This document shows positions 1 to 49,652 of a stretch of DNA of 49,652 bases, in pieces; the stretch's first letter is position 1; every line of letters starts with the position of its first letter. A program made the position numbers and the translations under genes. Source of the DNA: Cytophagaceae bacterium (GTDB lineage Bacteria; Bacteroidota; Bacteroidia; Cytophagales; Spirosomataceae); contig JAGOAA010000015.1 in the NCBI GenBank assembly GCA_017984215.1, forward strand, positions 1-49,652, given 5' to 3'. The notes under the pieces were generated by a model. It ran no database searches. It worked only from the letters and a program-made list of their open reading frames with translations, and had not been told where the DNA came from.

Positions 1-176
1 TTGAGCTTGGCGGATTTATTCGCCCATCTAAGTCGGCATTAATTAATCCTGCTGCGATCCAGCACATTGATTTCAAATCACAAAAAGCAATTCGTTTAAT
101 TAACGACGAAATCATTCCGATTTCAAGACGTAAGGTCCGCTCGATGCGACTCTTGTTTCAAGGCGCCGAAGTTTAA
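1..176 (+). CDS. LytTR-type DNA-binding protein, C-terminal fragment
   Basis: The first 176 bases hold the end of a rightward reading frame (codons from base 3, TAA at 174-176), about 57 residues. The fragment runs FIRPSKSALINPAAIQ, then a basic stretch, then IPISRRKVRSMR. This fits the end of a LytTR DNA-binding domain: a beta-strand FIR, the 'xxLINPxxI' segment, and the 'xIPISRRKxxxL' final helix. LytTR proteins are usually response regulators or membrane-anchored transcription factors. The N-terminal part lies outside the window, so receiver or sensor domains cannot be judged. The stop codon overlaps the end of the convergent downstream gene by four bases. Family call from sequence pattern only. 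Confidence 0.7.
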   Translation, partial: ELGGFIRPSKSALINPAAIQHIDFKSQKAIRLINDEIIPISRRKVRSMRLLFQGAEV

Positions 177-874
177 TCCTGTGGAATGAATTGTTTCCAA
201 AACGTAGGATTGTAGCGTTCCCACGCGTGGCATCCAAAGGGTAATTCGCCTAATAACTCATACGAAATTTTTGGATTTTGTTCGATTGCAAAGGATAGGG
301 CATCTTTCCAATGTGGCAATCGAAGCAAAAATCGAAAGGGAATAGCTCTTTTCTGGGCAAATGAAAACATAGCATCTTCATTGGCTAGCCATTCCTTGAA
401 AAAAAGTTGGTAGATTTTAATATAACGCAACAATGGTTTTACCCGACGTAAGGAAAGCCCTCCATTAAACAATACAGGATTGCAACTTGCTTGGCCCGCT
501 AGATGGTGTTTGCGTAGCTTCGGTGCTCCGATGTAATCATATCCCTTGTCACACCATGCCAACAAATTATCTTCGAATACATAGGCATCTAATTGATAAA
601 TTAAGATGTAATCAAAGTTGGGAAATGCTTCGTAAAAAATTGGGTTGGTCAGAAGCTTATTATAGGATTTTGTACTTGTAAAGTATTCGTCGCTGAATCG
701 TATAGTATTTGGAGTAATACCATATGAACTTAAAAAGGAAAGATTTAACGACTCAGGCGCAACAAAGATCATGGGATGTTTTCCCAATACTCGGACACAT
801 TGCCGTAGTGAAACCGCTTCTTTTGGGTTTAACGTTGTTTGATAAAGGGGAATGATGACTGCGACCTTTTCCAT
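173..874 (-). CDS. DUF5672 family protein (glycosyltransferase-like)
   Basis: A 233-residue cytoplasmic protein without signal peptide or membrane segment. It starts with a Rossmann-like strand (VAVIIPLY, residues 4-11). It carries the DUF5672 hallmarks YQLDAYVF (93-100), DYIGAP (113-118), NGGLSLRRV (137-145) and EDAMF (166-170). The DxD-like 'LDAY' and the NGG-glycine-rich segment resemble the donor-binding layout of GT-A glycosyltransferases, so sugar transfer to a surface polysaccharide is a reasonable inference, but no activity is known to me for the family. It lies two bases downstream of a GT2 gene on the same strand, so the two are probably cotranscribed and may act on the same glycan. 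ATG start at 874. Confidence 0.8.
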   Translation of the reverse strand: MEKVAVIIPLYQTTLNPKEAVSLRQCVRVLGKHPMIFVAPESLNLSFLSSYGITPNTIRFSDEYFTSTKSYNKLLTNPIFYEAFPNFDYILIYQLDAYVFEDNLLAWCDKGYDYIGAPKLRKHHLAGQASCNPVLFNGGLSLRRVKPLLRYIKIYQLFFKEWLANEDAMFSFAQKRAIPFRFLLRLPHWKDALSFAIEQNPKISYELLGELPFGCHAWERYNPTFWKQFIPQD

Positions 875-876
875 GC

Positions 877-1863
877 TTATTCAAATAGATCTCCCAATAA
901 AGGTCTCCACCATTTTCCGCCTTCTTCTAGTTGGTAAGATCCTCTTATAGCGTGTTTTACAACTGGAATGAATCGAAGAAGTCTGTTTGCTGGGAGATTT
1001 GCACGCATGCGATAAAATGCCTCACGGCGGAGTAAGGCTGTGGTAATTTCAGCATTCACTTCTTTTTCGTCTTCAAAGTGTTTCAGAAGTGCATGTGCGA
1101 TATCAGCCTTTTTGCGAAGTGTACCTAATTTATCTTCCCGTGACCTCGTAAATCGTTGCAAAAGTGATACATGGGCCGGCTTACTTTTAAAGCCAACTTG
1201 CTGATTGGAATGTTCACGGTATTGAATCAAACACGTATTGATAAACCCAATTTGGTTTGCCATACTTAAGTTGAGTGCAATCCATCCATCGTGTATGAGT
1301 TCTTTGGTAATATTGGGTACAGCTCCAATTTTTGGTAGGGCACGTTTCTTAACGGCTAATGCCGCCCCGGTTACCACATAGCCTTTTAAAAGTATTCGGA
1401 AGGACCCTCCTGCTTGCCACAGATTTTGTACCTCAGGAGTGAATTCAATTTGTTCAAAGGATGTCTTGCCTGTCGGAAAACCGGCTTGGTCAATCATCGT
1501 TGCGTTTGAGAATACGGCTTCTTTATCTGGATTTTCTGCTAGGTACTTGACAATTTGTTCAACTTTCTCCGGCATCCAAACGTCATCTTGATCGCATAGA
1601 AAAATCAAGTCGCCCTGGCATAATGCCATACATTGTTCAAAATTCTTGCTACTTCCTAAATTGACAGGATTACGGTGAACTTGCACAGGAAATGCAACCT
1701 GTTTGCTAAAACGATCAATAATCGCGAGTGTTTCATCTGATGAACCATCGTCACAAACAACTAACTCATGAATAGGCATGGTTTGTTGCTTGATGGATTC
1801 CAATTGTTTGGATAGGAACTCCGCACCATTAAATGTGCACAATGCGACGGATATTTTCTGCAT
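877..1863 (-). CDS. Glycosyltransferase family 2 protein
   Basis: A 328-residue GT-A fold glycosyltransferase. The N-terminus shows the GT2 opening VALCTFNGAEFLSKQL (residues 6-21), the nucleotide-binding DDGSSDET (38-45) and the metal/donor-binding DQDD (91-94), followed by VWMPEKV. The DQDDVW variant is typical of GT2 enzymes near rhamnosyl- and other surface polysaccharide transferases; the donor cannot be named. No membrane helices are seen. The gene starts at ATG 1863, 11 bases after rsmG stops, and is followed after two bases by the DUF5672 gene, so rsmG, this gene and DUF5672 form a leftward unit. The rsmG association looks like simple cotranscription. Confidence 0.9.
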   Translation of the reverse strand: MQKISVALCTFNGAEFLSKQLESIKQQTMPIHELVVCDDGSSDETLAIIDRFSKQVAFPVQVHRNPVNLGSSKNFEQCMALCQGDLIFLCDQDDVWMPEKVEQIVKYLAENPDKEAVFSNATMIDQAGFPTGKTSFEQIEFTPEVQNLWQAGGSFRILLKGYVVTGAALAVKKRALPKIGAVPNITKELIHDGWIALNLSMANQIGFINTCLIQYREHSNQQVGFKSKPAHVSLLQRFTRSREDKLGTLRKKADIAHALLKHFEDEKEVNAEITTALLRREAFYRMRANLPANRLLRFIPVVKHAIRGSYQLEEGGKWWRPLLGDLFE

Positions 1864-1874
1864 AGTCTCCTAAA

Positions 1875-2507
1875 TTACATCGGAACGTAAACTAGTTTTT
1901 TGGTTTCGAAAAAATCTTCTTTGAAATACGACGTAAGGTCAGTCACCTTCGCTTTTTTACCTAATTCAGCAATTTCTTCCGTTAGTTCACCCCCTTTTAA
2001 GAGCAGTAAGCCATTGCGTTGCGTGTGAAAATGGTTAGGACTGATTTTATTTTTGACCCAGTAATAGAATGGGGTTAAGCGCGTAACGGCCCGACTAATA
2101 ATAAACTCAAAATCTTGATCTACATCTTCTGCGCGCATGTGTTTGGCCTGGACATTACTTAATCCAAGTGCCTCTGCAACCCCTTCCACAACTTTGATTT
2201 TTTTACCAATGCTATCGACAAGTAAAAATTGCGTTTCAGGGAATAAAATGGCTAAGGGTATTCCTGGAAAACCGCCTCCTGTTCCTACATCTAAGACTTC
2301 TGTGCCCGGACGAAAGGGAAGGAATTTGGCGATGGCCAAGGAATGTAACACATGGTGCAACATCAAATTTTCGATATCCTTGCGTGAAACCACATTGATT
2401 TTTTCATTCCACTCGTTGTACAAGGGTAAAAGTTGGTCAAATTGTGCTTCTTGCTCTTCCGTTATTTCCGGAAAGTATTTTTTGATTAATGCTGCGTTCA
2501 TTTCCAT
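1875..2507 (-). CDS. rsmG: 16S rRNA (guanine527-N7)-methyltransferase RsmG
   Basis: A 210-residue SAM-dependent methyltransferase of the RsmG/GidB family, which methylates N7 of G527 in 16S rRNA. Motif I is GTGGGFPG at residues 75-82 (preceded by VLDV), motif II is LLVDS at 95-99, and ISRAV near 137-141 matches the family motif. Length is normal for RsmG (about 205-215). Start taken at ATG 2507; a second in-frame ATG two codons later (2501) is equally possible. The start region has no Shine-Dalgarno sequence. Loss-of-function changes in this gene give low-level streptomycin resistance in other bacteria; the copy here looks intact. Confidence 0.95.
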   Translation of the reverse strand: MEMNAALIKKYFPEITEEQEAQFDQLLPLYNEWNEKINVVSRKDIENLMLHHVLHSLAIAKFLPFRPGTEVLDVGTGGGFPGIPLAILFPETQFLLVDSIGKKIKVVEGVAEALGLSNVQAKHMRAEDVDQDFEFIISRAVTRLTPFYYWVKNKISPNHFHTQRNGLLLLKGGELTEEIAELGKKAKVTDLTSYFKEDFFETKKLVYVPM

Positions 2508-2542
2508 GTGATATCAAAGGTACGAATTTCCATTGAAGGTCC

Positions 2543-3769
2543 TTATCTCCTTTTGCGCCGCGCCTTCTTGGCTTCAGCTAATAATTTTTTTGCCTCTATA
2601 TGTTGGGCCGATTTCTTTTCCGCCTTATCTAAGACCTCTTTGCAGTAATCAACGGTCTTATCAAAATCATTTTCTTGATAAGAGATGCGCGCAAGTCCTA
2701 GCACAGATGCCCAATAATAGCCAGATTCAAACGAATCGGTTTGCTTGCTGAAATCCATGCATTGTTGGAAATATTGCTTCGCCTCAGGTCTGTTTTTATA
2801 AACGTACAATTGATAATAACCCAAAATGTAACTGGCATACCTGCCCGAAACCGCTTCGTATCCCACTTGATGCTGTGCGATGCGATTCAATATGGCCTTG
2901 GATTGTTCCATTGCTTCGTCCATACGCCCTACAATGAATGCCGCGCGGGCATGGTAGCGATGGAAGAAAGGATTATCGGGGTAGTTTTCGTGGGTGTACT
3001 TAGCTAAATCATAGGATTTATCCGTCATATTTTCCATCGCGTAAATCTGCAAGAGAAAATAGCGAGCCTCGGTCCGTGTGTAAAATGCCTGGTAGCTAAC
3101 CTTTTCTAGTTGGGCCACACCTTGCATTTTATTCGCCTTCGGGAATAGCCAAAGCACGGGTCTTAATAACGGAAAGTTCTGTTTGATGAAGTGATAATAG
3201 TAATTGTACAAGCCGTCCCCAAACATCAACTCGGGGCTGAAATCCGCAAAATTCCGCGAATATTCGAGGTATTTTAAGGCATTTTTGGCAGCGAGGGTCG
3301 CTCGTGTCCAATTCTTCCGTTCGGCATGTAAGCGTCCTTTAAATCCATATGCCGCAGCCATGAAAAAGGCCGCTTCTGGATTTTCTGTTTCATCCCAAAT
3401 TTTCTCCGCCTTTTCGATGCTGCTGTCCATGTACTCGATCAAGCGTTCATCATAGACTTCATTGCCGGTATTAGGCACAATTTTCCACCACTGCATGAGT
3501 CCTAGAAGGAAGTCGGGAAGGGGATGATTCGGATATTTAACCTTCAGGTAATTGAATTCGCGTTCCGCTTCGGGGAAGTGGAAATTGTACATTTGATTGA
3601 TGGCCGTGGTGGCTTCAATTTGTACTTCGGAGGTGAGTAGGAGCATGCCTTTTGAGCGCTCTTTTTCTGCTTCTTCCGTTAACTTCCACCATTGGCCTTC
3701 CGCTTGAAAAGCCAATGGTAGTGTTAACAAGAATAAAATAAATATCTTAAGATGAGATTTCAATTGCAT
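2543..3769 (-). CDS. Secreted TPR-repeat protein
   Basis: A 408-residue protein with a Sec signal peptide (charged start MQLKSHLK, hydrophobic IFILFLLTLPLAF, likely cleavage near residue 23-25). The rest is almost wholly alpha-helical with TPR-like repeats: an early INQMYNFHFPEAEREF-type helix pair near residues 56-72, several pairs in the middle, and ENDFDKTVDYCKEVLDKA near the end. The C-terminus is strongly basic (KKARRKRR). Probably a periplasmic scaffold protein of unknown partner. Its start overlaps the end of the RNase E/G gene by 23 bases, indicating cotranscription and perhaps translational coupling. No catalytic motif is visible. Confidence 0.75.
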   Translation of the reverse strand: MQLKSHLKIFILFLLTLPLAFQAEGQWWKLTEEAEKERSKGMLLLTSEVQIEATTAINQMYNFHFPEAEREFNYLKVKYPNHPLPDFLLGLMQWWKIVPNTGNEVYDERLIEYMDSSIEKAEKIWDETENPEAAFFMAAAYGFKGRLHAERKNWTRATLAAKNALKYLEYSRNFADFSPELMFGDGLYNYYYHFIKQNFPLLRPVLWLFPKANKMQGVAQLEKVSYQAFYTRTEARYFLLQIYAMENMTDKSYDLAKYTHENYPDNPFFHRYHARAAFIVGRMDEAMEQSKAILNRIAQHQVGYEAVSGRYASYILGYYQLYVYKNRPEAKQYFQQCMDFSKQTDSFESGYYWASVLGLARISYQENDFDKTVDYCKEVLDKAEKKSAQHIEAKKLLAEAKKARRKRR

Positions 3770-5303
3770 CTCCGTTTTGGTTTAAGAATTTAAATTCTGT
3801 AATGCCAAACGAGGAGTCTTCCATGATGGAAATCCAGGTTTTGTATTTGAAAAACCAATTCATTCGAATGGATGGGAATCCTTTCGTGAAATACGCATGC
3901 AAGAATGGATGAACCAATAATGTCAATTTCTTTTCATTTTGCTTCAATACCAAATGTTCCACATGCTGGGCAACAATCTCAGATACCGCAATACTTGCTG
4001 TAATCGTGCCTGTACCACCGCAACTTGGGCATGTTTCATGTGTCGAAACGTTCATCTCCGGACGAACACGTTGACGCGTAATCTGCATCAACCCAAACTT
4101 CGTTAACGGAAGAATCGTGTATTTCGACCGGTCCCCGCGCATCTCATCACGCATGATATCTTGAATCATTTTGCGATTTTCTGCCTTCTTCATATCGATG
4201 AAGTCGATCACAATGATTCCGCCCATATCACGTAAACGTAATTGACGTGCAATTTCTTTGGCAGCTTCGCGGTTGACACTCAAGGCCGTAGCTTCTTGAT
4301 CTTCTTCCGAATTCGATTTATTGCCTGAATTGACATCGATAACGTGCAATGCTTCGGTATGTTCAACGATCAAATAGCCACCACCGGGTAAAGATACCGA
4401 GCGGCCAAAAAGCATTTTCAATTGCTTTTCGATACCTACTTGTTCGAACAACTTTGTTTTGCCCGTGTGAAGCTTAACAATCTTTTCTTTCTCCGGAGCG
4501 ACGTTATGTACATAGTCTTTCGCTTCGTTATAAAGGTCTTGGCTATCAACAATAACATTGTCAAAATCGTTGTTTAATAAATCGCGCAACATAGATGTCG
4601 CCCGACTCATTTCTCCAATGATTCGTTCGGTCGGTTTTGCATCAACTAATTTTTTGATGCCTTCTTCCCATTTCGCGATTGACTCTTTCAAGTCACGCTC
4701 CATTTCTTCCACCGCTTTTCCTTCAGCTACTGTACGTACAATCACCCCATAATTTTTGGGTTTGATGGACGTCATCAATTTTTGAAGGCGGTTGCGCTCA
4801 GCTTTAGACGTGATTTTCTTTGAGATGTTTACCCCGTTTGAGAACGGCACCAATACCAAAAAGCGTCCAGCTATGGAAATATCGCAGGAAAGGCGTGGGC
4901 CCTTCGTAGAGATAGGCTCTTTGACAACTTGCACCAAGGCTAATTGTCCACGAGTCAGTACTTTATCGATTTTGCCTAATTTGTCAATTTCCGACTCCAG
5001 TTTGTAATTCTCCAACTTGATGGTCTTGCCTTTTTTGGTTAAGACATCACGGGTGAATTTTTGAAGTGTATGTAAATTAGGACCTAGGTCATGGTAATGC
5101 AAGAATGCATCTTTTTCATAACCAATATCAATAAATGCGGCGTTTAATCCAGAAACCAATTTTTTAATCGTACCCAAGTAAATATCTCCAACAGAGAATT
5201 GTGGTTCCGATTGTTCAATGTGGTATTCTACGATCCTTTTGTCTTGCAAAAGGGCTATTCTATCACCCTTGGGTGTAGAATTAATGATTAATTCATTACT
5301 CAC
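3747..5303 (-). CDS. rng: Ribonuclease E/G family protein
   Basis: A 518-residue RNase E/G homologue, an endoribonuclease used in rRNA and mRNA processing. An S1 RNA-binding domain covers about residues 36-130 (VGDIYLGTIKKLVSGLNAAF). The DNase-I-like catalytic part contains VIDVNSGN (321-328, catalytic D323) and GGIIVIDFID (361-370, D367). The Zn-link is CPSCGG (425-430), needed for dimer formation in the family. The length and lack of a long C-terminal scaffold resemble RNase G more than E. coli RNase E. The start is a GTG at 5303 (VSNELIINST); no in-frame ATG lies just upstream, and the N-terminus matches the family. The downstream TPR gene overlaps the end. Confidence 0.93.
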   Translation of the reverse strand: MSNELIINSTPKGDRIALLQDKRIVEYHIEQSEPQFSVGDIYLGTIKKLVSGLNAAFIDIGYEKDAFLHYHDLGPNLHTLQKFTRDVLTKKGKTIKLENYKLESEIDKLGKIDKVLTRGQLALVQVVKEPISTKGPRLSCDISIAGRFLVLVPFSNGVNISKKITSKAERNRLQKLMTSIKPKNYGVIVRTVAEGKAVEEMERDLKESIAKWEEGIKKLVDAKPTERIIGEMSRATSMLRDLLNNDFDNVIVDSQDLYNEAKDYVHNVAPEKEKIVKLHTGKTKLFEQVGIEKQLKMLFGRSVSLPGGGYLIVEHTEALHVIDVNSGNKSNSEEDQEATALSVNREAAKEIARQLRLRDMGGIIVIDFIDMKKAENRKMIQDIMRDEMRGDRSKYTILPLTKFGLMQITRQRVRPEMNVSTHETCPSCGGTGTITASIAVSEIVAQHVEHLVLKQNEKKLTLLVHPFLHAYFTKGFPSIRMNWFFKYKTWISIMEDSSFGITEFKFLNQNGDAIEISS

Positions 5304-5375
5304 AATGTTGACAAGAAGAATGTTTTATAAGGGCTAACGCCCGAATATTTAATATACAGGAAATTAAACGCCAAA

Positions 5376-5409
5376 AACAGGCTATTTATTGTTAGATAAA
5401 ATGCCTGTT
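5376..5409 (-). terminator. Intrinsic terminator after the AURKAIP1/COX24 gene
   Basis: An inverted repeat with arms AACAGGCTATTTAT and ATAAAATGCCTGTT (14 bp, two mismatched positions) encloses a six-base loop. On the minus strand the hairpin is followed by TTTTTGG, a short U tract. It lies 46 bases after the stop of the 29-aa ribosomal protein gene and before the RNase E/G gene, so it probably separates the two transcripts. Confidence 0.7.
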
Positions 5410-5454
5410 CTTGGGTTTTGCTAACAATCTCAAAATGAAACTGTAAACCTTATA

Positions 5455-5544
5455 TTATTTCTTCTTATGACGATTCTTACGAAGACGTTTTTTTCTTTTG
5501 TGTGTTGAAATCTTGTGACGTTTTCTTTTCTTTCCGCAAGGCAT
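5455..5544 (-). CDS. AURKAIP1/COX24-domain small ribosomal protein, 29 aa
   Basis: A very short gene: ATG at 5544, TAA at 5455-5457, 29 residues, almost entirely Lys/Arg/His. It begins MPCGKKRKRHKIS and ends KRLRKNRHKKK. This matches the AURKAIP1/COX24 (mS38-like) family of tiny basic proteins that Bacteroidota carry as a small-ribosomal-subunit protein. The KRKRHK...THKRKKRLRKNRHKKK pattern is the family signature. It stands alone, between an upstream TPR gene and a terminator, with short A-rich upstream sequence. Automated callers often miss it because of its length. Confidence 0.88.
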   Translation of the reverse strand: MPCGKKRKRHKISTHKRKKRLRKNRHKKK

Positions 5545-5578
5545 AGCTTTGAGCGTTTAAGTTTTTAATAATTTACCA

Positions 5579-5593
5579 AGCTGACTTTCAGCT
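5579..5593 (-). terminator. Short hairpin after the second TPR gene
   Basis: A perfect 6-bp inverted repeat AGCTGA / TCAGCT with a three-base loop lies 43-57 bases after the stop of the leftward TPR gene and before the 29-aa ribosomal gene. There is no clean U tract, so it could be a weak terminator or an mRNA 3'-end stabiliser. Confidence 0.35.
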
Positions 5594-5635
5594 TTCTATT
5601 GTTGTGAAGACACGTAAATCGTATCTCTACAGTAT

Positions 5636-6478
5636 TTAATGCTGCATTTCTGCAAGCAATTCGTTTGCGGCTTTTTTCTCTTCAGCATCTTTACTTTCGT
5701 TTAGAACGCGCTTCAGAATCTTTTTAGCCTCTTCTTTTTTATCTAACTGGGCCAAACAAAATCCGAGGTTTAAGGCGGCTTTGTAGTTGTTTGGTTCCAG
5801 CTTCAATATCTGGGTGAATCGTTCTTGACCTTTGCCAAATTGATTCGATTTAATGGCTAATATACCTAAATTGAATATCGCCGGCACGAAAGTCGGCTCC
5901 TGTTCAATCACTTCCCTTAAAAGGCTAATGCCTTTCATCGGTGTAGGTGTATCTACATAAGTCATCGCCATATTCGTCTTAACCATCAGGTTATTCGGAT
6001 CTTGCGATAACGCTTTTTCAAAGTAATTACGCGCTTTTTCGCCTAGGATTTGACCCTTTTTAGCATTGATTGCGTAGGTTTGTGCTTCAAAATACAATTG
6101 GCCTGCACGTAAAATATGCGTCAATGTCGCATGTTTATTTGCATATTCCGCTGCATAATAAGCAGCACTATCGTATTTGTCGGCGCCAATAAAAGCTGTT
6201 GCCAATTTCTCCAATGCGGATACTTCTTGTGCTTCAGTTTTGGCTTGTTGCAGGATTACTTTTAATGCTGCAATTTGTTTTTGCTGTTCCGGTGTTAAGG
6301 GAGTAGCATGGCTATTTTCTGTTTCTGTTTGCGCAGTTTCTTTTGCTGCAGCATCTCGATTTGCCCCTCCTGCCACGGAGTTTTCTGTTTTACTGCTCAC
6401 ATTTCCTTTGGGTAATTGGAAAATGAGGGCTACTAAACCAAGGCCAACACATAAAATGATCGCAAGCGTTTTATTCAT
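5636..6478 (-). CDS. Membrane-anchored TPR protein
   Basis: A 280-residue protein starting at ATG 6478. Residues 4-22 (TLAIILCVGLGLVALIFQL) form one N-terminal membrane segment or uncleaved signal anchor. A low-complexity Ala/Thr/Glu linker follows (about 25-65), then TPR repeats to the C-terminus. The best are MKTNMAMTY-type and VPAIFNLGILAIKSNQFGKGQERFTQILKLEP-type units near 165-240. The order membrane anchor, linker, TPRs suggests a periplasmic assembly or scaffold protein held to the inner membrane. It sits 31 bases downstream of the HU gene and is probably cotranscribed with it. Function unknown. Confidence 0.78.
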   Translation of the reverse strand: MNKTLAIILCVGLGLVALIFQLPKGNVSSKTENSVAGGANRDAAAKETAQTETENSHATPLTPEQQKQIAALKVILQQAKTEAQEVSALEKLATAFIGADKYDSAAYYAAEYANKHATLTHILRAGQLYFEAQTYAINAKKGQILGEKARNYFEKALSQDPNNLMVKTNMAMTYVDTPTPMKGISLLREVIEQEPTFVPAIFNLGILAIKSNQFGKGQERFTQILKLEPNNYKAALNLGFCLAQLDKKEEAKKILKRVLNESKDAEEKKAANELLAEMQH

Positions 6479-6509
6479 TTTATTGACCTATTTGCTTAAT
6501 CAAATTGAA

Positions 6510-6806
6510 TTAAGCTTTCGCAGGGTCAGTGCTTGTTTTAACTTGTTCTATGAACACTTTTGCAGGCTTGAAGCTTGGCACATAGTGCTCATCAATGGTA
6601 ATGGACGTGTTTTTCGAAATATTACGCGCGATTTTCTTCGCTCTTTTCTTATTGATAAAACTTCCGAATCCACGAACATAAATATTTTCTTGTTTCGCTA
6701 GGTTATCCTTTACTACTTCAAAGAAGTTTTCTAACGTTTCAGATACATCTTTTTTATCTATCCCTGTTTTGCTGGAAATCTCAGCAATTACATCTGCCTT
6801 AGTCAC
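6510..6806 (-). CDS. HU/IHF family DNA-binding protein
   Basis: A 98-residue nucleoid protein of the HU/IHF family, which binds DNA as a dimer and bends it. Seen are the N-terminal helix pair (TKADVIAEISSKTG), the turn RGFGSF (45-50), and the beta-arm with VPSFKPAK (77-84 region). The arm tip reads RNISKN where classical HU has RNPxTG, so the DNA-intercalating proline is absent. I believe this is common in Bacteroidota IHF-like proteins, but it should change bending. Start is GTG at 6806; no in-frame ATG lies near. A full promoter lies upstream (6869-6900). Confidence 0.92.
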   Translation of the reverse strand: MTKADVIAEISSKTGIDKKDVSETLENFFEVVKDNLAKQENIYVRGFGSFINKKRAKKIARNISKNTSITIDEHYVPSFKPAKVFIEQVKTSTDPAKA

Positions 6807-6868
6807 GGTAATGAGTCTTTATTGATTCGTTGATTCTATTTCGTTCCCCCTTGCTTTCAAAAGGGACA

Positions 6869-6900
6869 CAAAAGTAAGGTTTTTCTTTAAAAGGGGCAAA
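6869..6900 (-). promoter_or_regulatory. Promoter of the HU/IHF gene
   Basis: On the minus strand TTTG (forward CAAA, 6897-6900) is followed after 20 bases by TACTTTTG (forward CAAAAGTA, 6869-6876). This matches the Bacteroidota sigma-ABfr consensus TTTG-N19-TAnnTTTG. The expected start near 6862 gives a 5' leader of about 55 bases before the GTG. Confidence 0.7.
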
Positions 6901-6941
6901 TGAAAAAGCGATATTTATTTTTTTGCTTTTAGGTAGCCCAT

Positions 6942-6949
6942 TATCTTTG
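6942..6949 (+). promoter_or_regulatory. -7 box of mutY promoter
   Basis: TATCTTTG fits the TAnnTTTG consensus exactly and lies only eight bases before the mutY ATG. A TTTG at 6922-6925 could serve as the -33 element with a 16-base spacer, shorter than usual. The implied transcript would start at or one or two bases before the ATG, so mutY mRNA may be leaderless. Confidence 0.5.
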
Positions 6950-6957
6950 ATGCTTTC

Positions 6958-8031
6958 ATGAAGAAAGTTACAAATCACCCCTTTGCCGAAACATTAATTA
7001 CTTGGTACAAAGATCATGCCCGAGATTTGCCTTGGCGAAGAACGAATGACCCTTATGTGATTTGGTTGTCGGAGATTATTCTCCAACAAACACGTATCGC
7101 CCAAGGCTTGCCGTATTTCTATACCTTGACAGAGGCTTTTCCTACTGTATACGATTTAGCAGCAGCGGATGAAACAACGTTATTTCGTCTCTGGCAAGGC
7201 TTAGGCTATTACAGTAGAGCTCGAAATTTGCACAAAACAGCCAAACATGTGGTTGATATGCTTGACGGGAAATTCCCAGAGACCTATTCCGAGTTAATTA
7301 AATTGCCAGGCGTAGGTCCTTACACGGCAGCGGCCATCGCTTCTTTTGCCTTCGGCGAAGCAAGTCCTGTCGTAGACGGAAACGTTTATCGAATTTTAGC
7401 CCGCTATTTTGGCATTGAAACCGATATTCTACATGCATCTGCCCGCAAGGAATTTACGGCAATGGCACAAGAATTAATTCCAAACTCAGATCCAGCCCGA
7501 TTCAACCAAGCCATCATGGAGTTTGGTTCATTGCAATGTAGCCCAAGTCCCGATTGTGGAAGTTGTCCGCTAATCAGCTCCTGTTTCGCCTACCGCGAGG
7601 AACGGGTTAATCAATTACCCGTTAAGTCGAAAGCGAAACCCCAACGAATTCGCCATTTTCAATATTTTATCATAGAGCAGGCAGGGAAAGTGCTCGTTCA
7701 TCAACGCCAAGCCAAAGATATTTGGCAAGGATTGTGGGAGTTCTTCTGCGTGGAATCTCCCGACCTGCAGGAAACGATTAATTTACACCCATTTTTGTCA
7801 CCAATCATGGAACATGCTGTGGCTTTGCAAGCGCCCGGAGTCCATGTATTAAGTCACCAGAAAATCATTTCAGCCGCCTGGTTGGTACAATTACCTTCGG
7901 ATTTCAAGTTTGAAAAACCATCAGATTATCAGTGGATTTTGTCATCCGAATTCGAGCAATTGGGTAAACCCGTGTTGTTATTAAATCTGATTACTGATAA
8001 TATTGCATTGAAGGAAATATTGGAAGGCTAG
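6958..8031 (+). CDS. mutY: A/G-specific adenine DNA glycosylase MutY
   Basis: A 357-residue MutY, which removes adenine mispaired with 8-oxoguanine. Catalytic Glu39 lies in SEIILQQTR (38-46). The helix-hairpin-helix is LPGVGPYTA (116-124) with catalytic Asp140 in VVDGNVYR. Four cysteines for the 4Fe-4S cluster are C194, C200, C203 and C209. The first spacing is C-X5-C, one residue shorter than the usual C-X6-C-X2-C-X5-C. Residues from about 225 form the NUDIX-like 8-oxoG recognition domain. It is the first gene of the rightward mutY-ssb-gldE locus that is conserved in Bacteroidota. ATG start at 6958. Confidence 0.95.
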   Translation: MKKVTNHPFAETLITWYKDHARDLPWRRTNDPYVIWLSEIILQQTRIAQGLPYFYTLTEAFPTVYDLAAADETTLFRLWQGLGYYSRARNLHKTAKHVVDMLDGKFPETYSELIKLPGVGPYTAAAIASFAFGEASPVVDGNVYRILARYFGIETDILHASARKEFTAMAQELIPNSDPARFNQAIMEFGSLQCSPSPDCGSCPLISSCFAYREERVNQLPVKSKAKPQRIRHFQYFIIEQAGKVLVHQRQAKDIWQGLWEFFCVESPDLQETINLHPFLSPIMEHAVALQAPGVHVLSHQKIISAAWLVQLPSDFKFEKPSDYQWILSSEFEQLGKPVLLLNLITDNIALKEILEG

Positions 8032-8080
8032 AAGATGTACATTTGGCTGTTCAATTACCTAACCTTTAAACAATACAATT

Positions 8081-8536
8081 ATGGCAGGCGTAAACAAAGT
8101 GATTTTATTAGGCAATTTAGGCGGAGATCCTGAAGTGCGAGCATTACCCAATGGGGTAAAAGTGGCGAATATCAATATCGCAACATCGGAAGCTTATACT
8201 GGGAAAGATGGCCAACGTGTCGAGCAAACAGAATGGCATCGTGTGGAATTATGGGATAATTTGGCCAACATCGCCGAACAATATTTGCGAAAAGGCAATC
8301 AAGTATATATCGAAGGAAAAATACGTTCAGAAGAGTGGCAAGATAAGACAGGTGCTACGGTGCGTGGTTATCGTATTCGAGCGACAAACATGAATTTGAT
8401 TGGTGGTCGTAATGAAAAGGGAGCTGATGCAACCGAACGTCCAAAGCCGGAAGCGGTTAACTTAAATGCCCCTGCGGCGAATGTGAACCCTTTTCCTACG
8501 GTAATGCAGGAGGAAGGCGATGATTTGCCATTTTAA
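8081..8536 (+). CDS. ssb: Single-stranded DNA-binding protein
   Basis: A 151-residue SSB. The OB-fold covers about residues 4-108, opening VNKVILLGNLGGDPEVR and including EWHRVELWDN and YIEGKIRSEEWQDK. A Pro/Ala/Asn-rich linker leads to the acidic tip EEGDDLPF, which recruits replication and repair partners. Length and tail are normal for a genomic, not plasmid, SSB. It starts 49 bases after mutY and is followed by a hairpin terminator (8552-8582). Confidence 0.97.
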   Translation: MAGVNKVILLGNLGGDPEVRALPNGVKVANINIATSEAYTGKDGQRVEQTEWHRVELWDNLANIAEQYLRKGNQVYIEGKIRSEEWQDKTGATVRGYRIRATNMNLIGGRNEKGADATERPKPEAVNLNAPAANVNPFPTVMQEEGDDLPF

Positions 8537-8551
8537 ATTTTCAATAAGAAG

Positions 8552-8582
8552 AGGGAATATAGGATGACTGTATTCCCTTTTT
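8552..8582 (+). terminator. Intrinsic terminator after ssb
   Basis: Arms AGGGAATATAG and CTGTATTCCCT form an 11-bp stem with one wobble pair and the loop GATGA. The run TTTTTC follows on the plus strand. It separates mutY-ssb from gldE, which has its own -7 box just downstream. Confidence 0.8.
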
Positions 8583-8584
8583 CT

Positions 8585-8592
8585 TAAATTTG
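8585..8592 (+). promoter_or_regulatory. -7 box of gldE promoter
   Basis: TAAATTTG matches TAnnTTTG and directly follows the ssb terminator, 22 bases before the gldE ATG. No convincing -33 TTTG is present at the usual distance because that position is inside the terminator stem. Confidence 0.5.
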
Positions 8593-8614
8593 TGCGTACT
8601 GTGCACATTAAAAT

Positions 8615-9967
8615 ATGGAGGCTGACCCCTTTCCCATTCATTTACTTACTATCATTGATCCCAACCTTCCTTTAAGTTCGGTGTTTTTCATCGGGATCAT
8701 TTTGATTGCTTTGCTTTTTCTTTCTGCCCTATTGGCTGGTTCGGAAGTTGCCTTCTTTTCCCTGAATGCGGATCAGCGGGCGGCGCTTCGTGATAGCGAT
8801 AATCCTGCGGAGAAGGCGGTAAGCCTACTTTTGGATAAACCCCAACAGCTTTTAGCGACCTTGTTGATCGCCATCAACTTTGTTAATATCATCTTCATTA
8901 CGCTGTCCAACTATTTGACAGAAATGATTTTAGGCCCTCAATCAGTAGGGACTTTAGTCGTGACTTTATTCTTGTTGTTCGGTGTCACGTTCATCATCAC
9001 ATTTTTCGGCGAATTGATTCCAAAAGTTTGGGCACAACAAAATAATATTCGCTTTGCGACGTTCTCTGCTACGTTAATTCAATTTTTCAACGTGGTTTTT
9101 ACTCCACTTTCAAGATCTTTATTGGCTATTTCCAATTTGATTGAAAAGCGAATTGAAAAGAAATCTTACACGTTGACGGCGCACGAATTGAACCATGCGT
9201 TGGAGATAACGACCGACGAGAATACAACGGAGCAGGAGAAGGATATTTTGCGTGGTATCTTGAATTTTGGCAATACGTCGGTTAAATCCGTCATGAAAGC
9301 CCGACGCGACATTGTCGCCTTTGATACGGAAATGGACTTCCATGAATTGATGGATAAAATCAATAAAAACGGATATTCGCGTGTGCCTGTTTTCAAGGAA
9401 ACCATCGATAAAATTGAAGGGATCTTGTACATCAAAGATTTGTTGGTTCATGTAGAAGAAGACGAGAAATTTGATTGGATTTCGTTGTTGCACCAACCGT
9501 TTTTTGTGCCAGAAAACAAGAAAATTGATGACTTGCTTTACGATTTTCAAGAGAAGCGGGTGCACATGGCGGTCGTGGTGAACGAATATGGGGAGACAGA
9601 GGGACTCGTAACCATGGAGGATATTATTGAGGAAATTGTGGGTGAAATCAACGATGAATTCGATGATGAAACCGCTGATTATAAACGCTTGGACGAACAA
9701 AATTATTTGTTTGAGGCTAAAACGTCCCTAAATGATTTTTGTCGGGTTTTCGATTTAGATGTCGTTTATTTTGAAAAGGCGAAAGGGGAAAGTGAAACCT
9801 TAGGAGGTTTAATGATCGAGTTATTTGGTCGGATTCCAAATTCCGGTGAAGAAATGGCCTGGGAGGATTTTGAATTTAAAATTCAATCTGTGGATGCTCG
9901 ACGCGTTAAAAAGGTAAAGGTGAGCAAAAAGTTAACCGATGTTTCTGAATCTGAATATGCTGTTTAA
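8615..9967 (+). CDS. gldE: GldE-type CNNM/CorC transporter protein
   Basis: A 450-residue membrane protein of the HlyC/CorC family, named GldE in gliding Bacteroidota for its location. A DUF21/CNNM membrane domain fills about residues 15-175, with hydrophobic segments near 22-42, 78-95, 108-128 and 137-155. A pair of CBS domains follows (about 205-335; SVMKARRDIVAF and HMAVVVNEYGETEGLVTMEDIIEEIVGEI). The C-terminal CorC_HlyC domain covers about 350-435 (LGGLMIELFGRIP). The family is associated with divalent cation transport; in gliding species GldE supports GldD. The mutY-ssb-gldE order is the classical one, but the next gene is not gldD. The downstream lipoprotein overlaps this gene by 11 bases. 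Confidence 0.9.
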   Translation: MEADPFPIHLLTIIDPNLPLSSVFFIGIILIALLFLSALLAGSEVAFFSLNADQRAALRDSDNPAEKAVSLLLDKPQQLLATLLIAINFVNIIFITLSNYLTEMILGPQSVGTLVVTLFLLFGVTFIITFFGELIPKVWAQQNNIRFATFSATLIQFFNVVFTPLSRSLLAISNLIEKRIEKKSYTLTAHELNHALEITTDENTTEQEKDILRGILNFGNTSVKSVMKARRDIVAFDTEMDFHELMDKINKNGYSRVPVFKETIDKIEGILYIKDLLVHVEEDEKFDWISLLHQPFFVPENKKIDDLLYDFQEKRVHMAVVVNEYGETEGLVTMEDIIEEIVGEINDEFDDETADYKRLDEQNYLFEAKTSLNDFCRVFDLDVVYFEKAKGESETLGGLMIELFGRIPNSGEEMAWEDFEFKIQSVDARRVKKVKVSKKLTDVSESEYAV

Positions 9968-10904
9968 ATCCACTCGATATATTTACATAGGCATGGTTGC
10001 CTTAGGGTTATCTGCTTGTATTAAGTTGATGCCCGATCCCACGGATCCCTCGCAAGGGGAATCGTCCTTTGAGAATGCCGTTGATCGAGGTGCTCTAGAT
10101 AATCCTAGAATCATGGAGGCATCGGGTATAGGGGCGAGCAGAAAAAATCCGGGCTACTTTTGGGTAACAAACGATTCAGATGTTCAAGGCCCGATGTTGT
10201 ATCTGATCGACTCTTTGGGCAAAGGGAAAAAGGAATATTTATTGAGTGGAGCAACCCACCGGGATTGGGAAGATTTGGCTGTCGTAACGGAATCCGATGG
10301 TTCTGCCACCGTTTACGTGGCTGATTTCGGCGATAATTTTCAAGATAACCCGAATTATGCTATTTATTGGTTTAAAGATTTAGCTATTACATCAAATCCC
10401 TATACGGTATTAACGGATATTAATAAATTAACCTTTCGCTTGCCAGATGGCTTTCGTGATATGGAAACCTTGTTAATTGATCAGAAATCCAAAGATATAT
10501 TTGTGATTACGAAGCGGGAAAATAGTAAGCGTTTATATAAAATACCCGCAGCGAAGGTGCTGAATGGGACGACAGTCACAGCAGAATATATTCAAGATTT
10601 AACCTTTTCGACACCGTTTTCGAGTGATGCAAAAATCCAACAAGCCTATTTCTTAACTGGAGGAAGTGTTTCTCCAGATAATTCGGAAATATTGATTCGT
10701 AATTACATTGGCATCTATTACTGGAAGCGCAAAACGGGGGAAAGTATTCCGGAGGCGCTTCTGCGTCCCGCGAAGGCTGTACCTTATTTATTAGAGCCCC
10801 AAGGAGAAGGAGTAACGTTTTCTTTAGATGGTTCAGGATATTACACCCTTTCAGAATCGCCTGATTTAGTGCCTGCTCACCTGTATTATTATAAGAAAAA
10901 GTGA
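9957..10904 (+). CDS. Predicted lipoprotein, beta-propeller-like, first of a tandem pair
   Basis: A 315-residue lipoprotein: signal peptide with lipobox LSAC, lipidated Cys21. I prefer ATG 9957 over ATG 9939 because it leaves a normal lipoprotein signal. The mature part is beta-rich with the motifs EASGIGASRKNPGYFWVTND, HRDWEDLA, YVADFGDNF, LPDGFRDMETLLID, TKRENSKRLY and EPQGEGVTF. I recognise this pattern from an uncharacterised secreted family that resembles SdiA-regulated or esterase-like-phytase propellers, but cannot assign activity. No surface-export KDE signal follows the cysteine (CIKLMPDP), so it is probably periplasm-facing. It overlaps gldE by 11 bases and the next gene by four, implying one operon. 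Confidence 0.75.
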   Translation: MLFKSTRYIYIGMVALGLSACIKLMPDPTDPSQGESSFENAVDRGALDNPRIMEASGIGASRKNPGYFWVTNDSDVQGPMLYLIDSLGKGKKEYLLSGATHRDWEDLAVVTESDGSATVYVADFGDNFQDNPNYAIYWFKDLAITSNPYTVLTDINKLTFRLPDGFRDMETLLIDQKSKDIFVITKRENSKRLYKIPAAKVLNGTTVTAEYIQDLTFSTPFSSDAKIQQAYFLTGGSVSPDNSEILIRNYIGIYYWKRKTGESIPEALLRPAKAVPYLLEPQGEGVTFSLDGSGYYTLSESPDLVPAHLYYYKKK

Positions 10905-11842
10905 GAAAGAGAAGTCGCATACAGGTATTTGTGATGGGCTTGCTCGTATGGGCTTGCCAATCTTTTTACATTGGGGATTCCGACCAATCTCAAACGCGCT
11001 TTTCGAATACGAAGGATGTAGGAGTCTTGGCTAATATTGAAATCGATGAGGCATCCGGCATGGTTGCTTCCCTTCGAAATCCAGGAAACTTTTGGGTAAT
11101 CAATGATTCGAAGGATTTGAATCGCATGTTTTTAGTCAGTGAAGCGGGTCAAGGGAAAGCAGAATTTAGCTTATTGGGCTTGCATAATCGCGACTGGGAG
11201 GCGATGGGCCGCTGGCAGAATCGGACGGGTCAAACCTATTTGTATGTAGCGGATATCGGGGATAATTTTGCTCAAAATGCTACCTATCAGGTTCACCGCT
11301 TTTTAGAGCCATCGTTGAAATTAACAGATCCTTTACGCCGAGTTATTAAACACACCCAAAGTTTGGCATTCACGTTGCCTGACGGGTCACGAGATATGGA
11401 ATGCATGCTGATTGATCAGATTACCGGCGATCTTTATTTTATCTCCAAACGGGAAGATCACAAGCGTTTATATCGCTTGCCTGCAGAAGCATTTGCGTCC
11501 AAGGGAATTCAGAAAGCTCAGTTTATGTACGAATTGAATTTCTCCATACCCACGTCAGACCTCAGCTTGCTCAAGCAATTGTATTTCATTACGGATGGGA
11601 ATGTGGCATCTTCCAACGAAGAAATCATTATCCGCAATTACTTGGAAATCTATTACTGGAAAAAGCAAAAACAGGAAAGCATTGCAGACGCGCTTCGTCG
11701 GAAGCCGCGCATTGTTCCTAGTATCCTTGAACCACAAGGGGAAGCTTTGGCTTTTGACGGCATGAACAGAGGCTATGCAAGCATCTCGGAGATTGCAAGT
11801 TTATCGAGTCCAGCGCACTTGCATTACACCGCTAAGCGATAA
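10901..11842 (+). CDS. Predicted lipoprotein, paralogue of the preceding gene
   Basis: A 313-residue lipoprotein with lipobox VWAC and Cys19. Start is GTG 10901 in the overlap GTGA with the preceding stop. It repeats the preceding protein's landmarks in the same order: EASGMVASLRNPGNFWVIND, NRDWEAMG, YVADIGDNF, LPDGSRDMECMLID, SKREDHKRLYRLP and EPQGEALAF. The two are clearly a tandem duplication but have diverged widely outside these motifs, so they may have split functions. The 3' end overlaps the convergent helicase gene by 11 bases. Function unknown. Confidence 0.75.
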   Translation: MRKRSRIQVFVMGLLVWACQSFYIGDSDQSQTRFSNTKDVGVLANIEIDEASGMVASLRNPGNFWVINDSKDLNRMFLVSEAGQGKAEFSLLGLHNRDWEAMGRWQNRTGQTYLYVADIGDNFAQNATYQVHRFLEPSLKLTDPLRRVIKHTQSLAFTLPDGSRDMECMLIDQITGDLYFISKREDHKRLYRLPAEAFASKGIQKAQFMYELNFSIPTSDLSLLKQLYFITDGNVASSNEEIIIRNYLEIYYWKKQKQESIADALRRKPRIVPSILEPQGEALAFDGMNRGYASISEIASLSSPAHLHYTAKR

Positions 11843-14108
11843 TCATTAGTTTCGCGAAACTTAATAGCAAGGTTTTTTCCCCCACGCCTTGTTCGAACAA
11901 AATGTGTGCTTTGCGTTCGGCGCCATTGACCTCCAACTTCTGAATCGTCCCAAAACCAAATTTCTGATGTTCTACCCGCTGGCCTGCGGCTAAACTCAAT
12001 GCGTCTGATTGCACAAAATTCGCCGAAGGGACATGTTGGTAATTCGTATTCTGCTTCGGTTTTTGAATCAATTGAGCGGCACTCGCGCTGGTGGATTTCT
12101 CCACGAAGCCCGTTTTTTGAACGGGTCTGAAGTTAGATGTGTCCTTCTTTCCTGGCGTTTTCGCCATTTTGAGGTAGGTGCTGTCGAGTTCATCGATGAA
12201 CCGACTCGGCTCACAACTTTTTAATCGGCCGAATTGATAACGGGATTCCGCATAGGAAATCATCAGTTTTTTCTCCGCCCGCGTGATGGCAACATAGAAC
12301 AAGCGACGTTCTTCTTCGAGATCCGCTTGGCTTTGCAACATCATTTGACTCGGGAATAAATCTTCCTCTAATCCTACTAAAAATACATGCTTAAACTCCA
12401 ATCCTTTGGCTGAGTGAACCGTCATCAAGGTTACTTTGTCCTTATCGTTCGGGTCTTCGGTGGTGTCCGCGTTTGTGAGCAGGGAAACCGACTGCAAGAA
12501 AGTTGACAACGATTTGTCCTCATTTTCTTCCGAATCCACGAATTGCTTGATGGCGTTCAGTAATTCTTGTACGTTTTGGTAGCGCGCTAAGCCTTCAACC
12601 GTTTTGTCTTCATATAATTCACGAACCAATCCGGATGTTTTAGCAACGTGACTCGCTACTTCATAGGCATCTTTTTGTTCCACCTCGACCATCAATTTAT
12701 ATGACTTGATCAAGTCGGCGAATTGTTCAATCGGTGCCGTGCCGCGCACGCCTTGGAATTGATTAATATTTGCGACCACATCCCAAACCGTTGAACTTTG
12801 CTCAGCGGCAGTTAAGGAAATTTTGGCGATGGTTGTATCTCCAATCCCGCGTTTCGGTAAATTAATGATACGCTTGAAAGCTTCTTCATCTTGTTGGTTT
12901 ACCACAAAACGTAAGTAGCCCAAGACATCCTTGATTTCCTTCCGTTGGTAGAAAGATAAGCCGCCGATAATCCGATACTTGATATTTAAGCGACGCAAGG
13001 ATTCCTCAAAGGAGCGAGATTGTGCATTGGTACGATACAGAATGGCAAAGTCGGAGAAGCGTAAACCTTCCTTTTGACAGGTTTCAAATATGTTGGAAGC
13101 AATGATGCGTCCTTCTTCGTTATCGCTTCCCGCACGAATGATTTCGATCTGATCGCCATCTTCATTCGACGTAAAGACGTCTTTCTTTAATTGGTTTTTA
13201 TTCCGTGCGATGACTGAGTTCGCCACAGCGACGATGGCTTTAGTCGAACGGTAGTTCTCTTCGAGTTTGATCGTTGTTAAATCGGGGTAATCGCGCTCGA
13301 AATTGAGGATATTTTGGATGTCGGCCCCGCGGAAGGCATAAATACTTTGCGCATCGTCACCTACGACACAGATGTTTTGGTGAACGGCGGAAAGCTTTTT
13401 GGTGATGAGGTATTGGGATACGTTGGTATCTTGAAACTCATCGACCATCACATGCTTGAATTTGTGTTGGTATTTGTGCAACACATCCAGGTGATCGCGG
13501 AAAAGAATATTCGTTTGAAAGAGCAAATCATCAAAATCCATGGCATTTGCCTGGAAGCAGCGCGTACAATATAATTTATAGAGCTGTCCCATCATCGGGA
13601 TTTTGGCGTAACGATCTTCCTGTTCTAAAACGGGGCTGTTGATGTATTGTTCGGGGCCAATTAGTCGGTTTTTTGCATTGGAGATTCGGTTCAAGACCAA
13701 ATTGACTTTGTAAATTTTATCATCTAGATTTTGCTCTTTGATGAGCGTCCGGATGAGGGATTTGGCATCGTCGGTATCGTAGATGGAAAAATTGGAGGTA
13801 TAGCCCAAACGTTCCCCTTCAAAGCGTAGGATTTTGGCAAACACGGAGTGGAAAGTACCCATCCAGATGTTTTTGGCTTGCGTCCCGATGACGCTTTCGA
13901 TCCGATGGCGCATTTCGCCGGCGGCCTTATTCGTAAAGGTCAAAAGCAGAATGCTGAATGGATCGACGCCCTTATCGATTAAATGGGCTGTGCGGTAGGT
14001 CAGCACGCGGGTTTTTCCCGAGCCGGCACCAGCAATGATCATTAGGGGACCATCGATGTGTTCGACTGCTTGTCGTTGGGGCTCATTCAGACCTGCCAGG
14101 TAATCCAT
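11832..14108 (-). CDS. UvrD/PcrA-type superfamily 1A DNA helicase
   Basis: A 758-residue 3'-5' helicase. Seen are the Q-motif LNEPQRQAV (7-15), Walker A AGAGSGKT (26-33), motif II DEFQDTN, motif III QSIYAFRGAD, motif IV ENYRSTKAI, motif V VTLMTVHSAKGLEF and motif VI VAITRAEKKL. The C-terminus has the small tudor-like domain of PcrA/UvrD (QRVEHQKFGFGTIQKLE). Start placed at ATG 14108 (MDYLAGLNEPQ), the family's usual N-terminus. An in-frame TTG at 14141 lies inside the predicted -7 box and is unlikely. Role: nucleotide excision and mismatch repair, removal of RecA and stalled polymerase. Confidence 0.94.
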   Translation of the reverse strand: MDYLAGLNEPQRQAVEHIDGPLMIIAGAGSGKTRVLTYRTAHLIDKGVDPFSILLLTFTNKAAGEMRHRIESVIGTQAKNIWMGTFHSVFAKILRFEGERLGYTSNFSIYDTDDAKSLIRTLIKEQNLDDKIYKVNLVLNRISNAKNRLIGPEQYINSPVLEQEDRYAKIPMMGQLYKLYCTRCFQANAMDFDDLLFQTNILFRDHLDVLHKYQHKFKHVMVDEFQDTNVSQYLITKKLSAVHQNICVVGDDAQSIYAFRGADIQNILNFERDYPDLTTIKLEENYRSTKAIVAVANSVIARNKNQLKKDVFTSNEDGDQIEIIRAGSDNEEGRIIASNIFETCQKEGLRFSDFAILYRTNAQSRSFEESLRRLNIKYRIIGGLSFYQRKEIKDVLGYLRFVVNQQDEEAFKRIINLPKRGIGDTTIAKISLTAAEQSSTVWDVVANINQFQGVRGTAPIEQFADLIKSYKLMVEVEQKDAYEVASHVAKTSGLVRELYEDKTVEGLARYQNVQELLNAIKQFVDSEENEDKSLSTFLQSVSLLTNADTTEDPNDKDKVTLMTVHSAKGLEFKHVFLVGLEEDLFPSQMMLQSQADLEEERRLFYVAITRAEKKLMISYAESRYQFGRLKSCEPSRFIDELDSTYLKMAKTPGKKDTSNFRPVQKTGFVEKSTSASAAQLIQKPKQNTNYQHVPSANFVQSDALSLAAGQRVEHQKFGFGTIQKLEVNGAERKAHILFEQGVGEKTLLLSFAKLMIIA

Positions 14109-14138
14109 AGGGTATAATTTAAATTCAATTGGGGGGAG

Positions 14139-14146
14139 CAAAAATA
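14139..14146 (-). promoter_or_regulatory. -7 box of the helicase promoter
   Basis: On the minus strand this reads TATTTTTG, an exact TAnnTTTG match, 30 bases before the ATG at 14108. No clear -33 TTTG is seen. It overlaps the alternative TTG start, which argues for the shorter protein. Confidence 0.5.
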
Positions 14147-14180
14147 GGAAATTTTGACGGGTAATTCGATGTGTAAATTG

Positions 14181-14214
14181 ATAAAAAAAGGCGCAGAATG
14201 TCCGCGCCCTTTTA
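14181..14214 (-). terminator. Intrinsic terminator after the small secreted protein gene
   Basis: Stem GGCGC / GCGCC with a nine-base loop is flanked by A and T runs. On the minus strand it ends in CTTTTTTTAT, 27 bases or so beyond the stop at 14242. It isolates this gene from the helicase promoter. Confidence 0.75.
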
Positions 14215-14241
14215 CCCTTAATCTTTCACTTGTTGACTTAC

Positions 14242-14595
14242 CTATTGGACAGCGACTAAATCGCGTTTTACTTCCGTTAGGATGTTGAATGTTTTGGATT
14301 GAATGACCTGTTTTTTGGCATTTAGGATTTCCATTTTATACTTTCCGTCCAAAAGGTTTGCGAAGTTGTACAACTTCTTGCTTGCGATTACTTCTTGGTG
14401 GATGATATTTTGGTCTGCATCGTAAATGATGACTACAAGTTTCGAATTCGGTTCAGCGCTAACTAGGAATTTCATTCTTCCCACTTGGTTGATGCTAACA
14501 GGTAAGCTTAATCCGGCGGCCATTGCGTGGGGAGTCATGGACATGCTCGTTGCGAAGAAGGCAAGAGCCATTGCATTGATGATGTACTTTTTCAT
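14242..14595 (-). CDS. Small secreted protein of unknown function
   Basis: A 117-residue protein with a signal peptide (MKKYIINAMALAFFATSMSM..., likely cleavage after HAMA near residue 27). The mature ~90 residues alternate short beta-strands and turns (KFLVSAEPNSKLVVIIYD, IHQEVIASKKLYNF, GKYKMEILNAKKQVIQSKTFNI). This looks like one Ig-like or transthyretin-like sandwich similar in feel to DUF3244-type Bacteroidota proteins. No catalytic residues or cysteines are visible. It has its own strong promoter (14646-14675), a palindrome in the leader and a terminator, so it is a monocistronic, probably well expressed gene. It diverges from the TonB receptor gene. Confidence 0.7.
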   Translation of the reverse strand: MKKYIINAMALAFFATSMSMTPHAMAAGLSLPVSINQVGRMKFLVSAEPNSKLVVIIYDADQNIIHQEVIASKKLYNFANLLDGKYKMEILNAKKQVIQSKTFNILTEVKRDLVAVQ

Positions 14596-14621
14596 ACTCG
14601 TTTGATTTTAAAATACTTAGG

Positions 14622-14635
14622 CGGAAATATTTCCG
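14622..14635. promoter_or_regulatory. Perfect 14-bp palindrome in the leader of the small secreted protein gene
   Basis: CGGAAATATTTCCG is a perfect palindrome 27-40 bases upstream of the leftward ATG at 14595, just downstream of the expected transcription start (about 14639). It could be an operator for a dimeric repressor or a 5' mRNA hairpin. Confidence 0.5.
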
Positions 14636-14645
14636 TTTGTTGACC

Positions 14646-14675
14646 CAAAACTAAACTTTCCATGTTAGCTCCAAA
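14646..14675 (-). promoter_or_regulatory. Promoter of the small secreted protein gene
   Basis: Minus strand TTTG (forward CAAA, 14672-14675), 18-base spacer, then TAGTTTTG (forward CAAAACTA, 14646-14653). Close to the full Bacteroidota consensus TTTG-N19-TAnnTTTG. Confidence 0.7.
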
Positions 14676-14784
14676 TTAAATCCGAGTAAAATTTAACTTT
14701 TTCAAGAAAGTTCTTCTTAAAAAAATTATAATTCTCGGAATTGTGCAATTGTGTGCCGGGTTTTCATGAGCCCAGATTTCAATG

Positions 14785-14801
14785 TTATCAAATTGTTAAT
14801 G
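14785..14801 (+). promoter_or_regulatory. Second, upstream Pho-box-like direct repeat
   Basis: TTATCA, five bases, TTAATG: an 11-bp-period direct repeat like the promoter-proximal site. It begins 53 bp (about five helical turns) upstream of the one at 14838, so both would face the same side of the DNA. Confidence 0.4.
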
Positions 14802-14837
14802 AATGCAGAATTGTTTTAACCATTTGGTAAAGTATCG

Positions 14838-14882
14838 TTAATGCGACCTTAATCAAGGCGGTTTTTCTTTCGGGTAGTTTTG
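14838..14882 (+). promoter_or_regulatory. Pho-box-like promoter of the TonB receptor operon
   Basis: TTAATG-cgacc-TTAATC (14838-14854) is a direct repeat with 11-bp period. The second hexamer starts exactly 26 bp before the -7 box TAGTTTTG (14875-14882). No TTTG -33 element is present, as expected for an activator-dependent promoter. The same geometry recurs at both PiT genes. Known PhoB/PhoP sites are also direct repeats of about 11 bp; the B. subtilis PhoP hexamer is TTAACA-like. Regulation by a PhoB-type protein is inferred. Confidence 0.65.
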
Positions 14883-14894
14883 CATCGTAAAATT

Positions 14895-14908
14895 CACCAG
14901 TATTAAAA
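14895..14908 (+). promoter_or_regulatory. 5'-leader element CACCAGTATTAAAA
   Basis: A CACCARTATWAA-like string five bases before the ATG of the TonB receptor. Similar strings lie at 19555, 24217 and 25739 close to other start codons of the phosphate island. Possibly a translation-initiation or processing element; the motif is short and AT-rich. Confidence 0.3.
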
Positions 14909-14913
14909 TTCGC

Positions 14914-17712
14914 ATGAAATCCATTTACGTATTTATTCTATTATTACTCGTATCAACACCAATATTTGCACAAGAGGGTGGTACCATCCGAGGTACTATT
15001 AAAGATTCAAAAACAAAAGAAGACATTATTGGGGCAACGATTCTCGTTCAGGGAATTAATAAGGGTGCTGCTACTGACATCAACGGTTTTTTCTCTTTCG
15101 GTAAATTGCCTGTAGGCTCTTATTCATTGAAAATTTCATTCGTAGGCTACGAATCTAAAATTTATGAAGGTGTTAAAGTAGCGGCTAACCAAGTAACCGA
15201 ACTTAATCTTTCGTTAGTGGAAGAGTCGGCAACGTTAGCGGAGGTTAAAGTAGTCGCTCAGAAATTAACGAATACAGAGCAATCTGTGATTTCGGAAATT
15301 AAGGCGGCTCAATTGGTCGTTAGTGGTATTTCTGCCGCACAAATCACAAAGACATTGGATCGTACGGCTGCTGAAGTTGTGAAACGCGTTCCGGGTGTTA
15401 CGATTTTCGGAGAGCGCTTCATCAACATTCGTGGTTTGAATGAGCGTTACAACACCGTTCAATTAAATAATGCATTTGCGCCTTCGATGGAAACGGATGT
15501 TCGTTCGTTCTCATTTGACATTATTCCTGCAGGTCAAATTGACCGTATTTTGGTATTCAAATCTCCATCAGCTGAAATTCCAGGAGAATTTGCTGGGGGT
15601 GTTGTGAAAATCTTTACCAAATCTATTCCGGAAAATAACTTCTTAACACTTGATATCTCAAGCGCTTACCGCGAAGGAACAACCGGTTCAGCATTTTTTG
15701 CAACAAAAAATGCCAATATGGCTTGGACAGGTTTTGATCAAGGCTATTTCGATTTGCCTAAGTCTTTCCCAATCAATCGTAGCGCCTTAATCAACACGGG
15801 AGCTTCAGGTATTGATGCCATTGGTGCTTCCTTGAAGAACAATTGGGTGCCGGTAGAATCCAATGCAATGCCTGACATGCGTGCATCCTTAGCGGGTGGA
15901 CTTAAATTTGATTTGGGTTCCGTTCGTATTGGTAATGTGACGGCTGTCAACTATTCTAACACGCGTTCTATCTTTAAAATGGAGCGTAATGACTGGGGAT
16001 ATAGTAATATCCAAACGACAGGAGAGCCAGATGAGATTTTCAATTATGTTGATAATCAATATTCAAATGCGATTCGTTTAGGTGTTTCGCACAACTGGTC
16101 GGCACGTTTCGCAGGTGGATCTGTGATTGAATTCAAAAATTTATTTAATCAATTAGCGAATACACAATACATTCAGCGTTCAGGATTTGACAATGGTTCG
16201 AACTGGGATATTCGTTCATTCGATCAGGTATTCAGAGGTATTTACACGGGTCAATTGACCGGCCGTCATGAATTTCAAGAGGGTAGCCTAAAAACGGATT
16301 GGATGGTCGGTTATAATTCAGCTTATCGTAACCAGCCGGATTACAAGCGTTTCCGTTACAATGTAGATGGTTCATCGAGCAGCTTATTTATACCAAACGG
16401 TGCTGCACAGACATTTTTGTTGGGTCGTACCTACATCAACATGGACGAGTCATCTTACACAGCGGCGTTTAATCTTGATAAACGAATCAAAGTAGGCGAT
16501 GAGAAGGAATTGGATTTCAAAGCAGGTTTATTCTATGAAGATAAGGTACGTGATTTCGGTGCACGTAACATTGGTTATGTGAAATCGACGCCTTCTTTCC
16601 AGACGACCTTGCCTATCGACCAATTGTTTTCTCCTCAAAATTTCAACTCGAGAACGGGTGTGAAAATTGATGAGCAAACGAACCCGAATGACTCTTATAA
16701 CGCAACGAACAATTTGTTTGCCGCTTATGTCTCTGCGAATTATGCCTTAGGCAAGAAGTTTAATGCTATTGTAGGTGTTCGGGCAGAACAAAATAGCCAG
16801 AAGCTGAATTCAGCGGATTTGGTAGGGAAGGCCATCAACTACGATAACACGCGTTTGGATGTGTTGCCATCGATGAACTTGACCTATAATTTCACGGAGA
16901 AGTCCTTGTTACGTTTGGCTTACGGAAAGACATTGAATCGTCCAGAATTCCGCGAGTTAGCTCCTTTCTCTTTCTATGATTTTGTTAATAACCGTACGGT
17001 TTCAGGTAATCCAACTTTGAAGAATGCTGAGATTCAAAACTTTGATTTCCGTTATGAATTTTATCCTACACCGACGGAGTTAGTAAGTATTGCTGCATTC
17101 TACAAGGACTTCACAAACCCGATTGAGGTTGTGTTTGCTTCAGGTGCTAACCCTATCTTGAATTTCTCAAATGCGAAGTCGGCCTATTCAACGGGTATCG
17201 AAGCAGAATTCCGCAAGAACTTAAACGCGAATCAACCCAATACAATTTTGGGAAGAACGAGCTTAGTTTTCAACGGTACGTATATTTTCAGCCGCGTAAA
17301 ATTGGATGAGACGGTAGCGAAGGACCAATCTGATAATCGTCCTTTGCAAGGTCAATCGCCTTATATCGTGAATGCTGGTTTGAACTATAACGATACCAAA
17401 AAGGGCTTACAATTGAATTTTAATTACAACGTCATTGGTAAACGTATTTTCGCTGTAGGTAACAACTTTGGATCTCCATACCCAGATTGGTTTGAGATGC
17501 CACGTAATGTGATTGATTTTAGTTTCTCAAAGCAATTGACAAAAGCGATCATGCTTAAAGGTGGTGTGAGCGATATCTTGAATCAAGGAAATACGATTTT
17601 ACAAGATGGTAACCAAGATCAGGTTTTTGATCGTAACCAAGATCAGACCATTCAAAACTATGCGCCTGGTCGTGTAGCTTCATTAGGGCTTATTATTTCT
17701 CCATTTAATTAA
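14914..17712 (+). CDS. TonB-dependent receptor of the phosphate island
   Basis: A 932-residue outer-membrane receptor. Signal peptide MKSIYVFILLLLVSTPIFA (about 1-19), then a carboxypeptidase-D-regulatory-like beta-sandwich (about 22-105; GTIRGTIKDSKTKEDIIGAT). The plug domain follows (about 140-255; VVKRVPGVTIFGERFINIRG, GEFAGGVVKIFTKS) and then a 22-strand-type barrel ending VASLGLIISPFN. It lacks a SusD partner and is shorter than SusC, so it belongs to the other TonB-receptor type, whose partner here is the surface lipoprotein just downstream. The ligand is not deducible from sequence. Context and a Pho-box-like promoter suggest a phosphorus compound. A 26-base gap separates it from the next gene. 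Confidence 0.92.
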   Translation: MKSIYVFILLLLVSTPIFAQEGGTIRGTIKDSKTKEDIIGATILVQGINKGAATDINGFFSFGKLPVGSYSLKISFVGYESKIYEGVKVAANQVTELNLSLVEESATLAEVKVVAQKLTNTEQSVISEIKAAQLVVSGISAAQITKTLDRTAAEVVKRVPGVTIFGERFINIRGLNERYNTVQLNNAFAPSMETDVRSFSFDIIPAGQIDRILVFKSPSAEIPGEFAGGVVKIFTKSIPENNFLTLDISSAYREGTTGSAFFATKNANMAWTGFDQGYFDLPKSFPINRSALINTGASGIDAIGASLKNNWVPVESNAMPDMRASLAGGLKFDLGSVRIGNVTAVNYSNTRSIFKMERNDWGYSNIQTTGEPDEIFNYVDNQYSNAIRLGVSHNWSARFAGGSVIEFKNLFNQLANTQYIQRSGFDNGSNWDIRSFDQVFRGIYTGQLTGRHEFQEGSLKTDWMVGYNSAYRNQPDYKRFRYNVDGSSSSLFIPNGAAQTFLLGRTYINMDESSYTAAFNLDKRIKVGDEKELDFKAGLFYEDKVRDFGARNIGYVKSTPSFQTTLPIDQLFSPQNFNSRTGVKIDEQTNPNDSYNATNNLFAAYVSANYALGKKFNAIVGVRAEQNSQKLNSADLVGKAINYDNTRLDVLPSMNLTYNFTEKSLLRLAYGKTLNRPEFRELAPFSFYDFVNNRTVSGNPTLKNAEIQNFDFRYEFYPTPTELVSIAAFYKDFTNPIEVVFASGANPILNFSNAKSAYSTGIEAEFRKNLNANQPNTILGRTSLVFNGTYIFSRVKLDETVAKDQSDNRPLQGQSPYIVNAGLNYNDTKKGLQLNFNYNVIGKRIFAVGNNFGSPYPDWFEMPRNVIDFSFSKQLTKAIMLKGGVSDILNQGNTILQDGNQDQVFDRNQDQTIQNYAPGRVASLGLIISPFN

Positions 17713-17734
17713 TCAAACAATTTAATCAAACAAA
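17709..17734 (+). repeat. Tandem 13-bp repeat between receptor and lipoprotein genes
   Basis: TTAATCAAACAAT followed directly by TTAATCAAACAAA: 12 of 13 bases identical. The first unit overlaps the receptor stop codon; the second ends four bases before the ATG at 17739. It may be a translation-initiation enhancer or simple slippage. Confidence 0.6.
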
Positions 17735-17738
17735 AGTG

Positions 17739-19505
17739 ATGAAACGCTTACAAACAAACATGTTTAAAGTTTTCGCAATGTTAACTATTGCGGTAGTTAC
17801 ATTAGCGGGTTGTGCGAAGGAAGAGGAAGTTTTTCCTGTGCCAACAATCTCGACGTCGGGAACACTAGCGGGGATTCCGGGTGCGACCATTACGGTTAAG
17901 GCGACAATCAATGCGCCTGCAGGTATTAAGTCGATTACGGTTTTGAAAAACGGTGCGGCTTTTGATTCAAAAATAATGGCTGGCGAAAAAACAGCTGAGT
18001 ATTCGAAGGATTATGTGATTGAAGGAACAGCAGGTTCAACGGTGAACTTTACGGTACAGGTTACAGATAACCAAAACCAAGTTTCTTCGTTGGTATCAAT
18101 TCCCGTAACCGTTTCTGTCGTACCTCCTAAAACCATTGTGGATGTAGAAGGTGTGATCGAAGGAAACGTGACATGGACTGCGGATAAAATTTACCGTTTG
18201 AAAGGTTATGTACGAGTAGGTGAAGAAGCTACTTTTGGTACCATTACGAAGGTTGGTCAATTGACTATCCAAGCAGGTACGGTTATCATCGGTGATAAAG
18301 CTACTAAGGGAACTTTGGTTGTACACCGTGGTTCTAAATTGATCGCGATTGGTACTGCTGCTGCTCCGATTGTATTTACATCTGCTGAAGGTGTAGGCAA
18401 CCGTGCTCCAGGTGATTGGGGTGGAGTTGTTCTTTGTGGTAAAGCGCCAAACAACTTGACAGGTACAGTAGAATTAGAAGGCGGTTACAAAGGTTACCAC
18501 GGTGGTACGGATGCAGCAGATAACTCGGGTTCATTAAAGTATGTTCGTATTGAGTACGCGGGTATTCCATTGAATCCAAACCAAGAAATTAACTCATTAA
18601 CGATGGGTTCAGTAGGTTCAGGTACTACGCTTGAGTATATCATGGCATCTTTCGGTTTGGATGATTCATTTGAGTGGTTCGGTGGAACAGTAAACGCGAA
18701 ATATTTGATCGCTTACAAAGGAACGGATGATGACTTTGACGTAGATAATGGTTTCTCAGGAAACGTACAATTCGGTTTAGGATACCGTGACGGTAACTTA
18801 GCGGATGCTTCAGGATCAAACGGATTTGAAGTTGATAACAACTCAAACGGAGATGCGGCAACACCATTTACTTCTGCAACATTTGCAAACATGTCAATCA
18901 TTGGTGCTAAAGGAACGGCTTCATCTTATTTGGATTTCAACTTCCAAAATGGAGCGCAATTGCGTCGTAATAATAAATTGAAAATCTATAACACATTCAT
19001 TACAGGATACCCAACTGGTTTGTATATCGATAGCCAAAAAGGTTCTGCGAAAACAAACGCGGCTAATGGTGACTTAGTTGTTAAGAACGTTGTTATCGCG
19101 GGTACTTCAGGATGGGGATCAACAGGTTTCACAGCATTGAATACGAACGTGTATGGTTTCGGTGTTGCGGTAGCTGATGAAGAGCAAATTGCTAAAACAG
19201 GTTCTGCTGGTACAGTTGCAACAAAACCAATTTTGATTGGTGATGTTAAGGCATCTGATTGGTTCAAGGCAATCGCCGGGAACAAAGTATTGACATCGAC
19301 TGCCAATACAGGTATTGCTGCGACATTATGGTCAGCTCGTCCAACGTTAACTTTAACGGCTGGAACTTCAGAATCTTTGATCGGAACGGCTTTACCTGCA
19401 TTGCCAGGTATGACTGCAACGGATTACATCGGTGCATTCAAAGATTCAGATTGGACTGCTGGTTGGGCTGAATTCTCGCCTAACTCAGTACTTTACATTA
19501 AGTAA
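17739..19505 (+). CDS. Surface lipoprotein with Ig-like and beta-helix-like regions, TonB receptor partner
   Basis: A 588-residue lipoprotein: lipobox LAGC with Cys25, followed by AKEEE. Cys-X-K-E-E matches the Bacteroidota lipoprotein export signal that sends lipoproteins to the cell surface. Start at ATG 17739; the GTG one codon earlier is less likely. Residues about 30-130 form an Ig-like domain (TITVKATINAPAGIKSITVLK ... VTVSVV). From about 135 the repeating short strands with turns (GQLTIQAGTVIIGD, GTLVVHRGSKLIAIG, APIVFTS, GDWGGVVLCG) look like a right-handed parallel beta-helix. Asp-rich loops (GLDDSFEWFGGTVN, KGTDDDFDVDNG) may bind Ca2+ or another cation. It directly follows the TonB receptor and is probably its ligand-capturing partner. 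No enzyme motif is seen. Confidence 0.8.
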   Translation: MKRLQTNMFKVFAMLTIAVVTLAGCAKEEEVFPVPTISTSGTLAGIPGATITVKATINAPAGIKSITVLKNGAAFDSKIMAGEKTAEYSKDYVIEGTAGSTVNFTVQVTDNQNQVSSLVSIPVTVSVVPPKTIVDVEGVIEGNVTWTADKIYRLKGYVRVGEEATFGTITKVGQLTIQAGTVIIGDKATKGTLVVHRGSKLIAIGTAAAPIVFTSAEGVGNRAPGDWGGVVLCGKAPNNLTGTVELEGGYKGYHGGTDAADNSGSLKYVRIEYAGIPLNPNQEINSLTMGSVGSGTTLEYIMASFGLDDSFEWFGGTVNAKYLIAYKGTDDDFDVDNGFSGNVQFGLGYRDGNLADASGSNGFEVDNNSNGDAATPFTSATFANMSIIGAKGTASSYLDFNFQNGAQLRRNNKLKIYNTFITGYPTGLYIDSQKGSAKTNAANGDLVVKNVVIAGTSGWGSTGFTALNTNVYGFGVAVADEEQIAKTGSAGTVATKPILIGDVKASDWFKAIAGNKVLTSTANTGIAATLWSARPTLTLTAGTSESLIGTALPALPGMTATDYIGAFKDSDWTAGWAEFSPNSVLYIK

Positions 19506-19519
19506 TTTATAATTAGCTA

Positions 19520-19553
19520 GGACGTTGCCAAATGAGGCAACGTCCTTTTTTTT
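19520..19553 (+). terminator. Strong hairpin terminator or attenuator before the second surface lipoprotein gene
   Basis: A perfect 10-bp stem GGACGTTGCC / GGCAACGTCC with loop AAATGA is followed by eight T residues. This is a textbook intrinsic terminator for the receptor-lipoprotein transcript. It ends seven bases before the ATG at 19560, which leaves no room for a separate promoter in between, so the next gene must depend on readthrough or on a promoter inside the upstream gene. Confidence 0.85.
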
Positions 19554-19554
19554 A

Positions 19555-19568
19555 CACCAATGATAAAA
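19555..19568 (+). promoter_or_regulatory. 5'-leader element CACCAATGATAAAA overlapping a start codon
   Basis: Same CACCA-AT-rich string as near other island genes, here overlapping the ATG at 19560. Confidence 0.25.
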
Positions 19569-20111
19569 AATATATTAACTTTTTTTGCAGGCGTCATGCT
19601 ATTGGCTTCCTGTCATTCCAAAGACGAAGTAGGCTACTATTTTTCTGACGCTGAACGTGATACGCTGTTGACGAATATCATTACGTACATGGGAGAAAAA
19701 GCTACCTATTCAACAGATTCAACAAAATTTCAGGCACAATTCAGACCTGAATATGTTAGCCGTTTACCACTTTATCATTTTGTTCATTTGACCAAAGATG
19801 AAGCGGGCACTTATTTTTATTTAATTAGTCGGCCCGTGGCGGGTCGAAAGGATTTACGAAGGGGAGTAGTAGGTCGATTCATCTTAAAACCGGAATCTAC
19901 GGATATACTTGCTTTTGAAGAGGTTGTTAACACGCCGCACTTTGATGACGAAACCGTGAAGGAACGTGGGGCTTTTTTATTTAAGGCACTTGTCCGTGAA
20001 GGGAATTTAAACGCGTATTTGCCCATGAAACATTATGTGGAATGGCCAGATTCGACACTAAAATATGACAAAAAAACCCATAATTGGGTTTCTACGATAT
20101 CGGGTTTGTAA
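19560..20111 (+). CDS. Second predicted surface lipoprotein, function unknown
   Basis: A 183-residue lipoprotein: MIKNILTFFAGVMLLASC, lipobox LASC, Cys18. The residues after it, HSKDEV, contain K-D-E, a fit to the Bacteroidota surface-export signal. The mature part is alpha/beta with charged segments (DAERDTLLTNIITYMGEKATY, FVHLTKDEAGTYFYLISRPV, RRGVVGRFILKPE). I recognise no family. Position behind the receptor and Ig/beta-helix lipoprotein suggests it is part of the same surface complex, perhaps at lower level because of the hairpin at 19520. A hairpin at 20141-20169 ends the unit. Confidence 0.7.
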   Translation: MIKNILTFFAGVMLLASCHSKDEVGYYFSDAERDTLLTNIITYMGEKATYSTDSTKFQAQFRPEYVSRLPLYHFVHLTKDEAGTYFYLISRPVAGRKDLRRGVVGRFILKPESTDILAFEEVVNTPHFDDETVKERGAFLFKALVREGNLNAYLPMKHYVEWPDSTLKYDKKTHNWVSTISGL

Positions 20112-20140
20112 CCTACGATTTTATATTGGTGTAATATAGT

Positions 20141-20169
20141 AAATGTCGGCAGGTCTCCTGTCGACATTT
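20141..20169 (+). terminator. Terminator-like hairpin after the second lipoprotein gene
   Basis: Arms AAATGTCGGCAGG and CCTGTCGACATTT form a 13-bp stem with a single wobble and a three-base loop, followed by CTTGTTTGG. Strong stem, moderate T tail. It separates the lipoprotein from the phosphatase gene. Confidence 0.65.
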
Positions 20170-20246
20170 CTTGTTTGGAGCGAGTTGAAATGATAAATTT
20201 TCGTGTAATTTAGAACAAGTTTAAAGGAAACCTATTTATCAATCTT

Positions 20247-21311
20247 ATGCGTCAATTTTTATTTTTTTCTTTGTTGATGACTTTGTTTATTTCGCCGGCA
20301 TACAGTCAAAAGTTGGCCGACCACCGTGTTATCGTCATCATGACCGACGGGTTTCGTTGGCAAGAAGTTTTCGGAGGAATGGATTCATCCATTGTAAAAG
20401 TGAAGCGTTTCCACCACGGGGATAGCGCGCGCTTAGTTAAGCAGTATTGGGCACCAGATGCTGAGACTCGCCGTGAAAAATTATTGCCTTTTTTTTGGAA
20501 TACAATAGCTAAACAGGGCCAGATTCATGGTAATCGTAGCAAAGGATCACTTGTGAATGTTGCAAATCCCTATTGGTTTTCCTATCCAGGATACAGTGAG
20601 TTATTAACAGGCCAGGTTGATACATCCGTGAATTCGAATGATTACAAGGCGAATCCCAATACGAACTTTTTTGAGTACTTGAATAGCCTAAACGCCTATA
20701 AAGGTTCGGTTGCGGCTTTTGGAGCTTGGGATGCGTTTGATCGAATTTTAAATGAAAAGCGTGCGGGTTTTCCGGTTATTAATGCTTTTGATGATTATAA
20801 TTCCTATGTAAAAAGTAAGGATAGCGATTTACTTTCACGCATGACGAAGGATTCTTTCCGCGCGTTTGGGGATGCGGAGGTTTTGGATGGGTTTATGCAT
20901 TACCAAGCGATGGATTATTTGAAAAATAAGAAACCCAAAGCCATGTTCATTTCCTACGGCGAAACGGACGAATTTGCACATGAAGGCCATTATGGACATT
21001 ACCTGAATGCGGCGCATCAATTCGACGCTTGGTTGGCTGATATTTGGCGATTCGTTGAATCAGACCCCTTATACAAAGGTAAAACGACCCTATTAATCAC
21101 GACGGATCATGGTAGAGGAGATAAGAATAAATATGAATGGACATCACATGGAGAAAAGGTGAAAGATTGCCATGAGATTTGGTATGCCATGCTGGGGGCC
21201 AAAGTCCCTAGGTTGGGTGAGGTACAATCTCTAGAACAAGTGTATCAAAAAGACTTGATTCATTTTGTTGCTAAGATCATGGAGATTCCTTTTAGCAGTA
21301 GGCCCAACTAG
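20247..21311 (+). CDS. Secreted alkaline-phosphatase-superfamily enzyme
   Basis: A 354-residue secreted enzyme with signal peptide MRQFLFFSLLMTLFISPAYS (cleavage near 20-21). It keeps the metal-site layout of the alkaline phosphatase superfamily: Asp34 (VIVIMTDGFRW), candidate nucleophile Ser117 in PGYSELLTG, Asp241 and His245 (GETDEFAHEGH), Asp287-His288 (TTDHGRGD) and His301 (TSHGE). This set supports a two-metal phosphomonoesterase or phosphodiesterase, not a broken copy. Exact substrate is open; phosphoesters are likely given the neighbours. No Pho-box-like repeat is seen in its 135-base upstream region. A weak TTG-N18-TAATTTAG (20185-20213) could be the promoter. Confidence 0.85.
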   Translation: MRQFLFFSLLMTLFISPAYSQKLADHRVIVIMTDGFRWQEVFGGMDSSIVKVKRFHHGDSARLVKQYWAPDAETRREKLLPFFWNTIAKQGQIHGNRSKGSLVNVANPYWFSYPGYSELLTGQVDTSVNSNDYKANPNTNFFEYLNSLNAYKGSVAAFGAWDAFDRILNEKRAGFPVINAFDDYNSYVKSKDSDLLSRMTKDSFRAFGDAEVLDGFMHYQAMDYLKNKKPKAMFISYGETDEFAHEGHYGHYLNAAHQFDAWLADIWRFVESDPLYKGKTTLLITTDHGRGDKNKYEWTSHGEKVKDCHEIWYAMLGAKVPRLGEVQSLEQVYQKDLIHFVAKIMEIPFSSRPN

Positions 21312-21314
21312 TAT

Positions 21315-21359
21315 TTAATAATTTGGTAACATCCATCGGTCATGAGATGCTTACCTTCG
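21315..21359 (+). promoter_or_regulatory. Pho-box-like promoter of the first PiT gene
   Basis: TTAATA-atttg-GTAACA (21315-21331) is an 11-bp-period direct repeat. The second hexamer starts exactly 26 bp before TACCTTCG (21352-21359), a one-mismatch -7 box. It lies in the 69-base gap between the phosphatase stop and the PiT ATG at 21381. Same geometry as at 14838 and 24160. Confidence 0.6.
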
Positions 21360-21380
21360 CAATGTTTTAATAATAAACTT

Positions 21381-22838
21381 ATGTTTGGTCTAGATCCTAC
21401 GCTGTTATTCCTATTATGCTTTTGCTTAGTTGCGGCATGTGCTTTTGAGTTTGTTAACGGATTTCATGATACGGCTAACGCCGTAGCAACTGTCATATAT
21501 ACACACTCATTGAAGCCTACTCAAGCAGTTGTATGGTCAGGGTTTATGAACTTTCTTGGGCTGCTAACCGGCGGAGTTGGTGTTACGATGAGTATCATTG
21601 GCCTATTGCCAACCGAATTATTAGTGGATACCAATGTCTATCATTCCATGGCGATGGCATTAGCGCTGTTGATTTCTGCAATTATGTGGAATTTAGGCAC
21701 CTGGTATTTAGGAATTCCCGCATCTAGTTCTCATACCTTGATTGGTTCCATTATTGGTATTGGAGTGGGGCATGCATTGTTGCCAGAGGCTTCCAACAAA
21801 GGGCTTTCATCATTGAACTGGGATAAGGTGATTGAGATTGGGCAAGCCTTGTTGTTGTCTCCTTTATTTGGTTTTGCCTTGGCAATCATTTTGATGTACA
21901 TTTTAAAGAAGTCGGTAACTAACAAAGAAATCTTCAAGGAACCGAAGAAGAAATCACCTCCCCCTTTGTGGATTCGTTCGATATTAATTGCTACCTGTAC
22001 CTTGGTATCTTTTTTTCATGGGAGAAATGATGGCCAAAAAGGAATTGGCTTGGTGATGGTTATATTAATTGCGTTTTTGCCTGGTTTCTTTGCGGTCAAT
22101 ACTTCGCTTGACTTAAATGCGTTGCGAACACATTTGTCTACCGTACAGCAAATAACCGCGAAGATTGATTCGTCTGCATTGTCAATCAAAGAGCAAGATG
22201 CATTAGCCAAGATTAAGTCGTCCTCACAGGACCTTTTTGTTATTACATCCAAGAATCCTGGGATATCGACCTTAACAACGGATCAAAAATTTGCGATTCG
22301 CAAAGCGGCTTTGACGATTAACAAGCATTCAAAGAAGTTGATTGAAAGCGAATCTGTTGCTTTATCTGAGAATGATAAGCAAGCATGGAAAAAAGCAACG
22401 GCAGGGTCTAAAGCGCCCTTTTTCACCTACGGATCAAGTTCCAGCTCAGGTTTAGCTAGTGTGACCGATTTTGCGCCTAATTGGGTGATGTGGATGATTG
22501 CCTTATCTTTAGGTTTGGGTACGATGATTGGTTGGAAGCGCATCGTGATTACGATCGGCGAGAAAATCGGGAAGGATCATTTGACTTATGCGCAAGGGGC
22601 ATCCGCTGAGTTAATTGCATCTTTAACGATTGGATTAGCAACTGCGTATAAATGGCCGGTGAGTACGACACACGTATTAAGTTCGGGTATTGCAGGTACG
22701 ATGGTAGCCCAGCGCGGGATCAAGAATCTGCAAGGAGGAACTGTGCGCAGCATTGTTTTAGCTTGGGTCCTGACCTTGCCTGTTACGATAATTTTATCAA
22801 CCGTATTGTTTTTGTTTTTCCGTTGGATTGTCGGCTAG
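21381..22838 (+). CDS. PiT family inorganic phosphate permease, copy A
   Basis: A 485-residue inner-membrane phosphate transporter (PF01384). The duplicated PiT signatures are NGFHDTANAVATVIYT (26-41) and, in the second half, LTYAQGASAELIASLTIGLATAYKWPVSTTHVLSSG. About ten hydrophobic segments are visible. A hydrophilic insertion of roughly 120 residues separates the halves (about 245-365). Start chosen at ATG 21381 (MFGLDPTLLFLL); an upstream in-frame ATG at 21342 lies before the predicted transcription start. Copy B has the same length and start. The stop is two bases from the end of the convergent FAD oxidoreductase gene. Confidence 0.93.
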   Translation: MFGLDPTLLFLLCFCLVAACAFEFVNGFHDTANAVATVIYTHSLKPTQAVVWSGFMNFLGLLTGGVGVTMSIIGLLPTELLVDTNVYHSMAMALALLISAIMWNLGTWYLGIPASSSHTLIGSIIGIGVGHALLPEASNKGLSSLNWDKVIEIGQALLLSPLFGFALAIILMYILKKSVTNKEIFKEPKKKSPPPLWIRSILIATCTLVSFFHGRNDGQKGIGLVMVILIAFLPGFFAVNTSLDLNALRTHLSTVQQITAKIDSSALSIKEQDALAKIKSSSQDLFVITSKNPGISTLTTDQKFAIRKAALTINKHSKKLIESESVALSENDKQAWKKATAGSKAPFFTYGSSSSSGLASVTDFAPNWVMWMIALSLGLGTMIGWKRIVITIGEKIGKDHLTYAQGASAELIASLTIGLATAYKWPVSTTHVLSSGIAGTMVAQRGIKNLQGGTVRSIVLAWVLTLPVTIILSTVLFLFFRWIVG

Positions 22839-22840
22839 CT

Positions 22841-23974
22841 TTATTGATAGAGCTGGTTGATGAACATTTGCGTGTACGCAGGGCTAGTAGTAATACTTTT
22901 ATTTCCCATTCCCGCGAGTATGTGAATGATATCGTCCACTGTTTTTGAAAATACACCATCACCTACGTGTTCTAAATATGTATTTGTCCAGGTAGATTCA
23001 ATATCCCATGCGGGTAAATCAATGAAGGTTTTGGCCTTTTCAATTAGTCGGTTATTTGCCTCCATCGACAACTCAAATCCTAGATCAGATTGCTTTTGAA
23101 TGGATGTTGACCTGACCGTTTCACCTAGCAAAACAGAACCATCTTTCAATTGTTTAATGGTTAGTTTAATTTCATCTTGCGGCAAAGAATTGTCAAATGA
23201 AGGGCAAGATTGGCTACTTGAAAAGCACTCAACAGAAGCTCCCGAAATCAACGTGTTTTTCAATTGGGTACGTTGTGGAGATAGTTTAATTATTTGGGAC
23301 TGACATTTTTGCAATAGCTCATTAGGATAATGATTTGGGAGCAGTAATTGCGTTTGATTTCCACAAGCTAAGATAATGTGGTCAGCCCAAATTGTTTCCT
23401 GTTGAGACGTTACGATCTTAGCGATACCTCTTCGCTTTTCTACATCAACTACGAGTGTATTGGGCTTGTAATGTAGCCCCAGGTCACTTATGAGATGGTT
23501 TCTCAAGCGATGTGTCATTTCTTTCGAATCCACCACCCCTTCATTCGGCAGGTGAATTCCGCCAAAGATTTTATTCGTGATTAATGCAGGATTAAGTTGC
23601 TTACAATCGGCTGGAGAATATAATTGGGCTGGATAATTTCGTTCTTCAAAAAGTGCTTGTAATTCGTGCAGTAGGGTTAATTCTTGCGTGCTCTTTGCAA
23701 TATACCATGTACCTGTTTTGGAAAAAGTCAGGTCAAAGTTCTCTTGAAGCCCCTGGTAAATGCGTAGGGATTTCCGACTAATGTCAAACCATTTTGCGAA
23801 CGATTGCCCGGATGGATTAATATGTCCAAGGTTTCGAAAACTTGATTCAAATGGGGAATTGTCCTTTTCGATTAATAATACCGACTTTTTCTTGTTCAGC
23901 GCATGCAAGGCACAAAATGTACCTGTGATGCCGGCCCCAACGACAATTAAGTCATATTTTTTACTTTTCAACAT
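22841..23974 (-). CDS. FAD-dependent oxidoreductase (DAO family, TIGR03364-like)
   Basis: A 377-residue flavoprotein of the D-amino-acid-oxidase/glycine-oxidase fold. The Rossmann motif GAGITG (13-18) follows strand YDLIVV. Also seen are NLGHINPSGQ near 55-65, an ADHIILACGN ATG-like motif and a C-terminal GDGVFSKTVDDIIHILAGMGNKSIT FAD-contact region. It resembles the TIGR03364 clade, which is known for its neighbourhood with phosphonate-degradation genes, so an aminophosphonate or other amino-compound substrate is an inference. Start is ATG 23974; the TTG at 23989 is less likely. It lies inverted between two PiT genes, converging with copy A and diverging from copy B. I see no convincing Pho-box on its own promoter side. 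Confidence 0.85.
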   Translation of the reverse strand: MLKSKKYDLIVVGAGITGTFCALHALNKKKSVLLIEKDNSPFESSFRNLGHINPSGQSFAKWFDISRKSLRIYQGLQENFDLTFSKTGTWYIAKSTQELTLLHELQALFEERNYPAQLYSPADCKQLNPALITNKIFGGIHLPNEGVVDSKEMTHRLRNHLISDLGLHYKPNTLVVDVEKRRGIAKIVTSQQETIWADHIILACGNQTQLLLPNHYPNELLQKCQSQIIKLSPQRTQLKNTLISGASVECFSSSQSCPSFDNSLPQDEIKLTIKQLKDGSVLLGETVRSTSIQKQSDLGFELSMEANNRLIEKAKTFIDLPAWDIESTWTNTYLEHVGDGVFSKTVDDIIHILAGMGNKSITTSPAYTQMFINQLYQ

Positions 23975-24159
23975 GATCCAACAGTTCAATTTAATTCATT
24001 ACGAAGTTGCGGATTTAACATTAGTCAATCGTTATGCCTATGTAATCAAATTGTAAAGTAAATCAGTGTTTAATTGTTGTTTTGGCCATGTTTTGCACCA
24101 TTTTAACTTAAATCACAAGGTTAGCAAATCATCATGATTAATAATTCTATAATAAATGG

Positions 24160-24204
24160 TTAACAATTCCTTAACATTGGAATTGTTGGGATGTCTTATT
24201 TTTG
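24160..24204 (+). promoter_or_regulatory. Pho-box-like promoter of the second PiT-porin operon
   Basis: TTAACA-attcc-TTAACA (24160-24176) is a perfect direct repeat with 11-bp period, the best of the three sites. The second hexamer starts exactly 26 bp before the -7 box TATTTTTG (24197-24204). A TTG at 24177-24179 lies 17 bases before the -7 box. Expected transcription start is about 24211, 28 bases before the ATG at 24239. Confidence 0.7.
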
Positions 24205-24216
24205 TGTCGAAATTAT

Positions 24217-24230
24217 CACCAATATAAACA
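24217..24230 (+). promoter_or_regulatory. 5'-leader element CACCAATATAAACA
   Basis: The string lies six bases or so after the expected transcription start and eight bases before the ATG of PiT copy B. Related strings precede the TonB receptor, porin and second lipoprotein genes. Confidence 0.3.
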
Positions 24231-24238
24231 ACCCTATC

Positions 24239-25696
24239 ATGTTCGGACTCGATCCAACCTTGTTATTCTTGTTATTTTTCTGCCTTTTCGCCGCTTGTGC
24301 GTTTGAATTCGTAAATGGATTTCACGATACGGCTAATGCAGTAGCAACTGTAATTTACACACACTCCCTAAAGCCAACCCAAGCGGTGGTTTGGTCAGGC
24401 TTCATGAATTTCTTGGGTCTTTTGACTGGTGGTGTTGGTGTAACGATGAGTATTATCGGACTCCTACCCACGGAACTCCTCATGGATGCCGATGTGTATC
24501 ATTCTATGGCGATGGCTTTGGCTTTATTACTTTCAGCGATCATGTGGAATTTAGGAACATGGTATTTCGGAATTCCTGCATCTAGTTCCCACACGCTTAT
24601 TGGATCGATTATTGGTATCGGAGTGGGTCATGCTTTATTGCCTGAAAATTCAAATAAAGGTATTTCTGCAATCAACTGGGACAAGGCAATTGAAATTGGT
24701 CAAGCTTTATTGCTTTCTCCCCTTTTTGGTTTTGCCTTAGCAATTATCTTGATGTACATCCTAAAGAAGACTGTTAAGAATAAGGAAATTTTTAAGGAGC
24801 CCAAAAAACAATCGCCACCACCCATGTGGATTCGTGCCATTTTGGTTACGACATGTACATTGGTTTCTTTCTTCCACGGTCGGAATGATGGCCAAAAAGG
24901 AATTGGACTTGTCATGGTGATTTTGATTGCGTTTTTACCAGGCTACTTTGCTGTTAATACAAACTTGGATCTTGCGCAAGTTCAAACAAGCTTAACTTCC
25001 GTTAAGGCCATTACGGCTAAAATAGACACGCTACCTCTATCTGAGAAAGAACGTGAAAGCTATAATAAATTAGTGAAATCTTCGGCAGACCTAGATAAGA
25101 TATTAGCTTCAGGTGTAACAACGGCAACGATGTCGACTACTCAAAAATTTGATGTTCGTAAAGCTGCTTTGACGATCAACAAGCAATCAAAGAAATTGCT
25201 TGAAAGTGAATCGGTGGCTTTATCTTCTGGAGATAAAAAAATCTTAAAGAAGGCTACGCAAGGCGATAAAGCTCCATTCTTTAGTTTTGGCTCTACTTCT
25301 TCTTCCGGAATCGCTGGTGTGACGGATTTTGCACCTGCATGGGTGATGTGGATTGTTGCACTTTCATTAGGCTTAGGTACGATGGTAGGGTGGAAGCGAA
25401 TTGTCGTTACCATTGGCGAGAAAATTGGTAAAAACCATTTGACTTATGCACAAGGCGCTTCTGCAGAATTAATTGCCTCGTTAACCATTGGGTTAGCTAC
25501 GGCATATAAATGGCCTGTTAGTACGACACACGTATTGTCTTCTGGTATTGCTGGAACGATGGTTGCATCACGTGGAATCAAAAACTTACAAGGTGGAACC
25601 GTAAAGAGTATCGTGCTTGCTTGGGTTTTGACCTTGCCTGTAACGATCATCTTATCAGCGCTGTTATTTGTTTCATTCCGCTGGATTATCGCATAA
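24239..25696 (+). CDS. PiT family inorganic phosphate permease, copy B
   Basis: A 485-residue PiT permease, nearly identical to copy A in the membrane halves (NGFHDTANAVATVIYTHSLKPTQ near 26-48; TYAQGASAELIASLT in the second half). It diverges in the central hydrophilic region of about 120 residues. DNA differs at many synonymous sites, so the duplication is old or held under protein-level selection. ATG 24239 chosen by comparison with copy A; an upstream ATG at 24191 overlaps the -7 box. It is followed by an OprP/OprO-type porin with a small hairpin between them, so both are probably one transcript under the best Pho-box of the island. Confidence 0.93.
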   Translation: MFGLDPTLLFLLFFCLFAACAFEFVNGFHDTANAVATVIYTHSLKPTQAVVWSGFMNFLGLLTGGVGVTMSIIGLLPTELLMDADVYHSMAMALALLLSAIMWNLGTWYFGIPASSSHTLIGSIIGIGVGHALLPENSNKGISAINWDKAIEIGQALLLSPLFGFALAIILMYILKKTVKNKEIFKEPKKQSPPPMWIRAILVTTCTLVSFFHGRNDGQKGIGLVMVILIAFLPGYFAVNTNLDLAQVQTSLTSVKAITAKIDTLPLSEKERESYNKLVKSSADLDKILASGVTTATMSTTQKFDVRKAALTINKQSKKLLESESVALSSGDKKILKKATQGDKAPFFSFGSTSSSGIAGVTDFAPAWVMWIVALSLGLGTMVGWKRIVVTIGEKIGKNHLTYAQGASAELIASLTIGLATAYKWPVSTTHVLSSGIAGTMVASRGIKNLQGGTVKSIVLAWVLTLPVTIILSALLFVSFRWIIA

Positions 25697-25707
25697 TATA
25701 ATTTCTG

Positions 25708-25728
25708 GGGGCATCTTCAGGATGCCCC
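25708..25728 (+). terminator. Hairpin between PiT copy B and the porin gene
   Basis: Perfect 8-bp stem GGGGCATC / GATGCCCC with loop TTCAG, followed by ATTTACTACAC rather than a T run. It ends 23 bases before the porin ATG. A partial terminator or an mRNA-stabilising hairpin is likelier than full termination. Confidence 0.5.
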
Positions 25729-25738
25729 ATTTACTACA

Positions 25739-25751
25739 CACCAATATAAAA
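25739..25751 (+). promoter_or_regulatory. 5'-leader element CACCAATATAAAA
   Basis: Directly abuts the porin ATG at 25752; same CACCA-AT-rich string as at 14895, 19555 and 24217. Confidence 0.3.
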
Positions 25752-26957
25752 ATGAAAAAATTAGCCCTATTGCTAGGGGCCTTAGCTATGCTTTGGTCTT
25801 TAGTTTCGCAGGCACAAGCGCCCGCTCAAACAACACCTGCTACCAAAAAATGGTATGATTCTTTCAGCATTCGTGGCTATGGCCAAGTGCGTTACAATCG
25901 TTTGTTTGAAACCAACGATAAACTCAAATCAGAACAAGGGGACAAAAGTGTAGGAGATAATGGAGGGTTTTTCATTCGCCGACTGCGAATCATTTTCAGT
26001 GGACAGGTAAATGAGCGTGTTTATTTTTATATCCAACCAGACTTTGCAAGTAGTGCATCCTCCACTGGATTACATTTTGGTCAAATTCGGGATGCTTATT
26101 TTGATTTAGGCCTAGATAAACACAATGAATTCCGTTTTCGTGTAGGCCAAAGTAAAGTACCTTTTGGATTTGAAAATATGCAGTCTAGTCAAAATCGACT
26201 GCCTTTGGATCGCAATGACGCACTGAATAGCGCCGTCTCAAATGAACGTGATTTAGGTGTGTTTTTCTATTGGGCTCCTGCCAAAACACGCAAATTGTTT
26301 AGTTCATTAGTGAATGATGGACTTAAAGGTTCTGGCGATTACGGTGTTTTCGGAATCGGAGCTTATAATGGACAAACAGCCAATAAGCCTGAAGGAAATG
26401 ACGCACCTCATATTGTTGCACGCTTAAGCTACCCCGTTCAAATTAAAAATCAAATTGTTGAAGCGGGAATCCAAGCGTATTCCGGTCAATGGACGATGGC
26501 TTCTGATCAGTTAAGTACGGGTGTGAAAGTGAATAGCACGAAGACTTATTTAGACGAGCGAGTTGCTGCTAGTTTTGTATTATATCCAAAGCCGTTTGGT
26601 ATTCAAGCTGAGTACAATGTAGGAACAGGTCCTGAATTCAATAAAGCAACGGGAAGTATTGAGAATAAAAAGCTATCAGGTGGATATGCAACATTTTCGT
26701 ATAAGCTCGATATTGCGAAGCAAGTGCTAATCCCTTTTGTCCGTGTTCAGCATTACGAAGGTGGGAAAAAACATGAATTAGATGCACGTAGCTATCGCGT
26801 TGATGAAACAGAAATTGGCCTTGAATGGCAACCCAATAAAAACTTTGAATTAGTTACTATGTATACCATGGCAACGAAACGCGCCGAAGATTTTAAATTA
26901 CAAGAGAATTTACAAACAGGAAATTTGTTGCGTATCCAAGCGCAAGTTAATTTCTAA
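25752..26957 (+). CDS. Phosphate-selective porin O/P family protein
   Basis: A 401-residue outer-membrane porin. Signal peptide MKKLALLLGALAMLWSLVSQAQA (about 1-23), then a beta-barrel of alternating strands with the Porin_O_P hallmarks: FSIRGYGQVRYNRLF at the start of the barrel, GFFIRRLRIIFSGQVNERVYFYIQPDF, FRFRVGQSKVPFGFENMQSSQNRLPLDR, and a terminal LLRIQAQVNF with aromatic last residue. Start at ATG 25752; the longer frame from 25668 overlaps PiT copy B and has no signal peptide. Pairing with a PiT permease and a Pho-box-like promoter supports phosphate passage across the outer membrane, although this family also includes polyphosphate- and general anion-selective porins. Confidence 0.9.
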   Translation: MKKLALLLGALAMLWSLVSQAQAPAQTTPATKKWYDSFSIRGYGQVRYNRLFETNDKLKSEQGDKSVGDNGGFFIRRLRIIFSGQVNERVYFYIQPDFASSASSTGLHFGQIRDAYFDLGLDKHNEFRFRVGQSKVPFGFENMQSSQNRLPLDRNDALNSAVSNERDLGVFFYWAPAKTRKLFSSLVNDGLKGSGDYGVFGIGAYNGQTANKPEGNDAPHIVARLSYPVQIKNQIVEAGIQAYSGQWTMASDQLSTGVKVNSTKTYLDERVAASFVLYPKPFGIQAEYNVGTGPEFNKATGSIENKKLSGGYATFSYKLDIAKQVLIPFVRVQHYEGGKKHELDARSYRVDETEIGLEWQPNKNFELVTMYTMATKRAEDFKLQENLQTGNLLRIQAQVNF

Positions 26958-26965
26958 GGATTGGT

Positions 26966-26994
26966 GTTTAGGCAGGTAATAATCCTGCCTAAAC
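26966..26994. terminator. Bidirectional hairpin between the porin and the glycosyltransferase genes
   Basis: Perfect 11-bp stem GTTTAGGCAGG / CCTGCCTAAAC with loop TAATAAT, located between two convergent stops. Neither side has a strong T tract, so the strength is uncertain. Confidence 0.6.
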
Positions 26995-26996
26995 AA

Positions 26997-28139
26997 CTAC
27001 CAACTCGCCGATAATCCACCCTCATTCCGCGGGCTGAATCTAGGATTTTCAACTGGTTTACGAATTAAATCAGTTAATTGATACGCAAAATTAGCCTGAT
27101 GTACCCAATGCTGGTAATTATCCTGAACCGAAACATGTTTTGGAAGGTAGGCATGAAATATATCTAAATCAAAGGTTTTCGCTTTCACGCCGGCCCCCGA
27201 CAATTCGCCATCATGCGCATTGATCATCTGCTCAATGTGATTCGGTACAGGTACCATCATAACGGGCTTGCCCAAATACATCGCCTCAGCCACCGATTCA
27301 AAACCAGCCGTCGAGATTAGTCCTGCACAATTCGTCATTTTCGCCAAATACTTTTCGGCATCAATCGGATGAAAAGTCAAGGATTCCGAATATGCGTATA
27401 CGCTTTTGTGGCTTGGGTTATCCCAAAAACAATCCAATTTAACGGAAGGATGTTTTTCCGACCACGCCATGATTTCATCGGCTAGTCGATGGTGGGTTAA
27501 ATAAGCCAACCAGTTTTCACCTGCCTGTGGCTGAATTGATTTCACCTCCTGGCGTAACAACGGTGGGACCGTGATGATGTTTCTTTTCGTATCGTTTGGG
27601 ATATAGCGAAATGATAAACCCAAAAGTTTTTTCGAACCAATAGCCGTAATCTTAGTGTTGATGTTTAATAAAAAACGATCTAACGCTTTTTCTGCGATGG
27701 ACTCAAAGTTTTCATTTAAAAGCAGGTATTGATGTCCAATGGACATGCAAGGCACTTTAGAGCCCGATTTTAAATGATATAATCCCGTAATGGACTCATA
27801 AAAATTAACGATTCCATCCGGTTGCAATGCTTCGATGAATTCACCCAGTTGCGTGGCACTCTTCCAATAGGTGCCGAACTTTGTAAATGCCTGCATCGCT
27901 GTTTTACCTAGTTGGACCGATTTACCCTTCCCATAATTGATGGATGGGCTCTCATACTGAATGATGGGCGTATTGCCAATAAAATCAGCAAAAAAGCTTG
28001 GGATTTTTCTTCCTTCAAATGAACCGACCGCATAGCCAATCACTTCGTGTCCAGCCTCGCGTGCGATTTGAGTTAAGGAAATCGCTTGCGTTAAATGACC
28101 GCGACCTTCTCCTTGGATGGTAAAGATGAATCTGCCCAT
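26997..28139 (-). CDS. Glycosyltransferase family protein (GT-B, UDP-sugar type)
   Basis: A 380-residue GT-B-like protein. The N-terminus has GEGRGHLTQAISLTQIARE (11-29), the glycine-rich loop of the Glyco_trans_1_3/MGT-like families. The C-terminal half has LISTAGFESVAEAMYLGKPVMMVPV near 273-297, the donor-binding signature (ST/SGGxxSxxEAxxxGxPxxxxP). No membrane segment. It starts inside the 3' end of the LpxH-like phosphoesterase gene (49-base overlap), implying tight coupling. With that neighbour it may modify a lipid or envelope glycan; the acceptor is unknown. Confidence 0.85.
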   Translation of the reverse strand: MGRFIFTIQGEGRGHLTQAISLTQIAREAGHEVIGYAVGSFEGRKIPSFFADFIGNTPIIQYESPSINYGKGKSVQLGKTAMQAFTKFGTYWKSATQLGEFIEALQPDGIVNFYESITGLYHLKSGSKVPCMSIGHQYLLLNENFESIAEKALDRFLLNINTKITAIGSKKLLGLSFRYIPNDTKRNIITVPPLLRQEVKSIQPQAGENWLAYLTHHRLADEIMAWSEKHPSVKLDCFWDNPSHKSVYAYSESLTFHPIDAEKYLAKMTNCAGLISTAGFESVAEAMYLGKPVMMVPVPNHIEQMINAHDGELSGAGVKAKTFDLDIFHAYLPKHVSVQDNYQHWVHQANFAYQLTDLIRKPVENPRFSPRNEGGLSASW

Positions 28140-28903
28140 ATGGTTTTTAATTCAGATGTAAGATCAAAACTTGGATAATCAATTAATTGCCATTCACCCG
28201 CGTGTGTCTCCACCAAGGCCGTTAAGGATTCCACCCAGTCCCCCGAGTTCATGTAGGTTATCCCGTCGATTTGCTTAATTTCCGCTTTGTGAATGTGCCC
28301 ACAGATGATGCCATCTGCTCCTTTCGCTTTGGCTAATTCAGCCAACTTCTCCTCGAAATCCGAAATGAAATTCACGGCTGCCTTCACCTTTTGCTTGATG
28401 ACTTGCGATAAAGAATAATAAGGCTTGCCTTGCCAAGAACGGTATTGATTATACCATTTGTTTAGCCACAGAAGAAACGTATATCCTATGTCTCCTAGAT
28501 AGGCCAACCATTTCATTTGGCTGGTAATGCTATCAAAAATATCGCCGTGTGTGATAAAATACTTTTTGCCATGCGTGTTTAGCATGTAGTCTTGTCGGAT
28601 GGAGAATTGCTTCCCAATTTTCAAAGGCAATATCTGTTCCAAGAAATCATCATGATTCCCACGTAGGTAAATTACTTCCGTATCGAAACGGTCCATCATT
28701 TTCAACACCGCGCGGAAAAAACCGGTATGTTTCTTTTTCCAAGATCCTCCTTTTTTCAATTGCCATCCATCGATGATATCTCCATTGAGAATCAATTGAT
28801 GGCAAGAATTGGACTTCAGAAATTCGTTAACTTCTTTTGCTTTTGCTCCTTTACTCCCTAGGTGTAAGTCGGAGATGACGATTGTCTTGTAGGTTGGACG
28901 CAT
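28091..28903 (-). CDS. LpxH-like metallophosphoesterase (UDP-2,3-diacylglucosamine diphosphatase-like)
   Basis: A 270-residue calcineurin-like phosphoesterase. All blocks are present: DLH (Asp12, His14), GDIIDGW (Asp42), GNHD (Asn83, His84), HGDIFD (His119) and GHIH (His203, His205). This matches the LpxH-like proteins of Bacteroidota, which cleave UDP-2,3-diacylglucosamine to lipid X in lipid A synthesis. A hydrophobic segment near 138-150 could dock at the membrane. True LpxH activity is not certain, since genomes often carry several paralogues of this fold. ATG 28903. A -7 box (TACTTTTG, 28923-28930) lies upstream and the following glycosyltransferase gene overlaps by 49 bases. Confidence 0.82.
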   Translation of the reverse strand: MRPTYKTIVISDLHLGSKGAKAKEVNEFLKSNSCHQLILNGDIIDGWQLKKGGSWKKKHTGFFRAVLKMMDRFDTEVIYLRGNHDDFLEQILPLKIGKQFSIRQDYMLNTHGKKYFITHGDIFDSITSQMKWLAYLGDIGYTFLLWLNKWYNQYRSWQGKPYYSLSQVIKQKVKAAVNFISDFEEKLAELAKAKGADGIICGHIHKAEIKQIDGITYMNSGDWVESLTALVETHAGEWQLIDYPSFDLTSELKTIWADSSLPSKEKVAVI

Positions 28904-28922
28904 GGCGTGTATTTTCGTTTAT

Positions 28923-28930
28923 CAAAAGTA
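28923..28930 (-). promoter_or_regulatory. -7 box of the phosphoesterase-glycosyltransferase operon
   Basis: Minus strand TACTTTTG, an exact TAnnTTTG match, 19 bases before the ATG at 28903. No clear -33 element. Confidence 0.45.
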
Positions 28931-29059
28931 CATGTGCGCCAAGCCTAGTGTGTTACCTCTAAATTATCGAATCGTTAATTCATTTGCACCTATGTTCCTG
29001 TTTGTGCAATGGGGAACAAGTCGAACCTCCTGATACCGTAGTCCTTATCCCTATTCAAG

Positions 29060-29067
29060 TACCTTTG
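29060..29067 (+). promoter_or_regulatory. -7 box of the NTF2-like protein gene
   Basis: TACCTTTG, an exact TAnnTTTG match, 22 bases before the ATG at 29090. No clear TTTG at the -33 position, so an activator or UP-like element may be needed. Confidence 0.5.
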
Positions 29068-29089
29068 GAATCAAACAAATGAAGGTATT

Positions 29090-29587
29090 ATGAAAAAATT
29101 AGTGATTCTATTATTCACACTTGTTGGCTTAAATGCCCAAGCCCAATCTAAAAAAGAATGTAACGAGCTACTTGACGCAGAAAATCACGTCGCGGCTAAT
29201 GTGAAAATGTATACGGAGACCTGGGATAAAATCTTGAATCACCGCGATATTGATGCCATCAACGACACGAATTTCGCGAAGGATGTTGTCTTACTGAATC
29301 AAAAAGAGGGAATCCGCGCAACAGGAATCGAAGGATTTAAAAATGCGTTTAATTACTATTTGACTACATTCTCCGACATAAAATTCACCTTCATCGACGT
29401 ATGGGGTCATGGAGATAAATTAATAAAGCATTGGAATTTTCAAGGCAAACACAATGCGACAGGGAATAAGATGAATTTATCTGGGGTAACGCTTGTGAAA
29501 ATGAAGGATGGAAAAATAATCGAAGAACAAGATTTCGATGATAACTTGTGGTACAATCAACAGTTAGGCCAGTATATGGTTAAATAA
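29090..29587 (+). CDS. Secreted NTF2/SnoaL-like protein
   Basis: A 165-residue protein with signal peptide MKKLVILLFTLVGLNAQA (about 1-18). The mature part has an NTF2/SnoaL-like cone fold pattern: helix NVKMYTETWDKILNHRDIDAI, then strands IRATGIEGFKNAFNYYLTTFSDIKFTFIDVWGHGDKLIKHWNFQGKH broken by turns, then MNLSGVTLVKMKDGKIIEEQDFDDN. SnoaL-like proteins include ester cyclases and many small-ligand-binding proteins; no specific activity is clear. It stands alone, with a convergent inverted repeat between it and exuT. Confidence 0.75.
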   Translation: MKKLVILLFTLVGLNAQAQSKKECNELLDAENHVAANVKMYTETWDKILNHRDIDAINDTNFAKDVVLLNQKEGIRATGIEGFKNAFNYYLTTFSDIKFTFIDVWGHGDKLIKHWNFQGKHNATGNKMNLSGVTLVKMKDGKIIEEQDFDDNLWYNQQLGQYMVK

Positions 29588-29604
29588 TTTTCGCCCCCCC
29601 CTTA

Positions 29605-29637
29605 AGCTTTGCCAATCCTTAAAGGTTTGGCAAAGCT
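29605..29637. terminator. Inverted repeat between convergent genes
   Basis: Arms AGCTTTGCCAA and TTGGCAAAGCT (11 bp perfect) enclose an inner CCTTAAAGG, next to a run of eight C (29594-29601). It lies between the convergent stops at 29587 and 29668. T tracts are weak on both sides, so it may terminate poorly or protect 3' ends. Confidence 0.5.
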
Positions 29638-29667
29638 AACGAAAGGGATATCAAAAAATTATATCAA

Positions 29668-30948
29668 CTAATCGATTTTCGCTGTTTCTAATTTTGGTGC
29701 AAGGGTATAAATAATCGCCCATGCTAATACATACGCACTTCCACAGAGCAAGAAGATGATGTTATAACCGTCGTTGATATCTCCGGCTAATTTGTATTTG
29801 TCCAACAAGAATCCAACAATCATCGGGAAGAAAATACCCCCTACAGATCCAGCCATTCCTCCGATCCCAATCACCGAACTAACTGCTTTCTTCGGGAACA
29901 TATCCGTCGCAATCGAATAGATGTTTGCACTCCAGGCTTGGTGTGCCGCAGCCGCTAAGGAAATTAACGCGACCGCTTGCCAAATGTTATCGCAATAACG
30001 CGCCATCATAATAGGTACAACAGCTAAGGCAAAGCCCAACATCGAATATTTGCGTGCCTTGAACGAAGGCCATCCTTTGTTGATCAACCAGCCGGACAAC
30101 CACCCCCCGCCAATACTACCGATCGTCGTCGCCGTGTAAACAATGATTAACTCAATACTCGGCTTCTTTAAATCCAAATGGAAACGCTCGTTGAAATACG
30201 ATGGCAACCAGAATAGGAAAAACCACCAGATAGGATCGGTAAACATTTTTCCAAAAACGAACGCATACGTTTGTTTAAAGCCAAATAAACGACCCCATTT
30301 CACCGGATCTTGATTCTCATCTTTTTCTTCTTTGTCCGCATGGATGTAATCGAATTCTTCTTTCGACAACATTTTGTGCTTCGATGGTACTTCGTAATAG
30401 AACCACCAGAAAATCAACCAAATAAAACCGATTGCTCCTGTGACGATAAAAGCCATTTCCCAACCGTAAACTCCCAAAATCCAAGGTACTAATATAGGTG
30501 CTGCTACAGCGCCAATGTTGGCTCCCGAATTAAAAATTCCAGTCGCTAATGCCCGTTCATTTTTAGGAAACCATTCTGCTGTTGTCTTAATCGCCGCAGG
30601 GAAATTACCTGCTTCGCCCAAGCCCAACAAGCCGCGCATGAAAGCGAAGCTCAAGGTTCCTGTTGCCATGGCATGTAACATCGCCGCAATACTCCAAACG
30701 ATGATCGAAATGGTATAACCTAATTTGGTCCCAATGCGATCGATGATTCCACCGAACCCCAATAAACTAATGGCATAAGCCGCCTGGAAGGTGATAACGA
30801 TGTTGGAATAATCAGTTTCCGACCAGTTAAATTGGTCTTCCAAAACGGGCTTTAATAAACCGATTACCTGGCGATCCAGGTAGTTGATCGTCGTCGCGAA
30901 AAAGAGCAAGGCGCAAATTCGCCAGCGATACGTTCCTATTTTATTCAT
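29668..30948 (-). CDS. exuT: MFS hexuronate transporter
   Basis: A 426-residue major facilitator of the anion:cation symporter family with about 12 membrane helices. The family pattern RICALLFFATTINYLDRQVIGLLKP opens the protein (NYLDR is typical of ExuT/GudP-like permeases). FMRGLLGLGEAGNFPAAIKTTAEWFPKNERALATGIFNSGANIGA is the signature second block. A hydrophilic central loop lies near 195-220. It is the last gene of a leftward operon for galacturonate breakdown and probably imports galacturonate (or glucuronate) with protons. The start at ATG 30948 is 22 bases after eda ends. Confidence 0.9.
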   Translation of the reverse strand: MNKIGTYRWRICALLFFATTINYLDRQVIGLLKPVLEDQFNWSETDYSNIVITFQAAYAISLLGFGGIIDRIGTKLGYTISIIVWSIAAMLHAMATGTLSFAFMRGLLGLGEAGNFPAAIKTTAEWFPKNERALATGIFNSGANIGAVAAPILVPWILGVYGWEMAFIVTGAIGFIWLIFWWFYYEVPSKHKMLSKEEFDYIHADKEEKDENQDPVKWGRLFGFKQTYAFVFGKMFTDPIWWFFLFWLPSYFNERFHLDLKKPSIELIIVYTATTIGSIGGGWLSGWLINKGWPSFKARKYSMLGFALAVVPIMMARYCDNIWQAVALISLAAAAHQAWSANIYSIATDMFPKKAVSSVIGIGGMAGSVGGIFFPMIVGFLLDKYKLAGDINDGYNIIFLLCGSAYVLAWAIIYTLAPKLETAKID

Positions 30949-30970
30949 GGTTTAGAGGGATTTGTTTGGG

Positions 30971-31636
30971 TTATTTAAGACCCTTATAAATAGTTATTAA
31001 ATCACTAATCGTATTCGAGATACTTTGGTAATCTTGTTTTGCAATCAGCGCTGGCGGGAATAATTGTGATCCCATTCCGACCGCCGAAGCACCCGCATCA
31101 AACCAGGTTTTCATACTCTCATGTGTAGGTTCAACCCCACCCGTCACCATGATTTTGCTATGCGGCATGGGTCCTTTTATCGCTTTCACAAAGCCCGGTC
31201 CTACCACATTACCTGGAAATATTTTAACGATTTTCGCTCCTAAAACCTCCGCATTACGAATCTCCGTCAAGGTCATCGTTCCTGGCATCCAGGGGATATC
31301 ATGTTTCGCACAAACCTCACCTACTTCTGGCGTTGTGAAGGGTTGCAACATGAAATCAGCTCCCATTTGAATGAATTCAGATGCTTGTTTGGCATCGTAA
31401 ATCGTACCGATTCCGAGTACCAAATCCGGACATTCCTTTTCACAAAAGTCAATTAATTTAGCAAAAATGGCCGGCGCTTCCGCACCCCGATTCGTGAATT
31501 CAAACACGCGAATACCCCCATCGTAACAGGCTTTTAATACGGATTGAGCTACACCCAAATCCGCATTGAAAAATAAGGGGATAATGGGAGTTTCAGAGAT
31601 GCGTTGGTATACAACGGAAGAGCTATTTCTTGCCAT
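30971..31636 (-). CDS. eda: 2-dehydro-3-deoxyphosphogluconate aldolase
   Basis: A 221-residue class I aldolase of the KDPG/KHG family. It cleaves 2-keto-3-deoxy-6-phosphogluconate to pyruvate and glyceraldehyde 3-phosphate. The Schiff-base lysine is Lys138 in VKIFPGN (137-143); catalytic Glu46 lies in VFEFTNRG. The phosphate loop MVTGGV follows near 168-173. Length is normal (about 210-220). It is two bases from kdgK and followed by exuT; kdgK and eda are the last two steps of the pathway from keto-deoxygluconate. Confidence 0.94.
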   Translation of the reverse strand: MARNSSSVVYQRISETPIIPLFFNADLGVAQSVLKACYDGGIRVFEFTNRGAEAPAIFAKLIDFCEKECPDLVLGIGTIYDAKQASEFIQMGADFMLQPFTTPEVGEVCAKHDIPWMPGTMTLTEIRNAEVLGAKIVKIFPGNVVGPGFVKAIKGPMPHSKIMVTGGVEPTHESMKTWFDAGASAVGMGSQLFPPALIAKQDYQSISNTISDLITIYKGLK

Positions 31637-31638
31637 AA

Positions 31639-32649
31639 TTATCGGTTTAAACGACCACTTAGGTCGCCTTTCATTACTAGTTCAATTTCATCCAAATTCG
31701 CCCGATTAATATCGCCTTCAATGGTATGTTTTAACGCGGAGGCCGCAACACCAAATGCCAAGGATTGTGCCTCGTCACCATAGATCAAATTCCCATAAAT
31801 ATACCCGGCCATGAAGGCGTCACCGCCACCAATCCGATCCACAATTTGGGAGATTTCAACCGTGTCTGATTTCAAAACTTCTTTCCCGTCAAATGACATG
31901 GCTGAAAGGGTATTTTGAGAAGCCGAAATTTGGCCTCTTTTTGTATTGATGATTTTTTTCAGACGAGGGAATTGCGCCTTGATTTGTTTGCAGATGGAAT
32001 GCCAACCGCTTTTCGTGCTGCCATCGGGAACAATGCCTAATATGTCTTCCGCATCGCCTTTACCACACACGATGATGTCACAACCTTCAATCAGTTCCGG
32101 CATTACCTCCTGAACCGTTTTTCCATATTGCCAAAGATTCTTACGATAATTGACATCCGCCGAAACAGTGATTCCTAAGGCGTTTGCCACCGAAATAGCT
32201 TCGCGCAAGGCTTGTGCCGCCGATTCCGATATGGCCGGACTGATACCTGTCCAGTGGAACCAACAAGCATCCTTGAAAATCTCTTGCCAGTTGAATTCAG
32301 ATGGACTTAAGTTGGCAAATGCCGAATCCGCGCGATCATAAGTCACTTTGCTCGGGCGCATCGCTGCACCAAATTCCACAAAATACAAGCCTAATCGGCC
32401 TTCGCCGTAGGCGATGTCGCTCGTGTCAACGCCTACTTGTGCATAATATCCTGCTGCAGCTTTTCCTAATTCGTTATTGGGAAAACGTGTGACATGTTTT
32501 GCTGGAATCCCCAAATGGGCTAATCCGCCCGCAACATTCGCCTCGCCACCCCCATAGGTGATGTTAAATGACTGTGTTTGCACAATACGGGAATAGCCCG
32601 GAGGACTTAAACGCCCCATGATTTCCCCAAACGTGACTACTTTTTTCAT
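31639..32649 (-). CDS. kdgK: 2-dehydro-3-deoxygluconokinase (PfkB family)
   Basis: A 336-residue sugar kinase of the PfkB/ribokinase family. GGGEANVAGGLAHLG (33-47 region) is the substrate-binding N-terminal motif; DRIGGGDAFMAGYIYG is the C-terminal signature with the catalytic Asp in GGGDAF. Context gives the substrate: 2-keto-3-deoxygluconate, phosphorylated to KDPG for the aldolase two bases downstream. Fructokinase-like activity cannot be excluded on sequence alone. ATG 32649, three bases after uxaC ends. Confidence 0.9.
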   Translation of the reverse strand: MKKVVTFGEIMGRLSPPGYSRIVQTQSFNITYGGGEANVAGGLAHLGIPAKHVTRFPNNELGKAAAGYYAQVGVDTSDIAYGEGRLGLYFVEFGAAMRPSKVTYDRADSAFANLSPSEFNWQEIFKDACWFHWTGISPAISESAAQALREAISVANALGITVSADVNYRKNLWQYGKTVQEVMPELIEGCDIIVCGKGDAEDILGIVPDGSTKSGWHSICKQIKAQFPRLKKIINTKRGQISASQNTLSAMSFDGKEVLKSDTVEISQIVDRIGGGDAFMAGYIYGNLIYGDEAQSLAFGVAASALKHTIEGDINRANLDEIELVMKGDLSGRLNR

Positions 32650-32652
32650 GCT

Positions 32653-34056
32653 TTATTCAAAGTTAAAAAACGCTGATGCATTTTTGTACGAAATATCCTC
32701 TACGAGTTTCCCTAACCAAGCGATGTCGGCTGGCAATTCTCCATTCTCCACATCTTGGCCGAGTAAATTACACAAGATTCTGCGGAAATATTCATGTCTT
32801 GGGAAAGATAAGAAGCTGCGCGAGTCCGTCAACATCCCCACAAAGTGGCTCAGCATTCCCATGTTGGATAGCGCATTGATTTGCTTCTCCATGCCATCTT
32901 TTTGGTCCAAAAACCACCAGCCAGAACCGAATTGCATCTTGCCTACGATGGTGCCATCTTGGAAGTTGCCGGTCATGGTCGCCAACAATTCATTGTCCCG
33001 TGGATTCAAATTGTAAAGAATCGTTTTGGCCAATTGATTCGTTGAATCCAAGTGGTTTAAAAATGCCGAAAGGGGTTTCGCTTGTTCAAAATCTCCTATC
33101 GAATCAAATCCCGTATCAGGTCCTAATGAGCCCAATAAGCGCGCATTGTTATTGCGAATCGCACCCAAATGGAATTGTTGGGTCCAGCCTCGTGCATGAT
33201 CTAAGTGTGCGAAGTATACTAACATCGCCGACTTAAACTGCCATTTTTCTTTCTTGCTGATTAACTTTCCTGTGATTAAACGCTCAAAAATCAATTCGAT
33301 TTCTTCTTCCGTAAATTCTTCGGCATAGATATGTTCTAAACCATGATCGCTTAAACGGCAACCAGATTCATGGAAGAAATCATGTCTTGCTTTAATCGCC
33401 GCTTTGTAATCCGCCAAACTGCGAATGGATTGGCCTGCAGCTGCTGATAACGCGTTGACATATTCAACAAAAATGAGTTCATCATCCACGCCCATCGCTT
33501 TGTCGGGACGGAAAGTAGGTAAGACCTTAATCTCAAATCCACTAGCTGCGATTTGCTTGTGAAAGCTCAAGTTGTCGATCGGATCATCCGTCGTACAAAG
33601 CGCTTTCACGTTCATTTTCAACAACAAATTCCGCACAGAATACTCCTTCGTGCGAAGTAAGGCTGAACAATGATCATAAATGCGTTTTGCGGAGTCTTTG
33701 TTCAATAATTCAGTCACACCGAAATAGCGCTGCAATTCCAAATGCGTCCAATGGTACAAAGGATTTCGCATCGTGTATGGAACGGTTTCCGCCCATTTCA
33801 TGAATTTCTCTTCATCACTTGCATTGCCCGTGATGTACTTTTCATCTACCCCATGTGCACGCATTGCACGCCATTTGTAATGGTCGCCGTACAACCAGAT
33901 TTGAGTAATGTTATCAAATTGCTTGTCTTCTGCGATCTGCTGCGGAACCAAGTGATTATGGTAATCGATGATGGGCATCTTGGCCGCAAAATCGTGATAT
34001 AGCGTCTGCGCCGTAGGCGTTTGCAATAAAAAATCTTCGTTTAAAAAAGCCTTCAT
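32653..34056 (-). CDS. uxaC: Uronate isomerase
   Basis: A 467-residue uronate isomerase of the amidohydrolase superfamily. It converts D-galacturonate to D-tagaturonate (and glucuronate to fructuronate). The metal motif HNH is His33-His35 in DYHNHLVPQQI (31-41). Family signatures IWLYGDHYKWRAMRAHGV near 68-85 and TDDPIDNLSFH near 155-165 are present. The length equals E. coli UxaC (about 470). It is six bases downstream of uxaB. Confidence 0.95.
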   Translation of the reverse strand: MKAFLNEDFLLQTPTAQTLYHDFAAKMPIIDYHNHLVPQQIAEDKQFDNITQIWLYGDHYKWRAMRAHGVDEKYITGNASDEEKFMKWAETVPYTMRNPLYHWTHLELQRYFGVTELLNKDSAKRIYDHCSALLRTKEYSVRNLLLKMNVKALCTTDDPIDNLSFHKQIAASGFEIKVLPTFRPDKAMGVDDELIFVEYVNALSAAAGQSIRSLADYKAAIKARHDFFHESGCRLSDHGLEHIYAEEFTEEEIELIFERLITGKLISKKEKWQFKSAMLVYFAHLDHARGWTQQFHLGAIRNNNARLLGSLGPDTGFDSIGDFEQAKPLSAFLNHLDSTNQLAKTILYNLNPRDNELLATMTGNFQDGTIVGKMQFGSGWWFLDQKDGMEKQINALSNMGMLSHFVGMLTDSRSFLSFPRHEYFRRILCNLLGQDVENGELPADIAWLGKLVEDISYKNASAFFNFE

Positions 34057-34062
34057 AGGATA

Positions 34063-35514
34063 TTATATGTATTTCTGTACAGCAGCCTCAAATCCGTGTA
34101 ATGCGCTTAAATCAGCACCCCAAAGACTCGTATCTGCTAATACTTTTTTCAAATCAAAATCTTTCCACGCCTCGTAAAAATGGGCTGCGTAATCACAGTT
34201 GATAGGATACAACTCACCGTTGGCATCTCCATAATACTTACCATTTTCTTCTTTAACCGCATGCATGAATTGCAAATAGGCCGCAAAGCCCATCGCAAAC
34301 AATTCCGGTGCTTTTCCGAATTCTTGGTAGTATTGAACGAGTAATGGAATATTACGCATACGCATTTTGGTCGTGTATTGGACCGTAATGTCAATCAACT
34401 TGTGATTGATAAAAGGATTGCGGAAACGATCGAGTACCGAACGGCCAAATCGATCAGCCACCTTGAGATCCATTTTATACGGAATGGCTAAGGCTAATTC
34501 GCTGAGCATTAAGTTCATCACTAATTTGCTCAAATAACCATTGGCCATCACATCTTTTACAAGACGGAAACCCAATAAAAATGACATCCCGCACATCAAG
34601 GTATGCGTGCCATTCAATAAGCGCAATTTTAATTCTCGGTAAATTTCGATGTCATCGGCGATAACGACACCTGCATCCGCCTTCGCGAAACTGAGTACTT
34701 CACGTACTTTCGCTCCTCCTTGAATCGCCCACAAGCGATAGACTTCGGAAATGATTAAGTTTTTGTCTTCGTAGCCCAAATCCGCACAAATTGCGGCTGA
34801 TGTCGCTGCATCCGGTGTGCCGGGTACAATGCGATCTACCAAGGAGTTGCAGAAATGGTTCGCGTCTTGTAACCAAGCGACAAATGCCGCTGGCAATTGA
34901 TGATCTGCCGCTAATTTCAAGACGATTTTTTTCAGCACATCGCCATTGTTAATGATTAATTCGGTCGGGATGATGACCATTCCCGATTCAGATGTGCCGT
35001 TGAAATGTTGCCAACGGGCATATAAAAATGCCAAAAGCTTCGCAGGGAATGATTTTGGGCAGCCTCCATCGATGGGGTCATTTGCATGGTATTGAATGCC
35101 AACTTCCGTTGTGTTGGAAATAATGACCTGCATGTCACTACTCGCAGCGCAAGCTAAAATTTCGTTCCAAGCTGTTGCAGCCGTGATGGTCCGTGAGATA
35201 CTGGCATTAATGACCGTTTCTTCGATCGCAACACCATCTTCGATTCCTTTGATGCAATGGGTAAATAATCCATCTTGTTCAGTAAATGCATCAGCACCTG
35301 GTCGGTCGGTGGATTTAACCACCACAACCCGTCCTTTAAATTGGCCCGCGCGATTGGCTTTGTCAATAAAGAAATCACATAATCCACGTAACAAAACGCC
35401 CGTCCCAAATTGCAATACTTTTTCAGGGTAATCGAAAACCGCTGGATTCGGGGTTTGAACTGAAATCTTGGAGCTAAATCCTGCTGTTAAATTTTGTCTA
35501 TTTAATATGGCCAT
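34063..35514 (-). CDS. uxaB: Tagaturonate reductase
   Basis: A 483-residue NAD-dependent reductase of the mannitol dehydrogenase family (long-chain, two-domain). The NAD-binding motif is FGTGVLLRGLCDFF (36-49). The second domain has LLNGTHTLMCGMSFLLGF and the region TTKMRMRNIPLLVQYY typical of altronate oxidoreductase. In the galacturonate pathway it reduces tagaturonate to altronate. It is the first gene of the leftward operon uxaB-uxaC-kdgK-eda-exuT. Altronate dehydratase (uxaA), which would link altronate to keto-deoxygluconate, is not in the window. No clear TAnnTTTG is seen in the short gap before the ATG (35515-35573). Confidence 0.92.
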   Translation of the reverse strand: MAILNRQNLTAGFSSKISVQTPNPAVFDYPEKVLQFGTGVLLRGLCDFFIDKANRAGQFKGRVVVVKSTDRPGADAFTEQDGLFTHCIKGIEDGVAIEETVINASISRTITAATAWNEILACAASSDMQVIISNTTEVGIQYHANDPIDGGCPKSFPAKLLAFLYARWQHFNGTSESGMVIIPTELIINNGDVLKKIVLKLAADHQLPAAFVAWLQDANHFCNSLVDRIVPGTPDAATSAAICADLGYEDKNLIISEVYRLWAIQGGAKVREVLSFAKADAGVVIADDIEIYRELKLRLLNGTHTLMCGMSFLLGFRLVKDVMANGYLSKLVMNLMLSELALAIPYKMDLKVADRFGRSVLDRFRNPFINHKLIDITVQYTTKMRMRNIPLLVQYYQEFGKAPELFAMGFAAYLQFMHAVKEENGKYYGDANGELYPINCDYAAHFYEAWKDFDLKKVLADTSLWGADLSALHGFEAAVQKYI

Positions 35515-35573
35515 GCCTGCTGCTATTGTTGTTCTTTCCTCTTAAAAGGCGAATAAGCCCCATTTTTACCCAA

Positions 35574-35597
35574 AAAGCCCGAAGTTTTTCGGGCTTT
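35574..35597 (-). terminator. Intrinsic terminator after the DUF3467 gene
   Basis: Perfect 10-bp stem AAAGCCCGAA / TTCGGGCTTT with loop GTTT. The minus strand continues TTGGGTAAAAATG; upstream A run and downstream U-like run make it a good leftward terminator, isolating uxaB from the DUF3467 gene. Confidence 0.75.
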
Positions 35598-35622
35598 GGG
35601 AATAATAAAAAATTTAAAACGA

Positions 35623-35943
35623 TTACGCTTCTCCTATTGGGCCATTATAGCTCATCGGAAATTGAAAGCCACCATCTCCTCCGTCCTTATTAATAGGTCC
35701 AAAACTATCTTCATAGCGTTGTACATTCTCTTGCAAAGCTTGTAATAGTCGGTAAGCATGATCTGGCGTCATGACAACACGAGACTTGACTTTTCCTTTC
35801 GGAATGCCCGGTAAAATGCGGATAAAATCCATGACAAATTCAGATGGTGAGTGGGCAATCAAGGCTAAATTTACATAAGCGCCTTCCGCCAATTCTTCAG
35901 GTAATTCGATATTCAGTTGGTTCTCTTCTGTGGGATTTTCCAT
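35623..35943 (-). CDS. DUF3467 domain-containing protein
   Basis: A 106-residue cytoplasmic protein matching the DUF3467 family, widespread in Bacteroidota and of unknown function. Hallmarks are YVNLALIAHSPSEFVMDFIRILPG, KGKVKSRVVMTPDHAYRLLQALQENVQRYE, and a Gly-rich end (GGDGGFQFPMSYNGPIGEA). The start is ATG 35943; a TTG two codons earlier (35949) is unlikely. It lies 45 bases downstream of the C39 ABC exporter stop and ends at a strong terminator. In many genomes it is near transcription and ribosome genes, here near rpoC; any link is inference. Confidence 0.85.
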   Translation of the reverse strand: MENPTEENQLNIELPEELAEGAYVNLALIAHSPSEFVMDFIRILPGIPKGKVKSRVVMTPDHAYRLLQALQENVQRYEDSFGPINKDGGDGGFQFPMSYNGPIGEA

Positions 35944-35988
35944 AATCAATTGTTATAAGTTTTGAATTTACAAAAGTGCAAGGAGAGA

Positions 35989-38124
35989 TTAAACCAATTG
36001 GCTATTTTGTTTTGCCAGTAGCGCAAAATAGGCTGTCCCTTCCCGCATTAATTCGATGTGTGAACCTGATTCGACGCAGGTTCCTGCTTGCATGACATAG
36101 ATGTGATGAGCGTCTTGAAAATTCTGCATGCGATGGCTGATCAATACAACGGTGCCCACCCGTTCCCTTATGGTTCGTAATACTTGCATTTCAGCTGCTG
36201 TGTCCAACGCCGCAGTTGCCTCATCGAGTAGGATGACCTCCGGTTGGCGATATAAAGCCCTAGCAACCCCTAAACGTTGTTTTTGGCCACCGGATAAGGC
36301 GATTCCATGGTCGCCAACAATCGTTTCGAATCCATGGTCTAGTTGTTTAATAAGATCGCCTAATCCTAAGGCATCTACGATTTCCTTCATTCGCTCCTGA
36401 TTTGGATGTAAATCCCCTAAGGCGATGTTGGCTGCAATGCTTCCATTGAACAATTCGATTTCTTGTGGGACACAGGCAATTTTTTGTCGGAGCACCTCCG
36501 TCGACAAGCGGTCAATTGATTCTCCATTCCACGTGATTCGGCCGGAAGAAATGGGATATAGTTTCTGCATTAAGTGGAAAAGGGTGCTTTTGCCAGAACC
36601 ACTTTCACCAACGATGCCGGTAAATTCTCCCATGCGACACTCCAAACTTACATTTTGTAGAATATGTTTTCGAAAACCATATTGAAAATTCACTTGCTGA
36701 AATGCCAAGGAAGTCCCAAGATTTAGCGGGACCCGATTTCCCATATCCTCCACGTTGGTATCCAAAATATCATACAGACGTTCGCTGGCTATTTTCGCCG
36801 CCTGCCAAGATTTGTTGACTTGTGTTAACTGGGCTAAGGGGCCAGAGAAATAATTATACAACGCAAATAAGGCAAAAAGTTCTCCCATGCTCAGGCGATC
36901 TTGCATGACCAATTGACCCCCTTGCCAAAGCAATAATAAAATAAAAAGCGCGCGCATGCCTTGGACCGCCCATTCCGAGATATAATTGACTCGTTTGGAT
37001 GCATAGGCTTCTCCGAGGAACGTACTTAGTAATGCCTGTGTTTGCGCCTGAAGGAATTCATGTATTCCATACATTTTGATAGTCTTGGCCCGACTAATCG
37101 ATTCGACTAAATAATTTTCTAAATTGGCGGTATTTTCCATCATTTGTCGCTCTTGCTTACGGTTCCAGCGGTTGGTAATTCCATAAACGGCCGCATGCAG
37201 GGGGATGAGCGGGAGCATCAACCACGCAAGTCGTTTATCCCACCAGAACAAGAGGGCATAGGCAGAAAGAACAATGCTGGAATTAAGAAAAAGTTCGATC
37301 ATCACTTCGTTGATAAATTGCCTGATCTTAACGGCGTCACTGACACGGGACATAATTTCCCCCACTCTGAACGTATCAAAAAAACGTTGCGGTAAGGTGA
37401 AAATATGGCTGAAATAACCACGCATAATTCCATAATCGAGTTGTTGGCCTACGGCCAGCATGGTCTTCGTTTTATATGCCTGTAAAGCGAATTGCAAGAC
37501 CAAAATACCAAGCATCGCCAACGAATAGCTTTGCAATAAAGCATACTGTTTTAGCGGGATAATCACATCAGATAGCTGCTGGATGAATAAACTCATCGTT
37601 AGCCCCAATACGGTATAGACAAGTGCTAGAAGCCAAGTGGAAATGAATCGGAATTTATGTGGTCGGATAAGCTCCCAGATGCGCGCATAGCTGGAGGACT
37701 GTTCCTGATAAGCATTGAAATTTTCGCCGGGTTTCAGCAAGATAATGATCCCCGTCCAAAAGCGACCGAACTCCTCCCAGGACATTTTTCGTGCTAAGCC
37801 ATCGCTAGGGTCCATCACATAGACCCGCTGCTCATTGAAGCGGTCCAGCACCATGAAATGGCTCAAATTGTTCTCTAAAACGCCATGTACAATACCAGGC
37901 AGTGGAATATGCGTTAAGTTTTGCCGTGTTCCGCGCAGCGCTTTCGCCTCCAATCCCATGCAGGAAGCCGCATGTAACATCCCCATGAGATTTGTTCCCT
38001 GTAAGTCGGTTTGTGCCCAATGGCGAATTTTAGCTTGTGGGATGTGTAAACCATAATGTTGTCCCACGGATGCGAGACAAGCAATGCCGCAGTCTTTGAT
38101 ATCCTGTTGTTTGATCTTAACCAT
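35989..38124 (-). CDS. Peptidase-C39 ABC exporter (bacteriocin/double-glycine type)
   Basis: A 711-residue fusion of three parts. Residues 1-130 are a C39 cysteine peptidase with the active-site set Gln6/Gln7, Cys12 (QQDIKDCGIACL), His89 (NNLSHFMVL) and Asp105 (VMDPSDG). About 155-440 is a six-helix ABC membrane domain. About 475-711 is the nucleotide-binding domain with Walker A GESGSGKST, signature LSGGQKQRL and Walker B VILLDEATAALD. Such exporters clip a double-glycine leader and export the peptide. No precursor peptide, accessory HlyD-type protein or immunity gene is seen nearby. Start at ATG 38124; an in-frame GTG at 38139 is less likely. Confidence 0.92.
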   Translation of the reverse strand: MVKIKQQDIKDCGIACLASVGQHYGLHIPQAKIRHWAQTDLQGTNLMGMLHAASCMGLEAKALRGTRQNLTHIPLPGIVHGVLENNLSHFMVLDRFNEQRVYVMDPSDGLARKMSWEEFGRFWTGIIILLKPGENFNAYQEQSSSYARIWELIRPHKFRFISTWLLALVYTVLGLTMSLFIQQLSDVIIPLKQYALLQSYSLAMLGILVLQFALQAYKTKTMLAVGQQLDYGIMRGYFSHIFTLPQRFFDTFRVGEIMSRVSDAVKIRQFINEVMIELFLNSSIVLSAYALLFWWDKRLAWLMLPLIPLHAAVYGITNRWNRKQERQMMENTANLENYLVESISRAKTIKMYGIHEFLQAQTQALLSTFLGEAYASKRVNYISEWAVQGMRALFILLLLWQGGQLVMQDRLSMGELFALFALYNYFSGPLAQLTQVNKSWQAAKIASERLYDILDTNVEDMGNRVPLNLGTSLAFQQVNFQYGFRKHILQNVSLECRMGEFTGIVGESGSGKSTLFHLMQKLYPISSGRITWNGESIDRLSTEVLRQKIACVPQEIELFNGSIAANIALGDLHPNQERMKEIVDALGLGDLIKQLDHGFETIVGDHGIALSGGQKQRLGVARALYRQPEVILLDEATAALDTAAEMQVLRTIRERVGTVVLISHRMQNFQDAHHIYVMQAGTCVESGSHIELMREGTAYFALLAKQNSQLV

Positions 38125-38186
38125 GCCTGAATTTGGCACACATTAGGAGGAAACCTTATTCGAAAAAAGCATTTATCAAGATGCTG

Positions 38187-38224
38187 ATAAAAAAAGAACC
38201 CCGAACGTTGCCGTCCGAGGTTCT
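38187..38224 (-). terminator. Intrinsic terminator after rpoC
   Basis: Outer stem AGAACC / GGTTCT with an inner partly paired section, followed on the minus strand by CTTTTTTTATC. It lies 25 bases beyond the rpoC stop and ends the rpoBC transcript before the ABC exporter. Confidence 0.8.
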
Positions 38225-38248
38225 GTAATCGTAAGCTACAAGCAGAAA

Positions 38249-41200
38249 TTAGTTGCTTGCTGCTGTTTCTTTCACTTCTTCAACCTCCGTTGCAGTCGCT
38301 TTTTCCAATGTTTTCAACTCATCAGATGAGTTTACTAAAATGTTTAAATAGCGACGAACACCTGTACCCGCTGGAATCAAGTGACCTACGATAACGTTCT
38401 CTTTCAAGCCGTCTAAGGTATCTTGTTTCGCACGAATCGATGCTTCAGAAAGAACTTTCGTTGTTTCCTGGAACGATGCTGCTGAGATGAATGAATCAGT
38501 ACCTAATGAAGCTTGTGTGATACCTTGTAAGTTAGATGAAGATACCGCTGCTTGCGCATCACGGACTTTCATCAATTTCAAGTCACGACGCTTCAATGAT
38601 GAATTCTCATCACGTAAAGCACGTGCTGAAAGAATCATACCTGCTTTGTACTTATCTGATTCACCTGCATCTGTGATGACCTTCTTATCCAAGATGGTAT
38701 CATTTTCTAAGCGGAAGACAAAACGATCTACGTTTTGACCTTGCAAGAATTGCGTATCACCTGGTTCAAGGATCTCCACTTTTTGCATCATTTGACGAAC
38801 GATACATTCAATGTGTTTATCATTGATTTTTACACCTTGTAAACGGTATACATCTTGAATCTCATTTACTAAGTATTCCTGAACCGCTGTAGGTCCTTTG
38901 ATTTTCAAGATATCTGATGGCGTAATCGCGCCGTCAGATAATGGCATACCTGCACGTACGAAGTCATTGTTTTGTACCAAGATGAAACGAGTCAATGGCA
39001 CCAAGTAACGACGTTCCGTTCCTTCTTTCGGAGTAACGATAATCTCACGGTTACCACGTTTGATCACACCATATGAAATAACACCATCGATTTCAGAAAC
39101 AACCGCTGGGTTAGATGGGTTACGTGCCTCGAATAATTCCGTTACACGTGGTAGACCTCCCGTAATGTCACGCGTTTTACCTGCCGCACGTGGAATCTTC
39201 GCGATGATTTGACCCGCTTTGATTTTATCTCCTTCGTCGATAGCTAAACGTGCACCTACTGGTACGTTGTAAACTAAGTTTTCTTTGCCTTTCGCAACAA
39301 CTAATACGGATGGGTTTTTCGTCTTATCTTTCGATTCGATAATTACCTTCTCACGCATACCTGTTTGCTCATCCGCTTCCTCTTTGTAAGTATTGTTTTC
39401 TTCGATTGCCTCGAATTCTACTTTACCTTCTGCTTCAGATAAGATAACGGCATTGTATGGATCCCAAACGCAAATTTCTTCGCCTTTTTTGATCGTTTGT
39501 CCTTCTTTCACACGTAAGAATGAACCGTAAGGTACGTTGTTCGAAATCAACACCTGCTTGTTTGCTGGGTTAACAATTTGAACCTCACCCGAACGACCCA
39601 TCACGATTTCAGTTGGGTTACCTTCTGAATCCGTTGAGCTTACCGAACGAACTTCTTCAAAATTGATGACACCATCAAATTTCGCTTTCACACTCGCATC
39701 CAAGGAAACGTTTTGTGCTGTACCCCCAACGTGGAATGTACGTAAAGTCAACTGCGTTCCTGGCTCACCGATTGATTGCGATGCAATTACACCTACTGCC
39801 TCACCGATGTTCACCATACGAGCTGTAGAAAGGTTACGTCCGTAACACTTCGCACAAACACCACTACGTGTTTCGCAAGTTAATACGGAACGAATTTCTA
39901 CCGAATCAATCGCTGTTTCGTCGATTTTCTGTGCTGCAATCTCCGTGATTTCATCACCTGAAGCCACGATCATTTCGCCAGAAACTGGATCAATTACATC
40001 ATGTACAGATACACGACCTAAGATACGCTCTGATAATGGTTCGATGATTTCCTCATTGTCTTTCAATGGGAATACTTCGATACCACGTAAAGTACCACAA
40101 TCTTCTTCATTCACGATAACGTCTTGCGCTACGTCATGTAAACGACGAGTCAAGTAACCCGCATCGGCTGTTTTCAAGGCAGTATCTGCCAAACCTTTAC
40201 GCGCACCGTGTGTTGAGATAAAGTACTCTAATACGTCAAGACCTTCTTTAAAGTTAGAAAGGATTGGGTTTTCGATGATTTCACCTACTGAACCTTGTAA
40301 GTTCTTCTGAGGTTTCGCCATCAAACCACGCATACCACCTAGTTGACGAATTTGCTCACGAGAACCACGGGCTCCCGAGTGCATCATCATGTAGATGGCG
40401 TTAAATCCTTGGTTATCCTCTTCCATCTGCTTCATCAAAGTCTCGGTAATTTTCGAGTTAACTTTTGTCCAGATGTCAATAACTGCGTTGTAACGCTCGT
40501 TATCTGTGATTAAACCCATTAAGTAGTTGTCCCAAACTGCTTGAACATCTTCCTGTGCTTTCTTCACTAATGAAGCTTTTTCAGCAGGAATTTGAACATC
40601 ACCAATACCCATCGATAAACCACCGTGGAAGGCTTGTTGGAAACCTAATTCTTTGATATCATCCAAGAATTGTGCTGTACGAGCCATACCACAGATCTTA
40701 TGAACATGTGAGATGATTTGTTGCAACTTCTTCTTCGTCAATAACTCATTGATGTAACCTACTGCCTCTGGAACACATAAGTTGAACAATACACGTCCCG
40801 CAACAGTTTCCACCATTTCTTGAACCAATGTACCATCTTCCTTACGGACCGTAGCTTTCACCACGATGTTCGCGTGCTTAGATAATTTCTTCTCGTTCAA
40901 GGCGATAACAACCTCCTCAAATCCGTAGAAACGAGATCCTTCACCTGCTACTTTGTGATCTGGAGTCGACTTACGTCCTTTTGTTACATAATATAAACCT
41001 AACACCATGTCCTGAGATGGTACCGTAATCGGCGCACCATTCGCTGGGTTCAAGATGTTATGTGATGCAAGCATTAATAACGAGGCTTCCAAAATCGCTT
41101 CATGTCCTAGTGGAACGTGAACCGCCATCTGGTCACCATCGAAATCGGCATTAAATGCCGTACACGTTAATGGGTGCAATTGGATCGCTTTTCCTTCGAT

Positions 41201-42574
41201 TAATTTCGGTTGGAAAGCTTGGATACCCAAACGGTGAAGGGTAGGAGCACGGTTTAAAAGAACTGGGTGTCCTTTCATCACATTTTCCAAAATATCCCAA
41301 ACCACTGGATCTTTACGATCAACAATTTTCTTCGCAGACTTAACTGTTTTTACAATTCCACGTTCGATCAACTTACGGATAACAAACGGCTTGAATAATT
41401 CAGCCGCCATATCTTTTGGAAGACCACATTCGTGCATTTTCAATTCTGGACCTACGACGATAACCGAACGACCTGAATAATCGACACGCTTACCTAATAA
41501 GTTTTGACGGAAACGACCTTGCTTACCTTTCAACATATCTGAAAGAGATTTCAAGGCACGGTTACCTTCTGAACGAACCGCATTTACTTTACGTGAGTTG
41601 TCAAATAAGCTGTCAACAGCCTCTTGCAACATACGTTTTTCGTTACGTAAGATTACCTCTGGCGCTTTGATTTCGATCAAACGCTTCAAACGGTTGTTAC
41701 GGATAATCACACGACGATATAAATCGTTCAAGTCAGATGTTGCAAAACGACCTCCATCCAATGGCACCAATGGACGCAATTCTGGTGGAATTACAGGTAC
41801 CATTTTGATGATCATCCACTCAGGACGGTTGTCGATACGACCGATCGACTCACGGAACGCTTCTACCACTTTCAAACGCTTCAAGGCTTCAGCCTTACGT
41901 TGTTGTGAAGATTCTGTGTCCGCCGAGTGACGTAAATCAGCTGATAAGCTGTCTAAGTCGATACGTGTCAACAACATATTTAACGCGTCAGCACCCATTT
42001 TCGCGATGAATTTCTGTGGATCCTCATCAGGAAGGTGTTGGTTTTCGCGTGGTAATTTATCTAAGATATCTAAGTACTCGTCTTCCGTTAAGAAATCAAG
42101 GTATTGGCTACCGATTTTTCCTTCTTCCGCGTACATACCTGCTTGAACGACACAGTACCGCTCGTAGTAGATAATTTGATCTAATTTCTTCGTTGATAAT
42201 CCGAGCATGTAACCGATTTTGTTCGGTAAGCTACGGAAGTACCAGATGTGTGCAACTGGAACCACTAATTCGATGTGGCCCATACGCTCACGACGTACTT
42301 TTTTCTCAGTCACCTCTACACCGCAACGGTCGCAGATGATGCCTTTGTAACGAATACGCTTATATTTCCCGCAATGACACTCCCAGTCCTTTGTTGGACC
42401 AAAAATACGCTCACAGAACAAACCACCCATTTCGGGTTTGTAAGTACGGTAGTTAATTGTCTCCGGTTGAGTTACCTCACCGTTTGAACTTTCAAGAATC
42501 GACTCCGGTGATGCCAATGAGATGGTCACTTTTTGGAAATCGCTGTTCAGTTTTCTCGTCTTTTTAAATGACAT
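38249..42574 (-). CDS. rpoC: DNA-directed RNA polymerase subunit beta'
   Basis: A 1441-residue beta' subunit. The N-terminal zinc ribbon is [11 protein letters not shown]...CDRCG (about 66-84). The catalytic Mg2+ loop is [12 protein letters not shown]. The second zinc site is [15 protein letters not shown] in the C-terminal third. Trigger-loop and bridge-helix regions ([24 protein letters not shown]) are intact. Length is normal for Bacteroidota (about 1420-1450). It follows rpoB by 65 bases, with a GC hairpin in the gap, and is the end of the transcript. Confidence 0.99.
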
Positions 42575-42611
42575 TTTCGATGTATTTAATTGGAAAATGA
42601 TTTCTTTTTAA

Positions 42612-42630
42612 GGGCCGGGGTTAGCGGCCC
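42612..42630 (-). other. GC-rich hairpin between rpoB and rpoC
   Basis: Perfect 6-bp stem GGGCCG / CGGCCC with a seven-base loop, 10 bases after the rpoB stop. On the minus strand it is followed by TTAAAAAG, not a U run, so it is more likely an RNase or pausing site, or a weak attenuator, than a terminator. Confidence 0.45.
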
Positions 42631-42639
42631 GATAAATGA

Positions 42640-45600
42640 TTACTCAAGTGTGATTTCAAGAGCTAAACCTCTCAATTCGTGAATCAATACGTTGAATGAT
42701 TCTGGAATGTTTGGCTTAGGCATATTCTCGCCTTTCACAATTGCCTCGTACGCTTTGGCACGGCCGATCACGTCATCCGACTTCACAGTTAAGATCTCTT
42801 GCAAGATATTCGCTGCTCCGAAGGCCTCAAGTGCCCAAACCTCCATCTCACCGAAACGCTGACCACCGAATTGAGCTTTACCACCCAATGGTTGTTGTGT
42901 AATCAATGAGTATGGTCCAATTGAACGTGCGTGCATTTTATCATCTACCAAGTGACCAAGTTTCAACATGTAAATGATACCCACAGTGACCGGTTGATCA
43001 AATTTATCTCCCGTTAAACCATTGTATAGGTAAGTACGACCCCAATCTGGTAAACCAGCTGCCGTTAATTCTGCCGCAACTTCTGCCTCAGTTCCACCGT
43101 CGAAAATTGGCGTAGCATAACGCTTACCTAATTTTTGTCCAGCCCAACCTAATACAGTCTCGTAAATTTGACCTAAGTTCATACGAGATGGTACCCCTAG
43201 TGGATTCAATACGATATCTACCGGTGTTCCATCTTCTAAGAATGGCATATCTTCTTCACGTACGATACGAGCTACAACACCCTTATTACCGTGACGACCC
43301 GCCATCTTATCACCTACTTTCAACTTACGTTTCTTCGCGATGTAGACTTTCGCCAACTTCACGATTCCAGCAGGTAATTCATCACCTACTTCAAGAACGA
43401 AACGCTCACGCTTGAATCGACCAGCGATTTCATTACGTTTTACGTTGAAGTTCTTAATAAGGTTCATGAACAATTTGTTCAATACTGCATCAGAAGTAGC
43501 TTCTTCCACGATCAAGTCAGAAAGCAAGTTTGCTTCTTCTTGAACTGCGTAAGTAGACTCATCACGATACAAGTTTTTATCTGGGAATAATAATTCTTCG
43601 ATGTTCTTCGCTGAGAATTTAACACCCTTCTCTACGATAACCGTACCGAATTTGTGCTTAATACCTGCGCAAGTTTTACCCGCTAAGATGGCAACAGTTT
43701 TTTCGATCATTTGGCGACGAATCTCCAAAAGGTCTTTGCTGTATTCCTTCATTAACTTCTTCAATTCAGCTTTCGATTTCTCACGCTCTTCTTTATCCTT
43801 CTTAGGACGTGCGAACAACTTAGTATCGATTACCACACCTTTTAATGATGGTGGCGCTTTCTTTGAAGCATCTTTCACATCACCTGCTTTGTCACCAAAG
43901 ATGGCACGTAATAATTTTTCTTCTGGTGTTGGATCCGACTCACCTTTTGGTGTGATCTTACCAATCAAGATATCTCCTTCTTTCACTTCAGCACCTACGC
44001 GAACAACACCGTTCTCGTCTAGGTTACGAACTGTTTCTTCAGATACGTTTGGAATTTCAGATGTCAATTCCTCTTCACCACGTTTTGTATCACGAACTTC
44101 TAATTCGAATTCTTCAATGTGGATCGAAGTAAAGATATCGTCACGAACAACTTTTTCTGAGATTACGATCGCATCCTCAAAGTTGTAACCTTGCCATGGC
44201 ATGAACGCCACTTTCATGTTACGACCTAATGCTAATTCACCTGCCTCTGTTGCATAACCTTGGCAAAGCGCTTGACCTTTCTTCACTTTCTCACCTTTGA
44301 ACACGATCGGCTTTAAGTTGATCGTTGTATCTTGGTTCGTTCTGCGGAATTTGATCAATTCGTATGTTTTCAATGATCCGTCAAAGCTAATAAGCGCTTC
44401 TGATTCAGTTTGATCGTAGTTAACAACAATTTTCAATGCGTCAACGTATTCAATCACACCATCACCTTCAGCTACAACTAACGTACGAGAGTCAATCGCC
44501 ACACGGTGCTCAAGACCTGTTCCTACGATAGGAGCTTCAGGACGTAAAAGCGGTACCGCTTGGCGTTGCATGTTGGATCCCATCAAGGCACGGTTGGCAT
44601 CATCATGCTCCAAGAAAGGAATCAATGAAGCGGCAACCGAAACGATTTGGTTAGGAGCAACGTCCATGTATTGTGCATCTGCTGGATTTACCAATGGGAA
44701 ATCACCTTCAAAACGAGCCTTCACGCGGTCAGATAAGAATTTACCTGATTTCATGTCGATAGGAGCATTCGCTTGAACGATGTTTTTACCATCTTCCTCT
44801 TCTGCAGTTAAATATTCTACGCGGCTTGTTGTATCTACTTTACCACCATCGATTAAACGATATGGTGTTTCGATGAAGCCCATTGAGTTTACTTTCGCGT
44901 GAACACATAGAGAAGAAATCAAACCAATGTTTGGTCCCTCGGGGGTTTCAATCGTACAAAGACGACCGTAGTGCGTATAGTGAACGTCACGAACCTCGAA
45001 ACCTGCTCTTTCACGTGAAAGACCACCTGGCCCTAGTGCCGACATACGACGCTTGTGCGTAATCTCAGCCAATGGATTCGTTTGATCCATGAATTGAGAT
45101 AGTTGGTTTGTTCCAAAGAACGAGTTAATCACCGACGATAATGTACGAGCATTGATCAAGTCAACTGGTTTGAAATCTTCGTTGTCACGAACATTCATAC
45201 GTTCTTTGATCGTACGCGCCATACGTGCAAGACCTACACCGAATTGAGCATATAATTGCTCACCTACGGTACGAACACGACGGTTAGATAAGTGGTCAAT
45301 ATCATCGACTACTGCACGTGAGTTGATCAAACCGATCAAATACTTCACGATTGAGATGATATCTTCTTTGGTCAAGACTTTGACATCCATTGGGATATCG
45401 TGGCCTAATTTTTTATTGATACGGTAACGACCTACTTCACCCAAATCGTAACGCTTGTCTGAGAAGAACAAGTTTTGGATGATGTCACGTGCCGTTTGCT
45501 CATCGGGAGCATCCGTATTACGTAATTGCTTGTAGATAACTTCTACGGCCTCTTTCTCAGAGTTTGAAGTATCTTTTTGCAAAGTATTGTAAATGATGTT

Positions 45601-46515
45601 GTAGTCAGAAACGTTCACGTCATCTTTGTGCAAGATAACCGTTGCAGAACCTGATTCTAAGATCGTCTCAACTTCGTTCTCTGTGATAACTGTATCACGT
45701 TCGATCAAGATTTCGTTACGGTCGATAGAAACTACCTCACCTGTATCTTCATCTACGAAGTCTTCTTGCCATGTTTTCAAAACACGTGCCGCCAAACGAC
45801 GACCAACGATGCCTTTCACAGCTTTTTTATCAACCTTGATTTCTTCAGCTAAGCCAAATAAATCCAAGATATCCTTATCATTTCCGTAACCAATGGCACG
45901 AAGCAATACGGTTACAGGGAACTTTTTCTTACGGTCGATGTACGCATACATCACATTGTTAACGTCCGTAGCAAATTCAATCCAAGAACCCTTGAATGGA
46001 ATGATACGCGCCGAATACAATTTCGTTCCGTTTGTGTGCTTCGATTGTGCGAAGAACACACCTGGTGAACGGTGTAGCTGAGAAACGATTACACGCTCCG
46101 CACCGTTGATCACGAATGATCCACGCTCGGTCATGTAAGGGATGTTTCCTAAGAAAACCTCTTGTTCGATGGTTTGGAAATCCTCGTTGTCTGTATCGTT
46201 ACAGATCAAACGCAATTTCGCTTTTAAAGGTACTGAATACGTCAAACCGCGGTCGATACACTCATCTACCGAATATTTCGGTGGATCTACTGAGTAGTCG
46301 ACAAACGACAAAACGAAATTTTCACGCGAATCCGCGATAGGAAAATTTTCAGCAAACACTTTAAATAAACCTTCGTCAGTACGGTTTTCAGCAGCTGTCT
46401 CTAGCTGGAAAAAATCCTGGAAGGATTGGACTTGGATATCCAGAAAATCTGGATAATTGATCACAGACTGCGTTTTCGCAAAGCTGTGTCTTCCTGTGGC
46501 AGTGATGTTACTCAA
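42640..46515 (-). CDS. rpoB: DNA-directed RNA polymerase subunit beta
   Basis: A 1291-residue beta subunit. The rifampicin-binding region reads [17 protein letters not shown], then [20 protein letters not shown]; the positions of E. coli Gln513, Asp516, His526 and Ser531 are all wild type. [11 protein letters not shown] and the C-terminal region [47 protein letters not shown]-type block are intact. The start is TTG at 46515 ([12 protein letters not shown]); an in-frame TAA lies 18 bases upstream and no ATG lies between, so an ATG start is excluded. Upstream is not rplL but a 537-base region with its own promoter and a long leader. Confidence 0.98.
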
Positions 46516-46566
46516 GGCTTTATACGTTTTAAATTAAAATGAAAAATGGCCCGTGGGCGCAATTTC

Positions 46567-46582
46567 TCGCCGTTTCCGACGA
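46567..46582 (-). other. GNRA tetraloop hairpin in the rpoB leader
   Basis: On the minus strand TCGTCG-GAAA-CGGCGA: a six-base-pair stem (one G-U) closed by a GAAA tetraloop, 52 bases before the rpoB start codon. GNRA loops are common in structured RNA and protein-binding leaders. Confidence 0.5.
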
Positions 46583-46712
46583 AAATTAAAAGCTGAATGC
46601 CTCGTAGAGATAAGTTTGGATTTCCCTTTGCGCCTCCCCTACGATAAGAGAATTGTGTTTCAGAAAAACAAACTGCGGATTCGCCCGGAGGCGTTAATCC
46701 TAAAATAGCCTG

Positions 46713-46743
46713 CAAAATTAGTAAAAGTTTTTTAATTGCCAAA
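46713..46743 (-). promoter_or_regulatory. rpoBC promoter
   Basis: Minus strand TTTG (forward CAAA, 46740-46743), exactly 19 bases, then TAATTTTG (forward CAAAATTA, 46713-46720). This equals the Bacteroidota housekeeping consensus. Expected start is near 46706, giving a leader of about 190 nt. Confidence 0.8.
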
Positions 46744-46780
46744 CAGGGGAGGGGATTTTTTATTTAGTCGCTAGTCAATA

Positions 46781-46873
46781 GTCGCTAGTCGTCAGTCCGA
46801 AGTCCGGAGGAAGTCACTAGTTGTCAGTCGCTAGTCGTCAGTCCGAAGTCCGGAGGAAATTAGTCCGAAGGAA
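46781..46873 (+). repeat. Direct repeat of an AGTC-rich unit
   Basis: GTCGCTAGTCGTCAGTCCGA, AGTCCGGAGGAA is repeated at 46781-46812 and 46827-46858 with a 46-base period; a truncated third piece (AGTCCGAAGGAAG) follows at 46862-46873. A partial earlier piece lies at 46765-46778. The unit is built of AGTC/GTCCG words and is unlike the flanking AT-rich DNA. Confidence 0.8.
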
Positions 46874-46977
46874 GATATTCACTCTTCACTCTTAGTTCTT
46901 CACTCTTAACTCATTACTTGTTTATCATTTTACTGATACAATGAATTTATATAGGACACGTTTATTGCCTGAATTTA

Positions 46978-47029
46978 CCTTCGGACTTCGGACTATTTTC
47001 CTCCGGACTCCGGACTGACGACTGATTAC
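46978..47029 (-). repeat. Inverted copy of the AGTC-rich unit
   Basis: The reverse complement reads CAGTCGTCAGTCCGGAGTCC, GGAGGAAAATAGTCCGAAGT and so on. It matches the direct copy at about 46827-46873 over roughly 45 positions with a few mismatches. The two could pair as a long hairpin with a loop of about 100 bases. Confidence 0.75.
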
Positions 47030-47052
47030 TGCCCACTGATAACTGTTCCCCC

Positions 47053-47739
47053 ATGCTCCCCCGACTAAAATTTTACCTCCGCTTTACACTAGGGATGACC
47101 CGACAAGAAATACTAGGCATTTATTTCTTGATGGGCTTGGTTGTGCTTGGGATGGGGATACATGCGATATATCAATATGTTGAATTGCAGTCGGAAGTCG
47201 ACTTGATTAATCCCAAGCAGTTTGAGGAAATTTATATGGCTCAAAAGGCGGCTAATAGAAAACTGAATTTTGTGTATAAAAGTCATCCTATATATAAGCG
47301 AACTTTTACCTATCCGCATTACGTCAAAAAATCCCAAGAATGGAAGATCAATATCAATGAGGCGGATTCCGCGGCCTGGGTGGCTTTGCCGGGAATTGGT
47401 CCAGGCTTTGCCAAACGCATATTGACTTTTCGCGATCGTTTGGGTGGTTTTGCATCCGCCGAACAATTGAAAGAGGTATATGGAATAGATACAATTTGGG
47501 TAAAGCAGCATTTGCGGAAATTCCAACTCGGTAAAGGTGTTTATCGGCCCTTGTTTGTGAATCGGGCGATTTGGAATGAATTTCGTCATCCTTATTTACC
47601 CTATGCACAGGCCAAAGTCGTTTTGAATTTTCGAAAACAACATGGCGTTATTGCTGATTATGGGGCATTGATTCAAATCAAATTGCTTGAACCCTCCGTT
47701 TGGGAGCGACTAAGGCCCTACTTAAACTTTGAGCCTTGA
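47053..47739 (+). CDS. Helix-hairpin-helix membrane protein (ComEA-like)
   Basis: A 228-residue protein. Residues about 20-42 (ILGIYFLMGLVVLGMGIHAIYQY) form one membrane helix. The helix-hairpin-helix module covers 98-145: INEADSAAWVALPGIGPGFAKRILTFRDRLGGF, split here as INEADSA (101-107) and LPGIGPGFA (112-120), then EQLKEVYGI. A second, weaker HhH-like segment lies near 185-228 (RHPYLPYAQAKVVLNFRKQHG). Such ComEA/T2SK-like proteins bind DNA outside the inner membrane in natural transformation, or act as other DNA-binding factors. Alone here, so a role in DNA uptake is plausible but unproved. The pruA frame begins about 60 bases after its end. Confidence 0.82.
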   Translation: MLPRLKFYLRFTLGMTRQEILGIYFLMGLVVLGMGIHAIYQYVELQSEVDLINPKQFEEIYMAQKAANRKLNFVYKSHPIYKRTFTYPHYVKKSQEWKININEADSAAWVALPGIGPGFAKRILTFRDRLGGFASAEQLKEVYGIDTIWVKQHLRKFQLGKGVYRPLFVNRAIWNEFRHPYLPYAQAKVVLNFRKQHGVIADYGALIQIKLLEPSVWERLRPYLNFEP

Positions 47740-47798
47740 ATTTTATGTTAAAAGCCGTAATTTGCGAGGGAATTACACATCAACAAAAATACAAAGCC

Positions 47799-49424
47799 AT
47801 GTCAACAGGTTTCTTTCAAGTACCTACACCTATTAATGAGCCTATTTTAGCATATGCATCCGGATCGAAAGAGCGGGAGCAATTGCAAAATAAATTAGCC
47901 GAACTTCGTGCCAAACAAATAGATATTCCCATGTATATCGGCGGGAAATCCGTTCAAGGTGCTCAAAAGGTAGCCATGACTTGTCCGCACGATCACCAAC
48001 ATGTTTTGGGTCATTATTATGAAGGAGGGAAAAAGGAAGTTGGCCAAGCGATTGATGCCGCCTTAGCAGCCCATGCAGCCTGGTCGGCGACACCTTGGGA
48101 GCGCCGCGCAGCAATCTTTTTGAAAGCAGCAGAATTGTCGGCAACCAAATACCGCATGGATTTAAACGCTCGAACAATGTTGGGGCAATCGAAAAACGCT
48201 TTTCAAGCAGAAATTGACGCTGCATGTGAGTGGGTAGATTTTTTGCGTTTTAATGTACATTATGCTTCGCAGATTTATGCGGACCAGCCGATATCTTCGC
48301 CGGGGGTGTGGAATCGCGTGGAGTATCGCGCATTGGAAGGTTTTGTTTATGCACTAACACCATTTAATTTTACAGCGATTGCAGGTAATTTACCTGCGGC
48401 TCCAGCCTTGATGGGAAATACAGTTGTATGGAAGCCATCGCCGAGCCAAGTGTATTCGGCAGGATTATTGATGGATATTTTGACGGAAGCAGGATTACCT
48501 GCGGGTGTAATCAATTTAGTATTTGCGGATGGTCCTGAGGCGGGCGATGTCGTCTTTAATCACCGTGATTTTGCAGGGGTACACTTTACAGGATCCACAG
48601 CCGTGTTCCAAACGATTTGGAAAAACATTGGTAATAATATTTCGAATTATAAATCATATCCACGCATCGTCGGAGAAACAGGAGGGAAGGACTTTGTAGT
48701 TGCGCATCCATCTGCGGACCCCAAGGCTTTAGCTGTAGCTATTATCCGTGGTGCCTTTGAATACCAAGGGCAGAAATGTTCGGCTGCGTCGCGTGCGTAT
48801 GTCCCTGCTTCTTTATGGCCCCAAGTGGAGGCTTATTTGAAAGAAGATTTGGCAGCGATCCGCATGGGAGGAACGGAGGATTTTGGAAATTTTGTGAATG
48901 CTGTGATTGATGCGAAAGCCTTTGCGAAGATTTCGGGCTTTATTGCGGATGCTAAACAAGATGCGGATGTGTCAGTTGTAGCAGGTGGTCATTGCGATGA
49001 TTCGAAGGGTTATTTTGTGGAGCCGACTGTTTTATTAACAAAGAATCCAAAATCGAGAACGATGGTGGAGGAAATTTTTGGACCGGTGTTGACGGTTTAT
49101 GTTTATCCAGATGCCGAATGGAATCAGGCTCTGAAATTAGTTGATGAAACTTCAGCCTATGCCTTAACAGGAGCGATCTTTGCGCAAGATTCGTACGCGT
49201 TAGAGGAGGCGAAGGCAGCGTTAGTCAACGCAGCAGGTAATCTATATTTAAATGATAAGTGTACAGGAGCTGTTGTGGGCCAGCAGCCATTTGGTGGTGC
49301 GCGTGCTTCGGGAACAAACGATAAGGCGGGCTCATATTTGAATTTATTGCGTTGGGTTTCGCCTCGTACAGTGAAAGAGGTATTCGTTTCTCCAACGGAT
49401 TATAGATATCCGTTTTTGGGGTAG
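47799..49424 (+). CDS. pruA: L-glutamate gamma-semialdehyde dehydrogenase (1-pyrroline-5-carboxylate dehydrogenase)
   Basis: A 541-residue NAD-dependent aldehyde dehydrogenase, the second step of proline degradation (pyrroline-5-carboxylate to glutamate). Signature PFNFTAIAGNLPAAPALMGNTV, catalytic Glu293 in VGETGGKDF and catalytic Cys327 in YQGQKCSAASR. The N-terminus STGFFQVPTPINEP is that of the stand-alone PruA type seen in Bacteroidota, not of bifunctional PutA. Start at ATG 47799; a TTG at 47736 overlaps the previous gene and gives an unlikely extension. No proline dehydrogenase (putA/prodH) is in the window. A good terminator follows. Confidence 0.95.
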   Translation: MSTGFFQVPTPINEPILAYASGSKEREQLQNKLAELRAKQIDIPMYIGGKSVQGAQKVAMTCPHDHQHVLGHYYEGGKKEVGQAIDAALAAHAAWSATPWERRAAIFLKAAELSATKYRMDLNARTMLGQSKNAFQAEIDAACEWVDFLRFNVHYASQIYADQPISSPGVWNRVEYRALEGFVYALTPFNFTAIAGNLPAAPALMGNTVVWKPSPSQVYSAGLLMDILTEAGLPAGVINLVFADGPEAGDVVFNHRDFAGVHFTGSTAVFQTIWKNIGNNISNYKSYPRIVGETGGKDFVVAHPSADPKALAVAIIRGAFEYQGQKCSAASRAYVPASLWPQVEAYLKEDLAAIRMGGTEDFGNFVNAVIDAKAFAKISGFIADAKQDADVSVVAGGHCDDSKGYFVEPTVLLTKNPKSRTMVEEIFGPVLTVYVYPDAEWNQALKLVDETSAYALTGAIFAQDSYALEEAKAALVNAAGNLYLNDKCTGAVVGQQPFGGARASGTNDKAGSYLNLLRWVSPRTVKEVFVSPTDYRYPFLG

Positions 49425-49449
49425 ATTCGTTAAATAAGTGCATTTAAGG

Positions 49450-49481
49450 CCTTGCAGATTCAATATTTGCAAGGTTTTTTT
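49450..49481 (+). terminator. Intrinsic terminator after pruA
   Basis: Perfect 7-bp stem CCTTGCA / TGCAAGG with an 11-base loop, followed by seven T residues. It ends the pruA transcript. Confidence 0.85.
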
Positions 49482-49544
49482 GTTTTTTATCTCTGCTGAT
49501 TCTCAATGAATTAGGGGTAAATAAGAAATTATTTTTGCGTAGGT

Positions 49545-49652
49545 GTTGGTATTTATAAATTAATCCTACATCTTTGCACTCCCAATCGCTAGGAAAAAGC
49601 TTCTAGCACATTAACGGAAGGGTTTACGAGAAGGTTTCGGCTGGAGGGTAGG
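49545..49652 (+). promoter_or_regulatory. Promoter and start of an unidentified transcript at the right edge
   Basis: A TTG at about 49546 is followed after about 20 bases by CATCTTTG and then CACTCCCAATCGC, one base from the TAnnTTTG consensus. The following bases contain GCTAG / CTAGC arms (hairpin near 49588-49607) and GA-rich runs with no ATG up to the window end. This looks like the 5' end of a structured leader or non-coding RNA. I cannot identify it; it does not begin like tmRNA or a known riboswitch. Confidence 0.4.

Follow-up and report, generated by a model that had tools for sequence, protein, structure and literature searches.

A candidate Bacteroidota Pho box, with 11-bp repeats in phase with the −7 element, at a phosphate gene island of a Cytophagaceae bacterium

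Known phosphate boxes and the island

Direct repeats of the TTAACA type with an 11-bp period form the PhoP box of Bacillus subtilis, where several dimers are bound at each promoter, and in Escherichia coli PhoB replaces the upstream promoter element. In Bacteroidota the −7 element reads TAnnTTTG, which we take to be the consensus of the phylum. The E. coli PhoB box is made of CTGTCAT direct repeats of 11 nt, to which the protein binds in tandem; tandem repeats of 11 bp are described as the footprint left by head-to-tail binding of PhoB-type regulators (PMC4415409). Among Bacteroidota, DAP-seq of the Riemerella anatipestifer PhoP gave the motif TTTAACA and autoregulation (PMC9603813), and the PhoB of Bacteroides fragilis binds a 512-bp fragment of the pstC promoter, for which the available part of the paper defines no box (PMC3547664). 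In Flavobacterium johnsoniae, phosphate depletion induces TonB receptors, PlcP, a glycosyltransferase and PhoB, but not the OprP porin encoded in the phoBR operon; the words motif, promoter and Pho box do not occur in the main text of that paper, which gives no binding motif (PMC8115612). A Pho box with a −7 spacing for Bacteroidota was not found in the open-licence literature.

The window analysed here is a stretch of 49,652 nt, which is contig C24 in the genome (G000; 2.43 Mb, 87% complete) of a freshwater bacterium whose PiT2 is closest, among named relatives, to those of Aquirufa antheringensis (92%) and Sandaracinomonas limnophila (87%), both Cytophagales. It contains an island of phosphate genes preceded by boxes of TTAACA-type half-sites (Table 1). 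Half-site and 11-bp period are essentially identical to those of the B. subtilis PhoP box, whereas the phylum is another one, the promoter has a TAnnTTTG −7 element, the PiT promoters share a conserved spacer, ATTnC, and the array is in phase with the −7 element. In the main arrangement the distance to the −7/−10 element is longer by about one 11-bp step than in E. coli, as we take the geometry of the latter to be. The two 11-nt direct repeats are shared with the E. coli PhoB box, but the half-site is TTAACA here and CTGTCAT there (PMC4415409). The Riemerella motif likewise belongs to a regulator of Bacteroidota, with half-site TTTAACA and autoregulation; however, in the available part of the paper it comes without repeat phase or −7 distance, and it is set against ArcA and not termed a Pho box (PMC9603813). 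The island resembles the low-phosphate-induced gene set of F. johnsoniae (PMC8115612, in the part available) in its TonB receptor, glycosyltransferase and PlcP-like gene, and a porin, OprP, also belongs to the phoBR operon of that species. Here the PhoB-like gene lies outside the island, and no match to PstC was found in the 87%-complete genome G000. The original prediction had considered that a defined Pho box would be new for this bacterial group: the half-site has been published for Riemerella PhoP (PMC9603813) and is not entirely new, and the fixed geometry was not found in the open-licence literature. We are thus dealing with a known kind of element, whose architecture in Bacteroidota seems undescribed.

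Table 1. Genes and predicted promoter elements of the island (positions in the window)
Feature	Position	Strand	Remarks
ORF of 117 aa, divergent from the TonB receptor	14242..14595	−	No Pfam family at E 0.001
−7 element TAGTTTTG of the 117-aa ORF	14646..14653	−	26 bp from TTAATT, 15 bp from CTAACA
Box of the 117-aa ORF	14663..14679	−	TTAATT (14679), CTAACA (14668)
Distal inverted box TTAACAATTTGATAACATTG	14780..14799	−	Between divergent genes; conserved in relatives
TonB-receptor box, half-sites in 11-bp phase	14816..14854	+	TTAACC 14816, GTAAAG 14827 (weak, 3/6), TTAATG 14838, TTAATC 14849; layout kept in relatives
TonB −7 element TAGTTTTG	14875..14882	+	26 bp after start of last half-site
TonB-dependent receptor	14914..17712	+	Pfam
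Three ORFs 3' of the TonB receptor	17736..21311	+	589 aa, 183 aa, 354 aa
PiT1 box TTAATA-N5-GTAACA	21315..21331	+	Half-sites 21315, 21326
PiT1 −7 element TACCTTCG	21352..21359	+	26 bp after start of second half-site
PiT1 phosphate transporter (PHO4)	21381..22838	+	Pfam
PiT2 box, four 11-bp-phased half-sites	24138..24176	+	Half-sites 24138, 24149, 24160 (TTAACA), 24171 (TTAACA); model match E 1.2e-8
PiT2 −7 element TATTTTTG	24197..24204	+	26 bp after start of last half-site
PiT2 phosphate transporter (PHO4)	24239..25696	+	Pfam
Phosphate-selective porin O/P	25753..26957	+	Pfam, run from 25668
Calcineurin-like phosphoesterase and glycosyltransferase	26997..28903	−	Pfam/NCBIfam
PlcP-like −7 element TACTTTTG	28923..28930	−	26 bp after start of GTAACA
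PlcP-like operon box	28951..28978	−	TTAACG 28978, ATAATT 28967, GTAACA 28956

Three island promoters, those of the TonB receptor and of the two PiT genes, had been described in the original prediction as having hexamers with an 11-bp period, the second of which begins 26 bp before the −7 element. Read directly at 14838, 21315 and 24160, this description was exact and all three sites were confirmed; two more predicted promoters, of the PlcP-like operon and of the divergent ORF, had been overlooked. Scanning the window with a rule that asks for a 6/6 TAnnTTYG, a half-site at 26 bp and one or several additional half-sites at 15, 37, 48 or 59 bp gave six matches: TonB, PiT1, PiT2, the PlcP-like operon (28930, minus strand), ORF 14242–14595 (14653, minus strand) and position 17660 on the minus strand, which is located within a coding sequence and is probably due to chance. 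The PlcP-like promoter has orthologous promoters in relatives. No −7 element was found at 26 bp from the distal inverted box.

The three ORFs 3' of the TonB receptor are probably in one operon with it, judging from their spacing; the Pfam search gave no family for the 589- and 183-aa products, and a weak match to a phosphodiesterase/metalloenzyme superfamily for the 354-aa one. The orthologues of the 117-aa ORF show, by eye, a signal-peptide-like start. The porin O/P gene, likely starting at 25753 (by eye), is probably co-transcribed with PiT2; a GGGGCATC/GATGCCCC hairpin, recognised by eye at 25708–25728 between the two genes, is possibly an attenuator inside this operon. The calcineurin-like phosphoesterase is called PlcP-like by neighbourhood only; together with the glycosyltransferase it is possibly a lipid-remodelling pair, by analogy with the systems described in the available parts of two papers (PMC4796936, PMC8115612). 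With no PstC match in G000, boxed PiT genes and a porin at hand, PiT may act as the starvation-induced transporter in this organism.

Conservation and gene specificity of the box

A genome scan for TTAAYA-N5-TTAAYA alone remained at chance level: the exact motif occurred 8 times in the 2.43-Mb genome, compared to 9 for the reversed control, and among the 8 sites, 6 of which are inside an ORF of at least 80 aa on either strand, PiT2 alone has a 6/6 TAnnTTYG at 10–59 bp. Therefore, the hexamer pair by itself is uninformative, and it was dropped as a genome-wide marker. With up to 3 mismatches allowed, the extended PiT box TTAACAATTnCTTAACATTG had 3 occurrences genome-wide, compared to 1 for the control, and 2 of the 3 sites are inside the window.

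This longer box is conserved in the PiT upstream regions of relatives, including the spacer ATTnC between the half-sites. Of 61 regions, 35 contained the 20-mer with 0–2 mismatches, whereas among 3050 Markov-shuffled ones none came closer than 4. Moreover, the distance between the second half-site and a −7-like element (5/6 or 6/6) was exactly 26 bp in 40/61 PiT regions, 31 of which had a 6/6 element; in these 40 regions the box was 69–194 bp from the ATG. The next commonest distance was 38 bp (9 regions). No −7-like element was found at 26 bp in the other 21 PiT promoters, 13 of which, from related loci, showed a weak nAnCTTTR at 37 bp (4/6 in 12 cases and 5/6 in one), with another distance scoring equal or better in several of the 13. 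A 5/6 element at 37 bp was present in the PiT promoters of L058 and L087, and a −7-like element at 28 bp in those of L059 and L060; nothing clear as a −7-like element was seen in L017, L065, L072 and L085. MAG labels such as Spirosoma fluviale, Chitinophaga pinensis and Chryseobacterium gleum, noticed at L013, L060 and L062, look unreliable when compared to the sequence relations that we found.

To evaluate gene specificity, box plus −7 element were searched on both strands of the window and of 60 loci, mostly from Cytophagales (2.16 Mb). PiT was the criterion for choosing these loci, many of which are close relatives of one another, so that the sample is neither random nor independent. In these PiT-selected loci, 79 of the 92 matches preceded homologues of island genes, and at 26 bp all matches did so (51/51), before homologues of PiT, TonB, PlcP-like and partner genes, some of the TonB assignments resting on 25–33% identity. 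The other 13 matches were elsewhere, none of them at 26 bp. It had been anticipated that the prediction would fail if the same repeat and spacing were equally common before unrelated genes, and in the PiT-selected loci they are not.

Three of the 13 outlying matches have the 15-bp distance and are found before a 231-aa ORF which, from its copy in L049, encodes a phosphonatase-like hydrolase. In L049:15974-16706, L176 and L197 a phosphonatase-like HAD hydrolase (TIGR03351, below cut-off) is divergent from a TonB receptor, and Pho-type boxes are close to this pair, which is possibly devoted to phosphonate scavenging. A PWM scan of the same loci revealed three sites scoring above 20 without an island homologue downstream (L029:18010, L039:19335 and L061:179). 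The strong box at L029:18010, which has no 6/6 −7 element, is found about 8 kb past PiT and precedes an aldo/keto reductase, as seen in L208, an overlapping copy of the locus; L033 has a weaker site at the equivalent place.

The pooled distances of 38 matches were distributed as follows: 15 bp (3), 16 (1), 19 (1), 26 (21), 28 (1), 30 (1), 37 (5), 38 (1) and 48 (4). Hence 33 of the 38 fell at 15, 26, 37 or 48 bp, against a total of 0.30 per run for the nulls (four sets); these are counts of matches and not of promoters, a long array counting at several distances, and near-duplicate matches were dropped within each pooled set. The pooled pst set comprised 33 of 50 regions, leaving out 6 refetched genomes and 11 regions without a fixed criterion; the repeat with all 50 gave the identical ten matches, and 0 in the antisense control. 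The rigid 26-bp spacing of the original prediction was thus confirmed as the main distance, but 15, 37 and 48 bp also occur. Taken together, in loci chosen by PiT and not as a random genome sample, the elements are direct repeats with an 11-bp period upstream of phosphate-acquisition genes and not of unrelated ones, as in a Pho box, and their −7 element reads TAnnTTTG, as in a −33/−7 promoter.

The PhoB-like regulator gene and promoters of other families

The genome was searched with R1, a sequence-only model trained on 36 promoters of relatives only; ten matches at E up to 10 were obtained, with 150 of 1211 first-look candidates scored. Among these 150, the PiT2, PiT1, divergent-ORF and TonB sites took ranks 1, 2, 6 and 7, respectively, and the gene of a PhoB-like regulator took rank 5; the PlcP-like site was missed. 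Rank 1 alone was significant (E 1.2e-8), ranks 2–7 having E 0.04–0.63. The match at the regulator gene spans the box and not the −7 element; those at TonB and at the divergent ORF span a half-site plus the −7 element only. For the weak R1 matches L152, L153, L157, L158 and L159, the genes that they precede or overlap had, by eye, no evident phosphate link. Sites resembling TTAGCAATTCCTTAGCATTG were noticed at L202:735 and L203:2019 and also in G007, G016, G018, G024 and G036, often two per genome; their half-site differs from the box, and the two that were read precede ORFs of 258 and 268 aa without Pfam family.

The candidate regulator is a 231-aa protein of the OmpR/PhoB type, encoded at G000:C31. 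The best match to NF053854 (Bacteroides PhoB) was one orthologue in 10/10 genomes of the genus, always below cut-off; since the protein reaches 212 of the 296.2 bits set for TIGR02154 and 200.8 of the 270 bits set for NF053854, we named it PhoB-like only. The box was present on its gene in 10/10 genus genomes, and in 0/20 cases for the next two regulator groups. All 10 copies have TATMTTTG at 16 bp from the second half-site, the box being therefore 16/27 bp from the −7 element and one base out of phase. No adjacent phoR kinase gene was found in G000, G007 and G036, where the neighbours encode an AI-2E-type transporter and a GHL10 hydrolase. An autorepression reading of the 16-bp box was dropped, since two pst promoters have a near-identical 15/26 layout.

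Among 20 fetched pst upstream regions, 9 had at least one strong sense pair (L271, L275, L276, L278, L281, L282, L283, L285 and L287) and 11 had none; the strong pairs were 21 in sense vs 6 in antisense orientation, five of the 9 regions having antisense pairs as well. With the full rule and a 6/6 −7 element, all 50 pst regions gave ten matches (two at 15, four at 26, two at 37 and two at 48 bp), which came from 3/50 regions, L275, L278 and L281, two of them of one genus. When PstC loci were tested across the phylum, 26 of 30, several of which are GC-rich, showed no strong pair in about 1.6 kb. Upstream of phoB-like genes, all five sampled f22 genomes had three half-sites, the third of which is followed at 26 bp by a −7-like element (6/6 by script in two genomes and 5/6 by eye in three), and in a set of 24 phoB-like upstream regions 7 had a pair rarely matched by shuffles, the other 17 showing no unusual pair.

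Proposed mechanism and alternative explanations

We consider it highly probable that the repeats are a Bacteroidota Pho box, at which a PhoB-type regulator would be bound over the −33 region. The idea of a single Pho-box-like type of activator site at this position, put forward in the original prediction, is supported at the sequence level by cross-genus conservation, by specificity in the PiT loci and by the box on the regulator gene; in other families, some pst and phoB-like genes have similar boxes, which is a further argument in its favour. We infer the identity of the binder, its role in activation and phosphate as the signal. A PhoB-type response regulator, probably the 231-aa G000:C31 protein, would bind head to tail to 11-bp repeats of a predicted unit (C/T)TTAACA(A/T)T, and its last dimer would occupy the −33 region on half-sites that begin 26 and 37 bp ahead of TAnnTTTG. 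Since half-sites at these distances put the proximal dimer on the −33 region, the activator would most likely take the place of the −33 contact and, under phosphate limitation, bring RNA polymerase and its housekeeping sigma factor to the −7 element. Extra dimers would stack upstream at 48 and 59 bp; alternatively, as suggested by two pst regions and the regulator gene, a half-site may be used one step nearer, at 15–16 bp. Shifts by whole repeats would keep the regulator on about the same DNA face.

A sigma factor would also impose a spacing as rigid as that at 26 bp, and the second TTAACA, sitting over the −33 region, could be the −33 element of an alternative sigma factor and not an activator site. 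We regard this as very unlikely: a sigma factor leaves unexplained that as many as four half-sites follow one another in 11-bp phase and that they are also found at 15, 37 and 48 bp, the −7 half is an ordinary TAnnTTTG, as we take the consensus to be, and the box is present on an OmpR/PhoB-type regulator gene. The box might also belong to another regulator of the OmpR family, ArcA-like or related to the cell envelope, the phosphate link being indirect. The regulator of the genus has no adjacent kinase and is below the PhoB cut-offs, a strong box-like site also precedes the aldo/keto reductase, and the Riemerella PhoP motif was compared with ArcA (PMC9603813, in the part available). However, the 51/51 matches at 26 bp before PiT, TonB, PlcP-like and partner homologues, in PiT-selected loci, and the boxes at pst genes in some other genomes and at the phosphonatase-like hydrolase make such a regulator a rather improbable candidate. 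As for chance, AT-rich DNA could be rich in such hexamers, three of which were picked, and the exact pair does occur 8 times genome-wide against 9 in the control; for the full rule, however, this is refuted by the 51/51 matches at 26 bp and by the 40/61 PiT promoters, and it is also countered by the genome counts of TTAACAATTnCTTAACATTG, the shuffled regions and the 11-bp phase, leaving chance a practically negligible probability.

Going beyond the preferred reading of a Pho box, TTAACA half-sites at 15 + 11n bp from TAnnTTTG might represent a code specific for the phylum, a tentative proposal to which we give slightly less than even weight, its probability being lowered by the origin of the ten pst matches from three regions. 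Within such a code, dimers would move relative to the polymerase by full 11-bp repeats; 26 bp would be the strong setting and 15 or 37 bp would be alternatives to it, and here, too, our confidence stays just short of one half. If this were true, the phosphate regulon could be read from many genomes of the phylum. For the bacteria considered here, a spacing rule so strict would make the phosphate regulon predictable from sequence, and the box would offer a clean test case for a PhoB-type activator acting with the unusual −33/−7 promoter of the phylum.
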